Of a DNA stretch of 32,411 nt, positions 1 to 32,411 are shown piece after piece; within the stretch, counting starts at the first letter, position 1, and every line of letters begins with the position of its first letter. The DNA comes from a virus: positions 1 to 32,411 of the IMG/VR virus record IMGVR_UViG_3300030110_000183; one strand, written 5' to 3'. A model generated the notes under the pieces. That model did no database searches, was not told the DNA's origin, and was given only the letters and a program-made list of their open reading frames with translations. The translations under genes and the position numbers were made by a program.

Positions 1-5
1 AGCTG
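1..5. repeat. Terminal 5-bp direct repeat (AGCTG), left copy
   Basis: The first five bases, AGCTG, equal the last five (32407-32411). Collapsing the two copies into one joins the split fibre gene in frame. It is probably the overlap left when a circular or permuted genome was opened. Five bases alone could match by chance; the restored reading frame is the stronger argument. Confidence 0.7.
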
Positions 6-402
6 AAAGAATATAATCGAGAGTAGCATGGGAACTTGTCATATATTCTTCTATAGTTTCTTCATCTGTACCAAATCCAGTCCCATTCTGAATTAGCCCA
101 TGATACATTGTATTATCAACGGCAATGTTGTAAAAATTGTTTTTAAGTGTAAGACAATAAAACCCTGTTATGGGTACTGTAAATTTTCCTGTAGAAGTAT
201 TATAGTTTGTACCACCTTGTTGTGTAACATTGTTGTAAACTAGAGCTTGGTTGCTTCCTGTACTAAATGCTAGTTCACTTCCAGTATACCATGCTTCAAA
301 CACAGGTTGGCTTGGCTTTAATATTCTACCACTACTATCAATCGTTATGGCACTCGTGCCACCACTGTGAGCAATCGTATCTACTTTTAATGTTGATGTC
401 AT
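1..402 (-). CDS. C1q-like fibre/tip protein, N-terminal part (split by window ends)
   Basis: 134 residues, open to the window edge. It starts MTSTLKVDTI, a short tag shared with two neighbouring fibre genes, then runs into a C1q/TNF-type jelly-roll pattern (FEAWYTGSELAF, then NTSTGKFTVPITGFY). The remaining 44 residues lie at 32272-32406: joining the ends on their shared AGCTG reads ILSA-TIIRQYTANDT without a break and ends in YQIFAGFLIG, the usual last strand of C1q domains. The whole protein is 178 residues. Its ATG overlaps the stop of the upstream S74 gene as TAATG. C1q-like domains occur as trimeric receptor-binding tips in phage fibres; that role is inferred. Confidence 0.85.
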   Translation of the reverse strand, partial: MTSTLKVDTIAHSGGTSAITIDSSGRILKPSQPVFEAWYTGSELAFSTGSNQALVYNNVTQQGGTNYNTSTGKFTVPITGFYCLTLKNNFYNIAVDNTMYHGLIQNGTGFGTDEETIEEYMTSSHATLDYILSA

Positions 403-1331
403 TATTTACTCTCCAATGCTGTTACTTTGGCTTCAAGTGTTTCTACTTTTGCTACAAGTTGTTGTATTACAGAAATATACATTGCGTGTTCTTTGCCTGT
501 AAGAGATGTTACTTTTGCAATATTGTCAGAGCCTAATAAATCTTTATCAGCGTTAACTTCATCTTTAATTTCATAATCTCTTACATAATCAGCATCAACG
601 GATGCAACTTCTTGAGCTATCGTGCCATAAGAGGTTAATGCTTTTCCGTCTGTATCAACCCTGTTCCCATGATGAATAGGGTTTTTCCATTTATATGACC
701 TTGGCTTTAGTTGTTTAAATTTAGCCATATCGTAAGTAAAATCAGCAATACTTTCTTTTAATCTTTCATCTGATATAGAGCTTATAGATGTATCACTAGC
801 CGTTAAATCACCATTGCCAGCGATATTAAATCTATCACCTTGCGAGTTATTATGAGTAGCACCAAAGATTATGCTAGATGTTTGAGAGCCACCCCCTACG
901 TTATCTGCATTAAATTTAACGTAACCTCCATTGCCGTAACCAGACCATTTACCATATATTCCACCAATGACACCTGTACTTGCAGCTCTAACAAAACTAA
1001 CAGCAGAAGCACCTGTTGAACTTGTCGTGCCAACATCTATCTGTTGATTAACAGTTAATGCAGCAGGAGTTCCACTATATTCAGAACTTGTACCCATTAG
1101 AACAGTATCTAATCCTCCGTCAACCACAAAAGTATTTCCTTGATTAGCACTTTCTACACGAAAATCTCTGTCAACTCTGTTTTCATTAAGAACAAACTCA
1201 GTTGTGTTTACTGTTACAACCTCTGCTCCAGCTATTTGAACAGCTACCTTATCATTCGTAGATAAATCTAAACCACTATCTTGGTCACCACTCTGATTGA
1301 CTACTGTATCGACTTCTATTTTGCTAACCAT
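402..1331 (-). CDS. Tail fibre/spike with C-terminal peptidase S74 (endosialidase-type) chaperone domain
   Basis: 309 residues. Residues 1-10 (MVSKIEVDTV) resemble the N-terminal tag of the adjacent fibre genes. The middle (about 30-180) is Gly/Ser/Thr-rich and probably beta-structured. From residue 187 the S74 signature SDERLKESI appears, followed by Y-x-W-K and YGTIAQEV motifs and a coiled coil (about 285-309). In this family the C-terminal domain helps the trimer fold and cuts itself off just before the Ser of the SDxRxK motif; here that is Ser187, with Lys192 the likely partner. Expected product: a mature spike of about 186 residues. It is followed with a 1-base overlap by the C1q-like gene. 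The S74 call is firm; the receptor is unknown. Confidence 0.9.
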   Translation of the reverse strand: MVSKIEVDTVVNQSGDQDSGLDLSTNDKVAVQIAGAEVVTVNTTEFVLNENRVDRDFRVESANQGNTFVVDGGLDTVLMGTSSEYSGTPAALTVNQQIDVGTTSSTGASAVSFVRAASTGVIGGIYGKWSGYGNGGYVKFNADNVGGGSQTSSIIFGATHNNSQGDRFNIAGNGDLTASDTSISSISDERLKESIADFTYDMAKFKQLKPRSYKWKNPIHHGNRVDTDGKALTSYGTIAQEVASVDADYVRDYEIKDEVNADKDLLGSDNIAKVTSLTGKEHAMYISVIQQLVAKVETLEAKVTALESK

Positions 1332-1341
1332 GTCTTACTCC

Positions 1342-1881
1342 TTATCCAGCTATTTCTGTTGCTGTAATTATTGAAGGAAATCTTCCAGGTCCATTATCGC
1401 CATTATTGTCATACCTATTTCTTCCAATATACACATCACCTGTACCACTATGAGCCTGTACTTGAATTTTGTACGTTGTAGAACTCGTTGAACTTGGACT
1501 ATCGAGAAAATGAAAACTAGCACTATGACCAGACAAAGAACCTTGACCATAACTATCAATCATAAAAGAAGCTCGAGGTGCAGTACCATTTGCATCACCA
1601 ATTCCTATTGCAGTACTACCTCTTAAAAGCCTAAATACTGCATGAAAGTCGGCTGTATGAGCTTCACCTACTAAAAAGACATTTATTAAAACTTTACTAT
1701 TAGAAAACTTAGGAGTAATAGCCACACTTAATCCAGATATATCCGTAAAAGATGTAGGAGAACTAACAGTAACAGCTGAAGTTAATGCAGTTTGTACAAC
1801 TTGCAAAGTTGCACCAGCTGGCATTGATACAGTTCCAGCAGCAGTTTTACCCTGTATTGTATCTACTGAGAGTGTACTCAT
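1342..1881 (-). CDS. Fibre/tip protein with VDTI N-terminal tag
   Basis: 179 residues from MSTLSVDTIQ. That ATG overlaps the upstream TGA as ATGA, typical of coupled translation, and begins the conserved tag, so I prefer it to an in-frame ATG four codons earlier (1893). After the tag comes VSMPAGATLQVVQT, a linker common in marine phage fibre proteins, then a beta-rich domain with SxTSFTDISGLSVAITP and KVLINVF blocks. No enzyme motif is visible. It is probably a short fibre or adhesin mounted like its two neighbours with the same tag. The family is common in environmental phages, but I know no defined ligand. Confidence 0.75.
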   Translation of the reverse strand: MSTLSVDTIQGKTAAGTVSMPAGATLQVVQTALTSAVTVSSPTSFTDISGLSVAITPKFSNSKVLINVFLVGEAHTADFHAVFRLLRGSTAIGIGDANGTAPRASFMIDSYGQGSLSGHSASFHFLDSPSSTSSTTYKIQVQAHSGTGDVYIGRNRYDNNGDNGPGRFPSIITATEIAG

Positions 1882-2060
1882 ACTATCACCCATATGCCAC
1901 TAACTGTGACTGTTGCACTTGCTCCAATCGTAATTGGTCCAGCACTTACGCAAGTATTCGTTGCAAAAATTTCAACTGATTGTTGTACTGTATTTTCACT
2001 TTGCTGGATTACTGCTTCAAAAGAAGTTTGTTCTCCATTTTCTCCTATGTACTTAGTCAT
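1878..2060 (-). CDS. Small virion-associated protein, 60 aa
   Basis: Begins MTKYIGENGEQTSFEAV and ends with a hydrophobic beta-prone stretch, CVSAGPITIGASATVTVSGIWVIV in outline. Its TGA overlaps the start of the next fibre gene (ATGA). Small proteins ending in a Pro-Ile-Thr-Ile, Ala-Thr-Val-Thr-Val pattern recur among fibre genes of marine phages; they may be tip or decoration subunits. There is no recognisable domain. An opposite-strand frame is also open here, but the late-strand context and coupling favour this reading. Confidence 0.6.
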   Translation of the reverse strand: MTKYIGENGEQTSFEAVIQQSENTVQQSVEIFATNTCVSAGPITIGASATVTVSGIWVIV

Positions 2061-2068
2061 ATTTTCAC

Positions 2069-2407
2069 CTATGCACTTATGGTATCAACAACGGATGTAA
2101 CAACATCAACTGAACTTCCAGCACTTGCTATCGCATAAAGAACATCACCATTTTTCAAAACAATCTTGCTGCCTTCTGCAATAAGTTCAAATGATGACCC
2201 AGCTGGTAAAGGTCCATTCTTTAGCAAATAGTAATCCGTTGAACTATTCCGAATATAAACATCTATTGTTACTGGTGATGTGGTTATGTTTGCAAAGCGA
2301 CAACCAACTACTGCATCAAAGTCACCAGCAGTCCATAATAGACTATTGGTATCATTGTGAGATGTAGGCAAATCATCTTGCAATGAATTCCGAAAATCTT
2401 GAGCCAT
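2069..2407 (-). CDS. Putative fibre-associated structural protein, 112 aa
   Basis: Begins MAQDFRNSLQ behind a strong AAGGAG (minus-strand TAAGGAGAAAAAATAATG). The body is beta-rich (VVGCRFANITTSPVTIDVYIRN, then LPAGSSFELI and KIVLKNGDVLYAIAS), resembling small phage proteins described as virion structural or baseplate-like beta-sandwiches. It lies directly downstream of the fibre gene in the same transcript, with 16 bases between them. The role is inferred from position and composition only. Confidence 0.65.
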   Translation of the reverse strand: MAQDFRNSLQDDLPTSHNDTNSLLWTAGDFDAVVGCRFANITTSPVTIDVYIRNSSTDYYLLKNGPLPAGSSFELIAEGSKIVLKNGDVLYAIASAGSSVDVVTSVVDTISA

Positions 2408-2423
2408 TATTTTTTCTCCTTAT

Positions 2424-3950
2424 TTATAAACAAATTGCCATTGCTATTGAAAACCCTTGTGTTGCTGCTCCAATATCAGAGGCAACTTCTGAAGCAGAAC
2501 GACCCTCAATAGATGTGCCATCTACTCTTAAAAAATCATTATCAACAACACTAGCATTTGCTACCAGAACATTTCCATTTGATATACCAGTTGATAGCGT
2601 TGCTGTTGTTGTAATAGCAGTACCATTTAATGTCATAGCATCAGCTTCTAATGTTCCATCAACATCTACATCACCAGAGATATCTAAATCTGCAAATACA
2701 GAAGTTCCAGTACCAGTTACTGTTCCTCCTACTCCTAAGTTTCCAGCAATAGTAACATTTGTTGTGCCAGTAGGAATCTCAATAACATCATTATCAGCAT
2801 CATTCTTTATCGTTACATCATTAGTAGAACCTTGACCAGTTAGTATCAATCCTTCTGCACTTGTATAACCTATTGCAGCATTATCTCCAGCAGACGTATC
2901 ACCAGTAGCTTCAAGAGTTGCACCAGTTATTACACCAGAAGCAGTAAGAGCAGTTATGTTTGGACTTCCTCCTGACCCAGCAAGTGAAGCCATGTCAGCA
3001 ATTACAGAGCTAGTAGCAAGTAAATTCAAATCCTCAACTATAGCACTTGTCGCTAATAAATTTAGGTCAGTAACGATATCAGATGTTGCCAATGTATTTA
3101 AATCGCTTACGATATCTGTTGTAGCTAGTGTGTTAAGGTCGCTAACTATATCATCCGTAGCTAGTTTATTTAAGTCAGCAACAATATCACTTGTAGCAAG
3201 AGTGTTTAAGTCGCTAACTACATCTGTGGTCGCTAAGATATTTAGGTCTGCAACGATTGCACTTGTTGCTAGTGTATTTAAATCAGCCACAAAGTCTGAT
3301 GTTATTAATGAAGCAACTCCAGCTACGCTAGAAACTGCCGAACTAATCCCAGCAACTGTTGTTACGTTAGCTTGTATGCCAGCTACAGTAGTTACGTTAG
3401 CAGAAATTCCAGCAACAGTATTAATATTTGCAGTTATTGCACTTAATGAATTTACGTTAGCAATAGTTGGTCCAGCTTCTGCAGCACCAGTAGTAGCATT
3501 AAACCCTAATACAGTACCTACTCTTGCTGCTTTAAGAGGTAGCTCCATAGACACAGCAGAATCAGAATCTTGCAATCGTACAGATCTTCCTATTGTATCA
3601 TCAACGTCAGCATCAATCGCAACCAGTTTATCTAGCTCAGTATTCAGAGAAGAAATATTAAAAGCACCTTGAGTGGGAAAGTCAGTTGTTCTCTCAAGGG
3701 CTATGTCTCTTGTTATCACAACAGTCGAGCCACCAGTAGCACCAGTAACAGATATTGAAACTGTACCAGTAGAACCATCTCCACCCGATACAGAGTAGTG
3801 AGTTGTTAATGTTTTTAGTGTTCCATCTACATAAACATTTAAATCTGCTTCAGCAAAAAACTCAAAGTTTACTGTAAAAGAAGTCTGCGTTGCTCCTTGA
3901 GAAACGCTATAAGACACTCTAGGTGTGTTGTCACTTACTGCTATAGTCAT
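2424..3950 (-). CDS. Tail fibre with T7 gp17-like N-terminal attachment domain
   Basis: 508 residues. Residues about 1-130 match the T7 gp17 N-terminal pattern: FEFFAEADLNVYVDG, ERTTDFP, then FNISSLNTELDKL and SVRLQD near 121-128. This domain fixes the fibre to the tail tube. Residues about 177-216 hold four copies of a 10-residue repeat (TTVAGISANV type) and residues 218-325 hold nine copies of a 12-residue repeat (SDIVxDLNxLAT). The C-terminal third is Gly/Thr/Asp-rich with DVDGTLEADAMTLNG, common in fibre shafts. It is shorter than many gp17 homologues and lacks an obvious receptor tip, which may be supplied by the downstream tagged proteins. Confidence 0.88.
   Translation of the reverse strand: MTIAVSDNTPRVSYSVSQGATQTSFTVNFEFFAEADLNVYVDGTLKTLTTHYSVSGGDGSTGTVSISVTGATGGSTVVITRDIALERTTDFPTQGAFNISSLNTELDKLVAIDADVDDTIGRSVRLQDSDSAVSMELPLKAARVGTVLGFNATTGAAEAGPTIANVNSLSAITANINTVAGISANVTTVAGIQANVTTVAGISSAVSSVAGVASLITSDFVADLNTLATSAIVADLNILATTDVVSDLNTLATSDIVADLNKLATDDIVSDLNTLATTDIVSDLNTLATSDIVTDLNLLATSAIVEDLNLLATSSVIADMASLAGSGGSPNITALTASGVITGATLEATGDTSAGDNAAIGYTSAEGLILTGQGSTNDVTIKNDADNDVIEIPTGTTNVTIAGNLGVGGTVTGTGTSVFADLDISGDVDVDGTLEADAMTLNGTAITTTATLSTGISNGNVLVANASVVDNDFLRVDGTSIEGRSASEVASDIGAATQGFSIAMAICL
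2976..3299 (-). repeat. Nine tandem 36-bp (12-residue) repeats in the tail fibre
   Basis: Codes residues 218-325 of the fibre as nine copies with consensus (S/T)-(D/A)-(I/V)-V-x-D-L-N-x-L-A-T. The copies are degenerate at DNA level but keep the 12-residue period exactly. Directly before them are four 10-residue repeats (residues about 177-216). This is a coding repeat, not a CRISPR array. Confidence 0.9.
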
Positions 3951-3953
3951 ATT

Positions 3954-6900
3954 TTACCCCTCTCTACCAGCAATACTGCGACCAAGATCGTTTGTAAAGT
4001 CTCTTAGAAACCATAACCTAGCAAAAGGTAAATTGCTAATAAAATCTTTTGCACCATCATAGTCGCCTTGTGTAAACTTATAAGCACTTTTCCCTAAATC
4101 ATATCCAATAGAAGGTCCAGAACCTAACGGAGCAAGGACAGCATCTACAGGATTGTATTCCTGTGGAAACTTAGGGCTAATCATTCCCATTGTCAAATCA
4201 GGACCACCTAATGCTAATGACATTTGTATGCCAGTATAATACATATCGGAATACATGGCAGCCAAACCAGACATATCAAATGTTCGAGCAATCTTATCTT
4301 CTATTGACATTTCCTCAAGAACAAAAGGATTTGATCTGTATTTTAATTGCATCCCCATATAAGCTAATCCCATTGCAGCCGCTATACCAACAGCTCTATT
4401 TTGAACCTGACCTTGAGAATAAAGAGTCGTTATTTTATTCAGAGCAGCAAAAGAATAAGAATAAAATTGGAATGGTAATCCTATTAAAGCGTTCTCAATT
4501 CGAGCATAACCTTTAATTCTTCGATCTTCTCTCATACCCATAAGTCTTCCTACTCGCATAGGAATATAAAAAACACCATCTACATTAATTGGTTTGTCTG
4601 CTGGAGATCCCATTAGAACTGTATTTTTTACAGTAGCGTTAAGAGTTCTTCTAAATGTTCTTACTGTATTTTCATCTGTCCAAGACTTTGTATTTGCTAA
4701 ATAGAACCCATTGCTGTTTTCTATAAAACCATCTTTAACAAGTTTATCTATAGCTTTTGCATCTTTAATATCCATACCATATCTTGATAAATATTCTATT
4801 TCTCTTTTATTTGCTTTTCTTTGTGAAAGCTTTACAGAGTAATCTATGATTGTGTGGGAGTGAGCCATTGACGACATATGCTTCATTATTCTTGTCATTG
4901 GACCTAATAAATTTGCTTGGAAAAAAACATTTTTTGCTTTAGATACAAAAGAGTTGTTGAAGATATTATTCATTGAGTCTTCCATAACTCTTAGATGTAC
5001 ATCACCTTTTAATATTTCTAACATTTCACCAGCAAGTCTTGCCTCAGTTGCGTTCATTCTAACCTTTTCATCATTGAGAACTCTAAATACTTGCTTAAAT
5101 AGAGGCTTCAATTCATTAGTCATCATAATCGCAGCAGCATCAGGCAGAGTTGAAAATCCAGCACTACCAAGATAATTAAGAGTAGCAAGATCTTTAAGAA
5201 CTTGAGCAGATCTATTGCTCATAGCTTCTGGATTTTGCAAAACAACGCCAGCTACTCGATCATAGCTATGCAAAAAATCTCTACGAAGTTTATTTAGTGC
5301 GTTTTCATTCATTCCTTTTTTAGCTTCTCTTAACAGAATAGAATTAGAAACAATCTCAGGATCAGCATGACCAAATGTTTTTACAAATTCATGCTGTGCA
5401 GCCGTTCTATTTGTATAAGCCATCATTACTTGAACTGGATTTGTTACTATAAAATCGGCAACTTCACTATTTGGAATATCAATTTGCCTATGTTTAAAAT
5501 GCTTTGATTTACCATAGCCATAATAAATTGCATTATCAGCAAGAGGATCATCTTGACCATAAAGTATTTTGTTTATTGTTGCTGTTATTTTAGATTCAAT
5601 TTCTTTTTGAGAAAGAGTAACAAGCTCTCTTTTAAATGAACGACCTCCATTTGGAGTTGTTCTTTCTACAATATCATATGCTTGATTTTTGAAATGCTTT
5701 CTTAATATTTCTTTAAAGTCTTCTGTTCTTTCATTAATAGATTGCTTGTTCCAAAATCTAGGAAAAAATTTTTCTTTTGTAGTTGCAGTATCTCCATCAG
5801 CATTTTTTAGATTATTTCTAATCTGATTATTTTCATCATTAAGCCTAAGTAATTGTTCTTTTAAAATCTTTTTTTCTGCTGGTTTAATTGATTTGTTAGC
5901 ATCTATTTCATCAAAAACTTTATTAAAATCTTTTGGATTATCTAATCTTGAACTTAACTTTACATCAGAATCAAGATTATACGCTTTCCCAAGTTCATCA
6001 TATGCATTAGATATTTGCAAAGCTCTTCTGTTTAAATTGTTTGTATTAGCAATTAATCCTGAATCTTGTAATCTATCATCCCATTTCTTAAAAAACCCAT
6101 CCCAAGCAGTCATAGCTCTTCGTTCTAAATCATTCATATTATCAGGCTGCAATGTACTTTTCTTCCATGTTTCAGAAAGCCATTCATCATAGTCTCTTCT
6201 AAAGAATGTTCCATAATCAAAAGATGTTCCAAATGGTTTGCCTTTACCACTAGCCTCACCATAAATGCTCATCAACTCATCATGAACAGCAACCCACTCT
6301 CCTTCATATTCAGAAGCCTTTATATATACAGAGTGAGGACTTTTAACAGCATTTTGATTTCCTTCAAGAGCTAAACCATGATCTCCCATAAGCCTTATAA
6401 AATCAAATTTAGTTTCTTGAGATATGCCTTTGTTTTGTAATGTTCTTTTTAATGGAGTTGTTATGCCCTTATACAACCAACTTTTTGTAAATAAATTTTC
6501 TTTTAAATCGAAAGCATTTTTTGCACTGCCACTCTCTGTTTCCAATTTTCTAAGAGATACCTCTCCCTTTATATAGTTATTAAAATCTTGAACTACTTTA
6601 GTATCATCAACACCTAACTTTCCTAAATAAGCTTTTGATCTTTTTGGATCTAACAATGCTTGTAATTGAGAATCATTAAATCTAGTCATGTTTATTTTCA
6701 GACCATCCTCATCAAAAATTCTAAGATCTCTGTTGCCAATATTCAATCTTTGCTCTGGAGTTGTAGAAGCAATAGCATCATTCATTTCAGCAATTTCTTT
6801 TTGAGTATTAAAATAAGCATTAGCTCTCATAGTACTCGGCACAGCCATCAGACCACCAAGAGTAGAACCAATAACAAATGTTGATCCTAAGTTTATTACA

Positions 6901-7415
6901 GATTCAGAGGGTGTAGAAGTAGGATCAAGTAATTGTCTGCCTGTTTCTAAGGGAGCTTGAAGCACTGTCGCACCAGCTCCAACTCTCAAACCAGATCGAA
7001 CAATACCCATTCCCGGTCCTCCAAAGGGAAGAGCCAAAAGATTTATAGGATCAAATAATCCAGTAGTAAATTGAGCAAATAAACTAGAGTTACCTAACAC
7101 TTGTCTAGTTTCTTTCATAGCATCTATTTGTGCTTTAAGATCTCCCATATGATCTGAGTTTTTTGCATGAAGTAAATCGTTCTTAAACTCTTCATATCCT
7201 TCAAGATCATCTGCTGGAATATATTCGGGATCAGCCTCAATATTTGCATATTGATTTCTATTATAAATACTATTTATATAAGGTTGATATTGGTATCTAA
7301 GATTAGCATTTAATGTATCTATCCAAGAAGGATCATCTTGAGAAGATGCAAAAACTTGTTCAGTAAATCTAAGCTTTGGGTCATAACTGTAAATTTTTTC
7401 GTTTAATATTCTCAT
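3954..7415 (-). CDS. Internal virion protein, T7 gp16-like position and size
   Basis: 1153 residues, placed between the fibre gene and a second giant internal protein, where T7-like phages carry gp16. Residues about 110-190 are Gly/Ala/hydrophobic-rich (FDPINLLALPFGGPGMG and on), suiting membrane insertion during DNA ejection. The middle is helical and charged. The C-terminus has further hydrophobic segments and ends PFARLWFLRDFTNDLGRSIAG. I see no lysozyme or transglycosylase catalytic motif, unlike T7 gp16. The start overlaps the upstream stop as TAATG. Role, by analogy: ejection core and trans-envelope channel. Confidence 0.75.
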   Translation of the reverse strand: MRILNEKIYSYDPKLRFTEQVFASSQDDPSWIDTLNANLRYQYQPYINSIYNRNQYANIEADPEYIPADDLEGYEEFKNDLLHAKNSDHMGDLKAQIDAMKETRQVLGNSSLFAQFTTGLFDPINLLALPFGGPGMGIVRSGLRVGAGATVLQAPLETGRQLLDPTSTPSESVINLGSTFVIGSTLGGLMAVPSTMRANAYFNTQKEIAEMNDAIASTTPEQRLNIGNRDLRIFDEDGLKINMTRFNDSQLQALLDPKRSKAYLGKLGVDDTKVVQDFNNYIKGEVSLRKLETESGSAKNAFDLKENLFTKSWLYKGITTPLKRTLQNKGISQETKFDFIRLMGDHGLALEGNQNAVKSPHSVYIKASEYEGEWVAVHDELMSIYGEASGKGKPFGTSFDYGTFFRRDYDEWLSETWKKSTLQPDNMNDLERRAMTAWDGFFKKWDDRLQDSGLIANTNNLNRRALQISNAYDELGKAYNLDSDVKLSSRLDNPKDFNKVFDEIDANKSIKPAEKKILKEQLLRLNDENNQIRNNLKNADGDTATTKEKFFPRFWNKQSINERTEDFKEILRKHFKNQAYDIVERTTPNGGRSFKRELVTLSQKEIESKITATINKILYGQDDPLADNAIYYGYGKSKHFKHRQIDIPNSEVADFIVTNPVQVMMAYTNRTAAQHEFVKTFGHADPEIVSNSILLREAKKGMNENALNKLRRDFLHSYDRVAGVVLQNPEAMSNRSAQVLKDLATLNYLGSAGFSTLPDAAAIMMTNELKPLFKQVFRVLNDEKVRMNATEARLAGEMLEILKGDVHLRVMEDSMNNIFNNSFVSKAKNVFFQANLLGPMTRIMKHMSSMAHSHTIIDYSVKLSQRKANKREIEYLSRYGMDIKDAKAIDKLVKDGFIENSNGFYLANTKSWTDENTVRTFRRTLNATVKNTVLMGSPADKPINVDGVFYIPMRVGRLMGMREDRRIKGYARIENALIGLPFQFYSYSFAALNKITTLYSQGQVQNRAVGIAAAMGLAYMGMQLKYRSNPFVLEEMSIEDKIARTFDMSGLAAMYSDMYYTGIQMSLALGGPDLTMGMISPKFPQEYNPVDAVLAPLGSGPSIGYDLGKSAYKFTQGDYDGAKDFISNLPFARLWFLRDFTNDLGRSIAGREG

Positions 7416-10400
7416 TAATATCTATCTTTTATTTTCTGCAATTCTCTTAGTTTTGCATCAGGAGACATTGGAGTACGCAATATTCTTTCAACAAGTTTTG
7501 CATCCCGTTCATCTAAGAATCCAGGTGTTAAAAGCTGTTGCTCGAGTATTTCAACATCTTGCATCTTATCTTCTTGAGCTGCTTTTCTTTGTTCTGTCTC
7601 TTCTTGTGTTTCAGCACCAAGAACATTAAATCCTAAGTTTTCATCTATCTCTGGTTTTTTTGGAAGAGAAGAAGAATCAAAACCATTTGTTGCAGAATAA
7701 AATTTAATAAAATCTTTTACTTTTACTCTTACAAAATCTTTGTTCCCATTAGGTAAATTTTTTATATAAGGAACAAGTTCACCATTGTAAGATACATGCA
7801 ATATAAAACTTGTCTCAACACCAGCTTGATTTCTTATTTCAAGTTCGTTAGTTGCATCAAATCCTTCATTTAATTTAAGAATAGAAGAAGATCTTTCTGG
7901 AACTAAAAATCCTTTAAGAGTTCTTGTGCTTTCTTTATCAGCTTGTAAAGAAAAGAAAGCTGGCAAATCAGAACCTCCACCACCAAAACCATTTAAAGAT
8001 CCTTGCAGCAAACTTACTTCTCCATTTGTAGCATCTAAAACTGAAGTATTAGAAAAGTCTCTAAAACCCACTTGCATATTTTTGTTTCCAAATAAAAGCT
8101 TTGGAGCAAATCTTGTTAAAGCTTTATCATCATCTACGCTTATCATTTGATTCTCAAGTATATAACCTTCACCACTTCCTAAATTTTCTTTCAATGTTTC
8201 TTTTATAAAGTCTTTAAAATCAGAAACATCTTTCATTCGTGCTGATGTAATCTTTCTTGTTAAATAAAGATCTAATGCAGCCTCATTATTTCCAGTTAGC
8301 AATTGGTACGCTGTTGTATTTTTTCCACCAGTTTGTTTAGCAATAATTGCCAAAGCTCTATTCTTACCACTTACACCATCTTTTTTTGGGAACAATCTTT
8401 CATACTCATTATCTAATCGAGTACGATCTGCATTTATTTCAATAAAATCATTATATATAGAATAACGATCTGTTGCTCCTAGCAAATTAATAGCTGAATC
8501 AAGTTCTTTTAAAAAACGGACTTCATTAGCAACATCATGATTTGCAAAAACATTTCTATCTGCAAGTTCGCCAGTAGCTGGATCAACTACTTTTTCATTT
8601 ATAAACGGCATTATAAAAGAATAAAAAGAATCAAATCCTTCTTTGTTTATATTTTGACCATAACGAAATTTTTGCATACCTTGGACAACAGCCTGAGGGA
8701 CAAGCCCTTGATTCAAAGTTAAATTTGCAATCCTTGTTCTAATTTTTTTTGCTTCAGGATTATTAGAATCAACAAAATCTTTTGTAAATAAAAGATTTGC
8801 TCTATCTAATTCTGGTACAGATCCAAAAGCAATATCATCAGCAATTTGTCTGTCTGGTTTTGTTGAAGATCCAGAGTAAGGAAGTCCATTTGCATAAGCA
8901 GTCATTTTTGCATTTCTATCTAAAGTCGCTTGAGAAAAAGAAGAAGAAGCAGTAGCATCAGTTAAAAGACCTTCTAATTTTGTGTGTATACTACGTCTTA
9001 TAGCATTTGAATAACCAGTAGGTTCTTCTGTAGGAATAAAAGGAAAAGAATTTTCCACAACAGACTTAGGAACATTTTGTGTGAAATCATCAAAACCTTT
9101 CAATAATTGTTTTTCTGAATCTGAAAAACCTTTCAATCTTGATTCACTTGGGATAGCTAAATACTCTAAAATCTTATTTGTTTTCAGTTCATTAATACTT
9201 CCAGACTCATCTATTGATAGCTTAACAAGTCTTTCAGCTACTTCTAATTCTGCAGCATTTCTTATCTTATTTTCAATACTAAGTATTTGTTCATTGCTTA
9301 AAGCTGATGTTTTCGCTGTAACAGTTTTTCCATCAATAACTGTAGTTTGTTTTTTGCTCCCTTCTTCTCTTACTTCTGCGATATATTTTTCAACGAAAGA
9401 TCCAATATCTTTAGTTTGAACATTATTTAGATTCATTTCAATATCATTCAAATATTCAGAACTTTGAAGTTCATTTCTAATTGAATTGTTTTTTTCTAAT
9501 ACATCTTCTGAAAAGTTATTTTGAAGCTCTAAATTTTCTTTTGCTTCTAAACTTTGACCATTAGTATGAATAACTCTTTGAGAGGTTATAGTTCTATTTA
9601 AAGCTAGATTATCTCCATTTGAATCAACAAAAGATAATGATTTTTGTATTCTTTTCATCTCTTCTTCAGTAAGATTTTCTTTTAATAAATCTAATCCTTT
9701 AAGTGTAGTGTTTCTATTTAACACAGCTCTTTGTAATTGATTAGCTACTAATGGATCTAAGTCCAAAAGTTTTTGATGAAAACCCATAATAACTCCCTGA
9801 CCAAAATTAGACTTTCTGTTATTTTCATAATCAGATCCGTTTATTTTTAATGAGCCAGTAAATTGTAAATTTGTAGCAATGCTTTTTGTTTCCTTATGAC
9901 TCTCATCATTATTTAAAACATTTAAAAAATTATCTATATCACTTCCAAGATTCTCAGAACCCAAAGCAAAATCATGTGAATAAGTTATTTCAGATTCATT
10001 ACTCCAATTAAGAGCCGATATTCTTTCTTGATTAAGAAGAGAGTTTTTTATTATATTCATCTTAACACTTGCACCATAGGCTTCACCAGCATCTATGATT
10101 GCGTTTCGATACTCACCATCATAAGGTTGGGCTTGTGTTAAAAGATAGTTTGCATATTCTTCTTGAAACTTTGTAGGCTCAAATCTATATTTTACTGCTA
10201 ACTCTTGAGCCTTTAAAACATAAGCATTTTTTGCAACTTGATTAAATCTTCTCTTTAATTCTTTTTCAATAGTTCTTTGAGCTATTTTACCATAACCCTT
10301 TGTAGGCAGTGATTGTTTTAAATCGTTTAAAAGATTAACTGGATTACCCTTTTCATCAGTAGCCATAATTTTATTATCAGGTAAATCAGCAACAAACTTA

Positions 10401-10561
10401 GCTCCTTTTTCTTCTGCTCTTATAGCTGCTTCCTTAAAAGCAATGTTGGATATTCTATCCATGCTATTAGATATTTCAGACAAGCTATTAGCAACAGACA
10501 TATCAGCACGGATTACACCTATCTGTTGATTTCTGAATTGTTGTTTTTGTCTTACTACCAT
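7415..10561 (-). CDS. Internal virion protein, T7 gp15-like position and size
   Basis: 1048 residues, strongly charged and helical throughout (many Glu, Lys, Asn, Asp), with no membrane segment and no enzyme motif that I can see. It begins MVVRQKQQFRNQQIGVIR. The order gp14-like, this gene, gp16-like, fibre matches the T7 internal-core order, so it is best read as the gp15-type ejection protein. Coupled by TAATG to the next gene. Sequence similarity to T7 gp15 is not evident by eye; the assignment rests on size, composition and order. Confidence 0.72.
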   Translation of the reverse strand: MVVRQKQQFRNQQIGVIRADMSVANSLSEISNSMDRISNIAFKEAAIRAEEKGAKFVADLPDNKIMATDEKGNPVNLLNDLKQSLPTKGYGKIAQRTIEKELKRRFNQVAKNAYVLKAQELAVKYRFEPTKFQEEYANYLLTQAQPYDGEYRNAIIDAGEAYGASVKMNIIKNSLLNQERISALNWSNESEITYSHDFALGSENLGSDIDNFLNVLNNDESHKETKSIATNLQFTGSLKINGSDYENNRKSNFGQGVIMGFHQKLLDLDPLVANQLQRAVLNRNTTLKGLDLLKENLTEEEMKRIQKSLSFVDSNGDNLALNRTITSQRVIHTNGQSLEAKENLELQNNFSEDVLEKNNSIRNELQSSEYLNDIEMNLNNVQTKDIGSFVEKYIAEVREEGSKKQTTVIDGKTVTAKTSALSNEQILSIENKIRNAAELEVAERLVKLSIDESGSINELKTNKILEYLAIPSESRLKGFSDSEKQLLKGFDDFTQNVPKSVVENSFPFIPTEEPTGYSNAIRRSIHTKLEGLLTDATASSSFSQATLDRNAKMTAYANGLPYSGSSTKPDRQIADDIAFGSVPELDRANLLFTKDFVDSNNPEAKKIRTRIANLTLNQGLVPQAVVQGMQKFRYGQNINKEGFDSFYSFIMPFINEKVVDPATGELADRNVFANHDVANEVRFLKELDSAINLLGATDRYSIYNDFIEINADRTRLDNEYERLFPKKDGVSGKNRALAIIAKQTGGKNTTAYQLLTGNNEAALDLYLTRKITSARMKDVSDFKDFIKETLKENLGSGEGYILENQMISVDDDKALTRFAPKLLFGNKNMQVGFRDFSNTSVLDATNGEVSLLQGSLNGFGGGGSDLPAFFSLQADKESTRTLKGFLVPERSSSILKLNEGFDATNELEIRNQAGVETSFILHVSYNGELVPYIKNLPNGNKDFVRVKVKDFIKFYSATNGFDSSSLPKKPEIDENLGFNVLGAETQEETEQRKAAQEDKMQDVEILEQQLLTPGFLDERDAKLVERILRTPMSPDAKLRELQKIKDRY

Positions 10562-10566
10562 TATAA

Positions 10567-11010
10567 CTACCCTGTTTGTGAAGCTTTATAAGCACCTGAA
10601 AATATTGTTGACATAGCATTTAAATTAGCAGATCTTTCGGCTGCTCTTCCAGCTCTTAATGCACCAACACTTCTTAATCTTAATTGCTCAGAAGCATAAA
10701 GACCTTGAGCATCAATACGTCTTACATCTCTATCTGAGATAGCACTTTGAGCAGCATTGAAGGCTGCAACAGAGTTATCATCATCTCTGTTTAAAAATCC
10801 AAAAGTTGCTGTATTTACATCTTCGGCTCTATCTAATTCAGCTAATAAATCATTATGCTGTTGCAAAGTATTTATTTCAGCTTGCCTACGTTCTTGCTCT
10901 AGCTGTGCTGCTTCAGCTTCTTTTTGTCGCCTTATCTCACGACCTCTTTCAACTTGAGCAGCCGCACTAAATAAAGAACCAGCAAATCCCATGACAGAAA
11001 AAAAATCCAT
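10567..11010 (-). CDS. Internal virion protein, T7 gp14-like
   Basis: 147 residues. An N-terminal hydrophobic Gly/Ala segment (FFSVMGFAGSLFSAAAQ, about 3-19) is followed by a long Arg/Glu/Gln coiled coil (about 20-65) and an Ala/Arg-rich end (VGALRAGRAAERSANLNA). This layout is typical of gp14-type internal core proteins, which insert into the outer membrane when DNA is ejected. Its ATG overlaps the tail tube B stop as TAATG, and it is followed after 5 bases by the gp15-like gene. Confidence 0.8.
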   Translation of the reverse strand: MDFFSVMGFAGSLFSAAAQVERGREIRRQKEAEAAQLEQERRQAEINTLQQHNDLLAELDRAEDVNTATFGFLNRDDDNSVAAFNAAQSAISDRDVRRIDAQGLYASEQLRLRSVGALRAGRAAERSANLNAMSTIFSGAYKASQTG

Positions 11011-13616
11011 TAGAAAGTAATCTCCGCAATTATTGAATTAATTTGTAGTGATAAAGGTGCAGCTTGACTAATTGTAACTTGAGGGTCTTTAGAAAAACCT
11101 AGCAACCTAAATTCTTTTTTGCCAGTAACAGAACTTCTATCTTGACTTAGATCATCTGTCACTTGTCTTATAATTAAATTCTTGGAATTAACAGAACAAG
11201 ATAAAGTATCGCTTAAATCAACTATAACTTTATTTAAACTTCTTGGCTCTCCTGATAAAACACCTTCTTGAGTAACTGAATCTATCGGATTAGTTTTAAG
11301 AGTAACATCAAACTTATATCCTATTTCAGCTAAACTCAATGAATTGTCTACCGCAGAAACATTAATGTTACCACTAGAAACAGTAAATTGACCAAGATAG
11401 TGTGTACCATCAATGACATCGAGAACAGCTCCATTAGCAAAGTCGGCACTAACATCAAAAACTCCGCTAGCTCCAGAGTACACTTTTGAAAAATCTGTGT
11501 TAAAACTTGTATCAAATTCACACAAAATAAATTTATTTGTTCCACCACCTTTATCAAACCCCAATACTGCATAGACTCTTGTATCTACTGTACATAAAGA
11601 CTGGAAGCTTCCTTGACTTGTAAACTGTGTCCAGCCATATCTTTGTTCTTGTCTATTAGAATTAAATATAGATAAAGTTCCGTCAGCATCAACTATAAAA
11701 TAATAACTCTCTGCTCTGTCTATTCCTCCAGCTAGTGCTGTTGCTTGCAAAGGATTTTTTATTAAATGAGAAGATAAACTTGAAATAGGTTGACCAGTAT
11801 AAGCATTTTGACCATCATCAAATAACATTTCTCTTACTATTTCTCCTGATCCTTGAATATAAACTGTTGCTCCATCATACACATAAGGCTTTACAAAAGA
11901 AGATCCGTATGGAGTTTGTCTTTTAATTGTAGCATTTGTAGGGGTTGTAGGTTTTTCAACAAAAGCTGGAACAATAAATTCATCTGTTGATGTAAAGCAT
12001 TGCAAATCTCTATTAGAAACTAAATGCTTTATAGTGTTTACTTCACCAATAGCTGCTGTAATATCAATAGAATCATTATCAGCAGCCTCGCCAAGATCAA
12101 AGTTAAAGAACTCATTTGTTTTACTTGCCCATAATCCATCAGGCTGAGACAATGTTCCACCATACCATAATCTGTTTTGGTGGAAAGTAACAGCACCTGG
12201 ATATCCTCTTAGTGCAGAATAAGATTGTTCTGACCAATTAGTCGCAACAGCATGAGTTTCTAAAAATGGCGTTCCCCCTCCAACAACAGAAGAAGAAGCA
12301 TTAGCTGCCGCATTAAAAGTAAAAGTATTGTCATCAATTACTTCTGCTACTGTTCTTGACCCATTTAAATTGCTTGCTGCAATACCTCCAACTGTATCTG
12401 CATTTGATAAAACAAAAGCATCACTAGCAGAAAAACCATGATTAACTAATGTAACCTCAACAGTAGCAACCCCATTATTTGTTCTAAAAGAATCTACTTT
12501 CAGTTTTTTCTTTAGAGCTGCAAGAGCATTACCAGTTGCTTGAGTTGCTGATTGTACAGATGTAATTGTAATTTCTTGGTCATGATATTTAATTGTTATA
12601 CCAACATGTTTTGAATCAGCATAATCACCTCCAGATTGAGATCCAGTAGTGTCCCAGTAATTAGCACTTGTTGTAAGAGTAATACCAGTTCCTGAAGAAG
12701 CTGAAGGATCAAGAGTAACACCTAAATCTTGAAACTTAAAATATGGTTGATATATTTTTGCTCCAGCAGATTGTGTATCAAATGTTTTTGTTTCCATTTG
12801 AAATGATGTAAGCCCAGTTCTTACAAGTTTTCTTACCATAAAAGTTTGATGGGCAATAAACATTGTATCACCAGACTGAGCATAAGTGACTTGATGTATA
12901 TTCGTATTTGTAATTGGCAAAGCAGCACTACTTGTATCTTGTGTTAAAGTAGTTGCTAAAGTAACAACATTATTTGTATCTATCGAAAACACTCTTATTT
13001 TTAAATGCTCAAGAGAAACAATATATCTTTCATCATCAGAAAATATAAAAGGTATTAATCTATGTTGCTGAATACTTGATGTAGAAAAGTTTGTAACAGC
13101 TAATCGAGAAGTATCTGTTGTGCTTACAGAAGTAAATTTGCCAACAAAAACATCATCTCTAACAACTGTAACAACGGCAGCCGAAGGATTAGCTACAGTA
13201 AATCCAGATATAGCATTAATAGCAGTATATAAATTATCTGCTACAGTATCATTACCTTCGTTTGATCTAACAAAATGTTTATTGCCAACAGATGCACTTG
13301 GGCTACTACCACCAGCAGTTTCAAACTCAATTGTAATCACAGTGCCATCACTTTTCATAAATTTAATTTGAGAGCCAACAACAATATTTGCATAATCTGT
13401 AACTGTAATTGTAAAGCTTGCACTATCAACAGTTGTATCAAACTCATATATTTTAGATAATCCAGCTCTTTTTATTACACCTCCTTCAGCACGAAGAAAA
13501 AAGTTTTCAATCTTTTGAGCAGAAGCATTATAAACTTTTGTATCTGTTCTTGATATTAAACTCGGACTTAGCTCACCAAATTGAAAATTTGTTAGAGGGA
13601 TTTTTGCTTTACGCAT
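11010..13616 (-). CDS. Tail tubular protein B (T7 gp12-like nozzle)
   Basis: 868 residues, close to T7 gp12. It starts with MRKAKIPLTNFQFGELSPSL, the common opening of this family (a 'NF..GELSP' motif followed by 'N...A..IENFF...EGG..KR'). The middle is beta-rich, with GYPGAVTFHQNRLWYGG, a hallmark of gp12-like proteins, near residues 475-495. The product forms the hexameric tail nozzle that closes the tube and carries fibres. It lies right after tail tube A with a TAATG overlap, as expected for the pair. Confidence 0.93.
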   Translation of the reverse strand: MRKAKIPLTNFQFGELSPSLISRTDTKVYNASAQKIENFFLRAEGGVIKRAGLSKIYEFDTTVDSASFTITVTDYANIVVGSQIKFMKSDGTVITIEFETAGGSSPSASVGNKHFVRSNEGNDTVADNLYTAINAISGFTVANPSAAVVTVVRDDVFVGKFTSVSTTDTSRLAVTNFSTSSIQQHRLIPFIFSDDERYIVSLEHLKIRVFSIDTNNVVTLATTLTQDTSSAALPITNTNIHQVTYAQSGDTMFIAHQTFMVRKLVRTGLTSFQMETKTFDTQSAGAKIYQPYFKFQDLGVTLDPSASSGTGITLTTSANYWDTTGSQSGGDYADSKHVGITIKYHDQEITITSVQSATQATGNALAALKKKLKVDSFRTNNGVATVEVTLVNHGFSASDAFVLSNADTVGGIAASNLNGSRTVAEVIDDNTFTFNAAANASSSVVGGGTPFLETHAVATNWSEQSYSALRGYPGAVTFHQNRLWYGGTLSQPDGLWASKTNEFFNFDLGEAADNDSIDITAAIGEVNTIKHLVSNRDLQCFTSTDEFIVPAFVEKPTTPTNATIKRQTPYGSSFVKPYVYDGATVYIQGSGEIVREMLFDDGQNAYTGQPISSLSSHLIKNPLQATALAGGIDRAESYYFIVDADGTLSIFNSNRQEQRYGWTQFTSQGSFQSLCTVDTRVYAVLGFDKGGGTNKFILCEFDTSFNTDFSKVYSGASGVFDVSADFANGAVLDVIDGTHYLGQFTVSSGNINVSAVDNSLSLAEIGYKFDVTLKTNPIDSVTQEGVLSGEPRSLNKVIVDLSDTLSCSVNSKNLIIRQVTDDLSQDRSSVTGKKEFRLLGFSKDPQVTISQAAPLSLQINSIIAEITF

Positions 13617-14203
13617 TAACTCCTCCTTGTAATAGCAAAACGAGTTTGTGGAATAGTTCTTGTTGTTTGTTGCTGAGAATCTATGTTTCTAGCTTTTAGC
13701 ATAGCTTGATCTGCCATCTGTGACATCATTTGCATAAGAGACATATCTCTTGCAATAGAAGATGCAAAAGCAGAAGCCAAAGCATATTGCAAAGCAATAG
13801 TAAAATAACTTGGAAAGTTTTCTTCTGTAGCTCTAAAACTATAATCAGCTATAACAGAATCAGATGTTGATGTATCAGCATAAACCATATCACCATATAT
13901 CTGATATCCTATAGGCAAATCATTAACAGTAACTGCATGAACAATCAGAGTATCAGAAGGAAGTTGATAAGCATGATCATATCGACCAGTTGGAGCATCA
14001 GTTAATCTATTTAACACAGCTTGATTTGTAGCAAATCTCCATCTGGTATTTGATAAAGCAGATCGACATATATCTTCATATAGATTTGATGCCACTAAAG
14101 ATTCAGTTGATCCATCTGTAAAAGAAGTAATAGGCTCTGCTCCTATAAGGATTAAAGCTCTACTTGATATATCTATCGAACTATCTGCAACTGTTGATGT
14201 CAT
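13616..14203 (-). CDS. Tail tubular protein A (T7 gp11-like adaptor)
   Basis: 195 residues, matching gp11. It contains SSRALILIGAEPITSF (about 14-29), RSALSNTRWRFATNQAVLNRL and YDHAYQLPSDTLIV, the standard family blocks. The product is the dodecameric gatekeeper ring between portal and nozzle. Its initiation region is unusual: the only Shine-Dalgarno, AAGGAG, is 26 bases from the ATG and separated from it by a perfect hairpin (see the regulatory feature at 14201-14235). The stop overlaps the tail tube B start as TAATG. Confidence 0.92.
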   Translation of the reverse strand: MTSTVADSSIDISSRALILIGAEPITSFTDGSTESLVASNLYEDICRSALSNTRWRFATNQAVLNRLTDAPTGRYDHAYQLPSDTLIVHAVTVNDLPIGYQIYGDMVYADTSTSDSVIADYSFRATEENFPSYFTIALQYALASAFASSIARDMSLMQMMSQMADQAMLKARNIDSQQQTTRTIPQTRFAITRRS

Positions 14204-14235
14204 GTGGTAAAGGGGAGTTTCCTCCCCTTCTCCTT
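14201..14235 (-). promoter_or_regulatory. Hairpin-bridged ribosome-binding site of tail tube A
   Basis: Read on the mRNA strand: AAGGAG (14235-14230), then AAGGGGAG-GAAA-CTCCCCTT (14229-14210), then TACCAC, then ATG (14203-14201). The 8-bp stem is perfect and capped by a GNRA (GAAA) tetraloop. Unfolded, the Shine-Dalgarno is 26 bases from the ATG; folded, it is 6 bases away, the usual distance. No other Shine-Dalgarno fits unless the hairpin opens, exposing GGGGAGG at about 17 bases. No U-run follows, so it does not look like a terminator. Confidence 0.7.
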
Positions 14236-14242
14236 AATTAAT

Positions 14243-14506
14243 TTAGTCGCCATCTGTTTCAGCAATAGCTGTACCATCAGATACATCTACTACAGAACCA
14301 GTATTCGACAATACGTTTACAAAGCTAGTTGTAGGTGTATTAGTGTCTGCAACAATAATAACATCTCTAACTGCCAACATATTAGCAGCATCATTAAAAT
14401 AACCAGCAGAGTTTACAGCAGCAATAGCATCTGTAGTTGTGTAAGCCCACAAGTTAATATTTGATGCACCAGCTAATCGAGATAATCCTGAAGCACTAAA
14501 AGCCAT
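14243..14506 (-). CDS. Small protein downstream of the capsid gene, 87 aa
   Basis: Begins MAFSASGLSRLAGASNINLWAY behind a strong AGGAGG (minus strand TAGGAGGATTAAATATG). Composition is Ala/Asn/Thr/Val-rich with an acidic end (DGTAIAETDGD). Small proteins starting 'SGL..LAG..N..LW.Y.TTD' occur next to capsid genes in marine phages. Its position 14 bases after the capsid gene suggests a head decoration or head-tail structural protein; that is inference. The strong ribosome-binding site implies high expression. Confidence 0.72.
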   Translation of the reverse strand: MAFSASGLSRLAGASNINLWAYTTTDAIAAVNSAGYFNDAANMLAVRDVIIVADTNTPTTSFVNVLSNTGSVVDVSDGTAIAETDGD

Positions 14507-14520
14507 ATTTAATCCTCCTA

Positions 14521-15333
14521 TTAATTGTTGTCTAAGACTTCATAGATACCATTGTCATCAATAACAACAGCACCCATTGACATCATAGATGTTGCAAGAT
14601 GTGATGCTCGTTCAGCAACATAATTTATTTCTGTCTGAACATCAGAGTTAATACCTAAACCAACAGAAGACGTATGATAAGCAATATTCTTTCCAGCAGT
14701 AATTGCAGATGTAGAGAATATATTAAAGCCTAAGAAATTCTTCATTGTCATTCCACCAGCAAAAGGAAGATTTTGATCGCCTACAAAATCAGATGAAGCA
14801 AACTCAGTAATCAAAAATAAGTCTGCAAATCCTTTTGGATGCATTGCCAAATATCTTCCGCCATCTTCTGGAACATTGGCAGTACCCATTGTCTCAAACA
14901 ATGAAAGCAAGTCAGCTTTTGCGAGAGCAGAACCTGTATCATGTATTTGGGTTGAGTTAGCACCAGCATCCATAGCAGTGTAAAGAATTTCGTCAGTTTT
15001 TCTACCAAGAGCAGCAGCAGCAGAAGAAGCCACAGCTTGTCTTTCATTGATATTTATTTTTAGTTCATCCAATTTGTCGATATATTCTGCAGCATAGAAG
15101 TCAGACATTGTTGCTTCGACAGTTGTATGAGCTAGTTCCATTGGAGTCACAAGACCATTTCTGGACTTGGTACTCGCACTTCCAGTTCCAATCTTCTGAA
15201 AGCGTACAACACTTCCAGTCACATTGTTTGCCATTCGCACAGTATTTCTTAGCTTAGATCCCATACGCTGATAAGCAAGGTGAACTTCTGATTCGAACTG
15301 CTTGATAAAGGCTGTATCAATTGTATTAGCCAT
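14521..15333 (-). CDS. Major capsid protein
   Basis: 270 residues, begins MANTIDTAFIKQFESEVHLAYQ with a GAGGTG ribosome-binding site. Features of the HK97-fold capsid families of small phages: an N-terminal helix, KLRNTVRMANNVTGSVVRFQKIG, DKLDELKININERQAVASSAAAALGRKTDE, and a C-terminal block in which the capsid is checked against AVVIDDNGIYEVLDN. It follows the scaffold gene (with the gp13-like gene between them) and precedes tail tube A, the expected head-gene order. It is shorter than T7 gp10 (about 345 residues). No protease gene is present and no cleavage site is obvious. Confidence 0.9.
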   Translation of the reverse strand: MANTIDTAFIKQFESEVHLAYQRMGSKLRNTVRMANNVTGSVVRFQKIGTGSASTKSRNGLVTPMELAHTTVEATMSDFYAAEYIDKLDELKININERQAVASSAAAALGRKTDEILYTAMDAGANSTQIHDTGSALAKADLLSLFETMGTANVPEDGGRYLAMHPKGFADLFLITEFASSDFVGDQNLPFAGGMTMKNFLGFNIFSTSAITAGKNIAYHTSSVGLGINSDVQTEINYVAERASHLATSMMSMGAVVIDDNGIYEVLDNN

Positions 15334-15419
15334 TTAAGCACCTCATAAAGTTAAAGTTTCAATTTACGATTCAGATTATCCTTTACATTTTTCAACGAAG
15401 TTATCCTTATAGGGCTTCT

Positions 15420-15944
15420 CTAATGCAGTACGGGTCTTTCACTTATACTATTATTACACTCAAATTTATTTAAATTGCAATAGAAAACTCGCACGAACTC
15501 ATGTTCATGCACAAAATACTGTTGATTTTCAACTTCAAACCCTATCCATTTAAGCCATCTTATTGTTTTATGATGCTCAATGGGTACATAATTTTCTACC
15601 ATATCATAGCCAATAGACAGAAAACTAAGAATCAATTTACTATGTTTGTAAAAAGATTTCCATAATGCATCTATTTCTTTTGTTCCAAGAAACCATATTT
15701 TCCCAGAGTGCATATACTTATCAAGTGGAGTAATGCCACACATAGCAATAGGATGTCGCTTATGCGTTATGGTAAAACCTCTTGCACCTTCTTCTACAAA
15801 AGGAACATTCAAAGCCATAGAAGGAGTAACTCCTACTAGCGCACATTCCCTGATATCAGGTAGGCGCATGTTATCGAGAATAATATCAACATCAGAAATA
15901 ACACATGGTCGAAACTCAAGATTACCTCTTTGGATATAGGTCAT
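15420..15944 (-). CDS. T7 gp13-like internal virion protein (GNAT-like fold)
   Basis: 174 residues. It opens with a GNAT-like pattern: EFRPCVISDVDIILDNMRLPDIREC, then GFTITHKRHPIAMCGITPL, then KIWFLGTKEI and TIRWLKWIGFEVEN near residues 127-140. T7 gp13 and many marine podophage relatives share this arrangement (a 'RWL.WLGF' block). The product is probably needed for virion assembly rather than acetylation. In T7 gene 13 lies after the tail tubes; here it sits between scaffold and capsid. Start overlaps the scaffold stop as TAATG. Confidence 0.75.
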   Translation of the reverse strand: MTYIQRGNLEFRPCVISDVDIILDNMRLPDIRECALVGVTPSMALNVPFVEEGARGFTITHKRHPIAMCGITPLDKYMHSGKIWFLGTKEIDALWKSFYKHSKLILSFLSIGYDMVENYVPIEHHKTIRWLKWIGFEVENQQYFVHEHEFVRVFYCNLNKFECNNSISERPVLH

Positions 15945-16669
15945 TACCTATTATACATTTTCTTAAAACCATCATCTACCATCTTCACAAATCCAGTATC
16001 TCTTTGCGTTGGATTGTAGTATCTAGGGTCATTCATCATTTCTCTTAACTTATCTTCTGAAAGCGTAGCTGTGGGGGAAGATGACCCATTAACTGTAGTC
16101 TGTTTCATATTGCTCATAATAATTTCCATAGCTTTTATCCCATTAGCTGTTGCACATAGATTGTCTACAGCATCTCTTATTTCTTCTGGAAAGTTTTGAT
16201 TTACAAACAATCCAACAGCCTCAATACGTTCTTCTGCATTATCTCCAAGCTGCTTTACTTCTTCATCTGAATTATATCCATCATCCATAGATTCTCTAAA
16301 AGCTTCTATTCCTTTTGTAAATTCATCTTGAGAAAAACCATTTTCATAAGAATGTTCAGCCCACCAGTTTAATAATTTATTATCTGCTGCTTCATCTAAA
16401 TCAATAGAATCAGGAAGAATATAATCATCAGAGGTTGATGGTCTTTCAGAAAAAGCCTTCTCCTCCATTTCTTTCATAACAGAGTTTCTTATGTCCTCTT
16501 CTTTTTGACCAATCTTGGATTCAAGAGAAGTATAAGAGTTAGCCAGATCTTCTGGTGTATTAAATTTTTCTGGTAGCCACTTTGGTCTTTCATCTGCATA
16601 CTCCTGAGGAACTTCAATAGTTTCTTTTGCTTCTTCTGTTGCCTCTACTGGTTTTTGTTCTTCACTCAT
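15944..16669 (-). CDS. Capsid assembly scaffolding protein
   Basis: 241 residues, very acidic at the start (MSEEQKPVEATEEAKETIEV) with a basic, Arg/Lys/Met-rich C-terminus (TGFVKMVDDGFKKMYNR). PKWLPEKFNTPEDLANSYTSLESKIG (about 28-53) is the typical N-terminal block of podophage scaffolds ('P.WLP.KF..PEDL...Y..LE.K'). It guides capsid assembly and leaves before packaging. It lies between portal and capsid, overlapping the Bbp19-like gene by 8 bases. Confidence 0.9.
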   Translation of the reverse strand: MSEEQKPVEATEEAKETIEVPQEYADERPKWLPEKFNTPEDLANSYTSLESKIGQKEEDIRNSVMKEMEEKAFSERPSTSDDYILPDSIDLDEAADNKLLNWWAEHSYENGFSQDEFTKGIEAFRESMDDGYNSDEEVKQLGDNAEERIEAVGLFVNQNFPEEIRDAVDNLCATANGIKAMEIIMSNMKQTTVNGSSSPTATLSEDKLREMMNDPRYYNPTQRDTGFVKMVDDGFKKMYNR

Positions 16670-16931
16670 TTGATTTCACCTTATGTCCATGTTTAATTCT
16701 TCTTTCAATTAAGCCAACAATAAAGCGTTGACCTTCTGCATGACGAAGCACCTCATCAGTTACAGCCGAACCATGAACTGCTTCTATAGTTATACTCCTC
16801 AGATATTTAATAACTTCTATCCCAGCTGGGGTAGTAAACAGAGAAGTAAAATGAAGAGATATCCTTTGTTCATCTTCTGTTCCTCGTGGGAATCCATCAA
16901 GATGACTTATATTACTGCTGGGTTTGACCAT
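16662..16931 (-). CDS. Bbp19-like small phage protein, 89 aa
   Basis: Contains the pattern LHFTSLFTTPAGIEVIKYL, then RHAEGQRFIVGLIERRI, which fits the Bbp19-like phage domain ('F...F.T..G..VL..L ... EG.R.V...I'). Such genes sit between portal and scaffold in many podophages, as here. It overlaps the portal stop by 20 bases and the scaffold start by 8, so all three are probably translated together. The molecular function is not established. Confidence 0.75.
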   Translation of the reverse strand: MVKPSSNISHLDGFPRGTEDEQRISLHFTSLFTTPAGIEVIKYLRSITIEAVHGSAVTDEVLRHAEGQRFIVGLIERRIKHGHKVKSNE

Positions 16932-18474
16932 TCATCATTTGTCCTTGTTGTTGCATTTGCATTTGTTGTTGCTGAAGTTGTTGAGCAAATTGAATTATTT
17001 GCTGTCTTTCTTCTAAATCTCTTATTAAGAAATCAGGAACACCAAACTTCTTAGCTAAATAAGCAGCAGTTTCCTCTGAATTAATTAATACATTAACAAT
17101 CTCAGGTCCAAATCTTGCACCAACTAACTCTAAGAATCTATTTACAGAAGTAATATCTTGATTAGCTTGAGCCTGTGATAAAGGAGAAACAGATCTAATT
17201 TTTACCTGTCTGCCATTTAATGTAGGTATTTCTATTCTCCCTTGTTTCTTTAGAATATAAACAACTCTTTGGAGAACTGGTTGGACTAACTCAGCTTGCA
17301 ATCTACCAAACGCAGATCCTATTCTTCTACTTAAATCAGCCATACGTTCTGCAATCTCTGTTGCACTAGCTGGAGTACGATCTGGATTACCAAGCATATC
17401 ATTATACAATGCTCTTTTAATATTAAGTCTCATGTCAGATAAAATAAGATTAGCTACATCAAATGATCCAGCAGCCTTGACTGGTTGAAGTCCAGCAGAG
17501 TTTGGAGCTTTAGGAATAACAGTTCCAGGTACTAAGTTAATTGTATCAGGATTAATCACACCATCATCATCCATTTGATACACGCCAGATATAGCCATCT
17601 GTGCATTTTCTAAAATTAATTCTATTGTAAGATTGGTAGTCTTAATGGCACTCAAAGCACTTATAAGTGGACCTCTACCATAGACAGCACCGGGATCTTT
17701 ACTCCAACGAAAACAAATAAATGGATTGCTACCAGTTCCGCTAAACTCTTCATACTTTAATAAACACTTTGTATTTATCTCAAAGATAATACAGTAGTAG
17801 GCATCTTCATTTAACTTACTATAGTTCTTGCAAATAATTTCTAATACTTTAGTTCTTCCGTCTGGATTGGCAATCATTTCTGATTGAAGCCTATCCTTTA
17901 AAACAGCATCAGGATAAAGAACTTTTATATCAGTATACCGAATGTCCCTTTCTCTAAATACATGATCAATACGATCATCAGGACCAACATCCAGCACAAC
18001 ATGAGGTAAAGGAAGAGCAGTAAAATTAACTGGATTAACAGCATCACCCTCTTCGACATGAAGAACCCCAGTGCCAATAGCAAGATCCATAAAAGATTCA
18101 TGAACCTCTTGACCAAAGTTTGAGTTCTGAATAACTTCAAAAACATAATCAGTTACTTCATCTAAGTCATTATCTATCTTTTCTCTTGTTTCTTTAGGTA
18201 CTTCACTTCCAGCAGTAAAGTCAGCCCACCTAGCAAAGTTAGGAACTAAGCCAGCTTGAAGTCTTGAGGCAAACTCCTGAACTCCAACAACAGCAGTTTC
18301 ATCAAATATCTTATCATCTCTTCTTTCACCAATAGATTGAGTAGCGAATGTTTGTCGCATAGGCATTGCAAACTCATAACATTCATCAAATAAACTCTCC
18401 CAACGTCTACGAATACTTTTTGCTCTTTCATATTTTTTTAGGAAAGTTTCTATTAACTGTTGATCTTCGTTCAA
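16912..18474 (-). CDS. Portal / head-to-tail connector (T7 gp8-like)
   Basis: 520 residues, near the T7 gp8 length. It begins MNEDQQLIETFLKKYERAKSIRRRWESLFDECYEFAMP, the standard opening of this family, with FASRLQAGLVPNFARWADFTAG (about 68-89), FRWSKDPGAVYGRGP (about 251-265) and PDRTPASATEIAERMADLSRRIGSAFGRLQ (about 363-392). The C-terminus is Gln/Met-rich and low in complexity. The product is the dodecameric ring through which DNA enters and leaves. It lies downstream of the large terminase, as expected. Confidence 0.95.
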   Translation of the reverse strand: MNEDQQLIETFLKKYERAKSIRRRWESLFDECYEFAMPMRQTFATQSIGERRDDKIFDETAVVGVQEFASRLQAGLVPNFARWADFTAGSEVPKETREKIDNDLDEVTDYVFEVIQNSNFGQEVHESFMDLAIGTGVLHVEEGDAVNPVNFTALPLPHVVLDVGPDDRIDHVFRERDIRYTDIKVLYPDAVLKDRLQSEMIANPDGRTKVLEIICKNYSKLNEDAYYCIIFEINTKCLLKYEEFSGTGSNPFICFRWSKDPGAVYGRGPLISALSAIKTTNLTIELILENAQMAISGVYQMDDDGVINPDTINLVPGTVIPKAPNSAGLQPVKAAGSFDVANLILSDMRLNIKRALYNDMLGNPDRTPASATEIAERMADLSRRIGSAFGRLQAELVQPVLQRVVYILKKQGRIEIPTLNGRQVKIRSVSPLSQAQANQDITSVNRFLELVGARFGPEIVNVLINSEETAAYLAKKFGVPDFLIRDLEERQQIIQFAQQLQQQQMQMQQQGQMMNGQTQQ

Positions 18475-18478
18475 AGGA

Positions 18479-18760
18479 TTATCCTAACATTGGATTTCTA
18501 TAACCAATTCCACCTCGAGTAGAAGTGTATAAAGCTCTTCTTCCTCTGCTCCCTCGCATAACTTTTTGTCCAGCTTTTGCACCAGTTTCATAAGTTAAAG
18601 ATGTTTTAATTGGAGTTTCAGCTTGAATCGTTTCTTCTTTTTCATCTTGCCTACGTTCAATTTTTCTTTTTTCTTCTTCTTCTTTTTGAGCCTTCTGCTG
18701 TTCTTTTACTGGCTCACTTACTGGCTCTGGATCAGAACCTCCACCACCACCAAAACACAT
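18479..18760 (-). CDS. Small virion-associated protein starting MCFGGGGG, 93 aa
   Basis: I start at 18760: ATG is preceded by TAAGGAGAAGAAA, and MCFGGGGGSDPEP is the recurring opening of this small protein next to portal genes in podophages. A longer reading from 18847 would run into the terminase end and has no ribosome-binding site. After the Gly run come a Lys/Glu coiled coil (about 18-45) and an Arg/Gly-rich tail (VMRGSRGRRALYTSTRGGIG). The function is unknown; it may be a minor head or ejection component. Confidence 0.78.
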   Translation of the reverse strand: MCFGGGGGSDPEPVSEPVKEQQKAQKEEEEKRKIERRQDEKEETIQAETPIKTSLTYETGAKAGQKVMRGSRGRRALYTSTRGGIGYRNPMLG

Positions 18761-18770
18761 TTTCTTCTCC

Positions 18771-20291
18771 TTATAGTCTATTCCAAAAACTAGTCTTATT
18801 TCTATTAATAGGCGATCTTTTAAAAATATCAAAGCCTTTTCTTGCATTGAAAGCTTTGACTGGTTTTTGACCAGAGATTAAAGACCTCCCTTCTCCAGCT
18901 CCCAACATTAAATATTGAAGAGCATCATGCACATGAGAGTACATATTTTTCTCAGGTTTGTCGTCATATCGTTCTCCTGATACTTGCATCCTTCTGTAAC
19001 AATAGCCACCTTGAAATCCTTTTATTAAAGTTTGACAGCGTTTATCAATCATAAAAGATGGCAAACCCTCAGACATCTTTGTTAACTGAGAAGCAACAGA
19101 TTCAAGTCTAAGGTCTACGCTGTTGCTAGGAGCTGGCACAGCTTTTAATCCAGCACCTCTTAAAATCTGAAATGGAGTTGATTCATCTGTTTGCGCTCTG
19201 AAATCTCCAGCGGGGTCACCATAGATATAAACATCAAGACCTGAGAATCGAGTGGCAATTTCCTGACGGAGTAATTCGGCAAATCTAACAACACCCATAT
19301 CAATAGCAACTATTTCATTCTGTATTAACCAACGACCTCGCACCTTTTGACCGAACACAGCAGAAGGAGTAAGACCAAAATCAATTCCAATATATAAAGG
19401 AACTCCAATAGCAATCGGTATTTCTTCATCTGCTAAATGCGTATCGCCAACAAAGTCTGGATAAACTGGTTTACCCTCTTGTATTAAACCAAGTCTATTC
19501 ATTACATAAACATCTATCCAGCTCTTAGTCTTTCCTCTAATAAGATTGGTGTAGTAGCTTCCTAATATATTCTTTTTATTTTCTGCTTTGGGGTTGAGAG
19601 AGTAAGACGTAATTTCTTTCCTGTCATTTATTTCTTCCAGCATTGCTGCTGGTTGAACATAGAATCTCCAGTTGTCAGGCTTTACTAACATGGTCGCTTG
19701 CTCTCTCGGTATATGATCTGGTATTGGAACTTCTCCAGCCATGATAGCCCACCAATGGTCTTCCTCTGGTGCGTTAGTATCACAGATAACACCTGACCAA
19801 CTAGCACCACCCTCTCTCATACTTGGGAATCTACCGACACGCATAGTACACGCATCAATAATACTCTTCGGAATCTCTCTAGCTTCGTTGACCCATATCC
19901 CAGTTAGTTCCAGAGAAAGAAGTTTCTTTACATCTTCTGGTCTGTCTAACGCTAAGAAGATTACTTCCAAATCAAGATCATTTACTTTGATGTGATGAGT
20001 ATAAGGAACTGACCAATGAAAGTTTCCCCAGTCTGATTCTGGAAACCAATCAAGCCAAGTCTTAATAGTAGTAGTTCTTAACTGAGGATTGGTGTTTCTA
20101 ATAACAGCCCACCTCGATCTCCGAACTCCATCTTCATTCGGCTTCTGCTCTAATGCTCTTCTGAATACTTCGACACAACAACCAACAGATTTACCAGAGC
20201 CAACTGGACCTCGAATCCCACGAAAGAAACTACTGTCCTTCATAAAATTTTTAAGAACTTCTCCGTCTGGTTTGTACTTAAAGTCTGTCAT
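18771..20291 (-). CDS. terL: Terminase large subunit
   Basis: 506 residues. Walker A GPVGSGKS at 28-35, Walker B-type LTGIWVNEARE at 129-139 and the CDTNAPEEDHW coupling block at 170-180 form the packaging ATPase. The nuclease domain shows IGIDFG (Asp304), YGDP (Asp359) and HVHDALQYLML (Asp456), the three expected metal-binding acids. It cuts concatemers and drives DNA into the prohead. It overlaps the preceding small gene by 14 bases. Unusually, the small subunit is six open frames upstream rather than adjacent. Confidence 0.95.
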   Translation of the reverse strand: MTDFKYKPDGEVLKNFMKDSSFFRGIRGPVGSGKSVGCCVEVFRRALEQKPNEDGVRRSRWAVIRNTNPQLRTTTIKTWLDWFPESDWGNFHWSVPYTHHIKVNDLDLEVIFLALDRPEDVKKLLSLELTGIWVNEAREIPKSIIDACTMRVGRFPSMREGGASWSGVICDTNAPEEDHWWAIMAGEVPIPDHIPREQATMLVKPDNWRFYVQPAAMLEEINDRKEITSYSLNPKAENKKNILGSYYTNLIRGKTKSWIDVYVMNRLGLIQEGKPVYPDFVGDTHLADEEIPIAIGVPLYIGIDFGLTPSAVFGQKVRGRWLIQNEIVAIDMGVVRFAELLRQEIATRFSGLDVYIYGDPAGDFRAQTDESTPFQILRGAGLKAVPAPSNSVDLRLESVASQLTKMSEGLPSFMIDKRCQTLIKGFQGGYCYRRMQVSGERYDDKPEKNMYSHVHDALQYLMLGAGEGRSLISGQKPVKAFNARKGFDIFKRSPINRNKTSFWNRL

Positions 20292-20478
20292 TATCCACAG
20301 CTTGTTTAAGTAATTGCTGTGCTACCTTCTCTCCTAGACTCTCAATAACATTATCTATCATACTATTAGAAACAAATGATGCACCATGCTTCTCATCAAA
20401 GTATTGAAAGTGTATTTGTTTTACAGACTGCCTCAGTCTTCTGTGATCTTCTGGTTTTAATTTATTAATAAACGTCAA
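20278..20478 (-). CDS. Hypothetical 66-aa protein before terL
   Basis: Reads MTFINKLKPEDHRRLRQSVKQ, then a helical, mildly acidic body with VIESLGEKVAQQLLKQAVD. It has an AGGAGG-type ribosome-binding site within the end of the upstream gene and overlaps terL by 14 bases and the DUF5872-like gene by 4 (ATGA-type). Short proteins with 'IESLG...AE.L...AV' near terL occur in other marine podophages, but I cannot name the family. Confidence 0.65.
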   Translation of the reverse strand: MTFINKLKPEDHRRLRQSVKQIHFQYFDEKHGASFVSNSMIDNVIESLGEKVAQQLLKQAVDNDRL

Positions 20479-20717
20479 GCAAACCTCCTATACAATGCTG
20501 TCTTTTTAGCTATCGCTTTTGGTTGGGGAGAAAATTGTTTACCTTTTTTCTTTGCTGCTCTCTTCTTTGCAGTCGTTTTGGCATATTCCTCAGAAGATAA
20601 TGCTTTAATTGCTTTCTCTGGTAGGTAGCGCTCTCCAGTCTCAGAAGACTTCTTTCCACTCTTGGTTCTCCACTTCTGCTCACCCCAAGCTTTTAGACTT
20701 CTTTGAGATTTCTTCAT
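20475..20717 (-). CDS. DUF5872-like basic protein, 80 aa
   Basis: MKKSQRSLKAWGEQKWRTKSG, then GERYLPEKAIKALSSEEYAKTTAKKRA and KGKQFSPQPKAIAKKTALYR. This is a close match to the DUF5872 pattern (KSQRSL..W..Q.WRTKSGK ... ERYLP..A...L...EY..T...K), seen in marine phages and algal viruses. It is strongly basic, which suggests nucleic-acid binding. Start overlaps the upstream stop as TAATG. The biochemical role is unknown. Confidence 0.85.
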   Translation of the reverse strand: MKKSQRSLKAWGEQKWRTKSGKKSSETGERYLPEKAIKALSSEEYAKTTAKKRAAKKKGKQFSPQPKAIAKKTALYRRFA

Positions 20718-20884
20718 TAGGTATATCCACCACCACGTTTCTTATAAAGTTTAGCCAGGAGTTGAGCCTTTCGAGCAGACCACTTTCCAGCAGCAGTTCC
20801 TTGTACAGCTCTGCCTTTTATAGAATTAAATAAAGCCTTTCTCATCTTTGGCTTTGTATAATTTCCAGCAGCATTAACTGCCAT
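20717..20884 (-). CDS. Small basic protein MAVNAAGNYTKP-type, 55 aa
   Basis: Reads MAVNAAGNYTKPKMRKALFN, continues with IKGRAVQGTAAGKWSARKAQ and ends LLAKLYKKRGGGYT. Proteins with 'NAAGNYTKP.MR..LF..IK ... GKWSARKAQ.LAK.Y...GGGY' are frequent in marine phage genomes, so this short gene is real. It is basic, without membrane segments. It is joined to both neighbours by TAATG overlaps (20717 and 20884). Function unknown; a DNA-packaging or nucleoprotein accessory is possible from composition and position. Confidence 0.8.
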   Translation of the reverse strand: MAVNAAGNYTKPKMRKALFNSIKGRAVQGTAAGKWSARKAQLLAKLYKKRGGGYT

Positions 20885-21045
20885 TAGCTTTTCTTCTTTA
20901 AAATTTTCATCTGAAGGCTTTTCGGAAGACTCTTCTGTTTAGAAGTTAAACCTTCTTTTGATTCTTTCTTCTTCTTTCTAGCAGACCCCATAGTCTTTGA
21001 TGGGCGACCTACCTGACTTCCATACGTTCCTTTTCCCATTGGCAT
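20884..21045 (-). CDS. Small basic protein MPMGKGTYGSQVGRP-type, 53 aa
   Basis: Reads MPMGKGTYGSQVGRPSKT, then a Lys/Ser-rich tail ending QMKILKKKS. An AAAGGA ribosome-binding site precedes the first ATG. The opening 'MGKGTYGS.VGRP' recurs in marine phage small proteins. It is very basic and probably disordered. It lies 4 bases after the DUF6321-like gene and is coupled by TAATG to the next one. No function known. Confidence 0.75.
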   Translation of the reverse strand: MPMGKGTYGSQVGRPSKTMGSARKKKKESKEGLTSKQKSLPKSLQMKILKKKS

Positions 21046-21049
21046 AAGA

Positions 21050-21352
21050 TTATCCTTTCTTTTTATTCTTATTTCTTTTTGATATTGCTGCCGCTTTTCG
21101 TTTTGCGTCTGCTTTGCTTGATGCTCCCCAAGCTCTTAGACTGAGAAGAAGTCTTGTTGGCTTTCCCTTCGAGTCCCTTTCTGGACCTCTCATTCCCCCC
21201 ATCCTTGCTAGAAAGCTTGCTCTTCTTGGGTTGTCTCCTGACTTCACTGGAGCTTTGAGAGTCCCTTGAGTGTAACTCTTTCGACCCGCCTCGTTGAGTC
21301 CTCCGCTTGGATTCTTTCCTCCCTTTCTTTGCCACAATGGTGTCTTTGCCAT
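21050..21352 (-). CDS. DUF6321-like basic protein, 100 aa
   Basis: MAKTPLWQRKGGKNPSGGLN, then EAGRKSY and RRASFLARMGGMRGPERDSKGKPTRLLLSLRAWG: the DUF6321-type pattern ('W.RK.GKNP.GGLN..GR.SY ... R.SFCARM.GM ... SLR.W'). I start at 21352, which has a GAGGAG ribosome-binding site, instead of 33 bases earlier. Lys/Arg-rich end. It is common beside terminase genes and in viruses of marine microbes; function unknown. A second open frame overlaps nearly all of it. Confidence 0.85.
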   Translation of the reverse strand: MAKTPLWQRKGGKNPSGGLNEAGRKSYTQGTLKAPVKSGDNPRRASFLARMGGMRGPERDSKGKPTRLLLSLRAWGASSKADAKRKAAAISKRNKNKKKG

Positions 21353-21443
21353 GTACAATCTCCTCTTCAGATAACTTATCGACATTTTGTTTCATTGGCA
21401 AGACCCTTCCTAAAAGACTGCCAACAAGTACACCTACTCTCAT
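21069..21443 (-). CDS. Overlapping frame, possible 124-aa protein over the DUF6321-like gene
   Basis: The ATG at 21443 has a strong ribosome-binding site (GAAGGAGATACTCATG). The first roughly 30 residues (MRVGVLVGSLLGRVLPMKQN, then VDKLSEEEIVHG) lie in otherwise unused DNA and look like a genuine small protein with an amphipathic start. The remaining frame stays open to 21069 across the DUF6321-like gene in another register, giving a Lys/Ser/Arg-rich tail. Either this is true overprinting or a short ancestral gene has lost its stop and runs on. The start is believable; the length is uncertain. Confidence 0.45.
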   Translation of the reverse strand: MRVGVLVGSLLGRVLPMKQNVDKLSEEEIVHGKDTIVAKKGRKESKRRTQRGGSKELHSRDSQSSSEVRRQPKKSKLSSKDGGNERSRKGLEGKANKTSSQSKSLGSIKQSRRKTKSGSNIKKK

Positions 21444-21568
21444 GAGTATCTCCTTCAGTTTGTTCATCAAGCTTTTTTCTCCTAAAATGCTAGTGGTAGA
21501 CCATTGTTATTGGTAGGTCACTGACTTTTGGGGTACACCCCTACGCTTGTAGAGTATACAGAGAATAA

Positions 21569-21946
21569 TCAGCTCAGATCTATCTTAACATTTACATTAC
21601 CTACATGGCTATGCATTACTTTATCTGGTGCTTTAAAGCCAGCTCTATCTAGCAAATCCTTACTTGCTTCAAGGCTTACATACTCAGACTTAGCATTACT
21701 TGATAGCTGAACAATCTTATTCAATGCCTTCGTAGCGTTCATTCCTAAACTATCTGCTATAGCTTGCATCATATACTGTTGCACATGTGGTGTCTTCAAT
21801 GCCTTTGTTGCACTTACTCTTCCACTTTCGCCAGCGCTGTACCCAGCGACTTGGCTTGCGTTCTTAACACTTCCACCATTTGCTACTAACGTATCAACCA
21901 GCTTCTTCTGTTTCTCTGTTAACCTTACAAGTGTCATGCCGATCAT
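21569..21946 (-). CDS. terS: Terminase small subunit
   Basis: 125 residues. LTEKQKKLVDTLVANGGSVKNASQVAGYSAG (about 9-39) is a typical small-terminase helix-turn-helix opening, followed by AT-KALKTPHVQQYMMQA and ALNKIVQLSSNAKSEYVSLEASKDLLDRAG. It recognises packaging DNA and regulates the large subunit. The ATG at 21946 has AAGGTG 4 bases upstream; an in-frame ATG at 21937 lacks one. It is the first gene of the late strand, next to the structured divergent region, which is therefore a plausible site for pac/cos. Confidence 0.85.
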   Translation of the reverse strand: MIGMTLVRLTEKQKKLVDTLVANGGSVKNASQVAGYSAGESGRVSATKALKTPHVQQYMMQAIADSLGMNATKALNKIVQLSSNAKSEYVSLEASKDLLDRAGFKAPDKVMHSHVGNVNVKIDLS

Positions 21947-21980
21947 TCTGCACCTTTTCTTAACTTCATGTCAATAGATT

Positions 21981-21999
21981 AATTGAGCTATATTCAATT
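21981..21999. promoter_or_regulatory. Inverted repeat AATTGA-N7-TCAATT upstream of terS
   Basis: Perfect 6-bp arms with a 7-base spacer, 35 bases upstream of the terS start. The size and AT-richness suit an operator for one of the HTH proteins of the early unit, but nothing links them directly. Confidence 0.35.
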
Positions 22000-22052
22000 T
22001 AGTTCGTTCCTCACCTACCAACTTAGTATTTCAATATGCAATGCAGATGCAC

Positions 22053-22068
22053 ACCCAACAAGTTGGGT
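22053..22068. other. Palindrome ACCCAAC-AA-GTTGGGT
   Basis: Perfect 7-base arms around AA; as RNA it would form a 6-bp stem with a CAAG loop. It is followed on the plus strand by TCTT only, so it is a poor terminator. It may be the 5' boundary element of the structured region or a protein-binding site. Confidence 0.45.
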
Positions 22069-22111
22069 TCTTCGCCTCGCTGAGCCAGTCTCCACTCCAG
22101 CAAGACTGCGT

Positions 22112-22623
22112 TCCTTGTCATGCGTACGTTACACCAGTCTCAACAAGGACTCGAATCTTACTCACATGAAATACGGACACACACACACGAATTCCAATAA
22201 TATGGTCACAGACGTTCGGATTCAGATGCTCCTAGACCCGCATCTGATTTGCCAAACATTGCCTACTAGGAAGTCATTCGGGCGATAGAACCGAATAACG
22301 ATTCCTACTAGTCTATGAGTGGCAAACTTATCCTCATTGTTTGCAAAACATAGTCGCACTGATAGACGTGCTTCCTTGTTTCGTGAAGATCATGAACACC
22401 AGAATTTACCTCGGCAAGCCTCGCCCAAGAGGGCAAGCGAAATATATGATGCGAGCCTACTTGCCTTCGGCAAGCCGCCAATCCGACCCTCGCCCAGTAT
22501 AGTCGTCGTGCCTCCTCCTTACTGGCATATATTTAACTTGGACATTCTGGAGTTCGTGATTACTCGATAGATGTTTTGGTATTCGTATGTGTGATATGTT
22601 TACTGGTTCGGATACCAAGATGT
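22112..22623 (+). ncRNA. Candidate large structured RNA or structured early leader
   Basis: Perfect stems on the plus strand: TCCTTGT/ACAAGGA (22112-22118 with 22143-22149); TCAGATGC/GCATCTGA (22222-22229 with 22240-22247); TTTGCCA/TGGCAAA (22248-22254 with 22320-22326) enclosing TAGGAA/TTCCTA (22267-22272 with 22302-22307) and ATTCGG/CCGAAT (22276-22281 with 22291-22296); GCCC-AAGA-GGGC (22423-22434); CTTGCC-TTC-GGCAAG (22460-22474); and a 15-bp hairpin at 22571-22623. The strand is assigned from the last hairpin lying just before the early ribosome-binding site and from G-U pairs there. No known RNA family is recognised by eye. Confidence 0.4.
22571..22623 (+). promoter_or_regulatory. 15-bp hairpin in the leader of the first early gene
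   Basis: Arms 22571-22585 and 22609-22623 pair over 15 positions: 11 Watson-Crick and 4 G-U pairs, with a 23-base loop. The core GGTAT/ATACC is strong. It ends 20 bases before AAGGAG. G-U pairs favour formation in plus-strand RNA over DNA cruciform. It could protect the mRNA 5' end, regulate translation or be the 3' end of the structured RNA. Confidence 0.55.
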
Positions 22624-22655
22624 TAACTTAAATAAATAAATAAGGAGTATATATT

Positions 22656-23393
22656 ATGAGTAATGTAAATAAAACAAGTAAAAGATATTTCGATCAAGAC
22701 ATTGTAGATAGTGCAGATGCGTTATCTCAGATGCGTAAGTCAAAGCAGTATAAGGCTTTAGAGAAGGCTTCGGCTGGAAATGAGCATATGCTTTTTGATA
22801 TAGCATTTCAGAACATTCTTGGTAATGGTGAAGTATTCAATCCATATGAACTAAGATCTAACATTGATGCAGAGCAGTTACAGTATCAAAGAATGGTCAA
22901 TGGTGAATGGATTGCAGATGACACTCAAGTTCCAGTAGGTCAAATGCTTACCAAGATGCTAACTGAAGACATTCTATTTGCTCACAACAGAACAGATAAG
23001 AATGGGAAGTTAGTTGACTCTATCGCAAAAGGTGAAAGAGTTTATTTGGGTCAACGGAACAAGGCTATCTCAAAGAAAAGAGATAACATTCAAGGTAAGG
23101 CTACTCATAGTGACTTGAGCATTGAGCATGATCTGAAAAGAGCTAATGCGAACAAAGAAGCTACAGAGAAGGTCAAGAACTTTCATCTATATCTTGAGAC
23201 TCTTTACTTCGAGATGACTGGTGAGATATATGAGACTCCGTATCAGAAAGCTAATGATACCAGAGTTGTAGCTAGTCCAGAGTCTACTGCAATGCAAGAA
23301 GCAGAAGCAGAGATCTTGAAGTTGGAACAAGGCTTAGGTCATGCGCCAACTGAAAAGACTGAAGAAGTTCTTGATATCAACACTGTCAAGTAA
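22656..23393 (+). CDS. First early protein, 245 aa, unknown function
   Basis: Begins MSNVNKTSKRYFDQDIVDSA, preceded by a run of AAATAAATAAATAAGGAG. Charged and helical, without membrane segments. It contains LFDIAFQNILGNGEVFNPYEL, a basic middle (RNKAISKKRDNIQGKATHSD) and an acidic C-terminus (QEAEAEILKLEQGLG). I do not recognise the family. As the first gene behind the structured leader it is expected to be expressed early; a host-takeover or replication role is possible but not shown by the sequence. Confidence 0.8.
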   Translation: MSNVNKTSKRYFDQDIVDSADALSQMRKSKQYKALEKASAGNEHMLFDIAFQNILGNGEVFNPYELRSNIDAEQLQYQRMVNGEWIADDTQVPVGQMLTKMLTEDILFAHNRTDKNGKLVDSIAKGERVYLGQRNKAISKKRDNIQGKATHSDLSIEHDLKRANANKEATEKVKNFHLYLETLYFEMTGEIYETPYQKANDTRVVASPESTAMQEAEAEILKLEQGLGHAPTEKTEEVLDINTVK

Positions 23394-23404
23394 CAATCGT
23401 AACC

Positions 23405-23431
23405 GAGGGTCAGAGCTTCATGCTCTGGCTC
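23405..23431 (+). terminator. Hairpin after the first early gene (possible weak terminator)
   Basis: CAGAGC-TTCAT-GCTCTG (23411-23427) is a perfect 6-bp stem, extended by GAG/CTC on the outside. It starts 12 bases after the stop codon. The downstream CACTTTCA is only weakly U-rich, so it may slow or process the transcript more than end it. Confidence 0.4.
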
Positions 23432-23452
23432 TCACTTTCACAGGATAACATC

Positions 23453-23530
23453 ATGAAACATCTTACACAGGAAGACTATGCAAACGCAGTGATATTAGTA
23501 TTAATATTGATACTACTGGCAATGGCATAA
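23453..23530 (+). CDS. Predicted 25-aa single-span membrane peptide
   Basis: Reads MKHLTQEDYANAVILVLILI, then LLAMA. The ATG is preceded by AGGATAAC. Residues 12-25 are wholly hydrophobic after a short polar N-terminus, so it would sit in the inner membrane. Such a composition is unlikely in random AT-rich DNA with a well-placed ribosome-binding site, but the gene is tiny. It could affect host membrane physiology or superinfection; no family is recognised. Confidence 0.45.
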   Translation: MKHLTQEDYANAVILVLILILLAMA

Positions 23531-23771
23531 AGAAGGAGCTAGTCCGACAGATTCGATCTCTAGGATTAGCAACCGCCAGCCTGAGGCGAGAGTGTTGCGT
23601 GAGCAATATCAAATACACTCACAATCCAGTTCATTTTTTCAACAATGAGAATCAACTTCTGATAACACATCCTTCCCAGCTCGAGTAAAGATTTCCCTTC
23701 GGCTGCTTCGCAGATCTTGACTCTTGGTAAGGCCGTGTTGATCAGGTTGTTTAAATAAAAAGGAGAAAGCT
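23531..23771 (+). other. Gene-free 241-bp early spacer with small stem-loops
   Basis: No credible gene on either strand. It contains TTGC-GTGA-GCAA (a GNRA-type loop, near 23594) and, near 23690-23720, AAGAT...ATCTT enclosing CTGC-TTC-GCAG. The minus-strand frame at 23639-23845 lacks a good start and runs against the early strand. The spacer ends in TTTAAATAAAAAGGAGAAAGC before the next gene. It may be a processed leader or a second, smaller structured RNA; nothing firmer can be said. Confidence 0.5.
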
Positions 23772-24035
23772 ATGTTAAAATTTGTAGAAGATATAAATAA
23801 TTTAAGTGTAAGTACTGTGTTAAATGAATATGATGATGCATACATAGAAGATTATCATTACTTTAAACTGAGAAGAAACAATGACATTCAAATATGGAGT
23901 CTTGATGATGCGCATTGGAAGTATGAATTAAATAACGTAGGTAATGAGATGCATCCAAAGGCTAGCTTTAAATCTTTGATGCAAGCATTGAGACATGGTT
24001 TAATATGGAATCATATAGATGAAACACCTAAGTAG
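23772..24035 (+). CDS. Hypothetical early protein, 87 aa
   Basis: Begins MLKFVEDINNLSVSTVLNEY, with the shared AGGAGAAAGC ribosome-binding block. Acidic, aromatic-rich (DDAYIEDYHYFKLRR, IQIWSLDDAHWKYEL). No domain recognised, no membrane segment. Flanked on both sides by structured non-coding DNA, so it may be a single-gene transcript. The function is unknown. Confidence 0.75.
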   Translation: MLKFVEDINNLSVSTVLNEYDDAYIEDYHYFKLRRNNDIQIWSLDDAHWKYELNNVGNEMHPKASFKSLMQALRHGLIWNHIDETPK

Positions 24036-24130
24036 GGAGAGGGTTTCGATACATAACGACCCCTTGAGGGCAAGTAACGATTAATCCCCTACATGTGAGT
24101 GTCTTATTACTCCTTGTGTAAGGCACTCAC
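24032..24130 (+). other. Structured intergenic element with a 12-bp hairpin
   Basis: GTAGGG (24032-24037, overlapping the stop codon) pairs with CCCTAC (24087-24092). Immediately after, GTGAGTGTCTTA (24095-24106) pairs with TAAGGCACTCAC (24119-24130) over 12 positions with one G-U and a 12-base loop. TAACGA occurs twice inside the first domain. There is no U-run after the long hairpin, so it is not a classical terminator. It lies just upstream of a strong promoter and may isolate the two transcripts or act as an RNA element. Confidence 0.6.
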
Positions 24131-24146
24131 CATTGTATGTAACCAG

Positions 24147-24175
24147 TTGATTTTATTATTTAAATTTAATATAAT
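24147..24175 (+). promoter_or_regulatory. Sigma70-type promoter TTGATT-N17-TATAAT
   Basis: A -35 box TTGATT (24147-24152), an ideal 17-base spacer and a perfect -10 TATAAT (24170-24175) lie in AT-rich DNA. Transcription would start near 24182, at the AGGAGAAAGC block, leaving about 12 bases before the ATG at 24194. The early operon from 24194 is therefore probably read by host RNA polymerase, which fits the lack of a phage polymerase. Confidence 0.75.
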
Positions 24176-24193
24176 TTCTATAGGAGAAAGCTT

Positions 24194-24595
24194 ATGACTG
24201 ATGAAGAATTTAGTTATTCAAAAGAAATCTTACGACAAATAAATATGGCAGACCCCAGTGCTATGAGATGTTGGGGTGTAACAGTAGGTATAAACTGCTT
24301 TGCTTTACCAGAGTCTAAAGAACGTAGAGCTGGAATCAAGATGGAGACCAATGGGTTTGTTCATCAAGGCAGAGTTGATGTTGATCTAACATGGGGTGAT
24401 GACTACACTATAAAGTTCTATGACAAGAGAGGTGAAGTCAGCAGAACAATAGAGAGAGTCTATGCTCCAGAGTTATGTCGAGTATTAGACATAGCAATAG
24501 AGAGTGGGAACAGAACACCAGTTAAAGATCTTGAAATGGTACTGTCTCAGACCGGTAATGTTTTACATGCAGATTTAAAAGGAGAAGAAGAATGA
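24194..24595 (+). CDS. Hypothetical early protein, 133 aa
   Basis: Begins MTDEEFSYSKEILRQINMAD. The middle has alternating strands (VDVDLTWGDDYTIKFYDKRG) and a helical acidic C-terminus. It is the first gene behind the TTGATT/TATAAT promoter, and its stop overlaps the next start (ATGA), so it leads an operon. I do not recognise the family; no catalytic motif is evident. Confidence 0.78.
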   Translation: MTDEEFSYSKEILRQINMADPSAMRCWGVTVGINCFALPESKERRAGIKMETNGFVHQGRVDVDLTWGDDYTIKFYDKRGEVSRTIERVYAPELCRVLDIAIESGNRTPVKDLEMVLSQTGNVLHADLKGEEE

Positions 24596-24960
24596 AAGAT
24601 ATAGAAAACCAAGACGATTCATATTTAATTATCATGCCTGATATAGATACACAGAACGGAAAAGTTCTACAGTATCTTAAAGACTATGAGTCAATAGATC
24701 TTTTTGATTCTCTGAAACACATTGGCTGCAGCCGATTGCAAGCAAGAGTATCAGATCTCAAAAGAATGGGTCATGATATTGTAACAGTACAACACAGCAC
24801 CAATCCTCAAGCATGTCAGTATATGCTAAGAACAAAGTATGAAGACATGATCAAGAAGATGGATCACGCTAGACTTGCTGGTGCTGTCGAGGTCAAGATA
24901 CCAAAGCTATTCTTTCCAGAACACAGAGAAAAGTATGAGGATATTGTTGATGTCGAATAA
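24592..24960 (+). CDS. HTH_39-type helix-turn-helix protein, 122 aa
   Basis: Residues about 20-65, NGKVLQYLKDYESIDLFDSL followed by KHIGCSRLQARVSDLKRMGHDI, fit the HTH_39 pattern ('VL.YL...GSI....AL..LG..RL.ARI.DLR..G..I'). The remainder is charged, with KYEDMIKKMDHARLAG. A DNA-binding regulator or replication accessory is likely. It overlaps the preceding gene by 4 bases and the next by 11. Confidence 0.75.
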   Translation: MKDIENQDDSYLIIMPDIDTQNGKVLQYLKDYESIDLFDSLKHIGCSRLQARVSDLKRMGHDIVTVQHSTNPQACQYMLRTKYEDMIKKMDHARLAGAVEVKIPKLFFPEHREKYEDIVDVE

Positions 24961-25282
24961 GCCAGAGTACGAAGACGTAGGAACATTTGTGTGGAGTAAT
25001 TTAACACACAATGTAAGAGTTCGAAGAGATTACTTAGGTTATGCAGAGAGTGGTATGCCCTATGTAGTCGATCACTTCGAGCTTAATGTAACTGATGTAA
25101 ATGGTAATCGAGTAGCCAGTAGACTGACAGGAACTGGGTATCGTTCGTATATGATATCAAGAAGATCTGAACATTACGGAGGTACAACTCATTGTGATAA
25201 TCGTATTACTGATGAGCAGTTTCTGTCAGAATTAAAACAACAACTAGGCGAAGAGCCAAAGCAAAAGGAGTTAATGTTATGA
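24950..25282 (+). CDS. Hypothetical early protein, 110 aa
   Basis: I start at the ATG at 24950 (MSNKPEYEDVGTFVWSNLTH), which overlaps the upstream gene's end by 11 bases, as is common here; earlier in-frame starts lie deep within the HTH gene. Contains VDHFELNVTDVNGNRVASRL and a basic YRSYMISRRSEHYGG stretch, then an acidic/Lys end. No known family. Its stop overlaps the next ATG (ATGA). Confidence 0.68.
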   Translation: MSNKPEYEDVGTFVWSNLTHNVRVRRDYLGYAESGMPYVVDHFELNVTDVNGNRVASRLTGTGYRSYMISRRSEHYGGTTHCDNRITDEQFLSELKQQLGEEPKQKELML

Positions 25283-25515
25283 GTAAATTAGAAGAAAGAA
25301 TTAGATCAGACTTTTTATATTATGAATCACTAGGGAATGACGAAGAACGATTCACTAGCTGGGGAACAAGATATGATCTTCAGCAGATAGCTAAGTCATT
25401 GAAGAATGTGATGGAGAAGTTTGACTTTGTTGATGATGTTCGCAACGAAGAAAACGTACCAGATGTTTATAAAGGCTGGCAAGAAGGAGATGTAGATGTC
25501 ACATCCAGTCAATGA
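25279..25515 (+). CDS. Hypothetical early protein, 78 aa
   Basis: Begins MSKLEERIRSDFLYYESLGN; acidic, helical, with FTSWGTRYDLQQIAKSLKNV. It starts within the upstream stop (ATGA) and has AAGGAG nearby. The following small gene starts inside its last 20 bases. No domain recognised. Confidence 0.65.
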   Translation: MSKLEERIRSDFLYYESLGNDEERFTSWGTRYDLQQIAKSLKNVMEKFDFVDDVRNEENVPDVYKGWQEGDVDVTSSQ

Positions 25516-25675
25516 TGCGATTAAAGAAGCAGTAGAAGAAGAGGTAAACAATATGGGTTGCCTTGACTTTCTAAACAAATGCGACGAACTAGGAATCAAA
25601 ACTGGTGAACCTTCAATGGAAGAATTGATGGATCAAGTTAATGATGTACTACTAGAACAACGCATGCAACCATAA
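25496..25675 (+). CDS. Hypothetical acidic protein, 59 aa
   Basis: Reads MSHPVNDAIKEAVEEEVNNM, then GCLDFLNKCDELGIKTGEPS and an acidic helical end. The ATG has AAGGAGATGTAG upstream and overlaps the previous gene by 20 bases. Probably a small helical, strongly acidic protein, similar in size to host-enzyme inhibitors or DNA mimics, though nothing specific supports that. Confidence 0.6.
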   Translation: MSHPVNDAIKEAVEEEVNNMGCLDFLNKCDELGIKTGEPSMEELMDQVNDVLLEQRMQP

Positions 25676-25682
25676 CAAAAGA

Positions 25683-25702
25683 GGGAGGTGTCAAAGCCTC
25701 CC
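25683..25702 (+). terminator. GGGAGG/CCTCCC hairpin between early genes
   Basis: A perfect 6-bp GC-rich stem with an 8-base loop, 8 bases after a stop codon and 25 bases before the next start. The downstream bases CAAGTTTG are only weakly U-rich, so it is at best a partial terminator or an RNA-processing hairpin. Confidence 0.4.
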
Positions 25703-25726
25703 CAAGTTTGTAAGGAATATTTCGTT

Positions 25727-26119
25727 ATGAAGATACTAACCAAAACACAGGTCAGAATACTAGCTACTATAAAGCTTTATTCAGATAAAGCAAATCCTAA
25801 ACCTCCTACTATTACAAGTAGAATAATAAAGAAAGAACTAGGAGATCTAAATCAAGGTACTATATCCTCCACACTTAATAGCTTGGAACATACACACGCT
25901 ATGGTTATATCAGTACCAGTTGATGACTTATCTCGAGTGATATATGTTCATAAGAAAGCTCCAGGTTCTGTAAGAAAATATTATATTACCGACTTGGGTA
26001 ATAAAACAATGAATAAGTATTTACAAATTGCAGCAGTCTATGATAAACCTACTCTCTATGAGAAGTTATTTGGAACAGCTAACAAACCAATGCGAACAGC
26101 AGAACATAACTTTGCGTAA
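25727..26119 (+). CDS. Winged-helix DNA-binding protein, 130 aa
   Basis: I start at 25727 (MKILTKTQVRILATIKLYSD, with AAGGA upstream); an upstream GTG at 25688 would run through the hairpin. TQVRILATIKLY, then ITSRIIKKELGDLNQGTISSTLNSLE and a beta-wing region (VYVHKKAPGSVRKYYITDLGN) give a MarR/PadR-like winged helix over about residues 5-105. A transcription regulator is likely. It overlaps the next HTH gene. Confidence 0.7.
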   Translation: MKILTKTQVRILATIKLYSDKANPKPPTITSRIIKKELGDLNQGTISSTLNSLEHTHAMVISVPVDDLSRVIYVHKKAPGSVRKYYITDLGNKTMNKYLQIAAVYDKPTLYEKLFGTANKPMRTAEHNFA

Positions 26120-26246
26120 GGCTTTCGAGTGGGCTGGATTATCTAAGACCACATACTATCGACAACTGAAAGGCACGGAGTTACGTTATGATACTGCTAT
26201 CAAAATTGAAAAAGCTATTGATCAACTTGCCACGCTCAAAAAATAA
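26058..26246 (+). CDS. Small Cro-like helix-turn-helix protein, 62 aa
   Basis: Contains ITLRKAFEWAGLSKTTYYRQ followed by LKGTELRYDTAIKIEKAIDQL, a Cro/C1-type HTH (first helix LRKAFEWAG, recognition helix SKTTYYRQLKG). The start is uncertain: MRSYLEQ at 26058 is chosen, but the ribosome-binding site is weak and a TTG at 26028 is also open. It overlaps the preceding winged-helix gene by 62 bases. Two HTH genes overlapping suggests a small regulatory switch. Confidence 0.68.
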   Translation: MRSYLEQLTNQCEQQNITLRKAFEWAGLSKTTYYRQLKGTELRYDTAIKIEKAIDQLATLKK

Positions 26247-26418
26247 TTTGTTTGAAGACAATAGGCAACCAGTCAAGTGTGATGCTTGTGATGAAATAGC
26301 ATATAACTTCGTTGTCTTTCTATATAAGAGTTCAACAATATGTATGAAGTGCTATGAGGAGGACACATGGTTAGCAAAAGTAAAGCAAAAGGAAGCTATC
26401 ACGAACGGTGGTTTCTAA
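26188..26418 (+). CDS. Small zinc-ribbon-like protein, 76 aa
   Basis: Two CxxC pairs, CDAC (about residues 31-34) and CMKC (about 52-55), separated by 17 residues, form a probable zinc-binding knuckle. The ATG at 26188 has GGAG 7 bases upstream and overlaps the HTH gene by 59 bases; a TTG near 26248 is an alternative start that would give a shorter protein. It overlaps the next gene by 52 bases. The role is unknown; a nucleic-acid-binding adaptor is plausible. Confidence 0.55.
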   Translation: MILLSKLKKLLINLPRSKNNLFEDNRQPVKCDACDEIAYNFVVFLYKSSTICMKCYEEDTWLAKVKQKEAITNGGF

Positions 26419-26708
26419 AATTATTTAACTCATTAGGTATCAAGACAAAGAAGCAACCACTATCGGGCAGTCTAGGTGGTGAGTACAGAGGGGATCTGAC
26501 TGTAGAAATTGCCAATACGCAATTGATTGTCGAAGTAAAGTACAGAGACAAGAGCAGATTCCCCAATGTATTTGATTTGTTAGAGAGCAGAGACATTGCT
26601 GTATGCAAGAGAAAGCAAGGCAGCCCTCGATACTGTGTAATAATAAGAGATGAAATATGGGAAGAAGTATTCTCATATCTTATACGGCATGAAGAAAATA
26701 TTAAATAG
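26367..26708 (+). CDS. PDDEXK nuclease, Holliday-junction-resolvase-like, 113 aa
   Basis: Residues: SYHERWFLKLFNSLG with Glu13, LSGSLGGEYRGDLTVE with Asp43, and LIVEVKYRD with Glu56 and Lys58, a complete E...D...ExK active site. LLESRDIAVCKRKQGSPRYC follows, as in small phage Hjc-like nucleases. It probably resolves recombination or replication branches before packaging. The start has GAGGAGG. It fits the neighbouring exonuclease and annealing protein. Confidence 0.82.
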   Translation: MVSKSKAKGSYHERWFLKLFNSLGIKTKKQPLSGSLGGEYRGDLTVEIANTQLIVEVKYRDKSRFPNVFDLLESRDIAVCKRKQGSPRYCVIIRDEIWEEVFSYLIRHEENIK

Positions 26709-26722
26709 AAAAGGAGAAAGCA

Positions 26723-26890
26723 ATGCCATTCAAAGACGAAGAGATAGATCATCTGCAAGAAATTGTAGAGTCTCTATCAGTAAAACAATTCGAAAATCAA
26801 AAGGATTATCGGACAGCAATAAACGAAATATTTTTTCATTGGAGGTGTTTACATGACGAAGTTGAGCAAGATTATTCAGATAGTGAATAA
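26723..26890 (+). CDS. Hypothetical protein, 55 aa
   Basis: Begins MPFKDEEIDHLQEIVESLSV, behind the shared AGGAGAAAGC block. Acidic and helical (AINEIFFHWRCLHDEVEQDY near the end). It overlaps the next gene by 38 bases. A neighbouring frame (26650-26856) is also open but has no ribosome-binding site. Unknown function. Confidence 0.65.
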   Translation: MPFKDEEIDHLQEIVESLSVKQFENQKDYRTAINEIFFHWRCLHDEVEQDYSDSE

Positions 26891-27347
26891 TGAACAAGGG
26901 TTAGAATTTATTCTTAGTTTTAAATTACCAAGACAAGCTAACATACAGCTAGTCAAGGAGCTGAATGAAATAAAAACAGTAGAAGTAAAAGGATTTATTT
27001 GTTCTGTAGAGACGGCAGAAGATGCAGACAAAGCAAGAAAGGTATGCACTTGGTATCTTCAACCACACAACAGAGATAAGGTCGAGCAGTATTTCAACAA
27101 GTGGAAGTGGTTATTTCAAAGACCATACGAGACATCATCTCAAGAGATGGACATGAGGGTCGAGGCTATGATAGATAACTTTGAAGATCTGCCAGCAGAT
27201 TGTATTCGGTATATCTACAACCAATCAATCAAGTCATTTAGAATCTTACCTCCCTATGCAGATGTGTATGCGTTGGTAAAAACAGAGTACGAATCAAGGA
27301 AACATTACTTAGATTTCTTTGAGAATAAAGTTGACGAGTTGCAGTAG
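26853..27347 (+). CDS. Putative replication-associated protein, 164 aa
   Basis: Has a GGAGG ribosome-binding site. The C-terminal half, MIDNFEDLPADCIRYIYNQS, then IKSFRILPPYADVYALVKTEYESR, fits a pattern found in phage replication proteins ('L..YPAD.V..A...W......FP...EL...'), often near primosome or recombination genes. The N-terminal half is not recognised. It may load or organise host replication proteins, which this phage must borrow. This is a moderate inference. Confidence 0.6.
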   Translation: MTKLSKIIQIVNNEQGLEFILSFKLPRQANIQLVKELNEIKTVEVKGFICSVETAEDADKARKVCTWYLQPHNRDKVEQYFNKWKWLFQRPYETSSQEMDMRVEAMIDNFEDLPADCIRYIYNQSIKSFRILPPYADVYALVKTEYESRKHYLDFFENKVDELQ

Positions 27348-27383
27348 TGAACATATTATAACCATATAAATAAGGAGAAAGCT

Positions 27384-28220
27384 ATGGATAGACAAGGTTT
27401 TATTGGTGGTACTGATGCCATCAGAATCATGAACGGACAATGGGTAGACCTCTACCTCGAGAAGATTGGCGAGACTAAACCTGAAGATTTATCAGGAGTG
27501 TTGCCAGTACAACTTGGTATTTGGACAGAAGAATTTAATATCAACTGGTTTATAGAAAAACACCAACCAGGATTTTCTTTGGGGAATACAAAGATTCACA
27601 AGCAACAAGCCTTAGTGTTTCACGAAGGGTATGTACCATACAAGGGAGCAGCAGATGCTATGTTAGTCCAGCCAGATAAGAGCTGGATTCTTGAGTGCAA
27701 GCATACCAATGCGTTTACTAACATGAATGAAATCATAGATAGATACATGCCACAACTACAGTTATACATGTGGCTTCATCAGAAACTATACGAAGGTCAA
27801 GACGTTAAGTGTGATGGTTTATTCTTGTCAGTTATATTCGGTAATACTAAATGGGAGAAGAAACATATTACCTATGACGAAGTATATACCATGAACATGA
27901 TGGCAAAGATCACTCAGTTTTGGGAGCATGTTGTAAAGAAAGTACCACCTAGCAATAGGGATGCCGAGACACCAGACATCTCGAGCATAGCTATTGATAG
28001 GAAAGTAAAGATGAATATGAATCAAGACAATGAGTGGATGTCAGATGCACATGATTATGTTGAGACACTACACTCAGCCAGAAAGAATGAGGCTGCTAAG
28101 AAAAAATTAATGAGCCACATACCAGATGACGTATATCAAATGGACTGTGATTTATTAACTGTAAATATTACAGAGAAGAGAAGAACTATCAAAGTAAAGG
28201 AGAAAGCAAATGATAGCTAG
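27384..28220 (+). CDS. YqaJ / lambda-exonuclease-like recombination nuclease
   Basis: 278 residues. GFIGGTDA at 5-12 is the 'GGSDA'-type opening; QLGIWTEEFN (Glu49/Glu50), AADAML (Asp91), WILECKH (Glu104, Lys106) and YMPQLQLYMW (Gln124, Tyr128) complete the lambda-exo/YqaJ PDDEXK core. The enzyme would digest one strand from duplex ends to make 3' overhangs for the annealing protein encoded two genes on. AGGAGAAAGC precedes the ATG. The family assignment is firm. Confidence 0.9.
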   Translation: MDRQGFIGGTDAIRIMNGQWVDLYLEKIGETKPEDLSGVLPVQLGIWTEEFNINWFIEKHQPGFSLGNTKIHKQQALVFHEGYVPYKGAADAMLVQPDKSWILECKHTNAFTNMNEIIDRYMPQLQLYMWLHQKLYEGQDVKCDGLFLSVIFGNTKWEKKHITYDEVYTMNMMAKITQFWEHVVKKVPPSNRDAETPDISSIAIDRKVKMNMNQDNEWMSDAHDYVETLHSARKNEAAKKKLMSHIPDDVYQMDCDLLTVNITEKRRTIKVKEKANDS

Positions 28221-28452
28221 AGCAAAGAGAAGGAAAGACGGAGACTTATGGCAAGGCAAATGGATTGATATACAAGAGCATGGGTTTAGATACTTAGAAA
28301 AGAAAGAGCATGGAAACGTAAAGTTTATTGATTGCTCTGTATTTGTTGAAGACGATAGAGCATTTAACTTTAATGCGTTTGAAGAATTTAAATTAACCAG
28401 TTATCAAATGGAAAGATTACTTAAGAAAATAAAGGAGAAAGTAAATGAATAA
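28210..28452 (+). CDS. Hypothetical protein between exonuclease and annealing protein, 80 aa
   Basis: Begins MIARAKRRKDGDLWQGKWID; basic at the start, with FRYLEKKEHGNVKFIDCSVFVED and a Lys-rich end (MERLLKKIKEKVNE). It overlaps the exonuclease stop by 11 bases and the annealing gene by 8, so translation is coupled. No known domain; a partner of the recombination pair is possible from position. Confidence 0.7.
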   Translation: MIARAKRRKDGDLWQGKWIDIQEHGFRYLEKKEHGNVKFIDCSVFVEDDRAFNFNAFEEFKLTSYQMERLLKKIKEKVNE

Positions 28453-28930
28453 GAAAGATCCAGACTACGCAAAGACCATGAAGAAAAAAGAGAATATGTC
28501 TTTATGGGATTCTATATCAGAGTCAGATACAAACTTTTTAAAAACAGTTAAGTTTGGTGCTAGACAATTTATGTCTATTGATCCTCAGTATCAGATAAGA
28601 AAGATGACTGAAAGATTCGGACCAGTAGGTATAGGGTGGGGATATGATGTTGAGTATGACTATCCCTCGAGTGAAGGAGTTATACTTATAGTAGCTAAAG
28701 TTTCTATATGGACACAGTTGCCAGAAAATAAATTTGGTCCGATAGCTGGATCAAGAACTTTTTGGCATAAAGATATGAAGAGACCAGCTGAAGATGCTGG
28801 CAAGATGGCATTGACTGATGCCTTAACAAAAGGATTATCGCACTTAGGTTGTGATGCTGATGTATTCTTAGGAGTACATGATAACAAGCATAGTGCTGAT
28901 GATGGCAAGTCTCAATACAATCCATTCTAA
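28445..28930 (+). CDS. Single-strand annealing protein, Rad52-like
   Basis: 161 residues. FMSIDPQYQIRKMTERFGPVGIGWGYDVE (about 38-66) and RPAEDAGKMALTDALTKGLSHLGCDADVFLG (about 117-147) match the Rad52-like (Sak-type) phage annealing proteins. It anneals complementary strands and works with the exonuclease upstream. AGGAGAAAGT, one base from the shared 10-mer, precedes the start. The end, SQYNPF, is short compared with longer members that carry a C-terminal tail. Confidence 0.85.
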   Translation: MNKKDPDYAKTMKKKENMSLWDSISESDTNFLKTVKFGARQFMSIDPQYQIRKMTERFGPVGIGWGYDVEYDYPSSEGVILIVAKVSIWTQLPENKFGPIAGSRTFWHKDMKRPAEDAGKMALTDALTKGLSHLGCDADVFLGVHDNKHSADDGKSQYNPF

Positions 28931-28939
28931 GGAGGTAAT

Positions 28940-29323
28940 ATGGAATACGATAACAATAATACTGGAGCTATATTTAAAAACTCTAGTGATCACATGGAAC
29001 TTGTAGGAACTGGAAGTCTTAATGATGAAGGTGACGACAAGAGAATAGCTATGATCAAAGATGTTATGCCAGATGGCACTACCATTCGAGATGTTTATGT
29101 TAAGATAGGTAGACTATGGGATAACAGTAGCGACAAACCTAATGCTCCTCAGTTTACTGGACTAGCAGAGATCTCTAGCGGAGAAAAGAGAGTGGCTGCT
29201 TGGGTAAAGCAAACAGAGAAGGGCAACATCTTATCCTTGAAGTTAACAGACAAAATACAAAATGCGAATCATACGCAATCATCTGTTGACAAAACTTTAG
29301 GATCAGATGATATTCCATTTTAG
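28940..29323 (+). CDS. SSB-like protein with DDIPF C-terminus (DUF736-like body)
   Basis: 127 residues. NTGAIFKNSSDHMELVGTGS near the start and VAAWVKQTEKGNILSLKLTDK near 90-112 resemble DUF736-type and OB-like small proteins. It ends SDDIPF, the acidic tip by which bacterial SSB recruits partner proteins. AAGGAGG precedes the start. It directly follows the annealing gene and is followed by a strong terminator. A single-strand-binding role is inferred from tail and context. Confidence 0.7.
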   Translation: MEYDNNNTGAIFKNSSDHMELVGTGSLNDEGDDKRIAMIKDVMPDGTTIRDVYVKIGRLWDNSSDKPNAPQFTGLAEISSGEKRVAAWVKQTEKGNILSLKLTDKIQNANHTQSSVDKTLGSDDIPF

Positions 29324-29356
29324 GGACTAGCTTTCTCCAAAGAAGCCCTAAGATAT

Positions 29357-29400
29357 GCTAGGAGGTCTATACTGCTCATGCCTGACCTCCTAGCTTTTTT
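29357..29400 (+). terminator. Strong intrinsic terminator
   Basis: GCTAGGAGGTC (29357-29367) pairs perfectly with GACCTCCTAGC (29384-29394), an 11-bp stem with a 16-base loop, followed by six T (29395-29400). This is the clearest terminator in the window and ends the recombination operon. Confidence 0.95.
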
Positions 29401-29417
29401 CATTACAAGGTGATATT

Positions 29418-29630
29418 ATGATAGATAAGATGACACACACTATCATTCTCATGCTCACCATAGATCTTGAGTCAGCAAGAGAATGTCAAGAACTCAGCGA
29501 AAAAATATACAACGAGAACAGATGCTTCAAGTCGTACAACATATACACTACAGTACCGCCTCGAAAGCCTAATAACTTTGACGACATCATAGACTTATAT
29601 ATTGAAAGGAGAAAGCTATGGGAAAACTAA
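29418..29630 (+). CDS. Hypothetical protein, 70 aa
   Basis: Begins MIDKMTHTIILMLTIDLESA, ends IDLYIERRKLWEN. AAGGTG lies 5 bases before the ATG. A short beta-alpha-beta ferredoxin-like pattern is possible. It lies directly after the strong terminator without an obvious promoter, so read-through or a promoter inside the upstream gene is needed. Overlaps the next gene by 13 bases. Confidence 0.65.
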   Translation: MIDKMTHTIILMLTIDLESARECQELSEKIYNENRCFKSYNIYTTVPPRKPNNFDDIIDLYIERRKLWEN

Positions 29631-29869
29631 CCAACAAATGGGAAACAAATATTAACAAACTATTCAAAGGCAAGACCATTGAATCAATCCGATACCTAAC
29701 TCAAAAAGAATTTATAGATTGCTTTGGAGATTATGGCAGTTCAAAGATTCCAGTAGTCATAGAGTTTACAGACGGACAATGGATGTTCCCTATGCAAGAT
29801 GATGAAGGTAATGATGGTGGTTCTTTATGCACATCTCATAAGGACATGCCAGTTATACCGGTCATGTAG
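29618..29869 (+). CDS. Hypothetical protein, 83 aa
   Basis: Begins MGKLTNKWETNINKLFKGKT, behind AGGAGAAAGC. A strand-rich body, SKIPVVIEFTDGQWMFPMQD, followed by GGSLCTSHKDMPVIPVM. The pattern 'L.G..I.....L...E.....GW....V.I.F.DG..L.P..DDEGN.GG.L' is common in small phage proteins of unknown function, so I consider it real. Confidence 0.7.
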   Translation: MGKLTNKWETNINKLFKGKTIESIRYLTQKEFIDCFGDYGSSKIPVVIEFTDGQWMFPMQDDEGNDGGSLCTSHKDMPVIPVM

Positions 29870-29914
29870 GTAAATAAATAGGTATTAATTAACCCACGAC
29901 AAAAGGAGAAAACT

Positions 29915-30094
29915 ATGAGTCAAAAAAATATATATGAATCCTTCGATAAAATCTTTGCTCCAAATGATGCACAAATATTTAGAGAAGTAATCAGACAAGA
30001 AGTAAGAGAAGCTCTTGCTGATATTCTTGTAAATAAAGAAGAAGAAAAAAAATGGAGAGATTACTACAAAGCTCAGAGAGGACATAGTTCGTAG
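29915..30094 (+). CDS. Hypothetical charged protein, last early gene, 59 aa
   Basis: Reads MSQKNIYESFDKIFAPNDAQ, then a helical Glu/Arg/Lys region ending YYKAQRGHSS. AAAAGGAGAAAAC precedes the ATG. It is probably one long helix. It is the last plus-strand gene and ends 10 bases before the stop of the convergent late unit. Confidence 0.65.
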   Translation: MSQKNIYESFDKIFAPNDAQIFREVIRQEVREALADILVNKEEEKKWRDYYKAQRGHSS

Positions 30095-30111
30095 ATAGTA
30101 TCGACTATTTA
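30092..30111. terminator. Weak hairpin between convergent units
   Basis: TAGATAGT-ATCG-ACTATTTA forms 8 pairs with one G-U on the plus strand. It includes both convergent stop codons. A short T run (CTTTTG) follows 4 bases on; on the minus strand one pair is lost. At best a weak terminator; converging transcription may do the rest. Confidence 0.35.
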
Positions 30112-30314
30112 AAACTTTTGTCCTCTGACAGCCCTCTCTTAATCCACTTTAATAGGTTATCAGAGACATCATCAGATGGGTCGTCTGGTAGTCTTAGCCA
30201 AAGAGCAAGAAGATAATCCTCATCAGGAATATCCTCGAACTCATCAGGCTCAAACTCAAACTCAAGTTGCCAGTTGGAAATGAGGTCCATCAATGAAGGG
30301 TCTTCTGCCTTCAC
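30105..30314 (-). CDS. Small acidic protein after the endolysin, up to 69 aa
   Basis: Strongly acidic: FEFEPDEFEDIPDEDYLLAL, then LRLPDDPSDDVSDNLLKWIK. The end of the endolysin gene overlaps its start. GTG at 30314 gives 69 residues; an ATG at 30290 gives 61; neither has a clear ribosome-binding site. Last gene of the late unit. Function unknown. Confidence 0.55.
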   Translation of the reverse strand: MKAEDPSLMDLISNWQLEFEFEPDEFEDIPDEDYLLALWLRLPDDPSDDVSDNLLKWIKRGLSEDKSFK

Positions 30315-30729
30315 CCCTACGCAAATCTATATATTCATTCATTAGATTTTCTGCTGTATCTGGTGAGACAGTAAGCATCTTGTGCCATGCCGCACCCCAA
30401 ATTAATTCTATGCCAACTTCTTTGGCTGCCTTTCTCATGGCATCAGCTATGTTGTCATAGTCTACAATATCCCAAGATGGTTCACCATTATCATAAGCCA
30501 TTAGATCTACTGCGTGTGCATAGCCATCATCTTGAATAAGATGTTTACTCTTCATGGTCTGTGATTTTCCAGATTTATACAAGCGCTCTTGAGTAGCTAG
30601 ATCCCTGACACCAAAGATAACTCCAAAGTCTACATCAGTATACTCAATAGCTTTCTTAACAGTCTCAACAAGTTTAGGATGGACTCCAACCAATCGCTGA
30701 AAGGATCTTTGTGATAATTTAAATGCCAT
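30262..30729 (-). CDS. M15-family endolysin (L-Ala-D-Glu / D-Ala-D-Ala type peptidase)
   Basis: 155 residues from MAFKLSQRSFQRLVGVHPKL; TAGGAGTAAGAAC before this ATG decides the start over one 81 bases upstream. SKHLIQDDGYAHAVDLMAY supplies His63 and Asp75, and FIDGPHFQL supplies His150, the three expected zinc ligands; VIFGVRDLATQERLYKSG is the usual N-terminal block. It cuts peptidoglycan cross-bridges at lysis. There is no signal peptide, so a holin is needed. The spacing between the first His and the Asp is longer than usual. Confidence 0.9.
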   Translation of the reverse strand: MAFKLSQRSFQRLVGVHPKLVETVKKAIEYTDVDFGVIFGVRDLATQERLYKSGKSQTMKSKHLIQDDGYAHAVDLMAYDNGEPSWDIVDYDNIADAMRKAAKEVGIELIWGAAWHKMLTVSPDTAENLMNEYIDLRRGEGRRPFIDGPHFQLAT

Positions 30730-30799
30730 GTTCTTACTCCTAAAGTTTCTAATTTCCCAATCCCTGTGTAAAGATCTGTTTGCAACCTGTTTATCCCAG

Positions 30800-31165
30800 C
30801 TACTTACCATTCTTTCTTAGCCCAAAGAATTTGGTCGCTGAACGTATGCCAAAGCTGGCAGCCACTATACAGCCTAAAGTTACTTGATACCACTCAGGCA
30901 TAGTTTCTAAGGCGCTGAAGCCCTGTTCTACTATATTCCTACCCCACTCCCCTAGAAAACAGAGGATAAGAGGAATACTAAAAAGCAAAACCAAATATTC
31001 ATCCTTCCAGGAGGAGGCTGAGTTCTTCATAGCTTCTAAATCCCAGTCGATATCACCAGTTAATTGTTTCTTTTTTATCTCAAGGTTTATTTTCTGTGAC
31101 TCAGCTTTGGATTCCATCCAAGTGTTAGCCATACCACCTACTAATTGTAGTGCTTTAAGTATCAT
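30800..31165 (-). CDS. Membrane protein, GTA-type 3TM-holin-like, 121 aa
   Basis: An amphipathic, charged N-terminus (to about residue 55, ending SSWKDEY), then two hydrophobic segments: YLVLLFSIPLILCFLG (about 57-72) and VTLGCIVAASFGIRSATKFF (about 95-114). The block 'WKDEY..LL.SIP', 'F..L...P.WY' resembles the three-transmembrane GTA holin family. It sits just before the endolysin, which supports a holin role. AAAGGA lies before the ATG; overlaps the previous gene by 11 bases. Confidence 0.7.
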   Translation of the reverse strand: MILKALQLVGGMANTWMESKAESQKINLEIKKKQLTGDIDWDLEAMKNSASSWKDEYLVLLFSIPLILCFLGEWGRNIVEQGFSALETMPEWYQVTLGCIVAASFGIRSATKFFGLRKNGK

Positions 31166-31361
31166 TACTTGTTTCCTTTCCTAACCAGATAGCAAAAGCA
31201 CCAGTCATAGCACCAGTAACAACGGACACCAAGCCAGCCTGTTGAGTTGTCAGGTCAGGCTGACTCAATGCCCACTCAATGCACCTAATGTAAACAACAG
31301 TCATAGCTAGCATCATCAGGCGTGGGAGGATTTTCCATCTGTCTAGCATATCAGGTGTCAT
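31155..31361 (-). CDS. Small membrane protein, holin-like, 68 aa
   Basis: Starts MTPDMLDRWKILPRLMMLAM; the ATG shares a base with the upstream stop (TGATG). Two transmembrane stretches: PRLMMLAMTVVYIRCIEWAL (about 13-32) and GLVSVVTGAMTGAFAIWLG (about 43-61). Proteins with 'KWK..PRLMMLA ... TGAMTG.F..W.G' are common beside lysis genes of marine phages. A pinholin or antiholin role is possible; a second candidate lies next door. Confidence 0.7.
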   Translation of the reverse strand: MTPDMLDRWKILPRLMMLAMTVVYIRCIEWALSQPDLTTQQAGLVSVVTGAMTGAFAIWLGKETSNDT

Positions 31362-31858
31362 CAACCCCAGTTCCCTTTATCATATTGCTGTAAAGAATAT
31401 ATAAATCCTACAAGAATTACAAGACCAATCCCAACAACAGTAGTAACAGCAACCCACATTATAATCTTATCTCTAAGTATTTTTCTATCGTATACTTCTT
31501 TCTGTCTACGTTTACGAATCTCACCTTCCATCTTGAGTAGCTCAGTCCATGCGTGTGTACCATGAGTAAACTTAATAAACTGTTGTAGTTCGTATCTCTG
31601 TTCTTCTAGTTGTTTCTTTGCAGAGAAAGCCTCCAAAGCTTCTTGTTCAATGCTTCCTCGTTTAACTAACTTCTGTAGGAGAGTGGGATTCTTAGCTTGT
31701 TTGGCTGCGTTCTCAATATCAGAGGCAGCAGTCATCCATTTAGACAAGTCACCAGTCATACTCTGGATATCTTTACCGATTTGAAAGGCTCTTTTTATTC
31801 CATTGAAGGCTGTGTTTGCAGCAGCAATCGTAGCAGTTATGGAAATAGGGTCGAACAT
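31361..31858 (-). CDS. MFDPIS-type phage protein with C-terminal membrane segment, 165 aa
   Basis: MFDPISITATIAAANTAFNG, then KRAFQIGKDIQSMTGDLSKW and a long coiled coil (about 60-130). One transmembrane stretch at about 135-157 (MWVAVTTVVGIGLVILVGFIY). A widespread cyanophage and marine phage family with this layout exists, of unknown function; I recognise the family only by its opening and the 'F.....G..AW.ELLKME.EIR..RQ' block. The site before lysis genes suits a spanin-like or membrane-linked role, unproven. The ribosome-binding site is weak. Confidence 0.75.
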   Translation of the reverse strand: MFDPISITATIAAANTAFNGIKRAFQIGKDIQSMTGDLSKWMTAASDIENAAKQAKNPTLLQKLVKRGSIEQEALEAFSAKKQLEEQRYELQQFIKFTHGTHAWTELLKMEGEIRKRRQKEVYDRKILRDKIIMWVAVTTVVGIGLVILVGFIYSLQQYDKGNWG

Positions 31859-31874
31859 TTAACCGAACAAATCA

Positions 31875-32036
31875 TTAGTAAACTTTTAGTAAAACATTAA
31901 TAAGCAAACCTATCACAGCAGAAATTCCACCAAGACCAACAAGTTCAATTCTCTTTAAGCGAAAGAAAATCTCCTTATACTGAATGTGATTCTCAGTTTC
32001 TAGTTTAACCACTCTTGTTTCTAATGCTTTGGTCAT
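31875..32036 (-). CDS. XhlA/haemolysin-like small membrane protein, 53 aa
   Basis: MTKALETRVVKLETENHIQY forms a short coiled coil, then LVGLGGISAVIGLLINVLL forms one transmembrane helix. This is the layout of XhlA-type phage lysis accessories (N-terminal coiled coil, single C-terminal span). It follows the tail chaperone with a 6-base gap. Function is inferred from layout. Confidence 0.68.
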   Translation of the reverse strand: MTKALETRVVKLETENHIQYKEIFFRLKRIELVGLGGISAVIGLLINVLLKVY

Positions 32037-32042
32037 AGCTTA

Positions 32043-32267
32043 CTAACTCGGTTTTGTTGGAAAGGTTACACTCGACATATCAAGTAACAATTTTGTATCA
32101 TCTAATTTTGGATTAGCAGTTTTAGGTAAATCTCTTAATGCTTGCCTATATGTTTTCCACTCATCTTTTTTACTATTTGATAAAGGACTATCAGACCCTT
32201 GTGTCCAATCACTTTGATTTAATAAGGCGTCTCTTTGTATTCTTAATAATATCTCTTCTTTTGTCAT
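32043..32267 (-). CDS. Phage tail assembly chaperone-like protein, 74 aa
   Basis: RDALLNQSDWTQGSDSPLSN, then KKDEWKTYRQALRDLPK and VTFPTKPS form the conserved pattern of small tail assembly chaperones ('LL..SDWTQ..DSPL ...W..YRQALRD.P ... V..P..P'). It helps fibre or tip assembly. It directly follows the C1q-like gene (4-base gap), which suits a fibre-tip chaperone. AGGATAAC precedes the ATG. Confidence 0.88.
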   Translation of the reverse strand: MTKEEILLRIQRDALLNQSDWTQGSDSPLSNSKKDEWKTYRQALRDLPKTANPKLDDTKLLLDMSSVTFPTKPS

Positions 32268-32271
32268 TTTG

Positions 32272-32409
32272 TTATCCTATTAAAAACCCAGCAAAAATTT
32301 GATAATTCTTAGCAGTATAGTTTGTACGCCCTGTTCCATTTCCAGCATCACCGACCCTTACATAAGGCTGAAGTGTGTCATTTGCCGTATACTGTCTTAT
32401 TATAGTAGC
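32272..32409 (-). CDS. C1q-like fibre/tip protein, C-terminal part (split by window ends)
   Basis: Open from the window edge to TAA at 32274-32272. It encodes TIIRQYTANDTLQPYVRVGD followed by residues ending YQIFAGFLIG, a C1q C-terminal strand pattern. It continues the protein beginning at 402 on the minus strand if positions 32407-32411 are treated as a repeat of 1-5. Without that overlap the joined frame would stop after three codons. Confidence 0.82.
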   Translation of the reverse strand, partial: ATIIRQYTANDTLQPYVRVGDAGNGTGRTNYTAKNYQIFAGFLIG

Positions 32410-32411
32410 TG

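Follow-up and report, generated by a model that had tools for sequence, protein, structure and literature searches.

A conserved, covariation-supported fold beside the terminase genes of pelagiphage-related phages, most likely a new family of large structured RNA

Comparison of related phages showed that the noncoding interval beside terS in a podovirus-like genome carries a conserved multihelix predicted fold, arranged as two tandem domains and backed by compensatory changes. We read this region as most likely encoding a large structured phage RNA of a new family, unmatched to known RNA families. The window, that is, the whole stretch of 32,411 nucleotides analyzed here, is a 32.4-kb virus record, and the interval occupies positions 21947 to 22655, between terS on the minus strand and a divergent gene for a 245-amino-acid protein (g245) on the plus strand. 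The region probably works as a minus-strand RNA of ca. 575 nt, larger in sister phages, a view reached without transcription data.

The window encodes a set of podovirus proteins (terminase subunits, head-tail adaptor, major head protein, and tail tubular and internal virion proteins), and the named phage closest to it is Pelagibacter phage EXVC031P Hodr (OQ414635), with TerL and TerS 64 and 56% identical, respectively. This relationship connects it with phages of the most abundant bacteria in the ocean, and SAR11, or else a marine bacterium like it, is the probable host by inference. The gene for the small terminase subunit, terS (21569 to 21946, minus strand), matched PHROG 2538 (E value of 2.5e-13). 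On the other side of the interval, g245 (22656 to 23393, plus strand) is of unknown function, with no PHROG match, no accepted Pfam match, and no structural match for its low-confidence predicted structure (pLDDT of 62.8). It diverges fast, with 22 to 60% identity among carriers of the RNA, and was found in every carrier whose contig reaches its locus and at none of 71 other terS loci; in this count, the contigs of three carriers were cut short, and some of the 71 loci were fragments. The g245 protein is a candidate partner of the RNA, a co-occurrence that shared ancestry explains equally well. Directly 3' of g245 lies a short hairpin, GTCAGAGC TTCAT GCTCTGGC (23404 to 23431), kept in relative L002 despite divergence of g245 to 59% identity.

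The GC content was 43.3% across the interval, compared with 36.2% for the window, reaching 46.1% in 22020 to 22605 and 47.9% in 22020 to 22520; only 0.2% of 500-nt segments were as GC rich as the latter. The value of ca. 47% given for the region by a previous inspection of the letters alone (the sequence-only reading) thus holds for the inner part and not for the full interval. Both GC skew and gene direction switch strand at this point. The absence of a credible gene, also claimed in that reading, was borne out by the relatives: the two plus-strand open reading frames (ORFs) inside the interval (21983 to 22288 and 22319 to 22570) are both hit by insertions or deletions of 1 to 4 nt in alignments of close relatives, on which ground a hidden ORF was rejected; this meets the criterion that a large structured phage RNA be noncoding. 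Folded as a single sequence, the interval was only moderately unusual (z scores of −2.9 on the plus strand and −4.2 on the minus strand against 20 shuffles). The block 22247 to 22546 took rank 2 of 107 on the minus strand, compared with rank 22 on the plus strand; 21947 to 22246 was not outstanding. Nine relatives folded singly gave z scores from −2.6 to −10 on both strands, without strand specificity. Therefore, thermodynamics alone would not settle the fold, and it is the comparison among relatives that does.

These relatives were gathered from IMG/VR contigs by scans with TerS, TerL, g245 members, and a DNA pattern of the core hairpin described below; scans with single g245 members added few new contigs. 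Ca. 30 related contigs have a noncoding region of 530 to 1,150 nt at the same fixed site between terS and g245. They sort into three mosaic sequence groups: A (the window, L083, L084, L104, L110, L098, L101, L103, L097, L090, L093, L194, and L196), B (L086 to L089, L091, L092, L094 to L096, L099, and L114), and C (L085, L100, L102, L107 to L109, and L111 to L113). Some blocks are common to different groups; for instance, the 257 nt at the start of the window's interval have a ca. 62% match with group C. The window's region is 93% identical to that of L083, a similarity left out as evidence of constraint because recent shared ancestry or recombination may explain it. A covariance model of the core, run on 92 sources, matched only group A, indicating different cores in groups B and C. 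The core DNA pattern was absent from the genome contigs of 84,980 species, and blastn of the region against phage records gave no real match.

Phages that are more distant and lack g245 often carry shorter regions at the same site, many of them GC rich. Some of these beat column shuffles in consensus folding, and few have covarying stems. Five of them (L050, L051, L058, L060, and L042) have gene-free regions of ca. 400 to 700 nt, with GC fractions of 0.50 to 0.57, upstream of terS, which may be further structured RNAs.

Compensatory change was evaluated in several ways. RNAalifold consensus energies against column shuffles gave z scores (plus/minus strand) of −7.1/−8.3 for group A, −11.6/−15.7 for group B, and −12.4/−12.0 for group C. 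Pairs were also counted on named structures of the minus strand, with 500 shuffles and partners slid by 1 to 3 columns as controls. In the core hairpin (alignment A2, 30 bp), 95.6% of the cells were paired and 29 were changed on both sides, versus 9.5 ± 2.3 in shuffled columns. The corresponding values were 97.1% and 108 versus 33.1 ± 4.3 for the group B fold (A3, 153 bp), 97.8% and 28 versus 11.3 ± 2.3 for the window's 5' domain (A5, 65 bp), and 95.3% and 51 versus 16.4 ± 3.6 for its 3' domain (A4, 43 bp, combining the window's group with group C), where 16 pairs were changed on both sides (9.4 ± 1.8 when shuffled). In all four alignments, two of them including the window, covariation exceeded every one of the 500 shuffles and sliding the partners destroyed the pairing. 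Since paired bases change together across relatives, the fold is under selection, and the stems passed the examination in relatives by which the sequence-only reading could have been refuted. The requirement of a covariation-supported secondary structure of >500 nt for a large structured phage noncoding RNA (ncRNA) was also met.

The structures used for A3 to A5 were predicted from the same alignments on which they were tested, which favors them in these counts and makes a structure-free stem search the cleaner test. This search found 29 covarying pairs in group B versus 3.8 with shuffled columns, and 28 versus 3.4 in a second group B alignment; coding controls taken from these phages were near null (6 versus 1.8 and 5 versus 4.2). 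The signal was weaker in the window's own alignments (6 versus 0.7 and 6 versus 1.6). The sequences were few per group (8 to 13) and mutually related, so that cell counts overstate the number of independent events; several stems changed as whole blocks. A pairwise covariation search without a given structure (with an R-scape-like null) was underpowered with 9 to 13 sequences.

The proposed RNA (22026 to 22600, minus strand) is placed by the GC island and by covarying helices running from 22593 to 22026, with a length of ca. 575 nt here and up to ca. 1,000 nt in relatives. There is no clear promoter for it and no intrinsic terminator between it and terS, so neither its 5' nor its 3' end is known, and transcription might read through into terS. 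All helices are given on the minus strand. The 5' domain is closed by a long-range helix of 16 bp, P1, whose 5' arm (22578 to 22593) starts ca. 60 nt from the start of g245 and pairs with a 3' arm (22180 to 22195) ca. 400 nt away. In eight sequences, 100% of the P1 cells were paired and two pairs were changed on both sides. In L090 and L097, the helix is formed by a different sequence (AGGTATTGCC / GGCAATACC), and P1 is maintained with differing sequences in three subgroups. Within the domain, 22423 to 22527 contains two helices (22521 to 22527 with 22476 to 22482, and 22471 to 22475 with a partner in 22423 to 22448), each with two pairs changed on both sides, followed by a hairpin at 22345 to 22382 with 96.9% of its cells paired. 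The core hairpin (22247 to 22329, 30 bp, with conserved internal loops) is common to all of group A, and 7 of 7 pairs of its outer stem covary. Beside it, the small hairpin CAGATGC/GCATCTG (22219 to 22247) reads CAGATTC/GAATCTG in L084, a compensatory change visible in the alignments. The stems listed in the sequence-only reading, among them a nested hairpin at 22248 to 22326 and the adjacent stem at 22222 to 22247, are indeed present. The smaller 3' domain (22026 to 22174), adjoining terS, has a closing helix (22169 to 22174 with 22026 to 22031) supported by covariation in A4, two inner helices (22139 to 22142 with 22081 to 22084, and 22117 to 22124 with 22099 to 22106), and a hairpin at 22038 to 22054.

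The 5' arm of P1 is also part of a local hairpin, TTGGTATTCG...CGGATACCAA (22571 to 22621), better paired on the plus strand and altered in L084. Whether it represents an alternative pairing, a promoter dyad, or a g245 leader hairpin is unresolved.

Wobble pairs reveal the strand because a G.U pair corresponds to C.A when the opposite strand is read. In a strand-unbiased search read in plus orientation, stems with at least four covarying pairs had 0 G.T and 21 C.A, those with at least three had 23 G.T and 40 C.A, and all candidate stems together had 40 G.T and 52 C.A. Independent alignments read on the minus strand gave 21 G.U and 0 A.C where four or more pairs of a stem covaried and, in group B, 26 G.U and 10 A.C where three or more did. 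Given that wobble in the best stems is exclusively minus-strand G.U, the RNA probably reads toward terS, the weaker stems being less clear, and its encoding on the minus strand is, from these patterns, quite likely. The large structured RNA proposed by the sequence-only reading is thus supported by covariation, but more likely on the strand opposite to the plus strand on which its stems were listed there. An RNA on the plus strand, upstream of g245, seems rather improbable, and several observations keep it in play: the wobble totals of the full candidate set do not decide the matter, folding of group C and the 3' domain is about as good on the plus strand, the local hairpin at ca. 22571 to 22621 pairs better there, and four relatives have a terminator-like plus-strand hairpin (AGCAGAC..GTCTGCTTTT) toward the g245 side of the region. 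However, in plus orientation the best stems show C.A and no G.T, and both P1 and the core hold positions that pair only as U.G on the minus strand (one invariant U.G in P1; CG, GU, UA, GC, and UG at core pair 23-63). Shuffle-relative consensus folding also favors the minus strand for groups A and B and the 5' domain, although it shows no such preference in group C or the 3' domain.

With moderate confidence, and inferring transcription, we consider that the conserved two-domain fold works through its structure as a minus-strand, stand-alone ncRNA and not as a leader of terS. The phage would make it during infection, and it may act through a folded, perhaps oligomeric, structure, as proposed for GOLLD and ROOL, an RNA cage of that kind being by definition a homo-oligomeric RNA-only particle; a scaffold or oligomer role for the RNA here is inferred by analogy only. 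A structured 5' leader of the late operon, in which the fold begins the transcript of terS and the structural genes and controls it in cis (by attenuation, antitermination, or translation), is an unlikely alternative that still deserves attention, since a minus-strand RNA shares the strand of terS and lies directly upstream of it with no terminator found in between. Against it, a promoter-like TTGACA-18-CAGAAT (21945 to 21974, minus strand; a consensus match only) precedes terS just downstream of the RNA, its TTGACA recurring at a constant distance from terS in relatives. Its −10-like CAGAAT overlaps the annotated terS start, and, together with the conserved distance, this suggests a separate, leaderless terS mRNA from the next ATG (ca. 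21937). In addition, 575 to 1,000 nt in two domains far exceeds any antitermination or riboswitch leader known to us. A part in the DNA-packaging motor, or a mark on the genome for terminase, in the manner of phi29 packaging RNA (pRNA), would fit a location adjoining terS and terL, with which the RNA probably shares its strand, but is highly improbable for an RNA well above 174 nt without an Rfam match. Moreover, pRNA of the phi29 type partners an ATPase in phages that have no TerS, and this phage encodes both TerS and TerL. We also regard as very unlikely that the inverted repeats act only as DNA (a replication origin, pac/cos site, or cruciform). The strand switch of genes and GC skew, the position beside terS, and several covarying stems with very few wobble pairs of either kind are compatible with this, yet nested helices with closing arms 140 to 400 nt apart are unlike a cruciform, and the strand-specific wobble of the best stems (21 versus 0) is not expected from DNA hairpins. 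A simple promoter or terminator palindrome was rejected, as it leaves the nested long-range helices unexplained.

More tentatively, the minus-strand ncRNA that we favor could be one member of a new giant RNA class at a fixed site beside terS in pelagiphage-like podoviruses, modular and 500 to 1,000 nt long, with whole domains swapped by recombination and long-range closing helices kept, which would form an RNA or RNA-protein particle, perhaps with g245, during infection of marine bacteria; this remains a possibility, short of probable. To our knowledge, very large structured RNAs of bacteria and phages number only a handful. What GOLLD and ROOL do is itself unsettled, and a family unrelated to them by sequence model, with its constant site next to the terminase genes and its invariable protein neighbor in pelagiphage-related phages, would offer a new handle on such RNAs. 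The mosaic groups permit comparison of modules, and, since the nearest named phage is from a Pelagibacter strain kept in culture, it may be feasible to obtain isolates.

No published description of this RNA was found in the open-access literature searched. The Rfam comparison gave no gathering-score match for the window or for any of 16 relatives (GOLLD, ROOL, and phage pRNA included), and positions 21500 to 24200 gave none with the GOLLD and ROOL models at E values of up to 5; membership in GOLLD or ROOL is excluded by this lack of a match. Among known systems, Hodr has the same divergent arrangement at terS but a spacing of just 337 nt from terS to the divergent gene, with no match to the core model (R1, run on Hodr as L177) and no g245 homologue, which was likewise missing from the rest of the phage collection. 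The pRNA of phi29 is also a phage RNA, and the RNA here is likewise close to packaging genes, although it is much larger than the ca. 174 nt of pRNA, TerS is present, and the Rfam pRNA model did not match. ROOL is similar in size range, phage origin, and a complex fold for which no protein partner is known (PMC12286853) and differs in its Rfam model, which found no match, and in that the RNA here is not near tRNA genes, none of which occur in the window. GOLLD is a very large multihelix ncRNA of phages and prophages, also of unknown function, with a conserved 3' part and a variable 5' part (PMC12286853) comparable to the mosaic domains described here; its adjacency to tRNA genes is frequent and not universal (PMC12286853), and it often lies near tRNA islands, whereas this RNA has no tRNA genes nearby and lies beside terS. 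By size, complexity, and phage origin, no known kind comes nearer than GOLLD and ROOL, although the RNA here is a member of neither.

Follow-up and report, generated by a model that had tools for sequence, protein, structure and literature searches.

The element flagged between two early genes of an uncultured marine phage appears to be an ordinary-looking mRNA boundary hairpin followed by a promoter, and the interest of the locus lies in the structured leader RNA that neighbours it. The significant part of the element is a single RNA hairpin, H2, and we estimate a probability of about 50% that it is the 3′-end (segmenting) hairpin of a message comprising the leader RNA and an 87-aa gene. The leader is a new structured RNA, previously unnamed. 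The window, which is the whole stretch of DNA analysed here, corresponds to a virus record in IMG/VR and is 32,411 bases long. The terminase that it encodes most resembles that of Pelagibacter phage EXVC031P Hodr (64% identity), a match that would suggest a Pelagibacter-type host. Early genes occupy the + strand from position 22656, while late genes are mostly on the − strand. The features of the early locus are as follows:

22656..23393, + strand: 245-aa gene, the first early gene
23405..23433, + strand: hairpin H1, after the 245-aa gene and of the same style as H2
23592..23597, + strand: motif D (GTGTTG), ~90 nt ahead of the leader core and common to relatives
23655..23750, + strand: structured leader RNA (E), ~96 nt, a long irregular hairpin with a conserved bulge
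23772..24035, + strand: 87-aa gene, early gene and upstream neighbour of the flagged element
24032..24092, + strand: first domain, with GTAGGG/CCCTAC as closing stem, within chance expectation
24095..24130, + strand: RNA hairpin H2, 12–13 continuous bp, z −6.3
24147..24175, + strand: sigma70-type promoter of the 133-aa gene, TTGATT-17-TATAAT, conserved in relatives
24194..24595, + strand: 133-aa gene, early gene and downstream neighbour of the flagged element

Family searches gave no usable match for the 87-aa gene and no family for the 133-aa gene. The AlphaFold model of the 87-aa protein was weak (mean pLDDT 64; best PDB match, E 0.54), and no fold is claimed. Annotated phages yielded no match to the element region, the 245-aa gene, or the 133-aa gene, matches at chance level only to the leader, and a single weak match (E 0.6) to a relative of the 87-aa gene.

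Structure of the flagged element

The initial annotation had described a two-domain structured element, in which a 6-bp stem beginning on the stop codon closes a 49-nt domain with a TAACGA repeat and is followed two bases later by a hairpin, with no U-run after it and a near-ideal sigma70 promoter downstream. All of these pieces are present, the absence of a U-run was confirmed, and the promoter (TTGATT-17-TATAAT) matches the consensus at 10 of 12 positions. Of the two domains, H2 stood out from chance and the first domain did not.

In the first domain, GTAGGG (24032–24037) pairs with CCCTAC (24087–24092) around 49 nt, the stop codon TAG lies at 24033–24035, and the two TAACGA copies begin at 24054 and 24075. 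Its folding is unremarkable against shuffled sequences (z −0.33 for 24032–24091; z −1.26 for 24032–24092 in a second test, with 23 of 200 shuffles as good), and a 6-pair GC-rich stem with this span arises in 8.2% of 1000 shuffles. Because the first domain is within chance, the z of −2.73 for the whole 121-nt stretch comes mainly from H2. In the only other contig that carries the element (IMGVR_UViG_3300029448_000187), the first domain is 25 nt shorter and lacks both the TAACGA repeat and the inner CCCCTTGAGGG hairpin; its outer stem is identical in the two contigs, and the first domain therefore offers no covariation. Given its chance-level fold and its shortening in that contig, we rejected it as a functional unit, and it is most likely incidental.

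By contrast, no shuffle out of 300 folded as well as H2 (z −6.3). Folded over 24093–24132, the hairpin has a predicted energy of −19.4 kcal/mol as + strand RNA vs −12.6 kcal/mol as − strand RNA, and it lies 16 nt upstream of the sigma70 promoter. Only two hairpins in the 32.4-kb window combine 11 or more pairs with an energy of −18 kcal/mol or lower, namely H2 and H1 (23405–23433), while shuffled windows contain a mean of 0.03 such hairpins each (60 shuffles). Both are more stable as + strand RNA because their wobble pairs form only in the + transcript; the scan accepts G-U but not A-C pairs and is thus itself tilted toward a + strand bias. Elsewhere in the window, an 8-bp GC-rich hairpin with similar stability on both strands is located between two late genes (14210–14229).

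Gene-end hairpins in relatives

Searching with the 133-aa protein recovered 18 loci. Contig IMGVR_UViG_3300029448_000187 carries the element at both of its ends, directly after an 87-aa homologue at one end and ~145 nt past the stop, behind unrelated DNA, at the other (L004), so that the placement of the stem on the stop codon is not conserved. The two ends (L027 and L004) are differing versions of one junction, which look like strain variants joined at an assembly break. Exact 16–17-mer matches to the element beyond this contig were located in unrelated DNA and were set aside. Two loci whose downstream genes are 91–94% identical (L008 and L007) lack the element. A lack of conservation among phages that keep the flanking genes had been named at the outset as evidence against the 100-base element, and conservation is indeed largely absent: relatives with both flanking genes have either another single hairpin (L010, L012, L013, L034, L035, L041, and L047) or no dedicated hairpin (L016, L021, L031, L032, and L039).

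The most constant part of the region is the promoter before the 133-aa gene (TTGA, 17 nt, and a TATAAT-like −10), which precedes proteins that are 72–95% identical. The promoter comparison covered 19 unique sequences, 18 of which could be assessed, as one (L058) is cut by the contig end. Of these 18 variants, 12 carry an intergenic hairpin whose end lies 10–15 nt upstream of the promoter block. The 12 hairpins fall into three unrelated sequence types, comprising the window type (2), a CGTGTC type (7), and a TGTGTATG type (3); a base-paired stem is thus kept at the place of H2 while its sequence changes, as judged from these three types. The + strand form is the more stable in nine of the 12, through G-U pairs, and the other three are perfect palindromes without strand preference. 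The scripted promoter pattern missed six loci with a −10 of TATACT (L009, L010, L011, L012, L017, and L022), all of which display the CGTGTC hairpin. In one of them (L009, 1338–1411), a tRNA-Trp (CCA) gene is found directly before the hairpin and the same promoter. In the remaining six variants (L021, L031, L032, L039, L042, and L044), a coding sequence ends at that spot and there is no dedicated hairpin, the stems reported for them by script lying within the gene, and H2 is therefore not essential.

H1 provides a second example of a gene-end hairpin. After the 245-aa gene, a hairpin of 11–13 pairs starts 11–13 nt past the stop in 10 of 10 loci, and in all of them a ribosome-binding motif begins 7–13 nt past it; a stem of at least 11 pairs occurs in 31 of 4000 random 60-nt pieces of the window. 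The window copy has an energy of −22.1 as + strand RNA vs −13.3 as − strand RNA. Across the aligned loci, 98% of cells are paired, with 22 two-sided changes vs 6.8 in shuffles (0/500 shuffles as high), and pairing falls to 34–48% in slid registers. The tails lack a U-run in eight of the 10 loci, and those of L016 and L021 (TCTTTTC) are somewhat U-rich. Full termination at H1 is unlikely because the following gene starts at once and would be silenced, and a segmenting or stabilising role is likelier. By analogy, we read H2 in the same way. The arms of H2 in the window (GAGTGTC...GGCACTCAC) resemble the H1 arms of one relative (L018), and a common origin of the two is possible.

A leader RNA tied to the 87-aa gene family

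On the 5′ side of the 87-aa gene, DNA identity among relatives is 76–90% at about 23657–23782, whereas the other intergenic DNA of the same loci has diverged. A leader pattern derived from the first 14 sequences was found in 27 viral contigs besides the window. Alignment A4 holds 20 sequences (16 distinct), comprising the window and 19 of the 27 contigs, and leaves out eight that are mostly near-duplicates or partial loci. In this alignment, 95.9–96.2% of cells are paired and 9–11 pairs have two-sided changes; the covariation score was reached by none of 500 shuffles, and slid registers are only 33–51% paired. The invariance of the leader core is in part a product of the exact search pattern, but seven of the covarying pairs are located in the outer helix, outside the core. 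Counts of 23 G-U cells vs one A-C cell favour the + strand, while the plain folding energy of the window copy (−28.2 for + and −29.6 for −) displays no + strand preference. The covariance model scores the window copy at 89.7 bits, and the terminal stem fits two registers, one favoured by the window and the other by L004.

When 12 whole records were searched for the leader, nine contained one site each and three, including Hodr, contained none; five weak opposite-strand echoes of leader sites are uncounted in these figures. With alignment A5, a whole-family search recovered the nearest contig only, because confirmation relies on the window protein. No Rfam family matched the leader of the window or its relatives at or above the gathering threshold. 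The leader core was also sought in 84,980 GTDB genomes, where a single match in an unrelated Verrucomicrobia sequence was judged to be chance.

The 87-aa family comprises 49 entries (the window and 48 loci, with many duplicates). In every entry with an upstream stretch (46/46), the leader core lies 84–89 nt before the ATG, although many of these loci were found via the leader itself; the other three entries start inside the gene. A fairer test is provided by loci that were found via the 133-aa gene and include the 87-aa gene with its upstream side, and the leader is present in 13 of 13. Loci L008/L055 and L059 have neither the 87-aa gene nor the leader. Since the leader is tied to one gene family, these observations suggest that it is bound by the 87-aa protein or by a host factor.

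The noncoding DNA upstream of the leader is also structured in many relatives, where a hairpin A (12–16 bp) and a hairpin B precede the leader, and motif D lies 90–105 nt upstream of the leader core. All 11 counted stem pairs of hairpin B covary, with 117 of 121 cells paired (0/500 shuffles). Its stem of 11–20 bp changes freely with full compensation (for example L034 2567–2612, L018 4590–4636, and L015 1017–1062) around a conserved, C-rich loop of 24–25 nt (CCCANNGCCANNCCC...TGCC). Hairpin B could be maintained as DNA, because it contains no G-U pairs. Hairpin A is located upstream of hairpin B with 15–16 bp in L034, L012, L041, and L038, and several loci have a loop around CTGATAGACG; its arms differ between L034 and L041 with pairing kept. 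Neither hairpin was found in the window, and an Rfam search of the upstream block in relatives gave no match. A pseudoknot between the loop of hairpin B and motif D, inspected by eye, was inconsistent across loci and was dropped. Only two contigs (L004 8269–8321 and L008 about 4815–4853) have a similar hairpin with another conserved 19-nt loop (ACCTACCCAGCCGACCCTC) and unrelated stems. In several relatives, as in the window, the noncoding block follows a very short gene that encodes a membrane-like peptide (window 23453–23530, L004 8116–8217, and L018 4425–4544).

Role of H2 and comparison with known systems

We propose that the short message made up of the leader RNA and the 87-aa gene ends, on the + strand mRNA, in the H2 stem-loop, which would divide it from the next unit; that unit starts at a separate sigma70 promoter, 16 nt farther on. 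The stem may block 3′-to-5′ exonucleases, possibly following an RNase cut, as a protection or processing step, and would cause leaky termination at most. H2 may be an RNA-processing site, one of the roles suggested in the initial annotation. A serious but less favoured possibility is that H2 ends the upstream early transcript as an intrinsic terminator, either leaky or assisted by a factor, and insulates the next promoter. Its location where the 87-aa gene ends, directly before the promoter, its stable, GC-rich stem of 12–13 bp, and the few T residues in its tails (CATTGTATG and ACATTTTAAC) are consistent with this, and a terminator function specific to H2 fits almost as well, as a promoter follows H2, unlike H1. 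However, the tail CATTGTATG is no U-tract (U-tail score 2.25); H2 tails score 1.95–2.25, where an all-T tail reaches 7.15 and a mixed control 1.7, a terminator scan of the window did not list H2, and hairpins of the same style occur inside operons. We therefore agree with the initial annotation that H2 does not readily fit a terminator.

Two other proposals for the element fared worse. As a DNA operator, H2 would be an inverted repeat 10–15 nt before the −35 block that binds a regulator of the 133-aa promoter. The spacing to the promoter block is nearly fixed in 12 of 18 variants, and some relatives have perfect palindromes. Nonetheless, the arm sequences are wholly different among lineages that conserve the promoter, wobble pairs favour the + RNA in nine of 12 hairpins, and six of 18 variants have no hairpin, all of which makes an operator improbable. 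The suggestion that both domains form a free-standing small RNA draws on two stems side by side and the fold of the 121-nt stretch (z −2.73). It is very unlikely, given that no + strand promoter-like site, searched with the sigma70 consensus only, lies between 23910 and the element at 24032, that the first domain is within chance and not conserved, that the L004 element lies ~145 nt past the gene stop on unrelated upstream DNA, and that Rfam holds no match to the element at or above the gathering threshold.

If H2 is a boundary hairpin of the message, the element would illustrate a way for a compact marine phage to keep its early messages apart without relying on classical terminators. Supported by covariation, lacking an Rfam entry, and strictly linked to one gene family, the leader RNA offers an opportunity to test whether early genes of uncultured ocean phages are controlled at the RNA level. 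More tentatively, H2 may bound, on the 3′ side, a previously unnamed early locus of such phages that is rich in RNA structures, with a new cis-acting leader family always paired with an ~87-aa gene family and probably autoregulatory or host-factor-binding, and an upstream noncoding block whose hairpins, present in many relatives, vary freely in their stems around a conserved C-rich loop; together with the gene-end hairpins, these could form one post-transcriptional control system for the first genes, a possibility we hold with less than even confidence.

The early RNase III sites of phage T7 are intercistronic hairpins that process or stabilise mRNA. The hairpins described here resemble them as stable stems between early genes, with unrelated sequences serving the same position, but are short (11–13 bp), single, and known from sequence. 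H2 shares with intrinsic (Rho-independent) terminators a GC-rich hairpin that follows a gene, here immediately ahead of a promoter, but it lacks their U-tract. The RNA structures manA, wcaG, and PhotoRC-II, as outlined in one report, come mostly from marine metagenomes and cyanophages (PMC2864571), and the leader differs from these marine phage RNAs in having no Rfam match. By analogy, the leader is also comparable to HK022 putRNA, another structured RNA from the early transcript of a phage, described as ~70 nt with two stem-loops downstream of early promoters (PMC9378689). Unlike putRNA, whose two stem-loops bind RNA polymerase, the leader is one long, continuous irregular hairpin tied to one small gene.
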